This document shows, piece after piece, positions 1-38,139 of a stretch of 38,139 bases of DNA. The number at the start of each line of letters is the position of its first letter. The first letter of the stretch is position 1. Origin of the DNA: Muribaculaceae bacterium (GTDB lineage Bacteria; Bacteroidota; Bacteroidia; Bacteroidales; Muribaculaceae); assembly GCA_017624155.1 (NCBI GenBank), contig JAGANS010000008.1, positions 1 through 38,139 of the forward strand, in the 5' to 3' direction. Below the pieces are notes generated by a model. It did no database searches. It saw nothing but the letters and a program-made list of their open reading frames with translations, and was not told where the DNA came from. A program made the translations under genes and the position numbers.

Positions 1-128
1 CGCAGGCGCATCATCTCGAGGGTGAGGATGAGCAGCCGGGGCATGCCGCGGGCGCGCTCGTGGCCGTAGGTGTGGACGTACCAGCGGTGGAAGGCGCGGG
101 TGTATATGTGGTGGCGGATGGGTTTCAT
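1..128 (-). CDS. 5' part of an unrecognised gene leaving the left edge
   Basis: Reading leftward from an ATG at 128, 42 codons stay open to the window edge. The product is basic and rich in His, Arg and Tyr (it starts MKPIRHHIYTRAFHRW and continues through GHERARGMPRLLILTLEMM), and I do not recognise the family. The start is supported by a Bacteroidetes -7 box (TACCTTTG, 133-140) ending 4 nt before the ATG, so the transcript would begin at or next to the start codon. Function is unknown; most of the gene lies outside the window. Confidence 0.6.
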   Translation of the reverse strand, partial: MKPIRHHIYTRAFHRWYVHTYGHERARGMPRLLILTLEMMRL

Positions 129-132
129 GCCG

Positions 133-140
133 CAAAGGTA
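133..140 (-). promoter_or_regulatory. -7 promoter box at the start codon of the left-edge gene
   Basis: TACCTTTG on the minus strand matches the Bacteroidetes TAnnTTTG consensus and lies 4 nt before the ATG at 128. That spacing predicts a leaderless or nearly leaderless mRNA. Confidence 0.55.
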
Positions 141-256
141 CGTAGATTTGCGGGACGGGTGGTGCGTATTTGGGGTGTGTTACCAATTACGCGAATTTTT
201 TTCATGGCGGGGCAAGCCGGTTGGTGGCGATGCCGGTATCACAAAACGTCTCTCCG

Positions 257-359
257 AGACTTATCCTTGACGTTTCCGCCTGGCCCCAGGCTATGCCTGG
301 GGTTTTCTCACTATCTGAGGGTCTCCGACCCTCGCGATGCCGGATGGAGGGATAAGTCT
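257..359. repeat. nested inverted-repeat element (REP/MITE-like or structured RNA)
   Basis: The 320-nt gap 129-449 has no convincing gene but is highly structured. Outer arms AGACTTATCC (257-266) and GGATAAGTCT (350-359) enclose two perfect hairpins: CCCCAGGC-TAT-GCCTGGGG (284-302, followed by TTTT) and GAGGGTC-TCC-GACCCTC (317-333). Together they would fold into a three-way junction. The octamer GATGCCGG also occurs twice, at about 228 and 336. Whether this is a dispersed REP-type repeat, a small RNA or a terminator cluster cannot be told from one copy. Confidence 0.6.
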
Positions 360-392
360 TATAAGGGGGATGGAGTGGCTGGCATATATAGT

Positions 393-428
393 AAAGGCCT
401 CGCACGGTGGGGTACCGGCGGGGCCTTT
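393..428 (-). terminator. possible terminator of the outer-membrane protein gene
   Basis: AAAGGCC (393-399) pairs with GGCCTTT (422-428), with a smaller CGG/CCG pairing inside. It lies 22 nt beyond the stop codon at 450. The U tract is poor, so this is only a moderate candidate. Confidence 0.4.
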
Positions 429-449
429 GGCTTATTTGAGCAGTAGTAA

Positions 450-1121
450 TCAGAAGTTGTAGCCGAGGGTGAGGCTGACGCGGTTTTCGTGGAAGGTGAC
501 GTCGGTGCGCATGAGGTCGAGGAGGCCGAATGCGGCTTCGAGGCCGACGTACCAATGGTTCATGGGCAGGCCAAGACCGACTTTCCAGGCGATGTCGAAG
601 CGGCGCTGGTTGTATGGGCCGAACAGATCACCGGAATGTGGTTCACCCCAATCGATGTCGTCGGGTGTGGAAACGTTGCCGTAGAAAGAGTAGTCGAACT
701 GCGGACCGGTATAAAATGCCACCGCGGCCTTTTCCCAAAAGTCAAGATTATATCCGAAGTGAAGCGGAATCCGGATACCAAATTTACGGACGGCGGGATC
801 GACGGTACTTTTATCTCCGCTCGGCTCGGCACTTATTACTATGTTATCATAGCGGTACGTGTCGTAAAAAATACCTGCACCGGGCTGAAAGAAGAAGTAG
901 GGACCCACAGGAACGGTATAGACGGCACCTACGCTGATGCCGGCACCGTTCTTGAACATCTTTAAAGACTCGCCGTTAGTGCGAAAGTGCCCCGGAACGT
1001 TGATATCGATGTTGGCACGTATCCCCCACCCCATGCGTACGGGATCGGAGTATTGCTGAGCGCTGACAGTCGCGGAGGCGAGTGACAGAAAGGAGAGAAT
1101 GATAAAAATAATCCGTTTCAT
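450..1121 (-). CDS. outer-membrane beta-barrel protein (PorT/OMP_b-brl-like)
   Basis: This 223-residue protein has a clear type I signal peptide (basic MKR, hydrophobic core, cleavage near TVSAQQ). The rest is made of alternating amphipathic strands with many Gly and aromatic residues (GAGISVGAVYTV, FFFQPGAGIFYDTYRY, FGIRIPLHFGYNL). It ends SLTLGYNF: the terminal Phe is the usual signal for insertion by the BAM complex. Length and pattern fit the small 8- to 10-strand barrels common in Bacteroidetes; its ligand or role is not visible. It is transcribed alone, downstream of ribBA. A short inverted repeat, TTGGTA/TACCAA, sits directly upstream of the start codon and could affect initiation. Confidence 0.8.
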   Translation of the reverse strand: MKRIIFIILSFLSLASATVSAQQYSDPVRMGWGIRANIDINVPGHFRTNGESLKMFKNGAGISVGAVYTVPVGPYFFFQPGAGIFYDTYRYDNIVISAEPSGDKSTVDPAVRKFGIRIPLHFGYNLDFWEKAAVAFYTGPQFDYSFYGNVSTPDDIDWGEPHSGDLFGPYNQRRFDIAWKVGLGLPMNHWYVGLEAAFGLLDLMRTDVTFHENRVSLTLGYNF

Positions 1122-1190
1122 TGGTAGAATTTTATACCAATAAAACGGATAATTAATGAGATTATTGCCGCAAGGGCTATTTTTGTAGCG

Positions 1191-2405
1191 TCATACCTCG
1201 TGGAGGTCGTGTCCCATACGTTCTTTCTTTGTGGCCATATAACGGTGGTTGTATCGGTTGGGTGCAATCTCGATGGGAACGTTCCCGACAATCTCAAGTC
1301 CGAAGCCCTCGAGACCTGCACGCTTGACAGGATTGTTTGTCATGAGCCGCATTTTCTTGATGCCAAGCATGTTGAGGATCTGTGCGCCGACGCCGTAATC
1401 GCGCTCGTCGGCAGCATGGCCGAGGTGGATGTTTGCCTCGACGGTATCAAGGCCTTCTTCCTGAAGCTTGTAGGCGCGAATCTTGTCCATAAGACCGATG
1501 CCGCGGCCCTCCTGACTAAGATAAATAACGGCGCCGCGGCCCTCCTTCTCTACCATCTCGAGAGCCTTGTGGAGCTGAGCGCCACAGTCGCAGCGCATCG
1601 AGCCGAAGATGTCGCCGGTGGCGCATGAAGAATGTACGCGCACGAGGACAGGCTCGGGCGTAGTGACGTCGCCCTTGATAAGGGCTATGTGTTCGAGGCC
1701 GTTGTCCTTCTGCCGAAAAGGTATGAGGCGGAAGTGTCCATAGTCGGTGGGCATGTCGACCTCGACACCCATCTCGACGAGTTTTTCGTTTTCGAGGCGA
1801 TAGGCAATGAGGTCGCGGATGGATATGAGTTTCATGCCCCATTCGTCGGCACGGCGTCGCAACTCGGGCAACCGGGCCATCGAGCCGTCGTCGCTCATGA
1901 TTTCCATAAGTGCGGCTGCGGGTTCGAGTCCGGCGAGGCGTGCGAGGTCGACGGCAGCCTCGGTGTGTCCGGGACGGCGGAGGACTCCCTGATTCTGAGC
2001 ATAAAGAGGGTTGATATGACCGGGACGTCCGAAGGTGTCGGGAGTGGATGAGGGATCGGCCAGGGCGCGGATGGTAGCGCAGCGGTCGGCGGCGCTTACA
2101 CCTGTGGAGCATCCCTCAAGTTTGTCGACAGTAACTGTAAAGGGGGTTCCAAGCACAGATGTATTGTTTTCGACCTGACGGTCGAGCTGGAGCTGAGCGC
2201 AACGGTCGAGGGTTATGGGTGCACACAGCACACCGCGGGCATGCTTGAGCATGAAGTTGACCTGCTCGGGGGTAATTTTTTCGGCGGCAGCGATTATATC
2301 GCCTTCATTCTCGCGGTCTTCGTCATCGACCACGATTATCATTTTGCCTTCGTGGAAGTCGTGGATGGCTTCTTCGATAGGATCGAGGGTAATTTTTTCG
2401 GACAT
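1191..2405 (-). CDS. ribBA: bifunctional DHBP synthase / GTP cyclohydrolase II
   Basis: This fused riboflavin-pathway enzyme has 404 residues, the usual RibBA length. The N-terminal half (about 1-205) makes 3,4-dihydroxy-2-butanone 4-phosphate from ribulose 5-phosphate and carries the acidic metal/substrate motif [10 protein letters not shown] (27-36) and the [13 protein letters not shown] segment. The C-terminal half (about 206-404) opens GTP as GTP cyclohydrolase II: its zinc cysteines are C261, C272 and C274 in [15 protein letters not shown], and the catalytic QEGRGIG is at 298-304. Both halves look intact. The ATG lies 1 nt after the stop codon of lptG, so the two genes should be co-transcribed and possibly translationally coupled. 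The product acts in the cytoplasm. Confidence 0.97.
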
Positions 2406-2406
2406 A

Positions 2407-4227
2407 TCAGACAGAGGTATTTAGGCGTTCGGCAATGGCGCGGGAATTGCTGACAATGATGTCGATATTTCGCGACGATGGGATGAACGGATACTTGTTT
2501 AACAAATTAATAACAACCGGATCGGTGGAATTGCTGAGATAATCGACCGTGGCATTAAGAGGCTCGCGGAGATCGCGGAGAGACTTGACGCCAAATCGGC
2601 GCAATATGTGCGGACGAGCCATAATTTCGGCGCGGACTGCCTCGGCGCGAGACTGAAGACCGGCAAGCATATCGAGGGCAACAGCGGGGTCGACAGGCTG
2701 CATTATAACCTCCTTGAGCGCAAGAGAGCGCTGCGGGAGCCGGCCGATAAGACGCGAGAAGAACAGGCGGTATGCATCGGCATTGAATACCGCCGAGTCG
2801 TCAACGGCCTTGATTGTGAAGAACACGCCGAGAGGCGTAAGGACGACGGTGCTGAGCCATATTCCTTCCCATACGAGCATCTTGCCGTCGCGGGCCATCT
2901 TGTATCCACTGTTGTCGAATATGAAGTAGATGATGAACAGGAATACCGAGATGACGAGGGGTGTGCCGATGCCACCCTTCTTTATGATGGCACCGAGTGG
3001 CGCTCCGATGAAGAAGAACACAAGCACGGCAAATGAGAGGGTGAACTTGCGCTGCATCTCGATGTCGTGGCGGCGCATGCTCTTGGCCTGCTCGGTGAGC
3101 ATGAGGGCACGGTATTCGTAATCCTGAAGGGATCGACGGGCATCGGCGAGGGCCTGAGATATGTAGGACTTCTCGTAGGAGCGGTCGGGCTTAATGAACA
3201 CGGAGTCGAGATTGACCGGAGCTGTGGCAGCGACGGCCTTCTCAAGCCCGGGCGACGGAGCCGCACGGGTATAGAATGTATTGCCGGCCGAGTCGACATG
3301 GGGCTTGCGGCTCTCGATGCCGACGTAGCGCTGAGAGGTAAGCTCGCCGGCATATATGCTGCCGATGGAGTCGACACGGCGACCGATGGAGTCGATACTG
3401 TGGCGGAGCTGGCTGATGTTCTGTCCGACGTATTGCGAACGGATGCCGCTCTCGTCCATACGGTTGAAGTTGGCGTCGAAATTGAAATATGCCTGCTTGT
3501 CGGTAAAGCTCTCGCGGCGGAAGGGCATATAGCCGGAAGTGCCGATGCCCATGGAGTTGTCGTTGAGATTCTCGAACATCTCGCCGCTGTGGAGATGCAG
3601 GAAAAGCTTTGTCTTGTCCTCGGTGAAACTGAATTTGCCCGAATCGGCAAGGATAACACGAGAGTTGCCGTAGCCGCGACTGAGGTCGTAAATAATCATG
3701 CCGTACAGCATGCCCGTCTCGGGGTTCTTGTGGTCGACATAAAGATTCATGCCGGGGATTTCGTCGTAGAATGACTTCTCGGGGATCTCGACCTCGGGGG
3801 ACTTCTGCCTTACGGAAAACATGAGCGTCCACATCCGGGACTGCGCTACGGGAAGGATGTAGTTCTGAAAGAAAAATGCGCCGACTGATATAAAGCACAT
3901 AAATACAATGAGGGGCCGCATGATGCGGAACAACGAAATGCCGGCGGCCTTCATGGCGGTGAGTTCGAGCTTCTCGCCGAGATTGCCGAAGACCATCAGC
4001 GAGGCGAGGAGCACGGCGAGCGGAAGGGCCGTGGGCACCATAGTGACGGCGGCATAAAAGAAAAGCTCGCCAAGCACGCTGAAGCTGAGGCCCTTGCCAA
4101 CGAGATCATCGATTCGCATAAAAAGGAATTGCATCAGCACGATGAAGAGCACGATGAAAAAGGTCATGATCAGCAGCGGCAGGAAGCGCTGAAGCATGAA
4201 GGTGTCGAGTCGTTTAATTCCAAACAT
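2407..4227 (-). CDS. lptG: LptF/LptG-family lipopolysaccharide export permease
   Basis: This 606-residue YjgP/YjgQ permease is the inner-membrane part of the LPS transport machine, which extracts LPS and hands it to the periplasmic bridge. Three N-terminal membrane helices (about 15-38, 50-80, 95-120) are followed by a large periplasmic beta-rich region and three more helices from about 395 to 475. A cytoplasmic tail of about 130 residues follows; such tails are typical of the Bacteroidetes versions. A longer reading frame starts 15 nt upstream, but I chose the ATG at 4227 ([12 protein letters not shown]) because a -7 box (4232-4239) overlaps the upstream codons and ends only 4 nt before this ATG. 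It is the first gene of an lptG-ribBA unit. The choice of LptG over LptF is not firm. Confidence 0.88.
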
Positions 4228-4231
4228 CGCA

Positions 4232-4239
4232 CAAAGGTA
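4232..4239 (-). promoter_or_regulatory. -7 promoter box of lptG-ribBA
   Basis: TACCTTTG on the minus strand, 4 nt before the lptG ATG. The sequence and spacing match the box of the left-edge gene, which implies a leaderless or nearly leaderless transcript. Confidence 0.55.
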
Positions 4240-4259
4240 CAAAAAAAGATGCAGAGCAC

Positions 4260-4293
4260 AAAAAACGCGGCCCGCATTGTGGATGCGGGCCGC
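4260..4293 (-). terminator. rho-independent terminator of the DUF4493 operon
   Basis: An 11-bp GC-rich stem (GCGGCCCGCAT, 4283-4293 and 4267-4277, 5-nt loop) is followed on the minus strand by G and a run of T. It lies 25 nt after the stop codon of the last operon gene and separates the operon from lptG. Confidence 0.85.
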
Positions 4294-4317
4294 GGAGTAT
4301 TATGCGTAAGCAGGGGA

Positions 4318-6483
4318 TCAATAAACCAGCTCGAGGTCGTCGAGATACATTGTTGAACCATTACCGCCCACGAAGTAATCACCGCCAATCGATGCCGAAG
4401 CAGTACACATTATATATGACGGCTTGACGTCTGTACGACGATAATCGAGAGTAATCTCAAACGGTACCATCGCATCGCCAGAAGTAGCCTGATCTATCAC
4501 AAGTTTACCGAATGCTATCACATTGGAGCCATTTTCATTGAACAGTTCCACTGTCTTGGTATTGACAGTGACAGGATATTCGTTGCTGTCTCCAACCATC
4601 TGATCATCAAGAAGAGCAATATAAATGATAGCCTTGTCCATGTCGCCTTTCTTGAGGTCGGTATATTTATTATTGTCGTGTGTCACAGCGACAGGCGTAT
4701 AATGATACCACCCATGGAGTGAAACCGGGCGAGAACTCCAAGGACGTCCCCAGCCGAGGCGGCCATTGGTGCCAAGAGTCTCAAGGTATTTGCCTATGAA
4801 TATATTGCCGGCGGCAAATTTGCCCGCAACTCCGATACCGACAAACTGGGATTTAAGGGCAACAGAATAGCTGCCTTCATGAACTTTATCAGAGGAATGT
4901 TCTGTAACCTCCTTTGACATGCTCATGGACCCCCAGTTGCCGCAATCCCAAAACCACTCTGATTCGTTTTTGGCAAAGACGGTGACGTCCTTGTTCCTTA
5001 AGATAGCATCGTCGCGAACCTTGCATACATCCTCAAAACTTGCATTTGACAGTTGAGTGGCCGACTCGGTGGTGAAACTGAGGACTTCGGACTCATAGTC
5101 GTCGGTGGCAGCGCAGTACTCGTAGACTGTGCCGGGTTCAAGGCCGGTAATGGTGGCAGCGAGGCCTGCGTCGGCATTGTTGTCGGCGACAGTCCATGTG
5201 GAAGTGCCAAGTTTACGGTATTTGATACACGGATTGGCGGCATCGGCCTTGTTGATAACGGCAGTGACGGTAGCCTTGGTAGCCCAGACATCGGCCGGGT
5301 TGACAGCCGTAATGGATACGGGATCGGCGCTCACCACAATATTGAGAGTGGCAGTGGTGCGCTTGTCGTTGCTGTCAATGGCGGTAATCTCGACGGGATA
5401 TTTGCCGTCGGGGAGGCTGTTGGTGAAGGCGGTACCGAACACGAGCTTCATCTGAGAGAAGCCTGTGGAGGCATCGGTCTCAAAATTCTCGTATGTGATG
5501 CCGGCATCCTTCACGGCCTGATCGAGCTGCGGATTGGTGTTGCGGAGGAGGTCGAAATCGCCGAGTTCGCCACCGGGAATACTGCCGAAAAGTGTGGCGA
5601 AATACGGACAACTGAGCACAACGCCGTCGAGGGGAGCCGAAGAGGTGATCCACACTGACTTTTTGCCAATCTTACCGGCTTCGCCGCGTACATCGGCATT
5701 TATGTCGAAGTTGATGCCCTCGACGGCCGGAGCGGCAACTACAGAAACGACATCATTGACATCGATCATCGTATCATCGACCGAGACAGTGAAATAGGCG
5801 CCGCCGACCTCACTGTTCTCGCCCTTGAAAGTGATGTTGAGGGTGTAAAGGGTGGCGGGGGCACAAGCCTCGATCTTGCCGGTTTTCTCGAATGCAGAGC
5901 CATCGATCTGAGTGCCTGAGAGAGTCCATACAAGATCCTTGTCGCGGGAGTTCATCATGAAGTAACCGCGGCGATCGTCGCGACCCTCGTAGGTGAGTTC
6001 GCCCTGAGAGTGGCCCACAGTGAGGATATAATCGGAGAGAACCTGATCGACCGAGGCGTCATAGGCCACAGCGACAACGGTATTGACAATACGGCACGGT
6101 ATCTGAACCGACTTCTTGTCACCGTTGGCAATGTCGAAGTCCTGAGCACCGCGGAAATAACGGCAGTCAAATGAAGCGGGGACGGAGTCGCCGACCCAGG
6201 CATGCGCGCGGTAGCTGCCGGCAAGGAGTTTGAGACCGCCGGCAGGCAACTCGTCGAGGTCCTTATATTCATACTGGACGCCTTTGGAATTCGCAATCCA
6301 CAGGGCCTGAAGCTGATAACCGTCGACATCGGTGCGGCTCTGAGTCTTGACATCGCTGCTGACAGCAGCAGAGATGAACACGGTGCCCTGACCGTCGGCG
6401 GGGACGAAATCGTCGTTGGAGCAAGAACTCAGCGCAGCGGCCACAATGGACACAGCTGCTATTTTGTTATATATCGTCTTCAT
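4318..6483 (-). CDS. DUF4493 surface lipoprotein with C-terminal PCMD-like domain
   Basis: This 721-residue lipoprotein has the lipobox ALSSC (Cys about residue 21), followed at once by SNDD, which resembles the acidic export signal that puts Bacteroidetes lipoproteins on the cell surface. Residues about 25-260 fit DUF4493. A central stretch carries immunoglobulin/fibronectin-like segments (for example LEPGTVYEYCAATDDYESEVLSF, whose core fits an FN3 strand pattern). The last 220 residues resemble the PCMD fold (putative carbohydrate metabolism), with GNIFIGKYLETLG, RPVSLHGWYHYTPV and the closing LYLDDLELVY-type strand. I chose the ATG at 6483, giving MKTIYNKIAAVS, over an ATG 33 nt upstream because it gives a proper signal peptide and clears the preceding stop. 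It is the last gene of a three-gene operon. Surface glycan binding is an inference. Confidence 0.82.
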   Translation of the reverse strand: MKTIYNKIAAVSIVAAALSSCSNDDFVPADGQGTVFISAAVSSDVKTQSRTDVDGYQLQALWIANSKGVQYEYKDLDELPAGGLKLLAGSYRAHAWVGDSVPASFDCRYFRGAQDFDIANGDKKSVQIPCRIVNTVVAVAYDASVDQVLSDYILTVGHSQGELTYEGRDDRRGYFMMNSRDKDLVWTLSGTQIDGSAFEKTGKIEACAPATLYTLNITFKGENSEVGGAYFTVSVDDTMIDVNDVVSVVAAPAVEGINFDINADVRGEAGKIGKKSVWITSSAPLDGVVLSCPYFATLFGSIPGGELGDFDLLRNTNPQLDQAVKDAGITYENFETDASTGFSQMKLVFGTAFTNSLPDGKYPVEITAIDSNDKRTTATLNIVVSADPVSITAVNPADVWATKATVTAVINKADAANPCIKYRKLGTSTWTVADNNADAGLAATITGLEPGTVYEYCAATDDYESEVLSFTTESATQLSNASFEDVCKVRDDAILRNKDVTVFAKNESEWFWDCGNWGSMSMSKEVTEHSSDKVHEGSYSVALKSQFVGIGVAGKFAAGNIFIGKYLETLGTNGRLGWGRPWSSRPVSLHGWYHYTPVAVTHDNNKYTDLKKGDMDKAIIYIALLDDQMVGDSNEYPVTVNTKTVELFNENGSNVIAFGKLVIDQATSGDAMVPFEITLDYRRTDVKPSYIMCTASASIGGDYFVGGNGSTMYLDDLELVY

Positions 6484-6488
6484 GGTTA

Positions 6489-8078
6489 TTATTCTATAAC
6501 GAAGATAAGACTGCATGATTCAGTATTGCCATTATTATCCTCAACGGTAATCTCAAATGTTTGAGTTCCGGGGAATATCAGCAACGGGAGGAATCCTGTA
6601 ATATCAAAGACTACTTCTTTCTTATCAATGACATCTTCTCCACATAAAAGACCGAGACCAGGATTTTCAGGAGTTTTGTCACCCTCGAAAATAACGCGAT
6701 ATTCACCAGGATAAGCCAAGTCAAAATCAAGAGGCATACCGACATCAACAAGGGCGTCCTTAAAGGCACCACTCGGATTAATCTTGACCCGGAGATGAGC
6801 GACACCAGCAGGTACAGTAATATTTACCTTACCATCAGTGTAGTCGGCCGGATTCATGGGCTCGCCAAATTTGAGGGCACTTTCAAATTTGATGCCCGAT
6901 TCGGCACGAGTGCGGAATCGGAGTGTCTTATCGGCAGTGTTGCCGTCGGCATCCTCGGCGGCGATGCTGACGGTGTGGAGGCCGGGGAGTTCGGCGAGGC
7001 GTGAGATGAGGGCGGCGAAGTCGAGTGTAAGCTCTGTCTCGGCATTTGCGGCAGTCGGCAGGCCGAAGTCGGCAAGGCTGAGAGCGGCAGCCTCGGGGTT
7101 GTCGGAGGACAGAACAAGGCTGAGGCGTATAAGACCGTTGGGAGCGGCAATAACGACTCTGGCATCGGCGGGAGCGGGCGAAACGGGGATTTCGTCGGTG
7201 AAGCTGAGAGGCGAGGTGACGGTAATCTTGTCGCGGAACTGTTCCTGATTGGGATCGTCGGGGTTGATAGGATCATCCGAGGGATCGATGACGCCGGGGA
7301 CATCTTCGTCATTAACGACATTGTCGATTGAGACGCTGATGCCGACGTTGCCGCTGGGTTCGGGCTCAAAGGGTGGCTCGGTATCGTTCTTTTTGAGGGA
7401 GAATGTGATGATATAATGCTTGCCCGGCTCGACGTCGGTATAGACCTTGCGTGTCTCCTCGTCGTTGCCGCCTATCTGACCGCGGAAAGTAGCGATAAGG
7501 GTCATGGATCCGTCGATGACCTCGAAGAATCCCGAGCGTGTTTCGGTGGAGGCAAATTCGAGCGCGGTCTTCACATCGGCCTGGGTCTTACCGGCCTCGA
7601 CAGTCACTTTTGAATCAGAACTCATCGCTTCAAGAAGGGCCTGAGTGTAGCGGACGGAGACCTTGAGGGAGGCGAAGGTGCAGGTTATGTTGCCGATATT
7701 GGTGATTTCATTCTTATTGATATTGAACACCTGCGAGCCCCTGAACAGGGGTTCGTCCCAAGCGGAGGGCTTTACTGAATGGGAAACGATGTCGACGCGG
7801 TAGTTGTCGGCAACGGGGAGCTCAAAGATCTCGGGGACGTCCTTGTATGCCCATTGGCGCACGAGGAGACCGTCCTTGTCGTAAATCGTGACGAGATAAT
7901 CGCTGAGGTCGACTTCCGAGCGGCTGACAACCTTCTCGACGCCGCTGACCTCGACACCCATCTGCTCGAAAGACACCTTACCGGTGCTTTCAGTCTTTGG
8001 ATTCCAGTCCTCGGAACAAGCCGAGAGCCCGACAATGGCCGCGGCAAGCGTAAGAATGGATAATATCTTGGTTTTCAT
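6489..8078 (-). CDS. DUF4493 surface lipoprotein without PCMD domain
   Basis: This 529-residue lipoprotein has a signal peptide ending VGLSAC, with SEDW just after the lipid cysteine (an acidic, surface-export-like start). The N-terminal 240 residues have the DUF4493 pattern shared with both neighbours: a short strand segment after the Cys, a YDYLVTIYDKDG-type strand, GSQVFNI, then conserved strands up to PGKHYIITF. A linker rich in Asp, Pro and Glu follows (about 240-285, PEPSGN to NPDDPNQEQ). The remainder contains beta-sandwich-like repeats. Unlike its neighbours it has no PCMD-like end. It sits 19 nt after the upstream gene and 5 nt before the next, so all three should share one mRNA. The function is unknown; an adhesin or a glycan-binding role is plausible. 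Confidence 0.8.
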   Translation of the reverse strand: MKTKILSILTLAAAIVGLSACSEDWNPKTESTGKVSFEQMGVEVSGVEKVVSRSEVDLSDYLVTIYDKDGLLVRQWAYKDVPEIFELPVADNYRVDIVSHSVKPSAWDEPLFRGSQVFNINKNEITNIGNITCTFASLKVSVRYTQALLEAMSSDSKVTVEAGKTQADVKTALEFASTETRSGFFEVIDGSMTLIATFRGQIGGNDEETRKVYTDVEPGKHYIITFSLKKNDTEPPFEPEPSGNVGISVSIDNVVNDEDVPGVIDPSDDPINPDDPNQEQFRDKITVTSPLSFTDEIPVSPAPADARVVIAAPNGLIRLSLVLSSDNPEAAALSLADFGLPTAANAETELTLDFAALISRLAELPGLHTVSIAAEDADGNTADKTLRFRTRAESGIKFESALKFGEPMNPADYTDGKVNITVPAGVAHLRVKINPSGAFKDALVDVGMPLDFDLAYPGEYRVIFEGDKTPENPGLGLLCGEDVIDKKEVVFDITGFLPLLIFPGTQTFEITVEDNNGNTESCSLIFVIE

Positions 8079-8097
8079 TGTATTTTATCGGAATAGG

Positions 8098-10620
8098 TTA
8101 GTAGGTTAATTCAATGTCGTCGATGTAGAGCTGGGAACCCATGAATGTTCCGTTCTGAGATGCAAAACCGGGACCTGAGAAATTATCATCCGTGCGCTTA
8201 TAATACTCCATATCATACGAAGACATAAATCTGATATAAATCTTGTCGCAAGCAGGCGCATTGACGTCGTAATTCAAAGCTATTGATTTCTGAGTATAAC
8301 TTCCGACAGCGTCGAGCAATAAAGTTGTAGCGAAGATCTTATTTCCGGAGGCATCCTTTAACCAGACTTCGGCGAGACCTTTATCTGATGAATTTTTGGG
8401 AGAGTATTTATACCAGAATGAAATAGAGGCGGGGCGCGATTTAAAATCCAGTCCGCACGACAAATCATCAGTACCTGCGGGACCGGGGCTGCTGCTATTA
8501 GTCTTATTGTCATTTTCTCCATATCCCGACGGACGAGTTTCACGGGTACTGCCCAAATGCAGAAGGCCGGGATCAGTATATTTGCAGGCTCCACTGGTCC
8601 CATTACTGCCGGTTGCCGAGTTATTCGAGCCCCAGCCTACTGAGCGAAGCAAAGCGGCCGATCCTGAATGAGAATCCGTAGTCTGGATTGTACCGGATAT
8701 TGCTTTATATGGCCTGTTATTGCCTATGGAATTACTGCCTGTAGGCTGACTCGTCGTCATAGTATTGTTTGTGCCCCATGTAGGGAATACAATATTTTGC
8801 CATGCAGAGCCACTTGATGCGACAGTCACATCAGCATCAAGATTTCCATTAGGGATCTGTGCATCGGCTTCGGTTGTGAATGATATGTTGTAGCCTTGTT
8901 CGAGGGTCTGATCGCCGTTGACGATGCGGGCTTTGTATGAGGTGGCCGGGGAGAGGCCGGCAATGTGAAGAGTCTTAGTGGCCGGATCGGCTGTAGCCGA
9001 GACAAGACTGTAGTTTGTGCCATCGGTTGAGAGATATACCTTAGCGGCGTTCATCATGGTGGTGAGCAACTGAGTGTTGCTGTCCTGCGTGCCGATTGAT
9101 ACGGGTATGTAGGCATGCTTGGCAAAAGCATTTGGCGTGGTGCCGGGAGCCGGGAAGAGCTGCGGACGGCGGACGGCGGTGTAGCTTACATCAGCCACGC
9201 CGGGCGCGGAAACGGTGAATGAGAAATCCTTTTCAGAGGCATAAACCGGAAGGGTGGCACGGTAGAGGCCGTCGGAGATTTTCTCGTATTCGGGATTAAC
9301 CTCACGGTCGACGCCGTTGAGGCCGCGGTACCTGAACACTACCCTGCCGGTAGGATCGCCGCCATTGTAGCGCACATCGACCTTGAGGGTGGTGCCCATC
9401 ACATAAAGCTCGTCGTTCTCGAGCGACAGCGCGACGGGCGAAGCGACAAGGCTCAGAGTCAAAGGCTCGGACACGCGATTGAACTTATCCATGACCCTGA
9501 CGGTAAATGTATTGACGTTGTCGTCGGCCGAGGCCGCGCCCGGTATGTATGATAAGTGGTCGAGCACCTTGTCGAAGGTAATAACGGCCAGTTTTTCAGG
9601 ATTATGGTAAAGGCCGCGAACATCGAGGCCGAGTGATTCGAGAGTCTGCTGCATGGCGGCATCGGCGGCCATGAAGTTGAGTTCAGCAGGCCATCCCTGC
9701 GAAGTGAGAGACTTTGACGAAGTAGTGAGCCTGACTTCCTGCAGTCCGGCCTGCGCAATGATATTGAAGGCAAGTGAGCGGTCGAGCTTCATGCCGGTGA
9801 CAAATTCGACGGGCTGCCCGTCGGAGAAGCCGGAGGCGGCCATTATGGGCAGAGGAGCGTTGAGCACGTCGTCGCTGATGTCGATAACGGGAAGGTCGCC
9901 TTCGTCGAGAGTCTCGTCGACAGAAACCGATATACCCTCAAGGTCGCCCGAGCCGTCACCGGCCATGTCGACCTTGACGTGGTAGTGATAACGCGGCTGC
10001 GCGGTAAAGCTTGCAACGCGTACAGTGCCGCCATTGCCGTTAGGCTTTACAAAGGTAATATCGACCGACACCTCACCGGGAGTAAGGTACAGGAAGCGGG
10101 TATTGCCCTGCTCCAGTACATACGAGTCATTGACACCGGCGCTCCAGGAAGTCATGTAATTGACAAACTTGTCGCCATACTCGACGGAAATCACCGAGTT
10201 GGCAAGCGATACGGCGAGATTGGCACTGACCGTCTTGTCTTCCTCGACTTTCACCTGAGCTGAACCATAAAAATATGGAGCGTCGAAACCTTGGGCATCG
10301 TCGGAACCATAGAAAGCCTCGACTGTATAGAGGCCGACATTGAACTCCTGCGATTCGCCAAAGGCACTGACGTTGTCGAAAGTCTTGGTGATCGAACCGT
10401 CGGCCGATGTGACTTTCAGAGTCAGATCATCGACAGTGATGTCGGTGTATTCGGCACGGGATGCCCGCGATGATTTGACCGATGTGTCGACGACAGGAGT
10501 CAGGGCAATTCTGCCGCGGCCGCTGTTCCTGTCAAATCCGGTGCCGATACCGTCGGAACAGGACGCAACTAAGGAAAGCGAAGCAAAGCAGACAATGCCC
10601 TTGAGCATTTTAGTCTTCAT
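8098..10620 (-). CDS. DUF4493 surface lipoprotein with PCMD-like domain, first in operon
   Basis: This 840-residue lipoprotein has the lipobox LVASC followed by SDG. The N-terminal DUF4493 region (about 30-235) includes FNVGLYTVEAFYGSDDAQGFD, the same strand order seen in the two downstream paralogues. The middle contains several beta-sandwich segments, one FN3-like (HIAGLSPATSYKARIVNG). A Ser/Asn/Gly-rich tract near 650-720 precedes a PCMD-like end (SRPASISFWYKYSP, then SQLYIDDIELTY, matching the end of the third protein). The three genes therefore look like duplicated and diverged surface proteins expressed as a set. A -7 box lies about 90 nt upstream. No transposon or invertible promoter is seen nearby. 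Substrate or partner is unknown. Confidence 0.82.
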   Translation of the reverse strand: MKTKMLKGIVCFASLSLVASCSDGIGTGFDRNSGRGRIALTPVVDTSVKSSRASRAEYTDITVDDLTLKVTSADGSITKTFDNVSAFGESQEFNVGLYTVEAFYGSDDAQGFDAPYFYGSAQVKVEEDKTVSANLAVSLANSVISVEYGDKFVNYMTSWSAGVNDSYVLEQGNTRFLYLTPGEVSVDITFVKPNGNGGTVRVASFTAQPRYHYHVKVDMAGDGSGDLEGISVSVDETLDEGDLPVIDISDDVLNAPLPIMAASGFSDGQPVEFVTGMKLDRSLAFNIIAQAGLQEVRLTTSSKSLTSQGWPAELNFMAADAAMQQTLESLGLDVRGLYHNPEKLAVITFDKVLDHLSYIPGAASADDNVNTFTVRVMDKFNRVSEPLTLSLVASPVALSLENDELYVMGTTLKVDVRYNGGDPTGRVVFRYRGLNGVDREVNPEYEKISDGLYRATLPVYASEKDFSFTVSAPGVADVSYTAVRRPQLFPAPGTTPNAFAKHAYIPVSIGTQDSNTQLLTTMMNAAKVYLSTDGTNYSLVSATADPATKTLHIAGLSPATSYKARIVNGDQTLEQGYNISFTTEADAQIPNGNLDADVTVASSGSAWQNIVFPTWGTNNTMTTSQPTGSNSIGNNRPYKAISGTIQTTDSHSGSAALLRSVGWGSNNSATGSNGTSGACKYTDPGLLHLGSTRETRPSGYGENDNKTNSSSPGPAGTDDLSCGLDFKSRPASISFWYKYSPKNSSDKGLAEVWLKDASGNKIFATTLLLDAVGSYTQKSIALNYDVNAPACDKIYIRFMSSYDMEYYKRTDDNFSGPGFASQNGTFMGSQLYIDDIELTY

Positions 10621-10709
10621 CTGTGTAAAGATTAGTTTATATTAATTGTTTTATTTTCAATGTATTTTACGGAACAGCATATTAAATGAACTTTTTCCGG
10701 AAATCAAGT

Positions 10710-10718
10710 GCAAATTTA
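10710..10718 (-). promoter_or_regulatory. -7 promoter box of the DUF4493 operon
   Basis: TAAATTTGC on the minus strand is a full match to TAnnTTTG plus the common C. It lies in an AT-rich stretch 90 nt before the operon start; no good -33 TTG is at the right distance. The rest of the 10621-10889 gap holds only this promoter and the terminator at 10823. Confidence 0.6.
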
Positions 10719-10822
10719 ATAAAATATCTTAAAATATAAAAAAAATGACATTCAAAAAACGCCATAAAAGACCAATTAGAGTCTAAAATAGCAAGGATTT
10801 TCCATAAGACCGCCATAAAAAC

Positions 10823-10869
10823 ACAATCGGCATATCCGCATCGGTATTCGATCCGGATATGCCGATTGT
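10823..10869 (-). terminator. rho-independent terminator of the TonB-receptor gene
   Basis: A perfect 16-bp stem (ACAATCGGCATATCCG at 10823-10838, complement at 10854-10869) with a 15-nt loop is followed on the minus strand by GTTTTTAT. It begins 20 nt after the receptor stop codon. Confidence 0.88.
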
Positions 10870-10889
10870 AAGGCCACGGAGAAGGCGCG

Positions 10890-13199
10890 TCAGATGCTGA
10901 TGGAAACGGCAGCCGATACGGTGCGCGGCAGCGCGGGGCCGTAGATATATCCCGAGTCACGGTCGGGACCGCGGTCAAAATCGTTCTGATAGCTGTTGAA
11001 TATATTCCCTACCCCGGCACTGACATCGAGATCGACGCGGTTGAATATACGGAAGCAGTAGGTGAAGCGGACGGATGCGTCGAAGAAATGGGGAGTACGG
11101 ACAGCAAGGTCGACATCGGTGCCCGAGCCGACGAGATGCTGCACGGTCATCGGGCCGGTCCATGTAGCGTCGACGGTCGCCTTGAACGCCTTGGTGATGC
11201 CGATGTTGGCAGTGAGATAACCATAGACGTCAGGCGTGCGAAACATGCGCTTTACCGCAGGGACATCGGGATTGTCGCTCCAGTGCTCGGGCTGCTTGTA
11301 TCGGCTGCGCTGGATCGTGACGCCGGCCTGAACATCAAGAGAAGAGGAGAAGAAGGCTTTTGCCTCGAGATTCATACCGGCTACATGAGCGCCCGAGCCG
11401 TTGTAACGCTCGAGGACTGTGTTGCCGGCCGCATCAGGATCGGGAAGCTGACGCAAAGCGAACACATCGCGCAGGTCGGTGTAGAAACCCTCGATGAGGA
11501 AATTGGTCTGCACGTTGCCGAAGCGGTGATATAAGTCGGCCGAGGCGCTGATGCTCTGCGAACTTTCCTGCTTAAGGCCTGGGGCGAGAATCGTAACTAC
11601 ACGGTCGCCGCCGACGATGGCCACATGGAGGTCCTCGTCGTAGGTCTGCGGCGAGCGGAAGCCGGTGCTCCACGAGGCGCGCAGGTTGACGTCGGGCGTG
11701 GGATTGAAACGGATGTTGGCACGTGGCGACACGATGGCATTGTGGATGAGGGAATGCTTGTCGAGGCGTGCGCCAATGAGAAAGCCCCAGCGGTCGGTGC
11801 GCCATTCGTTCTGCAGATATGCGCTGTAGATGTTGACGTTCTGCAGCAGATCGTGGTCGTAGCCGAGGGTACGATCGTGCAGTCGGTTGTAGGAATACTC
11901 AAGACCGGCAACGAGTTCGGCCGGCATGAACCACAGGCGCGAGAAGGGATGAGTCCATTGCGAGCCGGCAGTAACCACGGCGTCGGATGTGCGGCCATAA
12001 GCGTCGGGATCCATGTTTGAGCCGTAATAACTCTGCCGGTGTGTGAGCTGCGTGGCGGCGAATACAGCCACATGGTCGCGATGGTCGCGAGGCCACAGGT
12101 CAAGGGTCATCTCGGCGGCATGAATGTTGTGGTCGGCCTGCTCGGCGATCATAGCCATGTGGGGCTGCAGGGACAGCTGATCGCCACCGCGGCGATATTC
12201 ATGTGTGTTGTGGTATTCGAGAGTAATGCGCGAGATTTCGGACGGACGCATGAATGCTCGCGTACCGATTGTCTGCGAGCGCAGCTGTGCCACCTCGGTG
12301 AAGCCGTCGCCGTCGTGGTCGTAACCGTCGCGGTAGCGGCTCTGACCGTAGACAAACATGCCGGCCTTGCCGTTGTCGGTGACTATCGAGGCATTGAGTG
12401 TGGTATTATTGTCGAAGGCACCGGAGGGGCCGATGGATGTGAGCGTGTGGGATACATGCGCAGAATTGGCCACCGGATCCTTGGTAATGATGTTGATCGT
12501 GCCACCGACGGCTGATGAGCCGAACAGGGCAGAACCGCCGCCTCGCATCACTTCGACGCGCTCGATCATATTGGCGGGTATCTGCTCGAGGCCATAAACG
12601 CCGGTGAGCGCCGAGAATACCGGCCGCGAGTTCATGAGAATCTGCGAATAGTGACCGTCGAGACCGTTGATACGCACTTGTGTGAAACCACAATTCTGAC
12701 AGTCGTTCTCGACACGTACGCCGGGCTGGAAGTCGAGTCCGTCGGCAAGTGAACAGGCACCGACAAGGTCGAATGTCTTGCCCGAGAGCACACTCACGAG
12801 CGAGGGGCTCTCGCGGCGTCGCACCTCGCTTTTTGAAGAAGTGACAACTACCTGATCGAGCATGAAAGCATCAGGCTCGACATCAAAGTTAAGTTCAACT
12901 GTCTGCCCGGCGGCTACTTCGGCGGTAAGTTTCTTTGTCTTATATCCGGTAAAGGATGCTTCGAGTGTATAACGGCCGGGAGTAAGGTCGCGGAACACAT
13001 AGTGTCCAGAGGCATCGGTCATTGTAGCAAGGCGGGTGCCGTCGATGCGGACAAGATAGTATGGCATGTGTTCGCCGGTCTCGGTATCGACAACATGGCC
13101 GGTGATATTGGCGTCGGACACAGGCGCCGGAGCGCCGGCCGCGGCAAAAATGCAGCCGGCCACGAAGGCTGCTGCCGTAAAAAAAATATTTTTAAGCAT
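10890..13199 (-). CDS. TonB-dependent outer-membrane receptor (probable metal or metallophore uptake)
   Basis: This 769-residue receptor has an N-terminal signal peptide, a carboxypeptidase-regulatory-like domain (about 32-110, ITGHVVDTETGEHMPYYLV), a TonB-box-like DQVVVT (115-120), a plug (about 125-245) and a 22-strand-type barrel. The plug ends in the typical RVEVMRGGGSALFGSSAVGG followed by TINIITK. It has an unusual CxxC (C167, C170, in ENDCQNCGFTQVRINGLDG) at a place that could bind a metal. The family resembles FepA/CirA-type receptors, not SusC glycan porins: it has no SusD partner and is shorter than SusC. It lies 46 nt downstream of a His-rich ORF ending LRAPPM, and a hairpin fills that gap, so its expression may be controlled by translation of that ORF. 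The substrate is inferred, not shown; copper, zinc, iron or a small chelate would all fit. Confidence 0.9.
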   Translation of the reverse strand: MLKNIFFTAAAFVAGCIFAAAGAPAPVSDANITGHVVDTETGEHMPYYLVRIDGTRLATMTDASGHYVFRDLTPGRYTLEASFTGYKTKKLTAEVAAGQTVELNFDVEPDAFMLDQVVVTSSKSEVRRRESPSLVSVLSGKTFDLVGACSLADGLDFQPGVRVENDCQNCGFTQVRINGLDGHYSQILMNSRPVFSALTGVYGLEQIPANMIERVEVMRGGGSALFGSSAVGGTINIITKDPVANSAHVSHTLTSIGPSGAFDNNTTLNASIVTDNGKAGMFVYGQSRYRDGYDHDGDGFTEVAQLRSQTIGTRAFMRPSEISRITLEYHNTHEYRRGGDQLSLQPHMAMIAEQADHNIHAAEMTLDLWPRDHRDHVAVFAATQLTHRQSYYGSNMDPDAYGRTSDAVVTAGSQWTHPFSRLWFMPAELVAGLEYSYNRLHDRTLGYDHDLLQNVNIYSAYLQNEWRTDRWGFLIGARLDKHSLIHNAIVSPRANIRFNPTPDVNLRASWSTGFRSPQTYDEDLHVAIVGGDRVVTILAPGLKQESSQSISASADLYHRFGNVQTNFLIEGFYTDLRDVFALRQLPDPDAAGNTVLERYNGSGAHVAGMNLEAKAFFSSSLDVQAGVTIQRSRYKQPEHWSDNPDVPAVKRMFRTPDVYGYLTANIGITKAFKATVDATWTGPMTVQHLVGSGTDVDLAVRTPHFFDASVRFTYCFRIFNRVDLDVSAGVGNIFNSYQNDFDRGPDRDSGYIYGPALPRTVSAAVSISI

Positions 13200-13223
13200 A
13201 AGTCTTTGGGTAAGAGTTTGGTA

Positions 13224-13251
13224 ATGTGATTATGACAGGAATCAATCACAT
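13224..13251 (-). promoter_or_regulatory. hairpin covering the stop codon of the LRAPPM ORF
   Basis: On the minus strand ATGTGATT (13251-13244: last Met codon, stop codon and two more bases) pairs perfectly with AATCACAT (13231-13224), with a 12-nt loop. The 3' arm ends 24 nt before the receptor start. A ribosome arrested on the two Pro codons would cover the entire 5' arm and keep the stem open, as in SecM-type control. This use is inferred from position. Confidence 0.6.
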
Positions 13252-13584
13252 CGGAGGAGCCCTGAGCCCAAAGTGGAATGTGTTGCCGGAAAATACGCAA
13301 GGCTGCGACACACAGGCAACGACAACAAATACTGAAGAAGGATCAAACGGGATAACCGAGGCAACGGCATCAAAAGAGCCGGCCGCCATGTTGAATGCGG
13401 AGATAGAACCAAAAGCCTCGGCGCTGTGTGTGTGGTGTGATGACGGCACATAGGGATGCGAGTGTGCGATATAATTGCCGTCGGCACAGCGGTGGGAGTG
13501 CATAAAAACCGTGTTGGCTGTCATGAAGTAAGCCAACACAATCATCATCAATACGGACAATACACGGGCCGCTGCTTTTTTCAC
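13246..13584 (-). CDS. His-rich membrane leader ORF ending LRAPPM, candidate arrest peptide
   Basis: This 112-codon ORF directly precedes the TonB receptor. The start is GTG (13584), chosen because a -7 box ends 5 nt before it and because it gives a proper basic n-region (MKKAAARVL). Residues 8-27 form a signal-anchor or signal peptide. A histidine cluster follows (H29, H31, H41, H43, H50, H51, H53, in HSHRC, HSHPY and HHTHS). C91 and C96 lie in CVSQPC. The protein ends FGLRAPPM at 105-112. RAPP is a known ribosome-arrest sequence, and RAPP-type ends after a metal-binding segment recall the DUF2946/CruR copper-responsive upstream ORF of Bordetella. When stalled, the tunnel would hide about the last 35 residues and leave the anchor and the His cluster outside. 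A structural or metal-carrying role for the finished protein is the alternative. Confidence 0.78.
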   Translation of the reverse strand: MKKAAARVLSVLMMIVLAYFMTANTVFMHSHRCADGNYIAHSHPYVPSSHHTHSAEAFGSISAFNMAAGSFDAVASVIPFDPSSVFVVVACVSQPCVFSGNTFHFGLRAPPM

Positions 13585-13589
13585 GGCTG

Positions 13590-13597
13590 CAAAGTTA
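13590..13597 (-). promoter_or_regulatory. -7 promoter box of the LRAPPM ORF-receptor unit
   Basis: TAACTTTG on the minus strand, 5 nt before the GTG start at 13584. No -33 TTG is seen at 19-21 bp; a TTTG lies only 12 bp upstream. A leaderless or nearly leaderless transcript is predicted. Confidence 0.55.
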
Positions 13598-13669
13598 ACG
13601 TTTTTTTTGCAAACATTTATACAGCGATGTTGTTTTTACTACAAGAGATGAAATAAAAAACATACAACC

Positions 13670-14050
13670 ATGACCGACGCTCAGAAAACATCGACAGAAG
13701 CACGCCTGGAGGCTGAAGTGGCCCGTCAGGCAGCAAAGGTATCGGCTTCGGCAGCCGCACAGGCAGCCCGTACGGAAGCCCAATCAATAAAAGAACAGGC
13801 GCAGGAAAAGGCCGCACAGGCAGGCGCCGGCGCCAAATCGGCTACGGAAGCCGCAAAGGAAAAGGCAGCCGAACTCAAAGAACAGGCAGCCGACAAGTTT
13901 GGCGACCTCAGGGAGAAGGCCGCCGACAAATTAGGCGACCTCAAAGGCAAAGCCGCATCAGTGGCATCGTCATTGCTTGACAAGAGCGGCGACCTGCTCG
14001 ACAGTTTGTCGGACAAAGCTCACGACGCGGCTGACAAATTAGGAAAATAG
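13670..14050 (+). CDS. LEA-like Ala/Lys-rich helical repeat protein
   Basis: This 126-residue, low-complexity protein is dominated by Ala, Lys, Glu, Asp and Leu, with no Cys, Trp, Pro or His. From about residue 55 a degenerate 11-residue helical repeat is visible: ELKEQAADKFGD, DLREKAADKLGD and DLKGKAASVASS, then SDKAHDAADKLGK. This is the pattern of group 3 LEA and apolipophorin-like proteins, which protect membranes or proteins during drying or stress. No signal peptide is present, so it should stay in the cytoplasm. Bacterial histone-like tails are also Ala/Lys-rich, but this one is nearly balanced in charge. It has a strong terminator 67 nt downstream and no clear -7 box upstream. Confidence 0.75.
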   Translation: MTDAQKTSTEARLEAEVARQAAKVSASAAAQAARTEAQSIKEQAQEKAAQAGAGAKSATEAAKEKAAELKEQAADKFGDLREKAADKLGDLKGKAASVASSLLDKSGDLLDSLSDKAHDAADKLGK

Positions 14051-14117
14051 CAACCCTGATATCTTTTTACCCTTGAAAAGTCTGCATCGGGCAGGCTCAA
14101 TGTACCTGAATGACAGC

Positions 14118-14147
14118 GGAGCCGGCATGCGCAAACATGCCGGCTCC
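14118..14147 (+). terminator. terminator of the LEA-like gene
   Basis: A perfect 12-bp stem (GGAGCCGGCATG, 14118-14129) with a 6-nt loop and its complement (14136-14147) is followed by TTATTT. The last bases of the stem are also the start of a direct repeat. Confidence 0.8.
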
Positions 14148-14182
14148 TTATTTGGTTGAGGGTTTGGGTTGAGGGTTTAGGG
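14144..14182 (+). repeat. G-rich direct repeat, copy 1, with G-quadruplex motif
   Basis: This 39-bp copy matches 14371-14409 at 37 of 39 positions. It contains four GGG runs (14160-14182) with loops TTT, TTGA and TTTA, a canonical G-quadruplex pattern that looks telomere-like. Confidence 0.85.
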
Positions 14183-14215
14183 ACAACAACTTCAACCTCC
14201 AACATTCATGAGGAG

Positions 14216-14372
14216 AGGCCGCCGATTTGAGCCACGATGCCAAATGTAGCACCGCTGATATAATCGGCGGCCTGCGGGCGCCTTTCCCGGTTGGGACTTC
14301 TGTCCGCGTGCACCTCCGCCTGAAGGCTACGGTGAACGCGGTTACGGGTAAATCGGCGGCCTGCGGGCGCCT
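14216..14372. repeat. REP/MITE-like element with inverted ends between two G-rich repeats
   Basis: AGGCCGCCGATTT (14216-14228) is the inverse of 14350-14362. The 22-mer beginning AATCGGCGGCC occurs in direct orientation at 14262-14283 and 14351-14372. The middle contains an imperfect palindrome between CCGCGT and ACGCGG with an inner GCCT-GA-AGGC stem. No coding frame here looks real. The 353-nt gap 14051-14403 holds only the terminator and this repeat cluster. Confidence 0.6.
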
Positions 14373-14409
14373 CCTTATTTGGTTGAGGGTTGTGGTTGAG
14401 GGTTTAGGG
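14371..14409 (+). repeat. G-rich direct repeat, copy 2, overlapping the end of hisS
   Basis: This is the second copy of the 39-bp repeat, 227 bp from the first. It includes the hisS stop codon (14404-14406). With the next bases it forms four G runs between 14387 and 14415. Confidence 0.85.
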
Positions 14410-15780
14410 TTGGGGTTTAGCATTGATGATGGCGGCGACTTCGTCAAGTGGTATTGTCTGCTGCGTGCCGGCGGCCATGTCCTTGAGCGTAACTGTGCCT
14501 GCGACGGCCTCGGCCTCGCCAATCAGAGCCACGTATGGTATGGACGATGAGTTGGCATACGCCATCTGTTTTTTCATCTTGGAGGCATCGGGATAAAGCT
14601 CGCATGAAATGCCCCGGGCACGGAGAGTCTTGACTGCACGGAGAGCAGCAACGGTTTCTTTGCCGCCGAAGTTTACAAACATCACCTGCGACGAGGCACC
14701 GAGATCGGCCGGATATAGGTCGAGGCCGTTGAGCACGTCGTAGATGCGGTCGGCGCCGAATGAGATCCCGACGCCCGATACGTCGGGCATACCGAATACG
14801 CCTGTGAGATTGTCATACCGGCCACCGCCTGTGATAGAGCCTATGGCGAAGTCGAGAGCCTTGACTTCGATAATCGTGCCTGTATAATAATTGAGGCCGC
14901 GGGCCAGAGAAACGTCGAGATCGAGCTCGGCGTCGAGGCCCAGGGCAAGTGTATCGCCTATCACGGTGCGTAGTTCCTTGACGCCAAGAGAACCGATGGC
15001 TGAATCGCTGAGAAGTTGCTCAAGTTTATCGAGCCGTTGGGCGGGAGTGCCGTCAATCATCAGAATCGGCTGGAGCGCCTTGACAGATTCTTCACTGAGA
15101 CCGCGGTCGATCAGCTCCTCATTAACCTTTTCAATGCCCACCTTGTCGATCTTATCAATCGCAACGGTGATGTCGATCATCTTGTCGGGCGCGCCTATAA
15201 GCTCGGCAATGCCGGCGAGGACCTTGCGGTTGTTAAGTTTAATGGCAATACGCACCTTGAGGCGGCGGAAAACCTCGTCGATAAGCTGTAGGAGTTCTAC
15301 TTCGTTGACAAGCGAATCAGAACCGACGACATCGGCGTCGCACTGATAGAATTCGCGGTAGCGGCCTTTCTGCGGACGATCGGCACGCCAGACCGGCTGA
15401 ATCTGGAAACGGCGGAATGGCATCTGAATGTCATTGCGGTGCTGCACCACAAAGCGTGCGAAAGGCACGGTAAGGTCGTAACGCAGACCTTTCTCGGAAA
15501 TCTGCGTTGTGAGTTTAACGAATTTTTCCTCGTCGAGCAGGTTGGGATCGACTCCGGCGAGGTAGTTGCCGGAGTTGAGGATTTTGAACAGCAGTTTGTC
15601 TCCCTCCTCGCCATATTTGCCCATCAGCGTAGAGAGATTCTCCATAGCGGGAGTTTCGATCTGATGATAGCCGAACAGGCGGAATACGCTGCGGATGGTG
15701 TCGAATATGTAATTGCGGCGCGCCATCTCGGCGGGAGAGAAGTCGCGCGTACCCTTAGGAATAGAAGGTTTTTGTGCCAT
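14404..15780 (-). CDS. hisS: histidine--tRNA ligase
   Basis: This class II synthetase charges tRNA-His. It has 458 residues with the start at 15780 ([14 protein letters not shown]); a longer frame begins 51 nt upstream but runs through the -7 box. Motifs include GTRDF (10-14), RYDLT (100-104), [16 protein letters not shown] (138-153), [14 protein letters not shown] and GGGRYDNL, then a C-terminal anticodon-binding domain. RYDLT with YREFYQCD is the eukaryote-like variant, not the usual bacterial RPEGT form; I believe this is normal for Bacteroidetes. The last residues (KPQP-stop) are encoded inside a G-rich direct repeat that has a second copy downstream, so the tail may have been reshaped by the repeat. 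It has its own promoter. Confidence 0.97.
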
Positions 15781-15796
15781 TGTTTCGATATTTTTT

Positions 15797-15828
15797 GCAA
15801 AGTTAACAAAAAACGGCGAAACGGACAA
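15797..15828 (-). promoter_or_regulatory. hisS promoter
   Basis: The -7 TAACTTTGC (15805-15797) and a -33 TTG (15828-15826) are separated by 20 bp. The leader should be about 10 nt. The promoter lies just past the stop codon of the upstream Pro-rich lipoprotein. Confidence 0.7.
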
Positions 15829-15831
15829 CAA

Positions 15832-16269
15832 TCATCTGCCGCGGGGCTGTATAGGCTTTTCGGGCTGCTGAGGCTGTGTAGGACGGCCGAGATTGCCCGG
15901 GCGCTCAGTTCCTAATATAGTTGTCGGCAGTCCATTGATACCTGGACCGGTATTGACGCTCGAGGGTGGCCGGAAGCCGGGAAGCGACGGCGCAGACGGA
16001 CGCGACGGACGCGGCGGGATCACCGGACCGGGATTATAACCGGGATTATATATCGGGCCCGGATTATAGCCACCGGCAGGCCACCATGTCCATGCCGGAT
16101 CACCATACCACGGCCCCCAGTTGCCATACCCCGGGACGGTGGAACCATAGAAATACGGCATTGGGTCTGAGGAATCGACATCGACTCCAAAACCGAGGTC
16201 GGCACACGATGCAAACCCCGTTGCCAAAGCGACGGCTGCTGCAAGCCGGAATATGCTGAACTTTTTCAT
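15832..16269 (-). CDS. Pro/Gly/Trp-rich lipoprotein
   Basis: This 145-residue protein has a lipoprotein signal (MKKFSIFRLAAA, lipobox TGFASC). The start at 16269 was chosen over an ATG 9 nt upstream because MKK gives a normal n-region. The mature part is extended and low in complexity: Trp/Gly/Tyr-rich near 35-65 (GNWGPWYGDPAWTWWPAGG), then repeated NPG (YNPGPIYNPGYNPGP), then Pro/Arg/Ser-rich. No acidic surface-export signal follows the Cys. It resembles small Bacteroidales envelope lipoproteins of unknown role that lie in the periplasm or bind the cell wall. It is divergent from the BlaI-like gene but about 90 bp from the nearer operator. Function is unknown. Confidence 0.75.
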   Translation of the reverse strand: MKKFSIFRLAAAVALATGFASCADLGFGVDVDSSDPMPYFYGSTVPGYGNWGPWYGDPAWTWWPAGGYNPGPIYNPGYNPGPVIPPRPSRPSAPSLPGFRPPSSVNTGPGINGLPTTILGTERPGNLGRPTQPQQPEKPIQPRGR

Positions 16270-16352
16270 ATTACACATTAATAAAACAAACCTTTATAAA
16301 TTAAACAATCAAAATGACAAAATGATTTTTTGTGAAAAAAATAGCGGGAATA

Positions 16353-16384
16353 TTTGCAAAACTAAATATATAGTTTTAACTTTG
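16353..16384 (+). promoter_or_regulatory. promoter of the BlaI-like repressor operon
   Basis: The -33 TTTG (16353-16356), 20 bp, then -7 TAACTTTG (16377-16384) is a full Bacteroidetes consensus. It is flanked and overlapped by the two operators. Confidence 0.8.
16358..16377. promoter_or_regulatory. BlaI-type operator 1
   Basis: AAAACTA-N6-TAGTTTT is a perfect dyad lying exactly between the -33 and -7 boxes. It resembles the ACTA/TAGT core of BlaI/MecI operators, so bound repressor would block RNA polymerase. Confidence 0.75.
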
Positions 16385-16390
16385 CCGCAG

Positions 16391-16410
16391 AAAACTAAAT
16401 TCATAGTTTA
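16391..16410. promoter_or_regulatory. BlaI-type operator 2
   Basis: AAACTA-N6-TAGTTT (core 16392-16409) repeats operator 1 with its centre 33 bp away, about three helical turns. It covers the predicted transcription start and runs into the ATG. Confidence 0.75.
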
Positions 16411-16796
16411 TGAAATCAGGACGCCCCAAATCGACACTGACCGACAAAGAAGAGCAGATAATGCAGATGCTGTGGGAACACGGACCGCTATATGTGCGTG
16501 AAATGGTTGAACTCTACCCCGAGCCCCATCCCCATTTCAACACGGTATCGACAACAGTACGCATACTGGAACAGAAAGGACACGTAGGGCATGAGGTAAT
16601 CGGAGGTTCACACCGTTTCTATGCCATCACTCAAATGGAGAATGTACGCGACAGCCGCATCAGCAGTTTCATGAAGAAGTATTTCGGCAACAACTATCTG
16701 AGTGCCGTATCGACATTTGTCAAGGAAGAAAAAATATCGGTCGAAGAGCTGCGCCGGCTCCTCGACATGGTTGAGAAACAAGAAACTGAAGAGTAA
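16410..16796 (+). CDS. BlaI/MecI/CopY-family transcriptional repressor
   Basis: This 128-residue winged-helix repressor has an N-terminal DNA-binding half with the family pattern (LTDKEEQIMQMLWEHGPLYVREM, recognition region FNTVSTTVRILEQKGHV, wing GGSHRFYAITQ). The C-terminal dimerisation half (about 80-128) includes the KEEKISVEELRRLLDMVE segment typical of MecI/BlaI. In this family, cleavage by or signalling from a partner M56 metalloprotease relieves repression. The partner gene follows with a 1-nt overlap (TAATG). Two operators around its own -7 box show it is autoregulated. The inducer is unknown; no beta-lactamase is next to it. Other operators should be sought in the rest of the genome. 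Confidence 0.92.
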   Translation: MKSGRPKSTLTDKEEQIMQMLWEHGPLYVREMVELYPEPHPHFNTVSTTVRILEQKGHVGHEVIGGSHRFYAITQMENVRDSRISSFMKKYFGNNYLSAVSTFVKEEKISVEELRRLLDMVEKQETEE

Positions 16797-18358
16797 TGAC
16801 CGGTCAGATTTTTGTATTCTTATTCAAATCAGGAATAGTGTTGCTGGCACTGTTGCTGATTTACAAATGGTTGCTGTCGGGCGACAAACAGCCGGTGTTC
16901 AACCGTGTGTTGCTGCTGTCGTTCTATCTGATAGCGCCTGTTGCGGTAACGATTATGGACATGCACCCGTGGGCAGGGGATGCCATGCCAATCGAGATAC
17001 CCTCAACCGGGGATATTGAAATACATATCGGCGACAATAATACCGCAGGCCACGCGGAGACATCGGGAAGCCCGCTGTGGGCGACTGCAGCATTGCTGAC
17101 ATGGATCGCCGGCATGGCCGCAGTGTGCGCGATGACAGCGGCATGCGGTGTGAGAATACGCCGTCTCATAAAGCACGGCGAGCGTGTTCAGTATGCCGGC
17201 CATACGGTAGTGATAACCGACAACGGCAGCGTAGCACCATTCAGTATCCGCGGCACCATCGTGATGAGTCGCAAAGACTATGACGAGGCGGCCGACGTAA
17301 TCATTACCCATGAGTTGCGTCACATAGGCCGGTGCCACTGGATTGACCTGTGTATAGCGCGCATAGCCATAATACTGTGCTGGTACAACCCCGCCGCATG
17401 GCTGATGGCCGATGAACTGCGGGCCGTACACGAGTACGACGCCGACTCGGCTGTACTCAGCAGCGGCGTCGACGCACGGCGATATCAAATGCTATTAATA
17501 AAAAAGGCTGTCGGCAGGAGTTTTCCGGCTATTGCCAACAGCCTGAATCACAGTAATCTTAAAAAACGTATCACTATGATGCTAAAATCAAAACAGAGCA
17601 AGGGACGCCGGTGGCGTGCCCTGGCACTCGCACCGGCCATAGCGGCGGTGCTGATGGCGGGCAACATTCCCGCAGTGGCCGACGCGATGGCAACGGCAGG
17701 CAACGCCTCACTGCCATCGGTTTCGGGCAGCAAAGTTACAAAAAAAGCGGCTGAAAGCAAAACCGAATCCGGGACTGCGCAGAAAAAACGCACCGTAACG
17801 ACTACTACAACCTACAACAGCAATTCGGATGCAAATACGGCAGTGCAGACATCCACCATTGTCACCGTAAACGGCGAGACGGTGAATATCAAGGAGAATC
17901 CGAAATTCTACATCAACGGCGAGGAAGCCTCGGCCGACGAAATGGCGGCTATCGACTACCGGAAAGTGACCGAGATAAAGGTTGACCAGGGGTCAGACCA
18001 ACCGACAATAAGCATATCGCTCGACCAAAAGGCCGAAAATAAGGAGACTAAAGTGGTGCTGCCACAATTCCCGGGCGGTGAAGCCGCAATGTACAAGTGG
18101 ATATGCGATAATATCAAATATCCGGATACCGACGCCGCCAAGAAAATCAAGGACACGGTGCGTACCGTGGTACGTTTCACAGTCACGGCCGAGGGTAAAG
18201 TCATAAACGCAGAACTTATCCGCTCGGCCGAGTTACCCGAATTCAACGAGGAGACTCTGAGGCTGGCAAAGTCCCTGCCCGACTTTATTCCGGCCCGGAA
18301 GGACGGCAAGCCCATCGAGGCGACATACGCCATCCCTGTAACTTACAAAGCAATGTAA
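16796..18358 (+). CDS. M56-family (BlaR1-like) membrane metalloprotease with TonB-type C-terminus
   Basis: This 520-residue sensor-protease is the partner of the BlaI-like repressor. Membrane helices lie at about 5-27, 37-55, 95-118 and after the protease core (about 265-290). The zinc site is HELRH (172-176) with a downstream HEYDAD (212-217). The loop APFSIRGTIVMS (147-158) is the usual M56 strand before the active site. After the last helix comes a Thr/Ser/Lys-rich linker and a TonB_C-like domain (about 420-520, FPGGEAAMYKWICDNIKYPD and ending TYAIPVTYKAM) in place of the penicillin-binding sensor of BlaR1. Such M56-TonB fusions are common in Bacteroidetes; their signal is not known. Translation is coupled to the repressor gene by overlap. 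Confidence 0.9.
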   Translation: MTGQIFVFLFKSGIVLLALLLIYKWLLSGDKQPVFNRVLLLSFYLIAPVAVTIMDMHPWAGDAMPIEIPSTGDIEIHIGDNNTAGHAETSGSPLWATAALLTWIAGMAAVCAMTAACGVRIRRLIKHGERVQYAGHTVVITDNGSVAPFSIRGTIVMSRKDYDEAADVIITHELRHIGRCHWIDLCIARIAIILCWYNPAAWLMADELRAVHEYDADSAVLSSGVDARRYQMLLIKKAVGRSFPAIANSLNHSNLKKRITMMLKSKQSKGRRWRALALAPAIAAVLMAGNIPAVADAMATAGNASLPSVSGSKVTKKAAESKTESGTAQKKRTVTTTTTYNSNSDANTAVQTSTIVTVNGETVNIKENPKFYINGEEASADEMAAIDYRKVTEIKVDQGSDQPTISISLDQKAENKETKVVLPQFPGGEAAMYKWICDNIKYPDTDAAKKIKDTVRTVVRFTVTAEGKVINAELIRSAELPEFNEETLRLAKSLPDFIPARKDGKPIEATYAIPVTYKAM

Positions 18359-18380
18359 GACATAGATAGACAAGACGGTG

Positions 18381-18412
18381 CAAGCCCCGGCGAAGTGATT
18401 CGGCGGGGCTTG
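18381..18412. terminator. bidirectional terminator between the M56 gene and aquaporin
   Basis: CAAGCCCCG/CGGGGCTTG (18381-18389 and 18404-18412) extends through one mismatch into CGAA/TTCG. It lies between convergent genes, but the T tract is poor on both sides. Confidence 0.65.
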
Positions 18413-18433
18413 TCCATATATATTATAAAAGGC

Positions 18434-19129
18434 TTACAGAGGATTCTTTGAGGAGGGGGCGAGGGCCTTCCAGGCTACAGCGGCAAGAACGGCACCGATG
18501 GCGGGGCCTGCAAGCATGATCCAGAAATCGCCCCATGCAGTGGGATCGAATACGGCGGGGCCGAATGAACGGGCGGGATTGACCGAACAGTTGTCGACGG
18601 GAATACCCACAATGTTGACAAGACCAAGCGCAAGACCGATTGCAATGCCGCCAAACTTGGTGAACGAAGTGCGCGAATCTGTAGCGCCAAGCACTACCAG
18701 CACAAAGAAGAAGGTGAGCAGGCCCTCGGTGAGCAATGCCATGAGGGGTGTGGCTCCGGGCTGAAGGACGTTGGTGGCAAGGATGCTGCCCGACGCCGCG
18801 GTAGTGCCGCCATAGTTGTAATCGAGTCCCATCTCGGTAAGACAATACAGGAAGCCGGCGCCGACAGTGGCGCCGATAAGCTGCGATACAATGTAGCCGA
18901 CACATTCCCCACCCTTCATGCGTCCTGAGAGGAACATGGCGAAAGAAACGGCCGGATTGACATGGCAACCCGATATGCCGCCGATACAATAGCAGAGGCC
19001 AAGAAGTACGAGGCCGAAACAAAGGCCGATGCCAAGCACACCAATGTGCGGGCCGGCAAGCACAGCACTGCCGCAGGCCAGAATAACGAGGAACATTGTG
19101 CCGATTCCCTCGGCTAAGAATTTTCTCAT
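18434..19129 (-). CDS. aqpZ: MIP-family aquaporin (AqpZ-like)
   Basis: This 231-residue, six-helix water channel of the inner membrane has two NPA half-helices, HVNPAV (N58-A60) and SVNPARS (N184-R187). Length and the GIPVDNCSVNPAR region fit AqpZ rather than the longer glycerol facilitators. Aligning by the NPA boxes, the selectivity filter positions are F38, N172, C181 and R187. In E. coli AqpZ these are Phe, His, Thr and Arg, so the His is replaced by Asn and the Thr by Cys. This could change permeability, for example to small neutral solutes. It is a monocistronic gene between terminators, with a 7-bp inverted repeat 20-35 bp upstream. Confidence 0.9.
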   Translation of the reverse strand: MRKFLAEGIGTMFLVILACGSAVLAGPHIGVLGIGLCFGLVLLGLCYCIGGISGCHVNPAVSFAMFLSGRMKGGECVGYIVSQLIGATVGAGFLYCLTEMGLDYNYGGTTAASGSILATNVLQPGATPLMALLTEGLLTFFFVLVVLGATDSRTSFTKFGGIAIGLALGLVNIVGIPVDNCSVNPARSFGPAVFDPTAWGDFWIMLAGPAIGAVLAAVAWKALAPSSKNPL

Positions 19130-19147
19130 ATCATAAACGATTAAGTG

Positions 19148-19163
19148 AATAATCCCGATTATT
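19148..19163. promoter_or_regulatory. inverted repeat upstream of the aquaporin gene
   Basis: AATAATC-CC-GATTATT, a 7-bp perfect inverted repeat centred about 26 bp before the ATG. It is a possible operator or leader hairpin. No -7 consensus is seen beside it. Confidence 0.35.
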
Positions 19164-19199
19164 AAAACCTGATTAAAACAAGTCTTTAATATAAGAAAA

Positions 19200-19237
19200 A
19201 CAAGCGGCAGCGCCGATGTGTTCGGGCTGCCGCTTGT
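19200..19237 (-). terminator. terminator of the polysaccharide export operon
   Basis: ACAAGCGGCAG pairs with CTGCCGCTTGT (11 bp), followed on the minus strand by TTTTCTT. It starts 16 nt after the stop codon of the Wzc-like gene. Confidence 0.85.
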
Positions 19238-19253
19238 ATATTGTGTGAACTGA

Positions 19254-21659
19254 TTATTTCTTTTTACCCGGACGGGTGGCTACATCCGACGAGTAGCCGT
19301 AACCGTAGGTCGACTTGCTGCCGCTGTAATAGTGGCCATACTTGCGATAGGTATAAGACCCGGAGTTCATGTCGACGCCGTTAAGCACGATGTAAGGATC
19401 GCTGAGACGATTGTCGCGCACTGCCTGATGTAGCACATTGAGGCAACTCTTGGTTGAGTAGCCGGCGCGTGTCACATAAAGCTGTATATCTGAATGAGGT
19501 ATGATGAGGAACGAGTCGGAGATAACACCGATGGGAGCGGTATCTATGATTACGTAGTCGAAGTCGTGACGCAACTGTTCCATAAGGCGAGACATGTTGT
19601 CGCTCAACAACAGTTCGTTGGGATTGGGAGGCACGGGGCCGGCAGGAAGCACAAAGAGATTCTCGCTTTCCTTGCTGGGGTGGATGAGCGCCTTAACGTC
19701 GCTGATCTGTCCGGAAAGGAATGTGGTGACACCCTGCTGATTGGTAAAACCAAACTGATGGGCGAGCATGGGACGGCGGATGTCCATGCCTACGACAACC
19801 ACTTTTTTGCCGGTAAGAGCATAGGTCATTGCCAGGTTGGCGGCAATGAAAGTCTTGCCCTCGCCCGATATGGACGATGTGACGAGTATCACTTTCTTAT
19901 CGCCGCCATTCTTGGTGAAGCCTATATTATTGCGGAGAAGTCGGAAAAGCTCGGCAATGGCAGTAGATACATTCTGCCCGACAACGACCGGGGAGGCTTC
20001 CTTGGCTGTATCAACCGAAATCTCGCCGATAATGGGGACATTGGTGAGGCGCTGCAGTTCCTGCTGGTCCTTGAATACAGGGAAGAATAGGCGCTTAAGG
20101 AAGATGATTCCAGCCGGAATACCAAGGCCGAGAAGGAAGGCGATGAAGTAGATGATGATCTTGCGCGGGCTGACAGGACCCTTGCTGCCCTCGGGATCGT
20201 CGATAAGACGGGCGGTAGGCGTGGCGAGAGTCTTCTGCAGAGCGATTTCCTCGCGTTTCTGAAGCAGGAATGTATAGATATTGACCTTGACCTGCTGCTC
20301 GCGGAATATTTCCTGGAGCCCCTTGTCGATGGGAGGCAGTGAGGAAAGCTCGCCGGCGCTGCGGTTCTCGATAGCGCGGATATTGGAACGGCGGGCGTTG
20401 AGGCCGTTTTTCACCGAAGAGATGTTCTGCAGGATACGGCTCTTATCGCGAGTGAGTTCATCCTGAAGGCTGCGGACAACGGGATTGTCGGTAGTGGAAG
20501 TCTCGGTTAAGCGATTATATTGCGAAACCTTTTTGTTGTATGCCTCGATGATCTGATTGAGAGTCTGATCGGTGGTGACAGAGGGGAGGGCCTGATAAGA
20601 AGAAGCCTGGGCGACCTGAGCCTCGATAGAGGCGATAATGTGGAGCTGTGCATCGACATCGGCAAGCTGTCCCTCGGTAGCGCTCTGAGCCTGCAGGGAG
20701 GTGGACACCTGCTGCTGGAGGTCGGAGATGTTGTGGGCCTGGCGGTATTCAGAAAGGCGCTGCTCAACGTCGCGAAGCTCATCGTTGATATTCACGAGAC
20801 GCTCGAGAATGAAAGCCTCGGTCTGGAGAGCCGACTGGTTCTTGTTCTCGATAATCTGACGATTGTAGAAATCGACAAGAGTATTCAGGACATCGATACC
20901 CTGCTGCACGAGCGGTGTGCGATAGCTGATGCGCACGATGGTGGGGGCCTTGTCGGCGAATGCGATGTCAAGGCCCTTGGAAAGCGCCTCGGCTATCGTG
21001 CGGGGATTGCGGATATAGATCTTCTCGGTGCCGTCAAGCTCGGGGACATGGCTCACGCGACTCACGGTGACAGTGCCCTGAGCGGTCTGTACTTCGTAAG
21101 GCAGAGCGACATTCTTGTAGGACTTTTCCTCCTTGGCCTCGTCAATAACGGTCTCGGCCTTTATGTCGTAATGAGTGCTGTCATCGCCATATTTGACAGT
21201 GAGAACGATAGGCTTCTTGAGGTGGCTGAGCGACACAGAGTCGAGCTGCACGGCAATCGCGTTATTCTCGTAAAGAGGAATGTCGCGCAGATTGCCCACC
21301 TTCCAGTATGAGTAGCACATCTGAAGTGAATCGACGATGTTGATGACATTGTTGCGCGACTTGAGGATCTCAAGTTCGGTCTCGTCGATATAGCTCTTCA
21401 TTGTCAGCAGAGGGTTCTGCGGATCAAGTGCAAGAGGATTGGACTCGTTGTTGTTTTGGTTGTTAAGGTAGATCGAAGCTTTAACCTCGTAGGTAGGGAC
21501 AATAGTGGCTATGAGAAAATAAGCACCTACAAGGCATACAAGGACACTCAGCACAAACCATTTCCAGTTGGCGAGGTAGTCGAGCAACAGGCCGGTGGTA
21601 TCGACAATATCGTCGGCACCTGTCTTGCTGTCGTTGTGGTTTGATAAGTTTTCGGCCAT
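19254..21659 (-). CDS. Wzc/GumC-type polysaccharide co-polymerase with BY-kinase domain
   Basis: This 801-residue inner-membrane protein controls chain length and export of capsule or exopolysaccharide. It has a cytoplasmic N-tail, a first helix at about 33-53, a Wzz periplasmic domain, a long coiled coil (about 280-480), a second helix near 500-520 and a bacterial tyrosine kinase. The kinase shows Walker A SSISGEGKT (595-603), A' VVVVGMD (620-626) and Walker B YVIIDTAP (702-709). The C-terminus has eight tyrosines in 21 residues (769, 771, 774, 777, 778, 785, 787, 789), the autophosphorylation cluster. Its gene follows the Wza-like gene by 26 nt. No glycosyltransferase, flippase or polymerase gene is present in the window, so the sugar is made from genes elsewhere. 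Confidence 0.93.
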   Translation of the reverse strand: MAENLSNHNDSKTGADDIVDTTGLLLDYLANWKWFVLSVLVCLVGAYFLIATIVPTYEVKASIYLNNQNNNESNPLALDPQNPLLTMKSYIDETELEILKSRNNVINIVDSLQMCYSYWKVGNLRDIPLYENNAIAVQLDSVSLSHLKKPIVLTVKYGDDSTHYDIKAETVIDEAKEEKSYKNVALPYEVQTAQGTVTVSRVSHVPELDGTEKIYIRNPRTIAEALSKGLDIAFADKAPTIVRISYRTPLVQQGIDVLNTLVDFYNRQIIENKNQSALQTEAFILERLVNINDELRDVEQRLSEYRQAHNISDLQQQVSTSLQAQSATEGQLADVDAQLHIIASIEAQVAQASSYQALPSVTTDQTLNQIIEAYNKKVSQYNRLTETSTTDNPVVRSLQDELTRDKSRILQNISSVKNGLNARRSNIRAIENRSAGELSSLPPIDKGLQEIFREQQVKVNIYTFLLQKREEIALQKTLATPTARLIDDPEGSKGPVSPRKIIIYFIAFLLGLGIPAGIIFLKRLFFPVFKDQQELQRLTNVPIIGEISVDTAKEASPVVVGQNVSTAIAELFRLLRNNIGFTKNGGDKKVILVTSSISGEGKTFIAANLAMTYALTGKKVVVVGMDIRRPMLAHQFGFTNQQGVTTFLSGQISDVKALIHPSKESENLFVLPAGPVPPNPNELLLSDNMSRLMEQLRHDFDYVIIDTAPIGVISDSFLIIPHSDIQLYVTRAGYSTKSCLNVLHQAVRDNRLSDPYIVLNGVDMNSGSYTYRKYGHYYSGSKSTYGYGYSSDVATRPGKKK

Positions 21660-21685
21660 GGCAATAACCGGATTCGATAAATATG

Positions 21686-22528
21686 TTAGTTTTTAGACAG
21701 ATTGATAATACCGATTACCAGCGAAGCGAGGGATGAAAGGCCGCCGATATAAGTGAGGGTTGCCTGGACGGCGGGACTGAGCTGCCATGCGTTGCCGGCA
21801 AGAGACTTATTAGGAGCGACATAGATCACATCATTCTGCTGGAGAGTGAAGTAGGGAGAAAGAAGGAAGTTTTTGTCGTGGATATTAAGTTTGTGCACCT
21901 CGCGTGTACCGTTGGCATTGGTGCGGTATAGAAGGATATTCTCGCGGTCGCCCTTGATGTCGAGATCTCCGGCCATCGCTATGGCCTCAAAGAAATTCAT
22001 GCGCTCGTTGTGCGACTGGTAAACACCGGGACTCTTGACGGCACCGGTGACTACGACACGGAAATTCATCAGACGGACCTCTACCTTGGGGCGCTCCTTG
22101 ATAAACTTGGGATAAATGGCATCGGTAATCTCCTCGGCAAGCTGGAGCTTTGTCATTCCGGCGGCCTGAAGTTTGCCGAGCTGTGGGAAGTCGATGGTAC
22201 CATCCTGGTTGATAAGATAGTAATCAGTGGATACATCGAGATTGTTGTTGTAGGAGGTAGAGGCGGCATTGACACGGGATATGTTGCCGTTTTCGGTCAT
22301 ATACATGCCCTTGTTGAAAGGTACGACCGACTGCATATCGGTTGCGGTAACTTCGATATTCAGCAGGTCGCCGGCTGTAAGGACAGGATCGCTGACAGTG
22401 GAAACTCCGGACAGGACTTCTTGCGGTATAGCCTGCGCATCAACGATATATGGCACTTTTTTAGATGCAGTACAACTTGCCAGGCCGATGAGCATGGCAA
22501 AAAACATGCTTCCGTATATAAACTTCAT
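21686..22528 (-). CDS. Wza-like polysaccharide export lipoprotein
   Basis: This 280-residue outer-membrane lipoprotein has the lipobox IGLASC (MKFIYGSMFFAMLIGLASC). The start at 22528 replaces a longer upstream frame, which would run through the promoter. Domains are a Poly_export segment (about 50-155, LTAGDLLNIEVTATD and INQDGTIDFPQLGKLQAAG), an SLBB segment (about 160-245, VVVTGAVKSPGVYQ) and a C-terminal hydrophobic helix (about 255-275) of the kind that forms the outer-membrane pore in Wza octamers. Acting with the Wzc-like kinase it would carry polysaccharide across the envelope. No acidic surface-export signal follows the Cys, consistent with an inward-facing body. Confidence 0.92.
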   Translation of the reverse strand: MKFIYGSMFFAMLIGLASCTASKKVPYIVDAQAIPQEVLSGVSTVSDPVLTAGDLLNIEVTATDMQSVVPFNKGMYMTENGNISRVNAASTSYNNNLDVSTDYYLINQDGTIDFPQLGKLQAAGMTKLQLAEEITDAIYPKFIKERPKVEVRLMNFRVVVTGAVKSPGVYQSHNERMNFFEAIAMAGDLDIKGDRENILLYRTNANGTREVHKLNIHDKNFLLSPYFTLQQNDVIYVAPNKSLAGNAWQLSPAVQATLTYIGGLSSLASLVIGIINLSKN

Positions 22529-22575
22529 TCTTCTTCTTAACTTAAATGTAATGACAATATGTGTGAAATCCGGCT

Positions 22576-22607
22576 GCAAAGTTATCGATAAAAATGCATA
22601 CATGCAA
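22576..22607 (-). promoter_or_regulatory. promoter of the wza-wzc-like operon
   Basis: The -7 TAACTTTGC (22584-22576) and -33 TTG (22607-22605) are 20 bp apart. The -33 lies in the loop of the terminator-like hairpin of the upstream gene. The leader is about 40 nt. Confidence 0.7.
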
Positions 22608-22615
22608 GCATTTTT
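22590..22615 (-). terminator. possible terminator of the DJ-1/PfpI gene
   Basis: AAAAATGC/GCATTTTT (8-bp stem, 10-nt loop) ends in TTTTT on the minus strand. It lies 110 nt after the DJ-1 gene stop codon and overlaps the next promoter. The 22616-22724 stretch shows nothing else. Confidence 0.5.
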
Positions 22616-22724
22616 AACAAAAATCGGGCACAAATCAAGGCCCATAGATAAACCGCAATTAACGCAAAACAGGCCGCGACAGCACCGGCAGTCACAGCCC
22701 GATATTAGAAAGATGTATACGCGT

Positions 22725-23279
22725 TCAGACAAGCATGCCGGCCGAAACCTCATCGGCCTTGGACTGACCGACGGTTGCAGCGGCAATCGCGAGTGCAAAC
22801 GGTATGGCCGACGAGGGGCCATTGCCGGTGATTATATTGCCGTCGCGCTCAACGCGCTTGCCGGTAGCCTTAGCTCCGGCTTGGGCAAGCATCGGCTCAA
22901 ATCCGGGATAGCATGTGGCGGTCTTACCCGCAAGTATGCCGAGCTGAGAGAGCACCACGGCGGGAGCGGCACAAATGGCCGCTACATGCCCGCCGGCAGC
23001 AAAATGCTTCTTAAGAAGTTCGGTGAGGGGCTCGAAGCGAACAAGGTTGTCGGCGCCGGGCATTCCGCCGGGGCAGATAAGCCAGTCGGCATCATCATAT
23101 TCGCCGGCCGGGAACACTATGTCGGCCGCAACAGTGATACCGTTGGCACCGGTGACCATACGGTCCTTGTATATCGACACCAATGTAACCTCCATGCCGG
23201 CACGGCGCAGGACGTCGGCTGTAGCCAGCGCCTCGATTTCCTCGAAGCCTGTGGCAAGAAAGATGTATGAACGTTTCAT
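22725..23279 (-). CDS. DJ-1/PfpI-family protein (YajL/ThiJ-like)
   Basis: This 184-residue cytoplasmic protein has the flavodoxin-like DJ-1 fold. The reactive cysteine is C103 in AAICAAPAVV at the nucleophile elbow, and the conserved acid is E16 in GFEEIEA. PGGMPGADNL and GNGPSSAIPFALAI complete the family pattern. Length matches YajL/ThiJ-type members (about 180-195). Proposed activities in the family include glyoxalase-type deglycation and chaperone or oxidative-stress roles; the exact reaction here is not shown. The older annotation as a thiazole biosynthesis enzyme is doubtful. It is divergent from apbE, with separate promoters in the 110-bp gap. Confidence 0.92.
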   Translation of the reverse strand: MKRSYIFLATGFEEIEALATADVLRRAGMEVTLVSIYKDRMVTGANGITVAADIVFPAGEYDDADWLICPGGMPGADNLVRFEPLTELLKKHFAAGGHVAAICAAPAVVLSQLGILAGKTATCYPGFEPMLAQAGAKATGKRVERDGNIITGNGPSSAIPFALAIAAATVGQSKADEVSAGMLV

Positions 23280-23312
23280 GCTTGTTATGTCAGATAATTA
23301 ATTAATAATTTA

Positions 23313-23320
23313 CAAAGATA
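23313..23320 (-). promoter_or_regulatory. -7 promoter box of the DJ-1/PfpI gene
   Basis: TATCTTTG on the minus strand, 33 nt before the start codon. No TTG at the expected -33 distance. Confidence 0.5.
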
Positions 23321-23376
23321 CAACAAAAGATCGGACGCGCGTGCATGAGTCAAGACGTTTTTTAATAATTTTTTGC

Positions 23377-23384
23377 TAACTTTG
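23377..23384 (+). promoter_or_regulatory. -7 promoter box at the apbE start
   Basis: TAACTTTG, 5 nt before the apbE ATG at 23390. The spacing predicts a leaderless or nearly leaderless mRNA. Confidence 0.55.
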
Positions 23385-23389
23385 CCGCC

Positions 23390-24349
23390 ATGCTACGCAA
23401 CATTATCTACATAACAGCATTACTGATGCTGGCGACCGGCTGCACCCGGCCTGCCACTTACCGCAGCTCGACAGGAGCCGCCTGGGGCACAACGTATCAT
23501 ATCACATACAAGGCAGACCGTGACCTCGGCGACTCGATAGTGGCCGAGATGCGGCTTGTGGAACAGTCGCTGTCGATGTTCGACAAGAGTTCGGCCGTAT
23601 CAAAGATCAACCGTGGAGAATGTGATTCGCTCGACAGGATGCTTGCCGATGTATTGCGGCTGTCGCTACTTGTCAACAAGGCGTCGGGCGGCATGTTTGA
23701 TCCTACCGTCGCGCCTCTCACTGATCTGTGGGGATTCGGGCGCAAAGGACGCACGACCGACGTTCCCACGGCCGAATCCGTTGACAGCGTCCTGACTCGT
23801 GTGGGCATCAGTAAATGCATGATCAAAGGCAACCGGCTGATAAAAGGCCATGAACACATGGAATTTGACTTCTCGGCCGTAGCCAAGGGCTATGGTGTGG
23901 ACTGCGTGGCCGACATGCTGAGGCGCAACGGCGTGAACGACTATATGGTGGAAATCGGCGGCGAGGTGTCAGTTTCAGGCAAAAATCGGCATGGGACCGA
24001 CTGGCGGATACAAGTCGACGCGCCAAGCGATGACGCAACGGCGCATGAGGCACTTACAGTACTTGAGCTGAGTGACTGTGCAATAGCGTCGTCGGGCAAC
24101 TATCGGAACTTCATAGTCAACGAGGACGGAACGAGGACCGGCCATACTATAAATCCCTTAACGGGCTACCCTGCAGTGACCCGCAGCCTTGCCACCACCG
24201 TGATAGCTCCGCAGTGCGGGCTTGCCGATGCGCTGGCGACAGCGCTGATGGCCTGCGATCCCGACTCAGCTGACATAATTATCAGACAATTCACGTCAAC
24301 ATCGGCGATTGTCATGACAAATGATTCGATTTATCGAATTAACATGTAA
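23390..24349 (+). CDS. apbE: FAD:protein FMN transferase lipoprotein
   Basis: This 319-residue, membrane-anchored periplasmic enzyme transfers FMN from FAD to a Thr of target proteins, such as subunits of the Na+-translocating NADH:quinone reductase. The lipobox is LATGC. Family motifs are present: GTTYHITY at the start, SMFDKSS, FDPTVAPLTDLWGFG, FDFSAVAKGYGVD (substrate and Mg site), YMVEIGGEV, SSGNYRNF, HTINPLTGYP and GLADALATALMA. No key motif is missing. No target protein gene is in the window. It lies 110 bp from the divergent DJ-1 gene and has its own -7 box directly before the ATG. Confidence 0.95.
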   Translation: MLRNIIYITALLMLATGCTRPATYRSSTGAAWGTTYHITYKADRDLGDSIVAEMRLVEQSLSMFDKSSAVSKINRGECDSLDRMLADVLRLSLLVNKASGGMFDPTVAPLTDLWGFGRKGRTTDVPTAESVDSVLTRVGISKCMIKGNRLIKGHEHMEFDFSAVAKGYGVDCVADMLRRNGVNDYMVEIGGEVSVSGKNRHGTDWRIQVDAPSDDATAHEALTVLELSDCAIASSGNYRNFIVNEDGTRTGHTINPLTGYPAVTRSLATTVIAPQCGLADALATALMACDPDSADIIIRQFTSTSAIVMTNDSIYRINM

Positions 24350-24355
24350 AACTTG

Positions 24356-24385
24356 TTTGATTTTCGCAAATTATCATTAACTTTG
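24356..24385 (+). promoter_or_regulatory. promoter of the secreted protein pair
   Basis: -33 TTTG (24356-24359), 18 bp, -7 TAACTTTG (24378-24385). Drives 24414 and probably 24934. Confidence 0.7.
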
Positions 24386-24413
24386 CAAAGTAACCAAACA
24401 TTAACTGATTTTA

Positions 24414-24914
24414 ATGAAAAAATTATTTACCCATCAAATCCGACACGCGCTCGCCATAGCAGCGATAGCCGCCATGTCAGCCCTGCCATTAAGGGCCGAT
24501 GGCGACTCGGTGATTGTCCTGGCCAAGGACGGGACGTCGTACACAGCCAAAATAGCTGATGTAAAGCGGATCGACCTTGGAGCTGACGCGCTTGTTATCA
24601 GTACCAACGGCGACGTATCGACTACATATCAGTATAGCGACGTCGACCGCATACTGATAGGAGCAGACGCCGACGGTATCGAAGACATCACCTCCGGCGG
24701 CAACATCGCCATCTGGCCGACCGTAGTGACCGACAATCTCAACATAGCAGGGGCTGAGGCCGGCACACCGGTAAAGGTGTATGGCATCAACGGCAGCCTC
24801 GTGGCAGCCGGCACAACAGCCGAAGGCACACTCAGCCTCGATCTCTCGTCGGCACCGGCCGGTGTATGTATCGTGAACGTTGGCACCAAGACAGTAAAAA
24901 TAATAAAGAAATAA
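24414..24914 (+). CDS. small secreted protein with CTD-like C-terminal domain
   Basis: This 166-residue protein has a type I signal peptide (MKKLFTHQIRHALAIAAIAA to LRADG). Residues about 30-88 contain two copies of a short beta unit ending KIADVKRIDLG and QYSDVDRILIG, the DVDxI motif frequent in Bacteroidales surface proteins. The last 70 residues (NIAIWPTVVTDNLNIAG to TVKIIKK) have the pattern of type A CTDs, the sorting domain of type IX secretion: a P-x-x-x-D strand, VKVYGINGSLV, LDLSSAPAGVCIV and a basic end. No T9SS gene is in the window. With almost nothing besides the DVD units and CTD, its role is unknown. Confidence 0.75.
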   Translation: MKKLFTHQIRHALAIAAIAAMSALPLRADGDSVIVLAKDGTSYTAKIADVKRIDLGADALVISTNGDVSTTYQYSDVDRILIGADADGIEDITSGGNIAIWPTVVTDNLNIAGAEAGTPVKVYGINGSLVAAGTTAEGTLSLDLSSAPAGVCIVNVGTKTVKIIKK

Positions 24915-24933
24915 ACCAATCAGAAAATCCGAC

Positions 24934-26079
24934 ATGTATAAAAACATATTAGTGGCCGCCTTGGCTGCAAGCCTTTCGCTCGGCGCTTTCGCTCAGGAGA
25001 AAATGTATCTCATCAAGGGCAACGAAGTAGTAGCAAAATACAACGTAGGCGACGTTGACTATGTATCATTTGAACTGCCCGAAGGTGTGGAAGACAACAC
25101 CGGGGATGAGCCGAGCCTAATACAGCGGCAGTATGCAAGCGCTGTCGGTCTGTACTACGGCACTACCGATAATGTGGCCGATTATGTGGTTCAGCTCTCG
25201 ACTCGCAGCCTTATGGATGAAAACACCCCGGTTGACTTCCTGTATCTCCAGATCATGGGTCCGGCTGCCGACTTTCACAATCTGACGCTTCCCGAAGGCA
25301 CATATACTATTCAGGACGGCGACACACGCGAGGCTTTCAAATATTATAAAGGTGTACGTAACGTAACCCTCGAGGGTGAAACAGTAGCCGGAACGCTCGT
25401 AGTAAACCGCCCGAACAACAATGAAACCTCGTATGTGCTTGTTACAGGCGGTTCGTTTACTGTAGCCAAAGCCGAAAACGGATACAGCATCAGCGGCACA
25501 CTGAAACTTGAGAACGATGCAGTCCTCGACTTCTCGTACGAAGGCGCATGCGTAATCGACAATCACTCAGATGAGAAGGATCCGGCCGACATCCTGCCTC
25601 TGCCTGACAGCAAACTCACAGAAGACGTAACCTTTACAGTAGGCGAGGCTTATTACGGTAATTACGGCGAGATGTTTGAAGACAAGCCCGGCTTCGTATA
25701 TAATTATGTATATCTCTACAGTGGTGATTATGACGATATTGTTGAGTTAGGTCTCCTTGTCGACAAGTCCAAGGCCAACGGCAGCATTCTTCCTAAAGGC
25801 AAGTACACCGTTGCCAAGCTCGGCTCGGCTGATTATAACAGCGACAAGAATATAGCCATAGCGCCTTTCGAGGTCATGGGCGAAACAAATAAAGGCACCT
25901 ACGGCAGCTGGATTACAGTCGATTATGTAGATAAAAGTCCGCTTGTGACAGGTGAGATCGAGATTCTCGAAGACTTTGACGGTACAAACGATCTCAAAAT
26001 CAGTGTCAACCTCAAGGACAACAGCGAGACGCCTCACACAGTAACCGTCAGCTACTCCGGCAAAGCCGAAAAACTCTGA
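24934..26079 (+). CDS. secreted two-repeat beta protein
   Basis: This 381-residue protein has a clear signal peptide (cleavage near GAFAQEK). After it comes KMYLIKGNEVVAKYNVGDVD, the same DVD-type motif as its neighbour. The rest holds two related domains of about 130-140 residues (about 66-205 and 225-381). Each has an AxGLYYG/AYYGNYG start, a central LPEGTYT or LPKGKYT strand, a V-x-G-TLV / V-TGEIEI strand and a closing Ser/Thr-rich strand. I do not recognise the family; the domains resemble extracellular beta-sandwiches of Bacteroidales. It starts 19 nt after the neighbour and ends before a strong terminator, so they form one unit. Confidence 0.8.
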   Translation: MYKNILVAALAASLSLGAFAQEKMYLIKGNEVVAKYNVGDVDYVSFELPEGVEDNTGDEPSLIQRQYASAVGLYYGTTDNVADYVVQLSTRSLMDENTPVDFLYLQIMGPAADFHNLTLPEGTYTIQDGDTREAFKYYKGVRNVTLEGETVAGTLVVNRPNNNETSYVLVTGGSFTVAKAENGYSISGTLKLENDAVLDFSYEGACVIDNHSDEKDPADILPLPDSKLTEDVTFTVGEAYYGNYGEMFEDKPGFVYNYVYLYSGDYDDIVELGLLVDKSKANGSILPKGKYTVAKLGSADYNSDKNIAIAPFEVMGETNKGTYGSWITVDYVDKSPLVTGEIEILEDFDGTNDLKISVNLKDNSETPHTVTVSYSGKAEKL

Positions 26080-26096
26080 TAATTATATCCGCTAAC

Positions 26097-26134
26097 AAAA
26101 ATCGCCGGCCCGAAATTTCGGGCCGGCGATTTTT
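26097..26134. terminator. bidirectional terminator, perfect 38-bp palindrome
   Basis: Two 19-bp arms (AAAAATCGCCGGCCCGAAA and its complement) without spacer: A/T ends and GC-rich core act in both directions between converging genes. Confidence 0.92.
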
Positions 26135-26151
26135 GTCATATCCGCTGTGTG

Positions 26152-26475
26152 TCAGCTGACCGATTTCTTTCTCAATATTCTTACGCTCGCATAACCGGGA
26201 CCGGATATGAGCATTACTGCATAATCGCCACAGCAAACGGCTTCCTTTAACGAGCCGCCTGCATAGCAGTCGCCGCTGTCGTAGCCGCCGTACTCATATT
26301 CGCGGTTGTCGCTGCTCCAGTCGCGCCGCTGATGCACACAGGCATCCACAGCATCGCGGAGGCGGAAAATATCATCATCGGCAGGCAGGCCGAGGAGGTC
26401 GGCGGCCATGCGATAACTACGCTCGGAGCTTAGAGCCATTTCTTCGTAATCGGAGAGGTTGAAAGAGTCGGCCAT
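26152..26475 (-). CDS. hypothetical protein downstream of pullulanase
   Basis: This 107-residue protein of unknown family has no signal peptide or membrane helix. The N-terminal 55 residues look helical (NLSDYEEMALSSERSYRMAADLLG). The centre is Tyr/Gly/Asp-rich (EYEYGGYDSGDCYAGG). A strand-rich end follows (DYAVMLISGPGYASVRILRK). It starts 24 nt after the pullulanase stop codon and is bounded by the strong terminator at 26097, so it should be co-transcribed. Codon use looks normal for the window. A regulatory or stress role cannot be judged from sequence alone. Confidence 0.6.
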   Translation of the reverse strand: MADSFNLSDYEEMALSSERSYRMAADLLGLPADDDIFRLRDAVDACVHQRRDWSSDNREYEYGGYDSGDCYAGGSLKEAVCCGDYAVMLISGPGYASVRILRKKSVS

Positions 26476-26499
26476 AAATAAAAGCTTGTTTAAAAATTT

Positions 26500-28509
26500 T
26501 TACTTTGTACGTGCAAGAATAAAGGCGGATACCGGCTCGACAGTGATGCGGCCTCCGCGTGTAGTACCGAGACCGTCGGCCTTGATGGAGCCGTCGCGGG
26601 CAATGACAGTCCAGTCGCCCTTGGGAATCTTCACCTCGCGAGGCTCGTCCGAGCCGTTGAATACGAGCTTGATTTCTTTCCATTCGTCGCCATTGGCATT
26701 GTTTTTGATCGAGTATGAAATGAGATTGGGCTCTTTCACGTCATCAAAAACGATGTTGCGGGCAATATCCGCGGCGGTAGTCATGCGGAAAGCAGGATGA
26801 GCCTTGCGCAGGGCGATAAGTTCGCGATAGTAGTCGAACTGATCAGCGTTCTTGTGCTTGAGATCCCAGTTGATGGCATTGATCGAGTCGGGCGACTTGT
26901 AGGAGTTGTGCACCCCCTTCTTGTCACGGAACACCTCTTCGCCGGCAAACATGAACGGAGTGCCCTGCGAGGTGAACACGATAGTCTGGGCAAGACGGGC
27001 AGCGCGCCGGCGGTCGGCCTCGGTCGAACCGGGCATCGACTTGGCGAGTTTGTCGGTAAGAGTGAGGTCGTCGTGGCAGCTCACATAATTAATGATCATC
27101 TCGGGCGACTCTGCATAGGCAAACTTGGAGTTATTGCCTTTTGAATAGTCGACCTGGGGATGAGCTGTAGAAGCCACAATACCTATTTTTACAGTTTCTT
27201 CAAGTCCGGGCTTGCCTGTGGCGAAGCCACGATCCTCGGCGCTGGAATAATGACCCTTCACTGCATCGCGGATATCATCGGAGAACACTGCCACACCCTT
27301 CATTTTGCTTACATTTTCCTTAAGAGCACGACGCTCGACGGGAAGCGGGGAATCGCCGGCAGTCCAGCCCTCGCCATAGACGAAGATCGACGGATTGATT
27401 TTCTTGAGCTCGGCGGCGACACGGTTCATAGTCTCGGTGTCATGGATAGCCATGAGGTCGAAGCGGAAACCATCAATGTGGTATTCATCGGCCCAGTATT
27501 TCACAGAGTTAACGATAAAGTCGCCCATCTGCCTGCGCTCGGAGGCAGTCTCGTTGCCGCAACCCGAGGCATCGGAATATGAGCCGTCGGGACGATGACG
27601 ATAGAAATAACCGGGAGCAGTGAGCGAAAAGTTGGAATCATCGTTGTTGGCGGTATGGTTGTAAACCACGTCCATCACCACGCCAATACCGGCGTCATGG
27701 AGGGCCTTTACCATCTCCTTCATCTCCTTTACGCGAACCGACGGGTCGGCGGGGTCGGTGGAATACGAGCCTTCGGGAGCATTATAGTTGTAGGGATCAT
27801 AGCCCCAGTTATATTGGTTGGCGGGGAGGTTGGCCTCGTCGACCGAATTATAATCGTAGGATGGGAGGATATGCACATGTGTGACGCCAAGTTCCTTGAG
27901 GTGATCGATACCTGTCTTGTCGCCGTATGTGTTGGTCGTGCATGGCTCGGTAAGAGCGAGGAATTTACCCTTGTGAACGATGCCCGACGACGGATCAACG
28001 CTGAAGTCGCGGTGATGCATCTCATAAAGCACCACATCTGTGATATTGTCGACCTTGGGACCCTTGTCACTTGCCCAGCCCTCGGGATCGGTCTTGGCGA
28101 AGTCAATGATGGCGGCGCGGCGACCGTTTGTGCCGACGGCCCTGGCCCATATACCCGGAGTCTCATCAAGCCATTTGCCGCCGTGCTTTATCGAGAAAGT
28201 ATAGAACTTGCCATAAAGCTGAGCGGGCACCGAGGCACGCCATGTGCCATGATCGGAGCGAGACATATCAAGAGTGTCGACGGCAGGGGTATTGAGATCC
28301 GTGTCGTAGAGCATTATACGGGCAGCCTGAGCCTCGGGCGACCAGAGTGTGAAATGAGTGCCCTTGCTGTCCACGACAAGCTCGAGGTCAGAGCCTTCGT
28401 ATGTCGGCCATGACAGGTATTTGCTGTCGGGATTGTCAAGTGCAAGCGCACAAAACGAGCCGCTTACCATCAAGGCAGTGGCTACAAGTGTCGTAATGCG
28501 TTCGTTCAT
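26500..28509 (-). CDS. pulA: secreted type I pullulanase (GH13 with CBM48)
   Basis: This 669-residue enzyme cleaves alpha-1,6 branches of pullulan, starch or glycogen oligosaccharides. It has a signal peptide (cleavage near CALALDN); C20 is not in a good lipobox, so it is probably periplasmic and soluble. A CBM48-type domain lies at about 45-125. The GH13 barrel contains the type I pullulanase motif YNWGYDP (233-239), DVVYNHT (280-286), the nucleophile D351 in GFRFDLMA, the acid/base E380 in VYGEGWT, and D480 in VSCHDD. A C-terminal beta domain closes it. No SusC/D pair or other amylase is nearby, so it is not in a typical starch locus. It has a 24-nt gap to a small downstream gene. Confidence 0.94.
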   Translation of the reverse strand: MNERITTLVATALMVSGSFCALALDNPDSKYLSWPTYEGSDLELVVDSKGTHFTLWSPEAQAARIMLYDTDLNTPAVDTLDMSRSDHGTWRASVPAQLYGKFYTFSIKHGGKWLDETPGIWARAVGTNGRRAAIIDFAKTDPEGWASDKGPKVDNITDVVLYEMHHRDFSVDPSSGIVHKGKFLALTEPCTTNTYGDKTGIDHLKELGVTHVHILPSYDYNSVDEANLPANQYNWGYDPYNYNAPEGSYSTDPADPSVRVKEMKEMVKALHDAGIGVVMDVVYNHTANNDDSNFSLTAPGYFYRHRPDGSYSDASGCGNETASERRQMGDFIVNSVKYWADEYHIDGFRFDLMAIHDTETMNRVAAELKKINPSIFVYGEGWTAGDSPLPVERRALKENVSKMKGVAVFSDDIRDAVKGHYSSAEDRGFATGKPGLEETVKIGIVASTAHPQVDYSKGNNSKFAYAESPEMIINYVSCHDDLTLTDKLAKSMPGSTEADRRRAARLAQTIVFTSQGTPFMFAGEEVFRDKKGVHNSYKSPDSINAINWDLKHKNADQFDYYRELIALRKAHPAFRMTTAADIARNIVFDDVKEPNLISYSIKNNANGDEWKEIKLVFNGSDEPREVKIPKGDWTVIARDGSIKADGLGTTRGGRITVEPVSAFILARTK

Positions 28510-28596
28510 GTTATATGTAAGTATGATAATATGTATTTATGGTATAAGATACTGTAATGGTATGCATCAGCCGTAACGGCAAACGGGATAATGAAA

Positions 28597-28612
28597 GGAG
28601 CAGGGGGGCTCC
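28597..28612 (-). terminator. weak terminator of the CTD-like mini-protein gene
   Basis: GGAGC-N6-GCTCC followed by TTTC on the minus strand, 9 nt after the stop codon at 28621. It has only five base pairs. Confidence 0.35.
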
Positions 28613-28620
28613 CCGCATAA

Positions 28621-28938
28621 TCACTTCACAACCACACGCTTCGACAGTCCGTCGACGCGCACGATATAATATCCGGGGTTGAGCTCGACGACATTGTGTG
28701 TGTCCGACACACTGATCTGCTTCACTACCTGGCCGGTGAGAGCGTAGATTGTCACCTCGTGGATATCATCGTCGGTAACGGAAATCTCCACGCAATGCGA
28801 GCCGGGACGGATAACACACGCCGGCGCCTCGACGGCTATCGACTGAGGGTCGGCATTATTGTTCTCCGCATACACGGCAACACATCCTATAACAGACAGG
28901 ATGACGGCGGCGAATATATTGCGGAGGTATTTCATCAT
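28621..28938 (-). CDS. mini secreted protein consisting almost only of a CTD-like domain
   Basis: This 105-residue protein has a signal peptide (about 1-24, MMKYLRNIFAAVILSVIGCVAVYA). A short acidic linker leads into a sorting-domain-like fold: VEISVTDDDIHEVTIYALTGQVV, then VVELNPGYYIVRVDGLSKRVVVK. That matches the T9SS type A CTD pattern (IYxxxGqvv ... L.pGyYiV.v.g...kv.vk) with no cargo domain before it. C18 in the signal is not a clear lipobox. It has its own promoter and a weak terminator. It may be a cut-down remnant, a small surface protein, or a regulator of sorting. Confidence 0.68.
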   Translation of the reverse strand: MMKYLRNIFAAVILSVIGCVAVYAENNNADPQSIAVEAPACVIRPGSHCVEISVTDDDIHEVTIYALTGQVVKQISVSDTHNVVELNPGYYIVRVDGLSKRVVVK

Positions 28939-28963
28939 TTTATCAGATTGTTTATGCGGTATA

Positions 28964-28994
28964 CAAAGTTACGAAAATTTTTGTACAACCGCAA
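28964..28994 (-). promoter_or_regulatory. promoter of the CTD-like mini-protein
   Basis: -7 TAACTTTG (28971-28964), 20 bp, -33 TTG (28994-28992). Confidence 0.65.
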
Positions 28995-29022
28995 CAGTTT
29001 AACACTTTTTATAACCTTACGA

Positions 29023-29520
29023 TCACGAAATCTTATGGTAAGCGATACGGGGAGTACCGTCGCGGCAGATGATCGTGCCGCAGCGTTTGAAGCCCAGACG
29101 CTCGGCCGCGAGGCGCATGGGCATATTCACCTCGTGGGTGTCGAGGCGCAAAGCCCCTACCCTGTGCATGCAGAAGTCGACGCAGCGGCGCAGCATACCT
29201 CCATACTTTCCATTTGTAGCAATGCGGTGGATAGTACCGTAGGGTTCGTCATTAAGCCAGGCACCATCGATCTCGGTGTAGGTGGGATCTTCTCCTATGA
29301 TAAACGCGAATACAAGCACAATATCTCCGGCGATATCAAGGCCCACATAGAAGTTGCCGGCGGCAATATCAGCCTCCACATCAGCCCGGGCGGGATAGGC
29401 GCCGCTCCATTGCTGCGTATTTCCGTAACCGCGCATGAAGCGCCGGGCTGCATCATAGACAACGAGCGCCGCATCCACATCGCCGGGCGTGGCCGGCCTT
29501 ATGGTTATATTTTCCATCAT
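29023..29520 (-). CDS. GNAT-family acetyltransferase
   Basis: This 165-residue GNAT-fold enzyme transfers an acetyl group from acetyl-CoA to an unknown amine. It starts IRPATPGDVDAALVVYD, the usual first strand and helix. The CoA-binding region is RIATNGKYGGMLRRCVDFC (a degenerate form of the Q/RxxGxG/A turn), followed by LRLDTHEVNMPMRLAAERLGFKRCG, the typical C-terminal GNAT block. Small Bacteroidales homologues of this type are common and mostly uncharacterised. ATG codons at residues 1 and 2 are both possible starts. It has a -7 box 19 nt upstream. Confidence 0.88.
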   Translation of the reverse strand: MMENITIRPATPGDVDAALVVYDAARRFMRGYGNTQQWSGAYPARADVEADIAAGNFYVGLDIAGDIVLVFAFIIGEDPTYTEIDGAWLNDEPYGTIHRIATNGKYGGMLRRCVDFCMHRVGALRLDTHEVNMPMRLAAERLGFKRCGTIICRDGTPRIAYHKIS

Positions 29521-29538
29521 ACATCGATGTTTATGACT

Positions 29539-29547
29539 GCAAAAATA
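29539..29547 (-). promoter_or_regulatory. -7 promoter box of the GNAT gene
   Basis: TATTTTTGC on the minus strand, 18 nt before the start codon. No TTG at the standard -33 distance. Confidence 0.5.
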
Positions 29548-29593
29548 CGAAAATAGGGCAATTTCTCATCAGTAAGTTTAAAAAAACGCACAC

Positions 29594-29638
29594 AAAAAAA
29601 GCCATCAACAATCTCAGCCTGTTATACAAGCTGTTGAT
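29594..29638 (-). terminator. terminator of the tRNA-Pro transcript
   Basis: ATCAACA/TGTTGAT stem (29632-29638 and 29604-29610) is followed by GGC and seven T on the minus strand, 22 nt after the tRNA 3' end. Confidence 0.75.
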
Positions 29639-29659
29639 TATTAATGACTTTTTCGTGCG

Positions 29660-29733
29660 TCGGGGTGACAGGATTCGAACCTGCGACCACCTGGTCCCAA
29701 ACCAGGTGCGCTACCGGACTGCGCTACGCCCCG
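29660..29733 (-). tRNA. tRNA-Pro (anticodon UGG)
   Basis: A 74-nt cloverleaf. The acceptor strand starts CGGGGCG, the D arm is AGCGCAGTCCGGTAGCGC, the anticodon arm CCTGG-TTTGGGA-CCAGG (anticodon at 29697-29699), the T arm has GGTTCGAATCC, and the discriminator is A. CCA is not encoded. One acceptor pair (C6-A67) is mismatched; check it against the genome, since related genes have T6-A67. A -7 box lies 28 nt upstream and a terminator downstream. The 397-nt gap 29521-29917 holds this gene and its signals. Confidence 0.96.
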
Positions 29734-29760
29734 AGTGGTATTTAATACCGTTTGCGGCTG

Positions 29761-29768
29761 CAAAGTTA
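29761..29768 (-). promoter_or_regulatory. -7 promoter box of tRNA-Pro
   Basis: TAACTTTG on the minus strand, 27 nt before the tRNA 5' end. Confidence 0.6.
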
Positions 29769-29863
29769 AGTATTTTTTTTGAATACAGCACCACCTCTGA
29801 CCTATTTTTTACTAATGCCAAACTTTTTACTCTGCGCGTATATGTTTTTCGATAAATTTATAT

Positions 29864-29871
29864 TAATTTTG
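29864..29871 (+). promoter_or_regulatory. -7 promoter box of the seven-gene run
   Basis: TAATTTTG, 46 nt before the ATG at 29918. The leader carries a short hairpin (GTTC-GATAT with ATATC-TGAAC) and an A-rich stretch before the ATG, a feature of Bacteroidetes leaders. Confidence 0.55.
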
Positions 29872-29917
29872 TTCGATATTTGTCATACTATATCTGAACG
29901 AAAATAAATAAACATAT

Positions 29918-30886
29918 ATGGATACGCCTCAACATAATCTCAACGACAACACACAGCCCCGGCCGGCGACGTCTCAGAATAAAAAGATGCTTTGGATAAT
30001 CATCGGCCTTGCAGCAGCTGTGGTGGCTTTGGCAATATGGTTTATCATAGCATCGGTATCACAGAAAAAGGCTCTTGAGGAGGCTGTGGCGCTGAAGGAG
30101 CAGGCTGAGCTCGATATGGCCCAGCGTGAACTGCAGAACGACTATGATGCTCTAAATAATGAATTCGCCATTTTCGAGAACTCGCGCCAGATGGTGCTCG
30201 ACGACTCGGTGAAGCTGGCTCTGACACAGAAATATGAAACCGCACGTCTGCAAATCGAGAAACTGACTCAGGAACTTCAGAACCAGAAGCACAAAAGTGC
30301 CGCCGAGATAAAGAAACTCAAGGATGAGATCTCGACGCTGCGCAATCTGCTGCGCCACTATGTGGAGGAAATCAACCGCCTCAATCAGGAAAATCAGGCT
30401 CTCCGCACCGAGAATGCCGAAATAAAGGACAAGAATCAGCAACTTACCTCGCGCGTTCAGGAGACGACGCGCCGCAACGAGGACCTGAGCAAGCGCATGA
30501 CACTGGCTGAAAAGCTGAATGTGACCGGCGTGAATCTCATGGCTCTCAACAAGAAGGGCAAGCAGGAAAAGAAGGTGCAGAAGGCCAAGCAGCTGCGCGT
30601 CACCTTTACCATACCGCAGAACAATTCAACCCCGGTGGGCGAGAAGACTATATTCCTGCGTATCGTATCGCCGTCGGGACAGCTTCTCGGCGATGCGGGC
30701 TCATTCAGCTTTGAAGGTGGTTCAGTGCCTTACACTGCCAAAAAGGTCGTCGAATATGCCGGCGAAGAGATTGGCGGGGTTACTATCTACTGGGACGTGA
30801 ACACCGCGCTGACCTCCGGCCAGTATACCGTGGAACTGTTTGCCGACAACTACCGTCTGATAAGCCGCAGCTTCGACCTCAAATAA
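29918..30886 (+). CDS. single-pass membrane protein with long coiled coil and beta domain
   Basis: This 322-residue protein of unknown function has a short cytoplasmic N-terminus, one helix at 24-46 (MLWIIIGLAAAVVALAIWFI), a coiled coil from about 47 to 205 with clear heptads (LTQELQNQKHKSAAEIKKLK, INRLNQENQALRTENAEIKD), a Lys-rich hinge (LNKKGKQEKKVQKAKQ) and a beta-sandwich-like end (226-322, LRVTFTIPQNNSTPVG to SRSFDLK). I read it as a conserved Bacteroidales envelope protein, anchored in the inner membrane with its coil reaching into the periplasm. It is followed after 4 nt by an MgtC gene and then by an antiporter gene, which hints at a role in envelope or ion stress; this is inference. 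Confidence 0.82.
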   Translation: MDTPQHNLNDNTQPRPATSQNKKMLWIIIGLAAAVVALAIWFIIASVSQKKALEEAVALKEQAELDMAQRELQNDYDALNNEFAIFENSRQMVLDDSVKLALTQKYETARLQIEKLTQELQNQKHKSAAEIKKLKDEISTLRNLLRHYVEEINRLNQENQALRTENAEIKDKNQQLTSRVQETTRRNEDLSKRMTLAEKLNVTGVNLMALNKKGKQEKKVQKAKQLRVTFTIPQNNSTPVGEKTIFLRIVSPSGQLLGDAGSFSFEGGSVPYTAKKVVEYAGEEIGGVTIYWDVNTALTSGQYTVELFADNYRLISRSFDLK

Positions 30887-30890
30887 AAAT

Positions 30891-31601
30891 ATGACCGAAT
30901 ATATACCCGATCTGATCCCGTCGCCCGAGCGGCTCACATTCGGTGCAACATGTTTCAGGCTTGTGCTGAGTATGCTGCTGGGTAGTATAGTGGGCTTTGA
31001 GCGCCGACGCCGCGGACAGACTGCCGGCGTGCGTACATTCTCGCTCATATCAATGGGCGCCACGCTCGCCATGGTGCTCTCGACCTATGTGGCCGAGAAG
31101 TATGGCGACGGCGACCCGACGCGTATGGCGGCACAGGTAATATCGGGTATCGGCTTTCTCGGCGCCGGCGCAATCATACAGATGAAGGGTTCGGTGCGCG
31201 GTCTTACTACCGCCGCCGGAATATGGATGGTGGCCAATATCGGCATGGCTGTGGGCTGCGGACTATACTGGATATCGGTAGTAGCCACGGGGCTGATAAT
31301 GTTCATACTGGTACTCCTCGAGCGCATCGAGCATCACATCAGCCTGCGCTCGGAGAGCCGCATCATTCGCGTAAAGGTAGGGGTAATATTGCACGATATA
31401 AGCAAATACCGCGAGGCAATGAAGCAATATGGCGTAGTGCTGAGCAACTTTTTCGTGGAATATGATTTCGAGCAACAGGAGACACGCCTCAACCTTGTAG
31501 TGGTGCTCAAGGAAAACACCGATTATGTAGGCCTGTTCTCGGCATTCGAGAATCTGTACCCTACCCGCTCCATAACACTGGCCAACCAACTAAGCATATA
31601 A
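30891..31601 (+). CDS. MgtC/SapB-family membrane protein
   Basis: This 236-residue protein has the MgtC signature: LGSIVGFERRRRGQ, RMAAQVISGIGFLGAGAIIQ and GLTTAAGIWMVANIGMAVG, with about five membrane helices in residues 15-145. The last 85 residues (IIRVKVGVIL to LANQLSI) form an ACT-like cytosolic domain. In pathogens MgtC supports growth at low magnesium and inside macrophages, partly by affecting the F-ATPase; in commensals the role is less clear. It starts 4 nt after the coiled-coil gene and ends 7 nt before the antiporter gene, so all three are probably made together. Confidence 0.9.
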   Translation: MTEYIPDLIPSPERLTFGATCFRLVLSMLLGSIVGFERRRRGQTAGVRTFSLISMGATLAMVLSTYVAEKYGDGDPTRMAAQVISGIGFLGAGAIIQMKGSVRGLTTAAGIWMVANIGMAVGCGLYWISVVATGLIMFILVLLERIEHHISLRSESRIIRVKVGVILHDISKYREAMKQYGVVLSNFFVEYDFEQQETRLNLVVVLKENTDYVGLFSAFENLYPTRSITLANQLSI

Positions 31602-31608
31602 GCTGCCG

Positions 31609-33801
31609 ATGAATATAGAGTCGCTCATAACCGATCTGGCTTTCATTCTGTTGCTGGGGGCCGTCGTCACCATCCTGTTCAAATGGCTGCGCCAGCCGGT
31701 TGTACTCGGATATATTGTGGCCGGATTTCTGGCGAGTCCGAATTTCACATGGCTGCCATCGGTCAACACGCTCGAGAATATCGACTTTTGGGCAGAGATC
31801 GGCATTGTGGTGCTTCTGTTCTCGCTGGGACTCGAATTCAGCTTCAAGAAACTTGCCAACTCGGGGGGCTCGGCCATAGTCACAGCGATGGTGATTGTAG
31901 CCGGTATGATGTGCGCCGGCTTCACCGTGGGCCATGTGCTGCATTTCAACTTCATAAACAGCCTGTTTCTGGGCGGAATGCTGTCCATGTCGTCGACTAC
32001 TATAATCCTTAAGGCATTCACCGACATGGGGCTGCGCCAGCAGAAATTCGCATCTCAGGTTCTTGCGGTGCTGATTGTCGAGGATCTGTTTGCGGTAGTG
32101 ATGATGGTTGTGCTGTCGTCGATAGCTATCAACAACAGTGTCGAGGGGTCGCAAATGCTGATGAGCGTAGGCAAGCTACTGTTTTTCCTGATAATATGGT
32201 TCCTTGTGGGTGTGTATGTATTGCCCACTCTGCTCAACCGTTGGCGGCGCTTTCTCAACGGCGAAACACTGCTGGTAGTGTCGATGGGCCTGTGTCTCGG
32301 CATGGCGGTGTTCTCGGTGTATTGCGGATTCTCGCTCGCGCTGGGTGCTTTCGTCATGGGATCGATTTTGGCCGGTACAAGTTATGCTGAAAATATCGAA
32401 CATGTGGTGACGCCGGTCAAGGACCTCTTCGGCGCCGTTTTCTTCATCTCGGTCGGCATGATGGTGCAACCTGCCATTTTGGCCAACTACTGGCTGCCCA
32501 TACTTATACTGTCGGTCGTCGTGATTGCAGGCATGATAGTATTCGGCACTTTCGGGATGCTCATCACCGGTCAGCCCTTGCGCACGGCTATACGGTCGGG
32601 CTTCTCACTGACTCAGATAGGCGAATTCGCGTTTATCATAGCTACCCTCGGCATGAGTCTTGGCGTTCTTGAGCCGACCTTATATCCCATAGTAGTGGCC
32701 GTATCTGTCATCACGACGTTCACCACTCCTTATTTTATAAAGATGTCGGATCCCGTGTATGACTTTGTCGAGAAGCATCTGCCCGTACGGCTTCACTTCC
32801 TGATAACGCGGCTCGGCTCGCAGGGCGAGAAGGAGCAGGCCTCGGGTCACCAATGGCGCGATGTGCTGCGCCGGCATCTGTGGCGCACGATCGTATATGC
32901 TATCATACTTATAGCCATATCGCTGTCGATGGACACATTTGTGCGCCCGCGGCTTGAGGAATGGCTGCCCGAATGGGGCGACCTGCTGTCGCTCGTGGCC
33001 ACCCTCGTGATAATGTCGCCGTTCCTTATTGCGCTGGTATCGCCTGTGAAAGCGCCGGCCGACGCCACCCGGGGCATATCGCATCAGATACCGTCGATCG
33101 TCCTCACCATCTTCCGTTCGCTGTTGGCTCTGGCATTTGTAATACATGCTGTGACCAGGGTATACTCAGCCAAGGTAGCAATCATAGTCGCAGTGATTGT
33201 GATTGCCTTGATAGGTCTGCTGTTCTACCGCAGGCTCAGCGCCTACATGGGCACGCTCGAGAATAAATTTTTCGACAATCTGAATGAGCGCGACCTACGC
33301 CGCTCTGGCAAGAACAACCATGTGGTGAGCGACCTGCACATGGCATATATGACTGTGGGCAATTCATGCCCCTTTGCCGGCGAGCGACTGATGGACTCAA
33401 ATCTGCGCCGCGACTATGGCGTGAACGTGGTGAGCATTCAGCGCGGTTCCAAAACGATTCCGATACCCAACGGTCGCGAACGACTGTTCCCGGGCGACAC
33501 TGTGGGCGTGATCGGAAGCGACGAGGCTATAGGCAGGCTGCTGCCGGTAGTCGAGGCGAGCATCGACAGCGATGCTGCCGACCAGCCCGACGTACAGCTC
33601 AAACCGGTATTGCTGTCGTTCAACTCGCCTCTCATCAACAAGACACCGCTGTCGGCCGCACTACGCGACACCTACGATGTGCTGGTCGTGGCCGTGAACC
33701 GCGACGGCGAATTCATTGACTCGAACCCCAATCTCGTATTCGCCCCCGGCGACATAGTATGGCTCGCCGGGCCCGCAGCCAACTTCAACAAACTGAAATA
33801 A
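31609..33801 (+). CDS. CPA2-family cation:proton antiporter (KefB-like) with RCK_C domains
   Basis: This 730-residue inner-membrane protein has about 12 helices in the first 390 residues, with family features LLFSLGLEFSFKKL, MLSMSSTTIILKAFTDMG and VLIVEDLFAVVMM (ED in place of the usual QD). After this come a hydrophilic link, four further hydrophobic helices (about 420-545) and two TrkA_C/RCK_C-like domains (about 585-665 and 665-730, ending GDIVWLAGPAANFNKLK). The family exchanges K+ or Na+ for H+ under control of nucleotides or ligands. There is no TrkA_N (NAD-binding) domain, so the mode of control differs from KefB/KefC. The extra membrane block is shared with related Bacteroidetes proteins. 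Confidence 0.88.
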   Translation: MNIESLITDLAFILLLGAVVTILFKWLRQPVVLGYIVAGFLASPNFTWLPSVNTLENIDFWAEIGIVVLLFSLGLEFSFKKLANSGGSAIVTAMVIVAGMMCAGFTVGHVLHFNFINSLFLGGMLSMSSTTIILKAFTDMGLRQQKFASQVLAVLIVEDLFAVVMMVVLSSIAINNSVEGSQMLMSVGKLLFFLIIWFLVGVYVLPTLLNRWRRFLNGETLLVVSMGLCLGMAVFSVYCGFSLALGAFVMGSILAGTSYAENIEHVVTPVKDLFGAVFFISVGMMVQPAILANYWLPILILSVVVIAGMIVFGTFGMLITGQPLRTAIRSGFSLTQIGEFAFIIATLGMSLGVLEPTLYPIVVAVSVITTFTTPYFIKMSDPVYDFVEKHLPVRLHFLITRLGSQGEKEQASGHQWRDVLRRHLWRTIVYAIILIAISLSMDTFVRPRLEEWLPEWGDLLSLVATLVIMSPFLIALVSPVKAPADATRGISHQIPSIVLTIFRSLLALAFVIHAVTRVYSAKVAIIVAVIVIALIGLLFYRRLSAYMGTLENKFFDNLNERDLRRSGKNNHVVSDLHMAYMTVGNSCPFAGERLMDSNLRRDYGVNVVSIQRGSKTIPIPNGRERLFPGDTVGVIGSDEAIGRLLPVVEASIDSDAADQPDVQLKPVLLSFNSPLINKTPLSAALRDTYDVLVVAVNRDGEFIDSNPNLVFAPGDIVWLAGPAANFNKLK

Positions 33802-33825
33802 ACGTATAAATAAATATCACATATC

Positions 33826-35001
33826 ATGACCGATTCTGGCGACCATCGTTATAAATTGCGCGGTGTATCCGCATCCAAGGAAGATGTACACAACGCTATC
33901 AAGAACGTCGACAAGGGGCTGTATCCCGGAGCGTTCTGCAAAATAATTCCCGATATTCTCGGCGGAGACCCTGACATGTGCAACATAATGCATGCCGACG
34001 GCGCAGGCACCAAGTCGTCGCTCGCATACATGTATTGGAAAAAGACCGGCGACCTGTCGGTGTGGCGCGGCATAGCCCAGGACGCTCTCATCATGAACAT
34101 AGACGACCTGCTGTGTGTGGGCGCTACTGACAATATACTGGTATCGTCGACTATCGGACGCAACAAGAATCTCGTGCCCGGCGAGGTCATCTCGGCCATA
34201 ATCAACGGCACGGAAGAATTGCTCGCCGATCTGCGCTCGCATGGCATCTCGGCCTGGAGCACCGGCGGCGAAACGGCCGACGTGGGCGACCTCGTACGCA
34301 CCATTATCGTCGACTCTACAGTCACCTGCCGCATGCCCCGCAAGGATGTGATAGACAATGCCGACATTGCTGCCGGCGATGTTATCGTTGGCCTGTGCTC
34401 ATACGGGCAGGCCTCTTATGAAAAGGAATACAACGGCGGTATGGGCTCGAACGGACTTACCTCGGCACGCCACGATGTCTTCGGCCATAGCCTCGCCGAA
34501 GAGTTTCCTGAATCGTACGACCACGCTATTCCGGCCGAACTCGTATACAGCGGCCACTGCTCGCTCACCGACACGGTTGATGGATCGCCTCTCGACGCCG
34601 GCAAGCTTGTGCTGTCCCCCACCCGTACCTATGCGCCTGTTGTGAAAGCTGTGCTCGACAAGATGCGCCACGATATTCACGGCATGATACATTGCTCGGG
34701 CGGTGCACAGACCAAGGTGATGAACTTCGTACACAACAAACATGTAATCAAGGACAATCTCTTTGCCCCCGGCCCGCTGTTCACTCTTATTCAGAAACAG
34801 TCGGGCACCGACTGGCGTGAAATGTACAAAGTGTTCAACATGGGACACCGCTTTGAGTTCTATCTCGGAGCCGAGCATGCCGACAAGGTGATAGAAATCG
34901 CCCGCTCGTTTGGTATAGATGCCCGGATTGTAGGCCGCGTGGAGGATGCTCCCGCCAACAGGCTTACCATCATCAGTGAATTCGGCACTTTTGAATATTA
35001 A
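33826..35001 (+). CDS. purM: phosphoribosylformylglycinamidine cyclo-ligase
   Basis: This 391-residue AIR synthase catalyses the fifth step of purine synthesis, closing the imidazole ring with ATP. Family features include MHADGAGTKSSLAY (substrate/ATP loop), AQDALIMNIDDLLCVGA, IGRNKNLVPGEVISAII, STGGETADVGDLV and IHCSGGAQTKVM. It matches the longer PurM form of Bacteroidetes (about 388-391 residues, against 345 in E. coli). The ATG at 33826 lies 24 nt after the antiporter gene and is preceded by an A-rich tract. The product is cytoplasmic. No other pur gene is in the window. Confidence 0.95.
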   Translation: MTDSGDHRYKLRGVSASKEDVHNAIKNVDKGLYPGAFCKIIPDILGGDPDMCNIMHADGAGTKSSLAYMYWKKTGDLSVWRGIAQDALIMNIDDLLCVGATDNILVSSTIGRNKNLVPGEVISAIINGTEELLADLRSHGISAWSTGGETADVGDLVRTIIVDSTVTCRMPRKDVIDNADIAAGDVIVGLCSYGQASYEKEYNGGMGSNGLTSARHDVFGHSLAEEFPESYDHAIPAELVYSGHCSLTDTVDGSPLDAGKLVLSPTRTYAPVVKAVLDKMRHDIHGMIHCSGGAQTKVMNFVHNKHVIKDNLFAPGPLFTLIQKQSGTDWREMYKVFNMGHRFEFYLGAEHADKVIEIARSFGIDARIVGRVEDAPANRLTIISEFGTFEY

Positions 35002-35033
35002 CTGAAAAATCACCCCTTAAAAATACTCATAAA

Positions 35034-35585
35034 ATGAAAAAGACCCGCTTAACCGTCGCTATCGTATGCGCACTCATGGGCTCGATGATGCTCCCCTCAT
35101 GCATCGGTTCATTCACTCTTACCAACAAGCTCCTGTCGTGGAACAACCAGGTAGGCAGCAAGTTTGTCAACGAACTTGTATTCTTCGCATTCTGGATTCT
35201 CCCCGTATATGAAGTATCTGCGCTGGCCGATGTGCTCGTACTCAACTCCATAGAATTCTGGAGCGGCTCCAATCCCGTGGCCGCTGGCACCACACGCACC
35301 ATCCAGGGCAACGACGGCGAATACCTCGTGTCGGTCGACAAGAAGGGCTACACCATCAAGAGCAAGAACGACGGCTCTGAGGTACGCCTCAACTTCAATG
35401 CATCCGACCGTTCATGGGCCATGCAGCTTCCCGACGGAACCGAACAGACCATCTTCACATTTGTAGATGACACCCACATCGCCCTTCCTGCTCCCGACGG
35501 CGAAACCATGATTGTGGAGACCTCCGAAGCCGGCCTTTACGCCTATAGTCAGGTTGCCACCGGCTCGATGTTTGCCGTTCGCTGA
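35034..35585 (+). CDS. DUF3332-family lipoprotein
   Basis: This 183-residue lipoprotein has the lipobox MLPSC (residues 19-23), followed by IGSFTLTNKLLSWNNQVG and FVNELVFFAFWILPVYEVSA, the hallmark of DUF3332; the protein then continues as a beta-rich region with GNDGEYLVSVDKKGYTI. Its function is unknown in all bacteria; it is widespread in Bacteroidetes and Gammaproteobacteria. The hydrophobic NELVFFAFWILP stretch may enter the membrane. Its stop codon overlaps the start of the nuclease gene (TGATG), so the two are translationally coupled. Confidence 0.88.
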   Translation: MKKTRLTVAIVCALMGSMMLPSCIGSFTLTNKLLSWNNQVGSKFVNELVFFAFWILPVYEVSALADVLVLNSIEFWSGSNPVAAGTTRTIQGNDGEYLVSVDKKGYTIKSKNDGSEVRLNFNASDRSWAMQLPDGTEQTIFTFVDDTHIALPAPDGETMIVETSEAGLYAYSQVATGSMFAVR

Positions 35586-36442
35586 TGCCTGCACGCCGCA
35601 AGAAATCGCACAATGCATCAAGGCTGCTCATCGCCCTGCTCATTATCGGGGCGATGGCAGCCGCGTATGCATTTGAACGTGCCGGCTCCCCCGATACAGC
35701 TTCCGACAGTATCGCCGCTGACAGCCCGTCGAAAAATGGCGCTATGCCGTCCTATGCCGAGCTCGAAAAAGTGGTAATGCCGCCCAATGTAGACAACCGG
35801 ATGCTCAACTACCGGGGATTCACAGTCGCTTTCAATCCCTCAAAACATCAGCCTAACTACACTGTATGGACGCTCGAGCCTGAAGAAACCGACGGACCAT
35901 ATTCCCGCAAGGACGCCAACTTCATGCCCGACGATAATGTCGAGGGTTCGGCGACTTTGGCCGACTACCGTAACTCCGGGTTCGACCGCGGTCACATGGC
36001 TCCGGCAGCCGACATGAAATGGAGCAAACAGGCCATGAACGACTGCCACCTGCTCACCAATATGTGTCCGCAGGACAACCGACTTAACGCCGGAGCCTGG
36101 GCCACAGTTGAAAAGAACGCACGCAAATGGGCTCTCCGTCACGGCCCGCTCGTAATTGTGGCAGGGCCGGTGCTCAGCGACCGCATGCCACGTACCATCG
36201 GCACATCGAAAATCCCGGTGCCGGAGCGCTTCTTCAAAGTTATCCTCGCCCCGAAAGCCGACCCGCCGATGGGCATCGCTTTTATCATGCCCAACGAGTA
36301 TGTGGAAGGTGGAGCTCAGGCTACAGTGACAAGCATCGACGAGGCTGAGGCTGTCACAGGATTCGACTTTTTCGCTGCCCTCCCCGACGATATAGAGGCC
36401 GATGTCGAAAAGCAAAACTCGCTTCGCTCATGGAACAAGTAA
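35585..36442 (+). CDS. secreted or membrane-anchored DNA/RNA non-specific endonuclease (NUC1 family)
   Basis: This 285-residue protein begins with a basic patch (MPARRKKSHN) and one hydrophobic helix (13-29) that is a signal anchor or signal peptide. An acidic linker leads into the Endonuclease_NS fold. The active-site motif is DRGHMAPAADM (134-144, general base H137), followed by LLTNMCPQDNRLNAGAW (157-173), which supplies the Mg-binding Asn. It is close to NucA/Serratia nuclease in length and probably degrades extracellular DNA and RNA in the periplasm or outside for nutrient use. It overlaps the DUF3332 gene by 1 nt and mnmE by 13 nt. Confidence 0.93.
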   Translation: MPARRKKSHNASRLLIALLIIGAMAAAYAFERAGSPDTASDSIAADSPSKNGAMPSYAELEKVVMPPNVDNRMLNYRGFTVAFNPSKHQPNYTVWTLEPEETDGPYSRKDANFMPDDNVEGSATLADYRNSGFDRGHMAPAADMKWSKQAMNDCHLLTNMCPQDNRLNAGAWATVEKNARKWALRHGPLVIVAGPVLSDRMPRTIGTSKIPVPERFFKVILAPKADPPMGIAFIMPNEYVEGGAQATVTSIDEAEAVTGFDFFAALPDDIEADVEKQNSLRSWNK

Positions 36443-37857
36443 GCACAATATGCGCCATCTCCACGCCTCCCGGCCGAGGAGGCATAGCAGTAGCCCGGGT
36501 CAGCGGGCCCCGGGCCATTGACATAGTACAGAAAATATGGCACGGCAAGCCACTCACACAGGCAGCCACTCATACCGCACATCTCGGCACAATCGACGGC
36601 GCCGACGGCGAGCCACTCGACACGGCTCTCTCTACAATATTCCACGCGCCGGCATCCTTCACCGGCGAAAACGTCGTGGAGATTTCGGTTCACGGCTCCA
36701 CATACATCCAGCAGCAACTGCTCCGCTCGCTCATCAAGGCCGGCTGTGTCATGGCCGAACCGGGAGAATTCACACGCCGCGCATTCATCAACCGACGGCT
36801 CGACCTTGCCGAGGCCGAAGCCGTCGCCGACATGATTGCCGCATCATCCAAAGCCGCCCACAGCCTTGCCATTGCCCAAGTGAAGGGCAGATTTTCCGCA
36901 CATATTGACAAGCTGCGCGACAGCCTCATCGAGATGGCGTCGCTTCTCGAACTCGAGCTCGACTTCTCAGAAGAAGACGTTACATTTGCCGACCGCAGCC
37001 ACCTACGCGCACTCGCCACAGACATCCTCGCCACAGTCAACCGCCTCGCCGCCACATTCGCATCAGGACAAGCTGTCCGCGATGGCATTCCCGTAGCTAT
37101 TGTCGGACGCCCGAATGCCGGTAAATCGAGCCTTCTAAACGCTCTGCTGCAATATGACCGCGCCATCGTGAGCGACATCCCCGGCACCACCCGCGACACG
37201 GTGGAAGATACTCTCGACATCAACGGCCATACCATACGCCTGATCGACACAGCCGGCCTGCGCAACACCGACGACCCTATAGAAAATCTCGGGATACAGC
37301 GTGCACTCGGCCGCGTTACCGACGCACGCATCACCGTATTGCTCACGACACAAGAAGAAGTTACAGAGGGACTTACCGAAGAACTCGCCGTTCAGATTCG
37401 TGAACACCAGTCCTGTGATTCATCGCTCATCATCGCGCTAAACAAAGCCGACACCATCCCCCTCGATACCATTCCTGCCCTCCTGACCCGACTGCCCCAA
37501 GCCGACGCAACCCTCGCGATATCAGCCAAGAAAGGAGTCAATATCGACACACTGACACAACAGATTATCGATCTCGCCACAGCCGGCCTGCCCGACGACG
37601 AAAGCCTCATAGTGACCAACGCCCGCCACCACACCGCCCTCACCACCGCATCCTCCGCCCTCACGGCTCTTCTCGCCGGCCTTCCCCAAAGCGAAGCTCC
37701 TCTGCAAAGCGAAGCGTTCGGCGAAACCGCCCTCACCACAGATCTACTTGCCGAGCACCTTCGCGAAGCCATTCAGGCCCTTAGTACCATCACCGGCTCC
37801 ATCACCACCGACACCCTCCTCTCAACCATTTTTTCAAAATTCTGTATTGGCAAATGA
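36430..37857 (+). CDS. mnmE: tRNA uridine-5-carboxymethylaminomethyl modification GTPase
   Basis: This 475-residue GTPase works with MnmG (GidA) to modify the wobble uridine of several tRNAs. The N-terminal tetrahydrofolate-binding domain spans about 1-120 (TICAISTPPGRGGIAVARVS). The helical domain is interrupted by the G domain, with G1 GRPNAGKSS (226-234), DIPGTTRD (249-256), DTAG and NKAD. The protein ends FCIGK, whose cysteine is conserved. A small duplication (LPQSEAPLQSEAF) lies near residue 412. It overlaps the nuclease gene by 13 nt. Its last 18 bp are the kind of sequence used as an attachment site by SGI1-type islands. Confidence 0.96.
   Translation: MEQVSTICAISTPPGRGGIAVARVSGPRAIDIVQKIWHGKPLTQAATHTAHLGTIDGADGEPLDTALSTIFHAPASFTGENVVEISVHGSTYIQQQLLRSLIKAGCVMAEPGEFTRRAFINRRLDLAEAEAVADMIAASSKAAHSLAIAQVKGRFSAHIDKLRDSLIEMASLLELELDFSEEDVTFADRSHLRALATDILATVNRLAATFASGQAVRDGIPVAIVGRPNAGKSSLLNALLQYDRAIVSDIPGTTRDTVEDTLDINGHTIRLIDTAGLRNTDDPIENLGIQRALGRVTDARITVLLTTQEEVTEGLTEELAVQIREHQSCDSSLIIALNKADTIPLDTIPALLTRLPQADATLAISAKKGVNIDTLTQQIIDLATAGLPDDESLIVTNARHHTALTTASSALTALLAGLPQSEAPLQSEAFGETALTTDLLAEHLREAIQALSTITGSITTDTLLSTIFSKFCIGK
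37840..37857. other. candidate att site in the 3' end of mnmE
   Basis: TTCTGTATTGGCAAATGA encodes the end of mnmE (FCIGK-stop). It closely resembles the trmE 3'-end attachment site of SGI1 as I remember it. A possible integrase-type gene starts 258 bp further on. This is inference. Confidence 0.4.
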
Positions 37858-37900
37858 CTATATAGTTAGAAACGATTACAAAATAGCATAATCTGTTAGT

Positions 37901-37928
37901 ATGGCACTCTTTACGGGGTGCCATTTTT
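37901..37928 (+). terminator. terminator of mnmE
   Basis: ATGGCAC/GTGCCAT (7 bp, 10-nt loop) followed by five T, 44 nt after the stop codon. Confidence 0.85.
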
Positions 37929-37985
37929 GTTGTCGCATTACTCGGTTTTAACCGTTTCTGCTCGATTTTACGCCCATTTTTGTAT

Positions 37986-38109
37986 CCCGATTGTATCTCG
38001 TCACTCAATCGGGGCTAACCTGTCAAAGAGGTTGTAGAGGTTTTAGACATCCTTAGACACCAATAGACGCGGTTTGACACTTTTAACAGAATATTAACAG
38101 AAATAACAG
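37986..38109. repeat. cluster of short repeats before the right-edge gene
   Basis: CCCGATTG (37986-37993) pairs with CAATCGGG (38006-38013). TGTCAAA (38021) is inverted as TTTGACA (38073). TAGAC occurs three times at exactly 10-bp steps (38044, 38054, 38064). TAACAG occurs three times (38084, 38095, 38104). The cluster looks like binding sites for a recombinase or accessory protein. It begins beyond the mnmE terminator. Confidence 0.5.
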
Positions 38110-38115
38110 CGTAAA

Positions 38116-38139
38116 ATGAGCAGCACAATCGAAATCACC
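38116..38139 (+). CDS. first 8 codons of a gene at the right edge, possibly integrase-type
   Basis: ATG at 38116 opens MSSTIEIT and is still open at the edge. The start resembles N-termini of some Bacteroidetes mobile-element proteins. Eight residues cannot prove it. It follows A/T-rich sequence and the repeat cluster, and lies 258 bp from mnmE. Confidence 0.35.

Follow-up and report, generated by a model that had tools for sequence, protein, structure and literature searches.

A histidine-rich, RxPP-ending leader family upstream of TonB-dependent receptors in Bacteroidales as probable metal-responsive arrest leaders

A small open reading frame that ends in Arg-Ala-Pro-Pro-Met and precedes a TonB-dependent receptor (TBDT) gene in a Muribaculaceae genome belongs to a leader family of the Bacteroidales, and we consider it likely that this leader acts in cis as a metal-responsive arrest leader, by a mechanism like that of CutF and CruR. 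Sequence comparison among homologues supports five parts of this reading: the C-terminal motif, the His module, the fixed spacing between them, the signals of co-transcription, and a position-specific complementarity between the end of the leader and the start of the next gene. The stretch of DNA analysed (the window) comprises 38,139 nucleotides of contig JAGANS010000008.1 (assembly GCA_017624155.1), and the features considered below all lie on its minus strand:

10890..13199, minus: TBDT, 769 aa (Pfam Plug, TonB_dep_Rec_b-barrel, CarbopepD_reg_2)
13204..13210, minus: 3' arm of the outer helix, CCCAAAG, 5–11 nt before the TBDT ATG (window fold)
13224..13231, minus: 3' arm of the inner hairpin, 25–32 nt before the TBDT ATG
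13244..13251, minus: 5' arm of the inner hairpin, made of the last Met codon, the stop codon and two bases (exact inverted repeat)
13246..13584, minus: leader ORF, 112 aa, GTG start, TGA stop (sequence and homologues)
13252..13263, minus: predicted arrest motif Arg-Ala-Pro-Pro, residues 108–111 (RxPP in homologues)
13255–13257 and 13252–13254, minus: predicted P site and A site, respectively (register from CruR toeprinting, available text of PMC12992588)
13267..13273, minus: 5' arm of the outer helix, CUUUGGG, in the leader just 5' of RAPP (window fold)
13426..13500, minus: putative His sensor module, residues 29–53, HSH + HSHP + HTH (conservation in 116 homologues)
13504..13563, minus: hydrophobic signal-anchor-like segment, residues about 8–27 (inspection and conserved hydrophobic columns)
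13590..13597, minus: candidate -7 promoter box of the Bacteroidota type, TAACTTTG (sequence; 5 nt before the leader GTG)

The initial annotation had described a 112-codon ORF with a hydrophobic N-terminus, seven His, a CVSQPC segment and the end LRAPPM-stop, followed 46 nt on by a TBDT, and all of these are present in the sequence. The ORF runs from 13584 to 13246 and ends in FGLRAPPM-TGA, its His occupy residues 29, 31, 41, 43, 50, 51 and 53, and 46 nt separate its stop codon from the TBDT ATG at 13199. The 8-bp inverted repeat over the leader stop codon (13224–13231/13244–13251) is likewise exact. CVSQPC (residues 91–96) does not hold up as a feature, as the homologues have no conserved Cys outside the anchor and the metal motif CxxC occurs in only 3 of 116. 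The receptor itself carries a carboxypeptidase-regulatory-like N-domain and a CQNC in the plug (Pfam; conserved columns); no ligand was inferred for it, the closest solved chains being of the CirA type.

Leader homologues were found in 135 of 393 sampled Bacteroidales genomes, and 137 of 141 distinct homologues end in RxPP (91 RAPP, 37 RGPP), as do 41 of 43 further homologues from three genera; 138 of 140 have 1–8 residues after the motif. The claim that this is an RxPP arrest-type leader of the TBDT is supported. Since the homologues retain RxPP while each of the six Arg codons and each of the four Pro codons occurs in it, the window ORF is no chance frame and, on codon usage, the peptide sequence itself is under selection. 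In one other genus, comparison of nine sequences gave 2680 differing codon pairs, of which 1249 were synonymous, with 1214, 806 and 1976 changes at the three codon positions, i.e., most at the third. Six His (HxH, HSHP, HxH) are conserved across homologues: H29, H31, H41 and H43 are invariant and H51 and H53 reach at least 90% in 116 sequences. The hydrophobic N-terminal stretch is also conserved (conserved columns, by inspection), the linker is not (identity stays below 40% in every column between residues 67 and 103), and the last HxH lies 53–59 residues from the Arg of RxPP in 130 of 140 homologues. This distance would place HxH far enough from the peptidyl-transferase centre for the His cluster to stand outside the ribosome, as had been proposed.

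When loci were chosen by the TBDT and not by the leader, an RxPP-ending upstream ORF was present in 53 of 75 and no such leader in the other 22. Within the genus of the window the leader was not found in 26 of 49 genomes, many of them incomplete, while beyond the Bacteroidales leaders were sparse and the motif looser (11 of the 14 loci read). Neither Pfam nor NCBIfam has a model for these small ORFs, and none of 116 homologues matched PF11162 (DUF2946) at E 0.01. Matches of the leader to DUF6681 and the HypB His-prefix, as well as five single-member Pfam matches among homologues, were set aside as composition or noise.

The gene that follows the leader was a TBDT in 118 of 141 homologues, an RND membrane-fusion protein in 17, an outer-membrane efflux gene in two (19 RND metal-efflux genes in all) and other or miscalled in four; sec or yidC as the downstream gene was not the pattern in this set. 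TAnnTTTG, which we take to be the consensus of the Bacteroidota-type -7 box, was located within 100 nt upstream of 116 of 140 leaders (no more than 30 nt from the start in 101 of them). The background, counted over 300 nt beginning at the leader start and not composition-matched, was 0.048 per 100 nt. The box fell inside the leader-gene gap in only 2 of 137 cases. In the window the box ends 5 nt before the GTG, and the mRNA therefore probably has almost no 5' leader.

Taken alone, the inner hairpin of the window does not stand out (z -1.75; matched by 8 of 200 shuffled sequences). When the folded region was extended by 17 more leader bases and 10 more receptor bases, an outer 7-bp helix enclosed the hairpin (-22.3 kcal/mol, z -3.53, 0 of 200 shuffles); this predicted outer helix may be particular to the window. 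Across 129 loci, the bases that directly follow the codon of the first Pro show better pairing to the start region of the next gene in native than in swapped combinations (p = 4.5e-12), a result replicated in 67 other loci (p = 8.9e-10), so that the pairing follows each locus's own sequence; windows upstream of RxPP gave no significant pairing with the start region in the same 129 loci. Counted from where the P-site codon begins, the 5' arm peaks 6–20 nt downstream, and the 3' arm peaks between -32 and +8 of the start; helices of at least 10 bp occur in 40 of 129 loci (vs. 5.6% of swaps), and the mean MFE z was -2.05 (121 loci). Local pairing between the leader end and the 60 nt that follow was not enriched and lay below swaps (0.115 vs. 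0.127, p = 0.006); the partner sits farther on. The inner 5' arm of the window, 6–13 nt after the first base of its P-site codon, would be covered by a ribosome that stalls while its P site contains the third residue of the motif; this part of the initial annotation is supported. A lack of conservation of RAPP and hairpin, which would have refuted that reading, was not what the homologues showed: RxPP recurs and so do the position and complementarity of the helix, but a conserved hairpin sequence is rejected. On sequence evidence the stall-and-hairpin idea is supported.

In models, the gain in start accessibility on stalling exceeded that of swaps both at TBDT loci (p = 0.00018) and at loci with an RND membrane-fusion protein (p = 0.018); the effect was modest, with more than 0.1 in 32 of 112 TBDT loci and none in the two outer-membrane-efflux loci. 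In the window, the inner hairpin alone left the modelled accessibility of the TBDT start unchanged (0.467 to 0.467), and an effect of the stem on this start would need the outer helix. RNAalifold placed a helix at the expected position in a set of nine sequences, with one outer pair changed on both sides (8/23 pairs overall; 16/207 cells unpaired), a weak common fold in a set of eight (2/11) and no common fold in a set of six related sequences; these cases of within-genus covariation are too few to lean on. A search against Rfam gave nothing near the cut-offs, its two matches (E 0.18 and 0.69) being far below the gathering score.

The course of events that we infer is as follows. Transcription would begin at or just before the leader start codon and continue into the TBDT, and the nascent chain would be exported via SecYEG, so that HxH-HSHP-HxH would be on the periplasmic side by the time RAPP occupies the peptidyl-transferase centre. 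There the ribosome would pause, its P site containing RAP and its A site Pro, and would cover the final codons together with the stop codon. Left uncovered, these would pair with bases ahead of the next gene's start codon, or in relatives often with the start codon itself; the pause would leave this start free and the TBDT would be translated. Once the metal state, read through metal binding at the His module, ended the pause, the leader would be finished, the ribosome would depart, the pairing would form and the TBDT would be switched off. The metal would most likely be zinc, and at TBDT loci it would release the pause; copper is not favoured over zinc. It speaks against this scheme that the same leader also heads efflux genes, as import and export could not both be served by a single metal sign, although the conflict is not fatal because CutF and CruR differ in sign.

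Four other explanations were weighed against such an arrest leader. The one that survives best, though we regard it as improbable, is attenuation of the CruR type, in which the pause would keep Rho off the gap between leader and TBDT, and release would expose a C-rich, rut-like stretch and stop transcription before the TBDT. CruR itself acts through Rho, according to the available text of PMC9426467. The gaps are also C-skewed and YC-rich: C-over-G skew had a median of 0.125 in 131 leader-gene gaps and -0.020 in 119 control gaps (p = 2e-7), YC content was 0.093 vs. 0.065 (p = 2.4e-5) and CTCTCC occurred in 14 of 131 vs. 2 of 119, with the reservation that control gaps contain promoters and terminators. 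However, Rho attenuation has no need of the stop-to-start pairing, which gave the strongest signal at the RNA level; the two layers may operate jointly. Much less probable is a monitor of export or membrane insertion like SecM, MifM or ApdP, where pull by the translocon would end the pause and the His would be incidental. In SecM-secA and VemP-secDF2, ribosome pausing unfolds a stem that masks the start of the next gene; these leaders sense protein export and control Sec genes. The anatomy (N-terminal anchor-like segment, C-terminal RxPP, downstream stem) is matched and the stem-opening would be common to both, but export sensing and Sec control are theirs; here the His are conserved as strongly as RxPP, and TBDTs and efflux genes of the metal type lie next to the leader in place of sec/yidC genes. 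We give marginally less credence still to a small exported His-rich protein that binds metal and is co-expressed with the receptor, with no regulatory arrest, which the His module and the hydrophobic N-terminus would suit but which leaves RxPP by the stop codon, the 53–59 spacing and the stop-to-start pairing unexplained. A chance ORF with a chance hairpin, for which only the z of -1.75 of the inner hairpin would speak, is refuted by conservation of the leader across the order and sparsely beyond.

Bacteroidota are said to make little use of Shine-Dalgarno pairing in translation initiation. The metal-responsive arrest leader proposed here has its closest counterpart in CutF of Rhodobacter capsulatus, in which a CxxxC site reads copper and the metal prolongs the pause (PMC9973294). 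As in CutF, a small leader, here putatively exported, has its metal motif, here a putative one, separated by a constant stretch (45 aa in CutF) from prolines near the C-terminus, and an mRNA stem shields, or here would shield, the start of the next gene; in contrast to CutF, the site is His only, the spacing 53–59, the motif RxPP, and the stem would cover a start region in the phylum with this reputed scarcity of Shine-Dalgarno pairing. Under the rules of the CutF-like set (<150 aa, PP in the last 15 residues, a same-strand gene within 1000 nt; PMC9973294) the window leader fits in size, motif and neighbour (112 aa, PP plus one residue, gap 46 nt). That set shares TonB, CzcA/CzcB-type and outer-membrane efflux neighbours and many Bacteroidota members with our family: Ozturk et al. 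2023 counted 19% of 5,334 CutF-like proteins in Bacteroidota, 40% after normalising, and its two His-only clusters (14 and 17) adjoin HupE/UreJ genes, not TBDTs (PMC9973294). CruR (BP2923 of Bordetella pertussis, DUF2946) is, in the available text of PMC9426467, a uORF before a TBDT with a C-terminal RAPP and a fixed distance of 45 intervening residues between metal motif and RAPP, acting through Rho-dependent termination and, as reported there, independently of its signal peptide; it differs in having CXXC where the leader here has His, and the leaders of our family have no PF11162 match. RAPP/RGPP uORFs of TonB-related genes occur throughout Gram-negatives (EMBO J 2025, PMC12992588), and these and the ApdA/ApdP/RQH systems (PMC10987492) resemble our leaders in C-terminal RAPP/RGPP, signal sequence (here putative) and TonB-related downstream genes; in the available text of both sources they appear as bulk counts or sec/yidC monitors, and a His-only TonB leader from Bacteroidota, a rule of spacing or a stem is not mentioned there. 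The statement of the initial annotation that no such system had been described in Bacteroidetes is therefore too broad, since CutF-like proteins had been counted (PMC9973294) and RAPP/RGPP uORFs reported (PMC12992588, available text); a literature search over titles and abstract openings listed no experiment on such a leader in Bacteroidota.

Leaders of the CutF/CruR kind are thus already known, and the family is a His-only variant without a DUF2946 match. If the proposed mechanism is true, such control extends to a His-only sensor and to Bacteroidota, and gut Bacteroidales control outer-membrane receptor and metal-efflux genes via a growing peptide that reads periplasmic metal, in addition to and not by repressor proteins alone. 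It would likely also give a role to many small ORFs without a Pfam or NCBIfam model. The family offers many natural variants of one fixed-ruler design, in which the position of the sensor at the pause is directly testable.

We raise only tentatively the wider possibility that His-only, zinc-reading arrest leaders are a main metal switch of Bacteroidales, with HxH 53–59 residues from RxPP, a stop-to-start helix and near-leaderless transcripts, serving both an uptake receptor and ZneA-type pumps, where the metal would end the pause in one of these two uses and maintain it in the other, and with sensor modules (His6, Alistipes-type, CxxCH) exchanged before the same receptor. Two other leaders of the same TBDT resemble DUF2946 (L246, E 0.01; L268, E 0.11), both below the curated cut-off, and six other scanned leaders of this TBDT gave no DUF2946 match. 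A CusA-like copper pump is disfavoured, as the two RND proteins tested were closer to ZneA than to CusA (855 vs. 510 bits and 1210 vs. 498 bits). The leaders of efflux genes share their pairing geometry with those of TBDTs.

The predicted arrest leader, its promoter-type box and the TonB-dependent receptor (TBDT) behind it are arranged in the window as follows:

13590-13597, minus strand, promoter-type box TAACTTTG, 5 nt before the leader GTG
13584-13246, minus strand, leader ORF of 112 codons with a GTG start, read from the sequence
13199-10890, minus strand, TonB receptor of 769 aa, 46 nt past the leader stop codon

The particulars of the ORF, its motifs, the hairpin and the receptor given in the initial annotation were all confirmed on the window sequence, which comes from a genome assembly of 2.44 Mb in 97 contigs. 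The 8-bp hairpin by itself is weak evidence (folded alone: z −1.75, 8/200 shuffles equally good). With 17 extra leader bases, the hairpin is enclosed by an outer helix (CUUUGGG/CCCAAAG) that has its 3′ arm 5–11 nt before the receptor ATG (−22.3 kcal/mol, z −3.53, 0/200 shuffles). No match near the cut-offs was obtained from Rfam for window positions 12900-13700. A divergent ORF at 13670-14047 (+) encodes an Ala/Lys-rich, YtxH/LEA/apolipoprotein-like helical protein (matches below cut-offs), and three consecutive DUF4493-domain proteins follow the receptor at 4318-10620 (−), one of which also has a PCMD domain, with a weak PCMD match in another.

Homologues were searched by tblastn, which recovered the ORF in 52 of the 198 family genomes searched, the window's own among them, and with two profiles. 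A1, built from 29 leaders, detected the leader in at least 135 of the order's 393 sampled genomes, a lower bound because no more than 11 first-look candidates were scored per genome. The wider profile A2 found it in 23/49 genomes of the same genus (12/33 among the good ones), in 9/9 and 22/26 genomes of two other genera, and in 17/296 genomes drawn from the phylum. Named carriers of the His-type leader include Parabacteroides distasonis, P. gordonii, Bacteroides pyogenes, B. timonensis, Phocaeicola faecicola, Muribaculum caecicola and Dysgonomonas sp. BGC7. At two loci (L195, L201) the receptor plugs are 95% and 91% identical to that of the window, and the titles of their MAGs (Lachnospiraceae and Alistipes timonensis, respectively) are probably wrong. 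Leader-receptor pairs occur twice in tandem, about 3 kb apart, at L121, L129 and L138. Among 116 leaders, no Pfam or NCBIfam model covered the family: five Pfam families gave single-member matches, and 41/116 leaders touched the NCBIfam HypB His-rich prefix, an identity rejected as a composition match.

The main set comprised 141 distinct leaders, followed first by a TBDT gene (118), a gene for an RND membrane-fusion protein (17) or an outer-membrane efflux protein (2), or another gene (2); in the remaining 2 (L035, L065) the next gene was called on the opposite strand. These two calls look like miscalls, as a receptor start is visible at L035 and at a second copy of the L065 locus. TAnnTTTG, which we take to be the −7 promoter consensus, occurs within 100 nt upstream of the leader start in 116/140 cases (within 30 nt in 101, within 12 nt in 41); the background, not composition-matched, is 0.048 occurrences per 100 nt over the first 300 nt counted from the leader start. 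Since this box precedes the leaders and is nearly absent from the leader-gene gaps (2/137), leader and next gene are very likely co-transcribed, on an mRNA whose 5′ end is very short. RND loci with enough sequence encode a membrane-fusion protein, an RND pump and an outer-membrane protein, or have the outer-membrane protein first. ZneA was the closest solved structure for the two pumps compared; QPIID is common to eight pumps > 900 aa and GxDPFxPxxIE also occurs in three, residues that presumably have a role in ZneA, and together these likenesses point to zinc. In one genome (G301), two leaders precede receptors and a third precedes an RND membrane-fusion-type gene.

RxPP lies near the C-terminus of 137/141 leaders (91 RAPP, 37 RGPP, 5 RDPP, 3 RPPP, 1 RSPP); the exceptions were KAPP (L111, L139), KSPP (L122) and a frame-broken MAG copy with Ns (L031). 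Three genera contributed 43 additional distinct leaders, 41 with the motif (L187 has RGPT, L188 PAPP), and beyond the order it was read in 11/14 loci of the phylum (L280 has RAPS, L284 KSPP, and L279 lacks a comparable C-terminal motif). Because the profiles contain the motif, these sets favour it; a less biased sample, the 30 loci that the window protein had recovered first (own included), held 28 R[AG]PP, one RDPP and L031 with none. After RxPP, 1–8 residues remain in 138/140 leaders. Every one of the six Arg codons and four Pro codons is used in the motif, and selection therefore acts on the peptide. Elsewhere in the phylum, two weak leader matches (L288, L289, with CDICH and CPLCYHH) end in RAPP/RGPP before an unidentified lipoprotein-like gene.

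Across the 116 aligned leaders, H29, H31, H41, H43, P110 and P111 are invariant, H51, H53 and R108 are conserved at ≥ 90%, and Gly36, Ser/Ala42, Pro44 and a few residues up to 64 moderately so; no column between 67 and 103 reaches 40% identity, and no conserved Cys was found outside the anchor. The last HxH lies 53–59 residues from the Arg in 130/140 leaders (of the other ten, eight have 66–72 residues, and L013 and L094 carry an extra HxH near the end), while the distance from the first HxH is more variable. Toeprinting of CruR (PMC12992588) showed a stall with the P site occupied by the third residue of the motif, and with this register the last HxH would be ~59 residues from the peptidyl-transferase centre. 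PMC9973294 reckons ~30 residues for the tunnel and 17 for crossing the membrane, and on this count the His pair nearest RxPP would sit just beyond the periplasmic mouth of SecY, with the other two farther out.

In order to assess pairing between the bases after the first Pro codon (5′ arm) and the start region of the next gene (3′ arm), the best uninterrupted helix between the 25 nt past that codon and the gap plus start region was computed at 129 loci, with the 25 nt swapped between loci as control. Native helices were stronger by a mean of 2.81 kcal/mol stacking (difference −2.81, p = 4.5e−12; kin loci in these tests are non-independent, and swaps among kin act against the effect). Windows upstream of RxPP showed no effect under the same treatment (p = 0.43 and 0.19; motif-straddling window p = 0.06), and base composition is therefore controlled too. 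Helices ≥ 10 bp were present at 40/129 loci vs. 5.6% of swaps, with sequences that all differ in the examples L020 (14 bp), L011 and L066 (16 bp) and the RND locus L085 (11 bp). Pair probabilities exceeded the swaps most at 6–20 nt after the first base of the P-site codon and from −32 to +8 relative to the next start, and regional folding gave a mean z of −2.05 over 121 loci. The effect was replicated in 67 of 96 further candidates (after removal of 23 duplicates, 5 loci lacking a start or motif and 1 out of range), with p = 8.9e−10 and helices ≥ 9 bp in 33/67 vs. 12.8%; the upstream windows of this set again gave nulls (p = 0.079 and 0.9).

A ribosome reaching ≤ 15 nt beyond the first base of the P-site codon would mask the 5′ arm. 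On masking, modelled start accessibility rose from 0.509 to 0.561 in TBDT loci, more than in swaps (p = 0.00018; change > 0.1 in 32/112, < −0.1 in 2), and from 0.436 to 0.527 in RND membrane-fusion loci (p = 0.018; > 0.1 in 8/15, < −0.1 in 1), with no rise above swaps in two outer-membrane-efflux loci. The window value was unchanged, since 24 nt separate the end of its 3′ arm from the ATG. Of the earlier proposal that a stalled ribosome covers the 5′ arm of the hairpin, the hairpin itself stands and its pairing position recurs across loci, but the inner hairpin alone leaves modelled accessibility as it was. As a rise (0.358 to 0.428) appears when pre-RAPP leader bases are included, an effect on the receptor start here would rest on the outer helix predicted for this one locus.

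The best reading of these sequences is a CutF/CruR-like metal-responsive arrest leader that would exert translational control through stop-to-start pairing. Rho-dependent attenuation between leader and receptor is a less probable alternative: it is the demonstrated CruR route (PMC9426467), and the leader-gene gaps are C-skewed and YC-rich relative to control gaps, which include promoters and terminators. CTCTCC occurs in 14/131 leader-gene gaps (e.g., L009, L015, L026) vs. 2/119 control gaps, possibly as a rut-like element or another signal. The sign of the metal response has two precedents: copper lengthens the CutF pause and a detoxification enzyme is switched on (PMC9973294), while it releases CruR and an importer is switched off (PMC9426467). 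Because one leader type, with the same pairing geometry, heads both receptor and efflux genes, either the sign is tuned by further details or the receptor is no importer of the sensed metal.

The kind of system is already known, while the His-only family as such, the 53–59 residue ruler and the stop-to-start pairing were not found described in the literature searched, nor was any experiment on this family in Bacteroidota. The earlier statement that no such system had been described in Bacteroidetes is only partly right in view of the CutF-like proteins, of which PMC9973294 counts 5,334, 19% in Bacteroidota (40% after normalising). Their neighbours there are OEP, CzcA/CzcB-type and TonB genes, and two His-only clusters precede HupE/UreJ genes, whereas the His-only leaders here mostly precede TBDT or RND genes. 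PMC12992588 reports RAPP/RGPP uORFs of TonB-related genes throughout Gram-negatives, the Cu-related ones being absent in Bacteroidota; our homologues may already be within the lists of both papers. CruR likewise heads a TBDT (PMC9426467), but its route is Rho, whereas pairing is favoured here.

A sample chosen by receptor was obtained by scanning named genomes with a plug-domain profile (A3), using 75 of the best 80 of 571 confirmed loci, those with ≥ 300 nt upstream. The leader profile matched at 43/75 of these loci, and the motif was present in 42 of the matches; L229 matched weakly and belongs to another type, and L260 is broken. When the 33 remaining loci, L260 included, were searched for the motif alone, 11 further ORFs with an RxPP end appeared: six belong to an Alistipes type, three carry CxxCH, L274 is unclear, and one is the second half of L260. 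An RxPP leader thus precedes the receptor at 53/75 loci from the best 80 of 571 and is absent from 22; in 14 of the latter, TAnnTTTG lies no more than 100 nt upstream of the receptor ATG itself. Across the 80 loci, 60 of 4,546 ORFs ≥ 50 codons end in this way, mostly the leaders, and the receptor-based and window-protein samples agree on the motif. As His, Alistipes and CxxCH types were all found there, one receptor type is preceded by differing putative sensor modules with a common ending. The Alistipes type (HIYxEDxxHFxAxxGDLxPDNGA..., ending in RAPP) was seen before relatives of the same receptor in Alistipes-titled records (L220, L222, L223, L224, L228, L237 and, as the seventh, L229), and the CxxCH type before the same receptor at L233, L246 and L268. 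Among eight other-type leaders scanned, two with CxxCH were weakly DUF2946-like (E 0.01 and 0.11, below cut-off).
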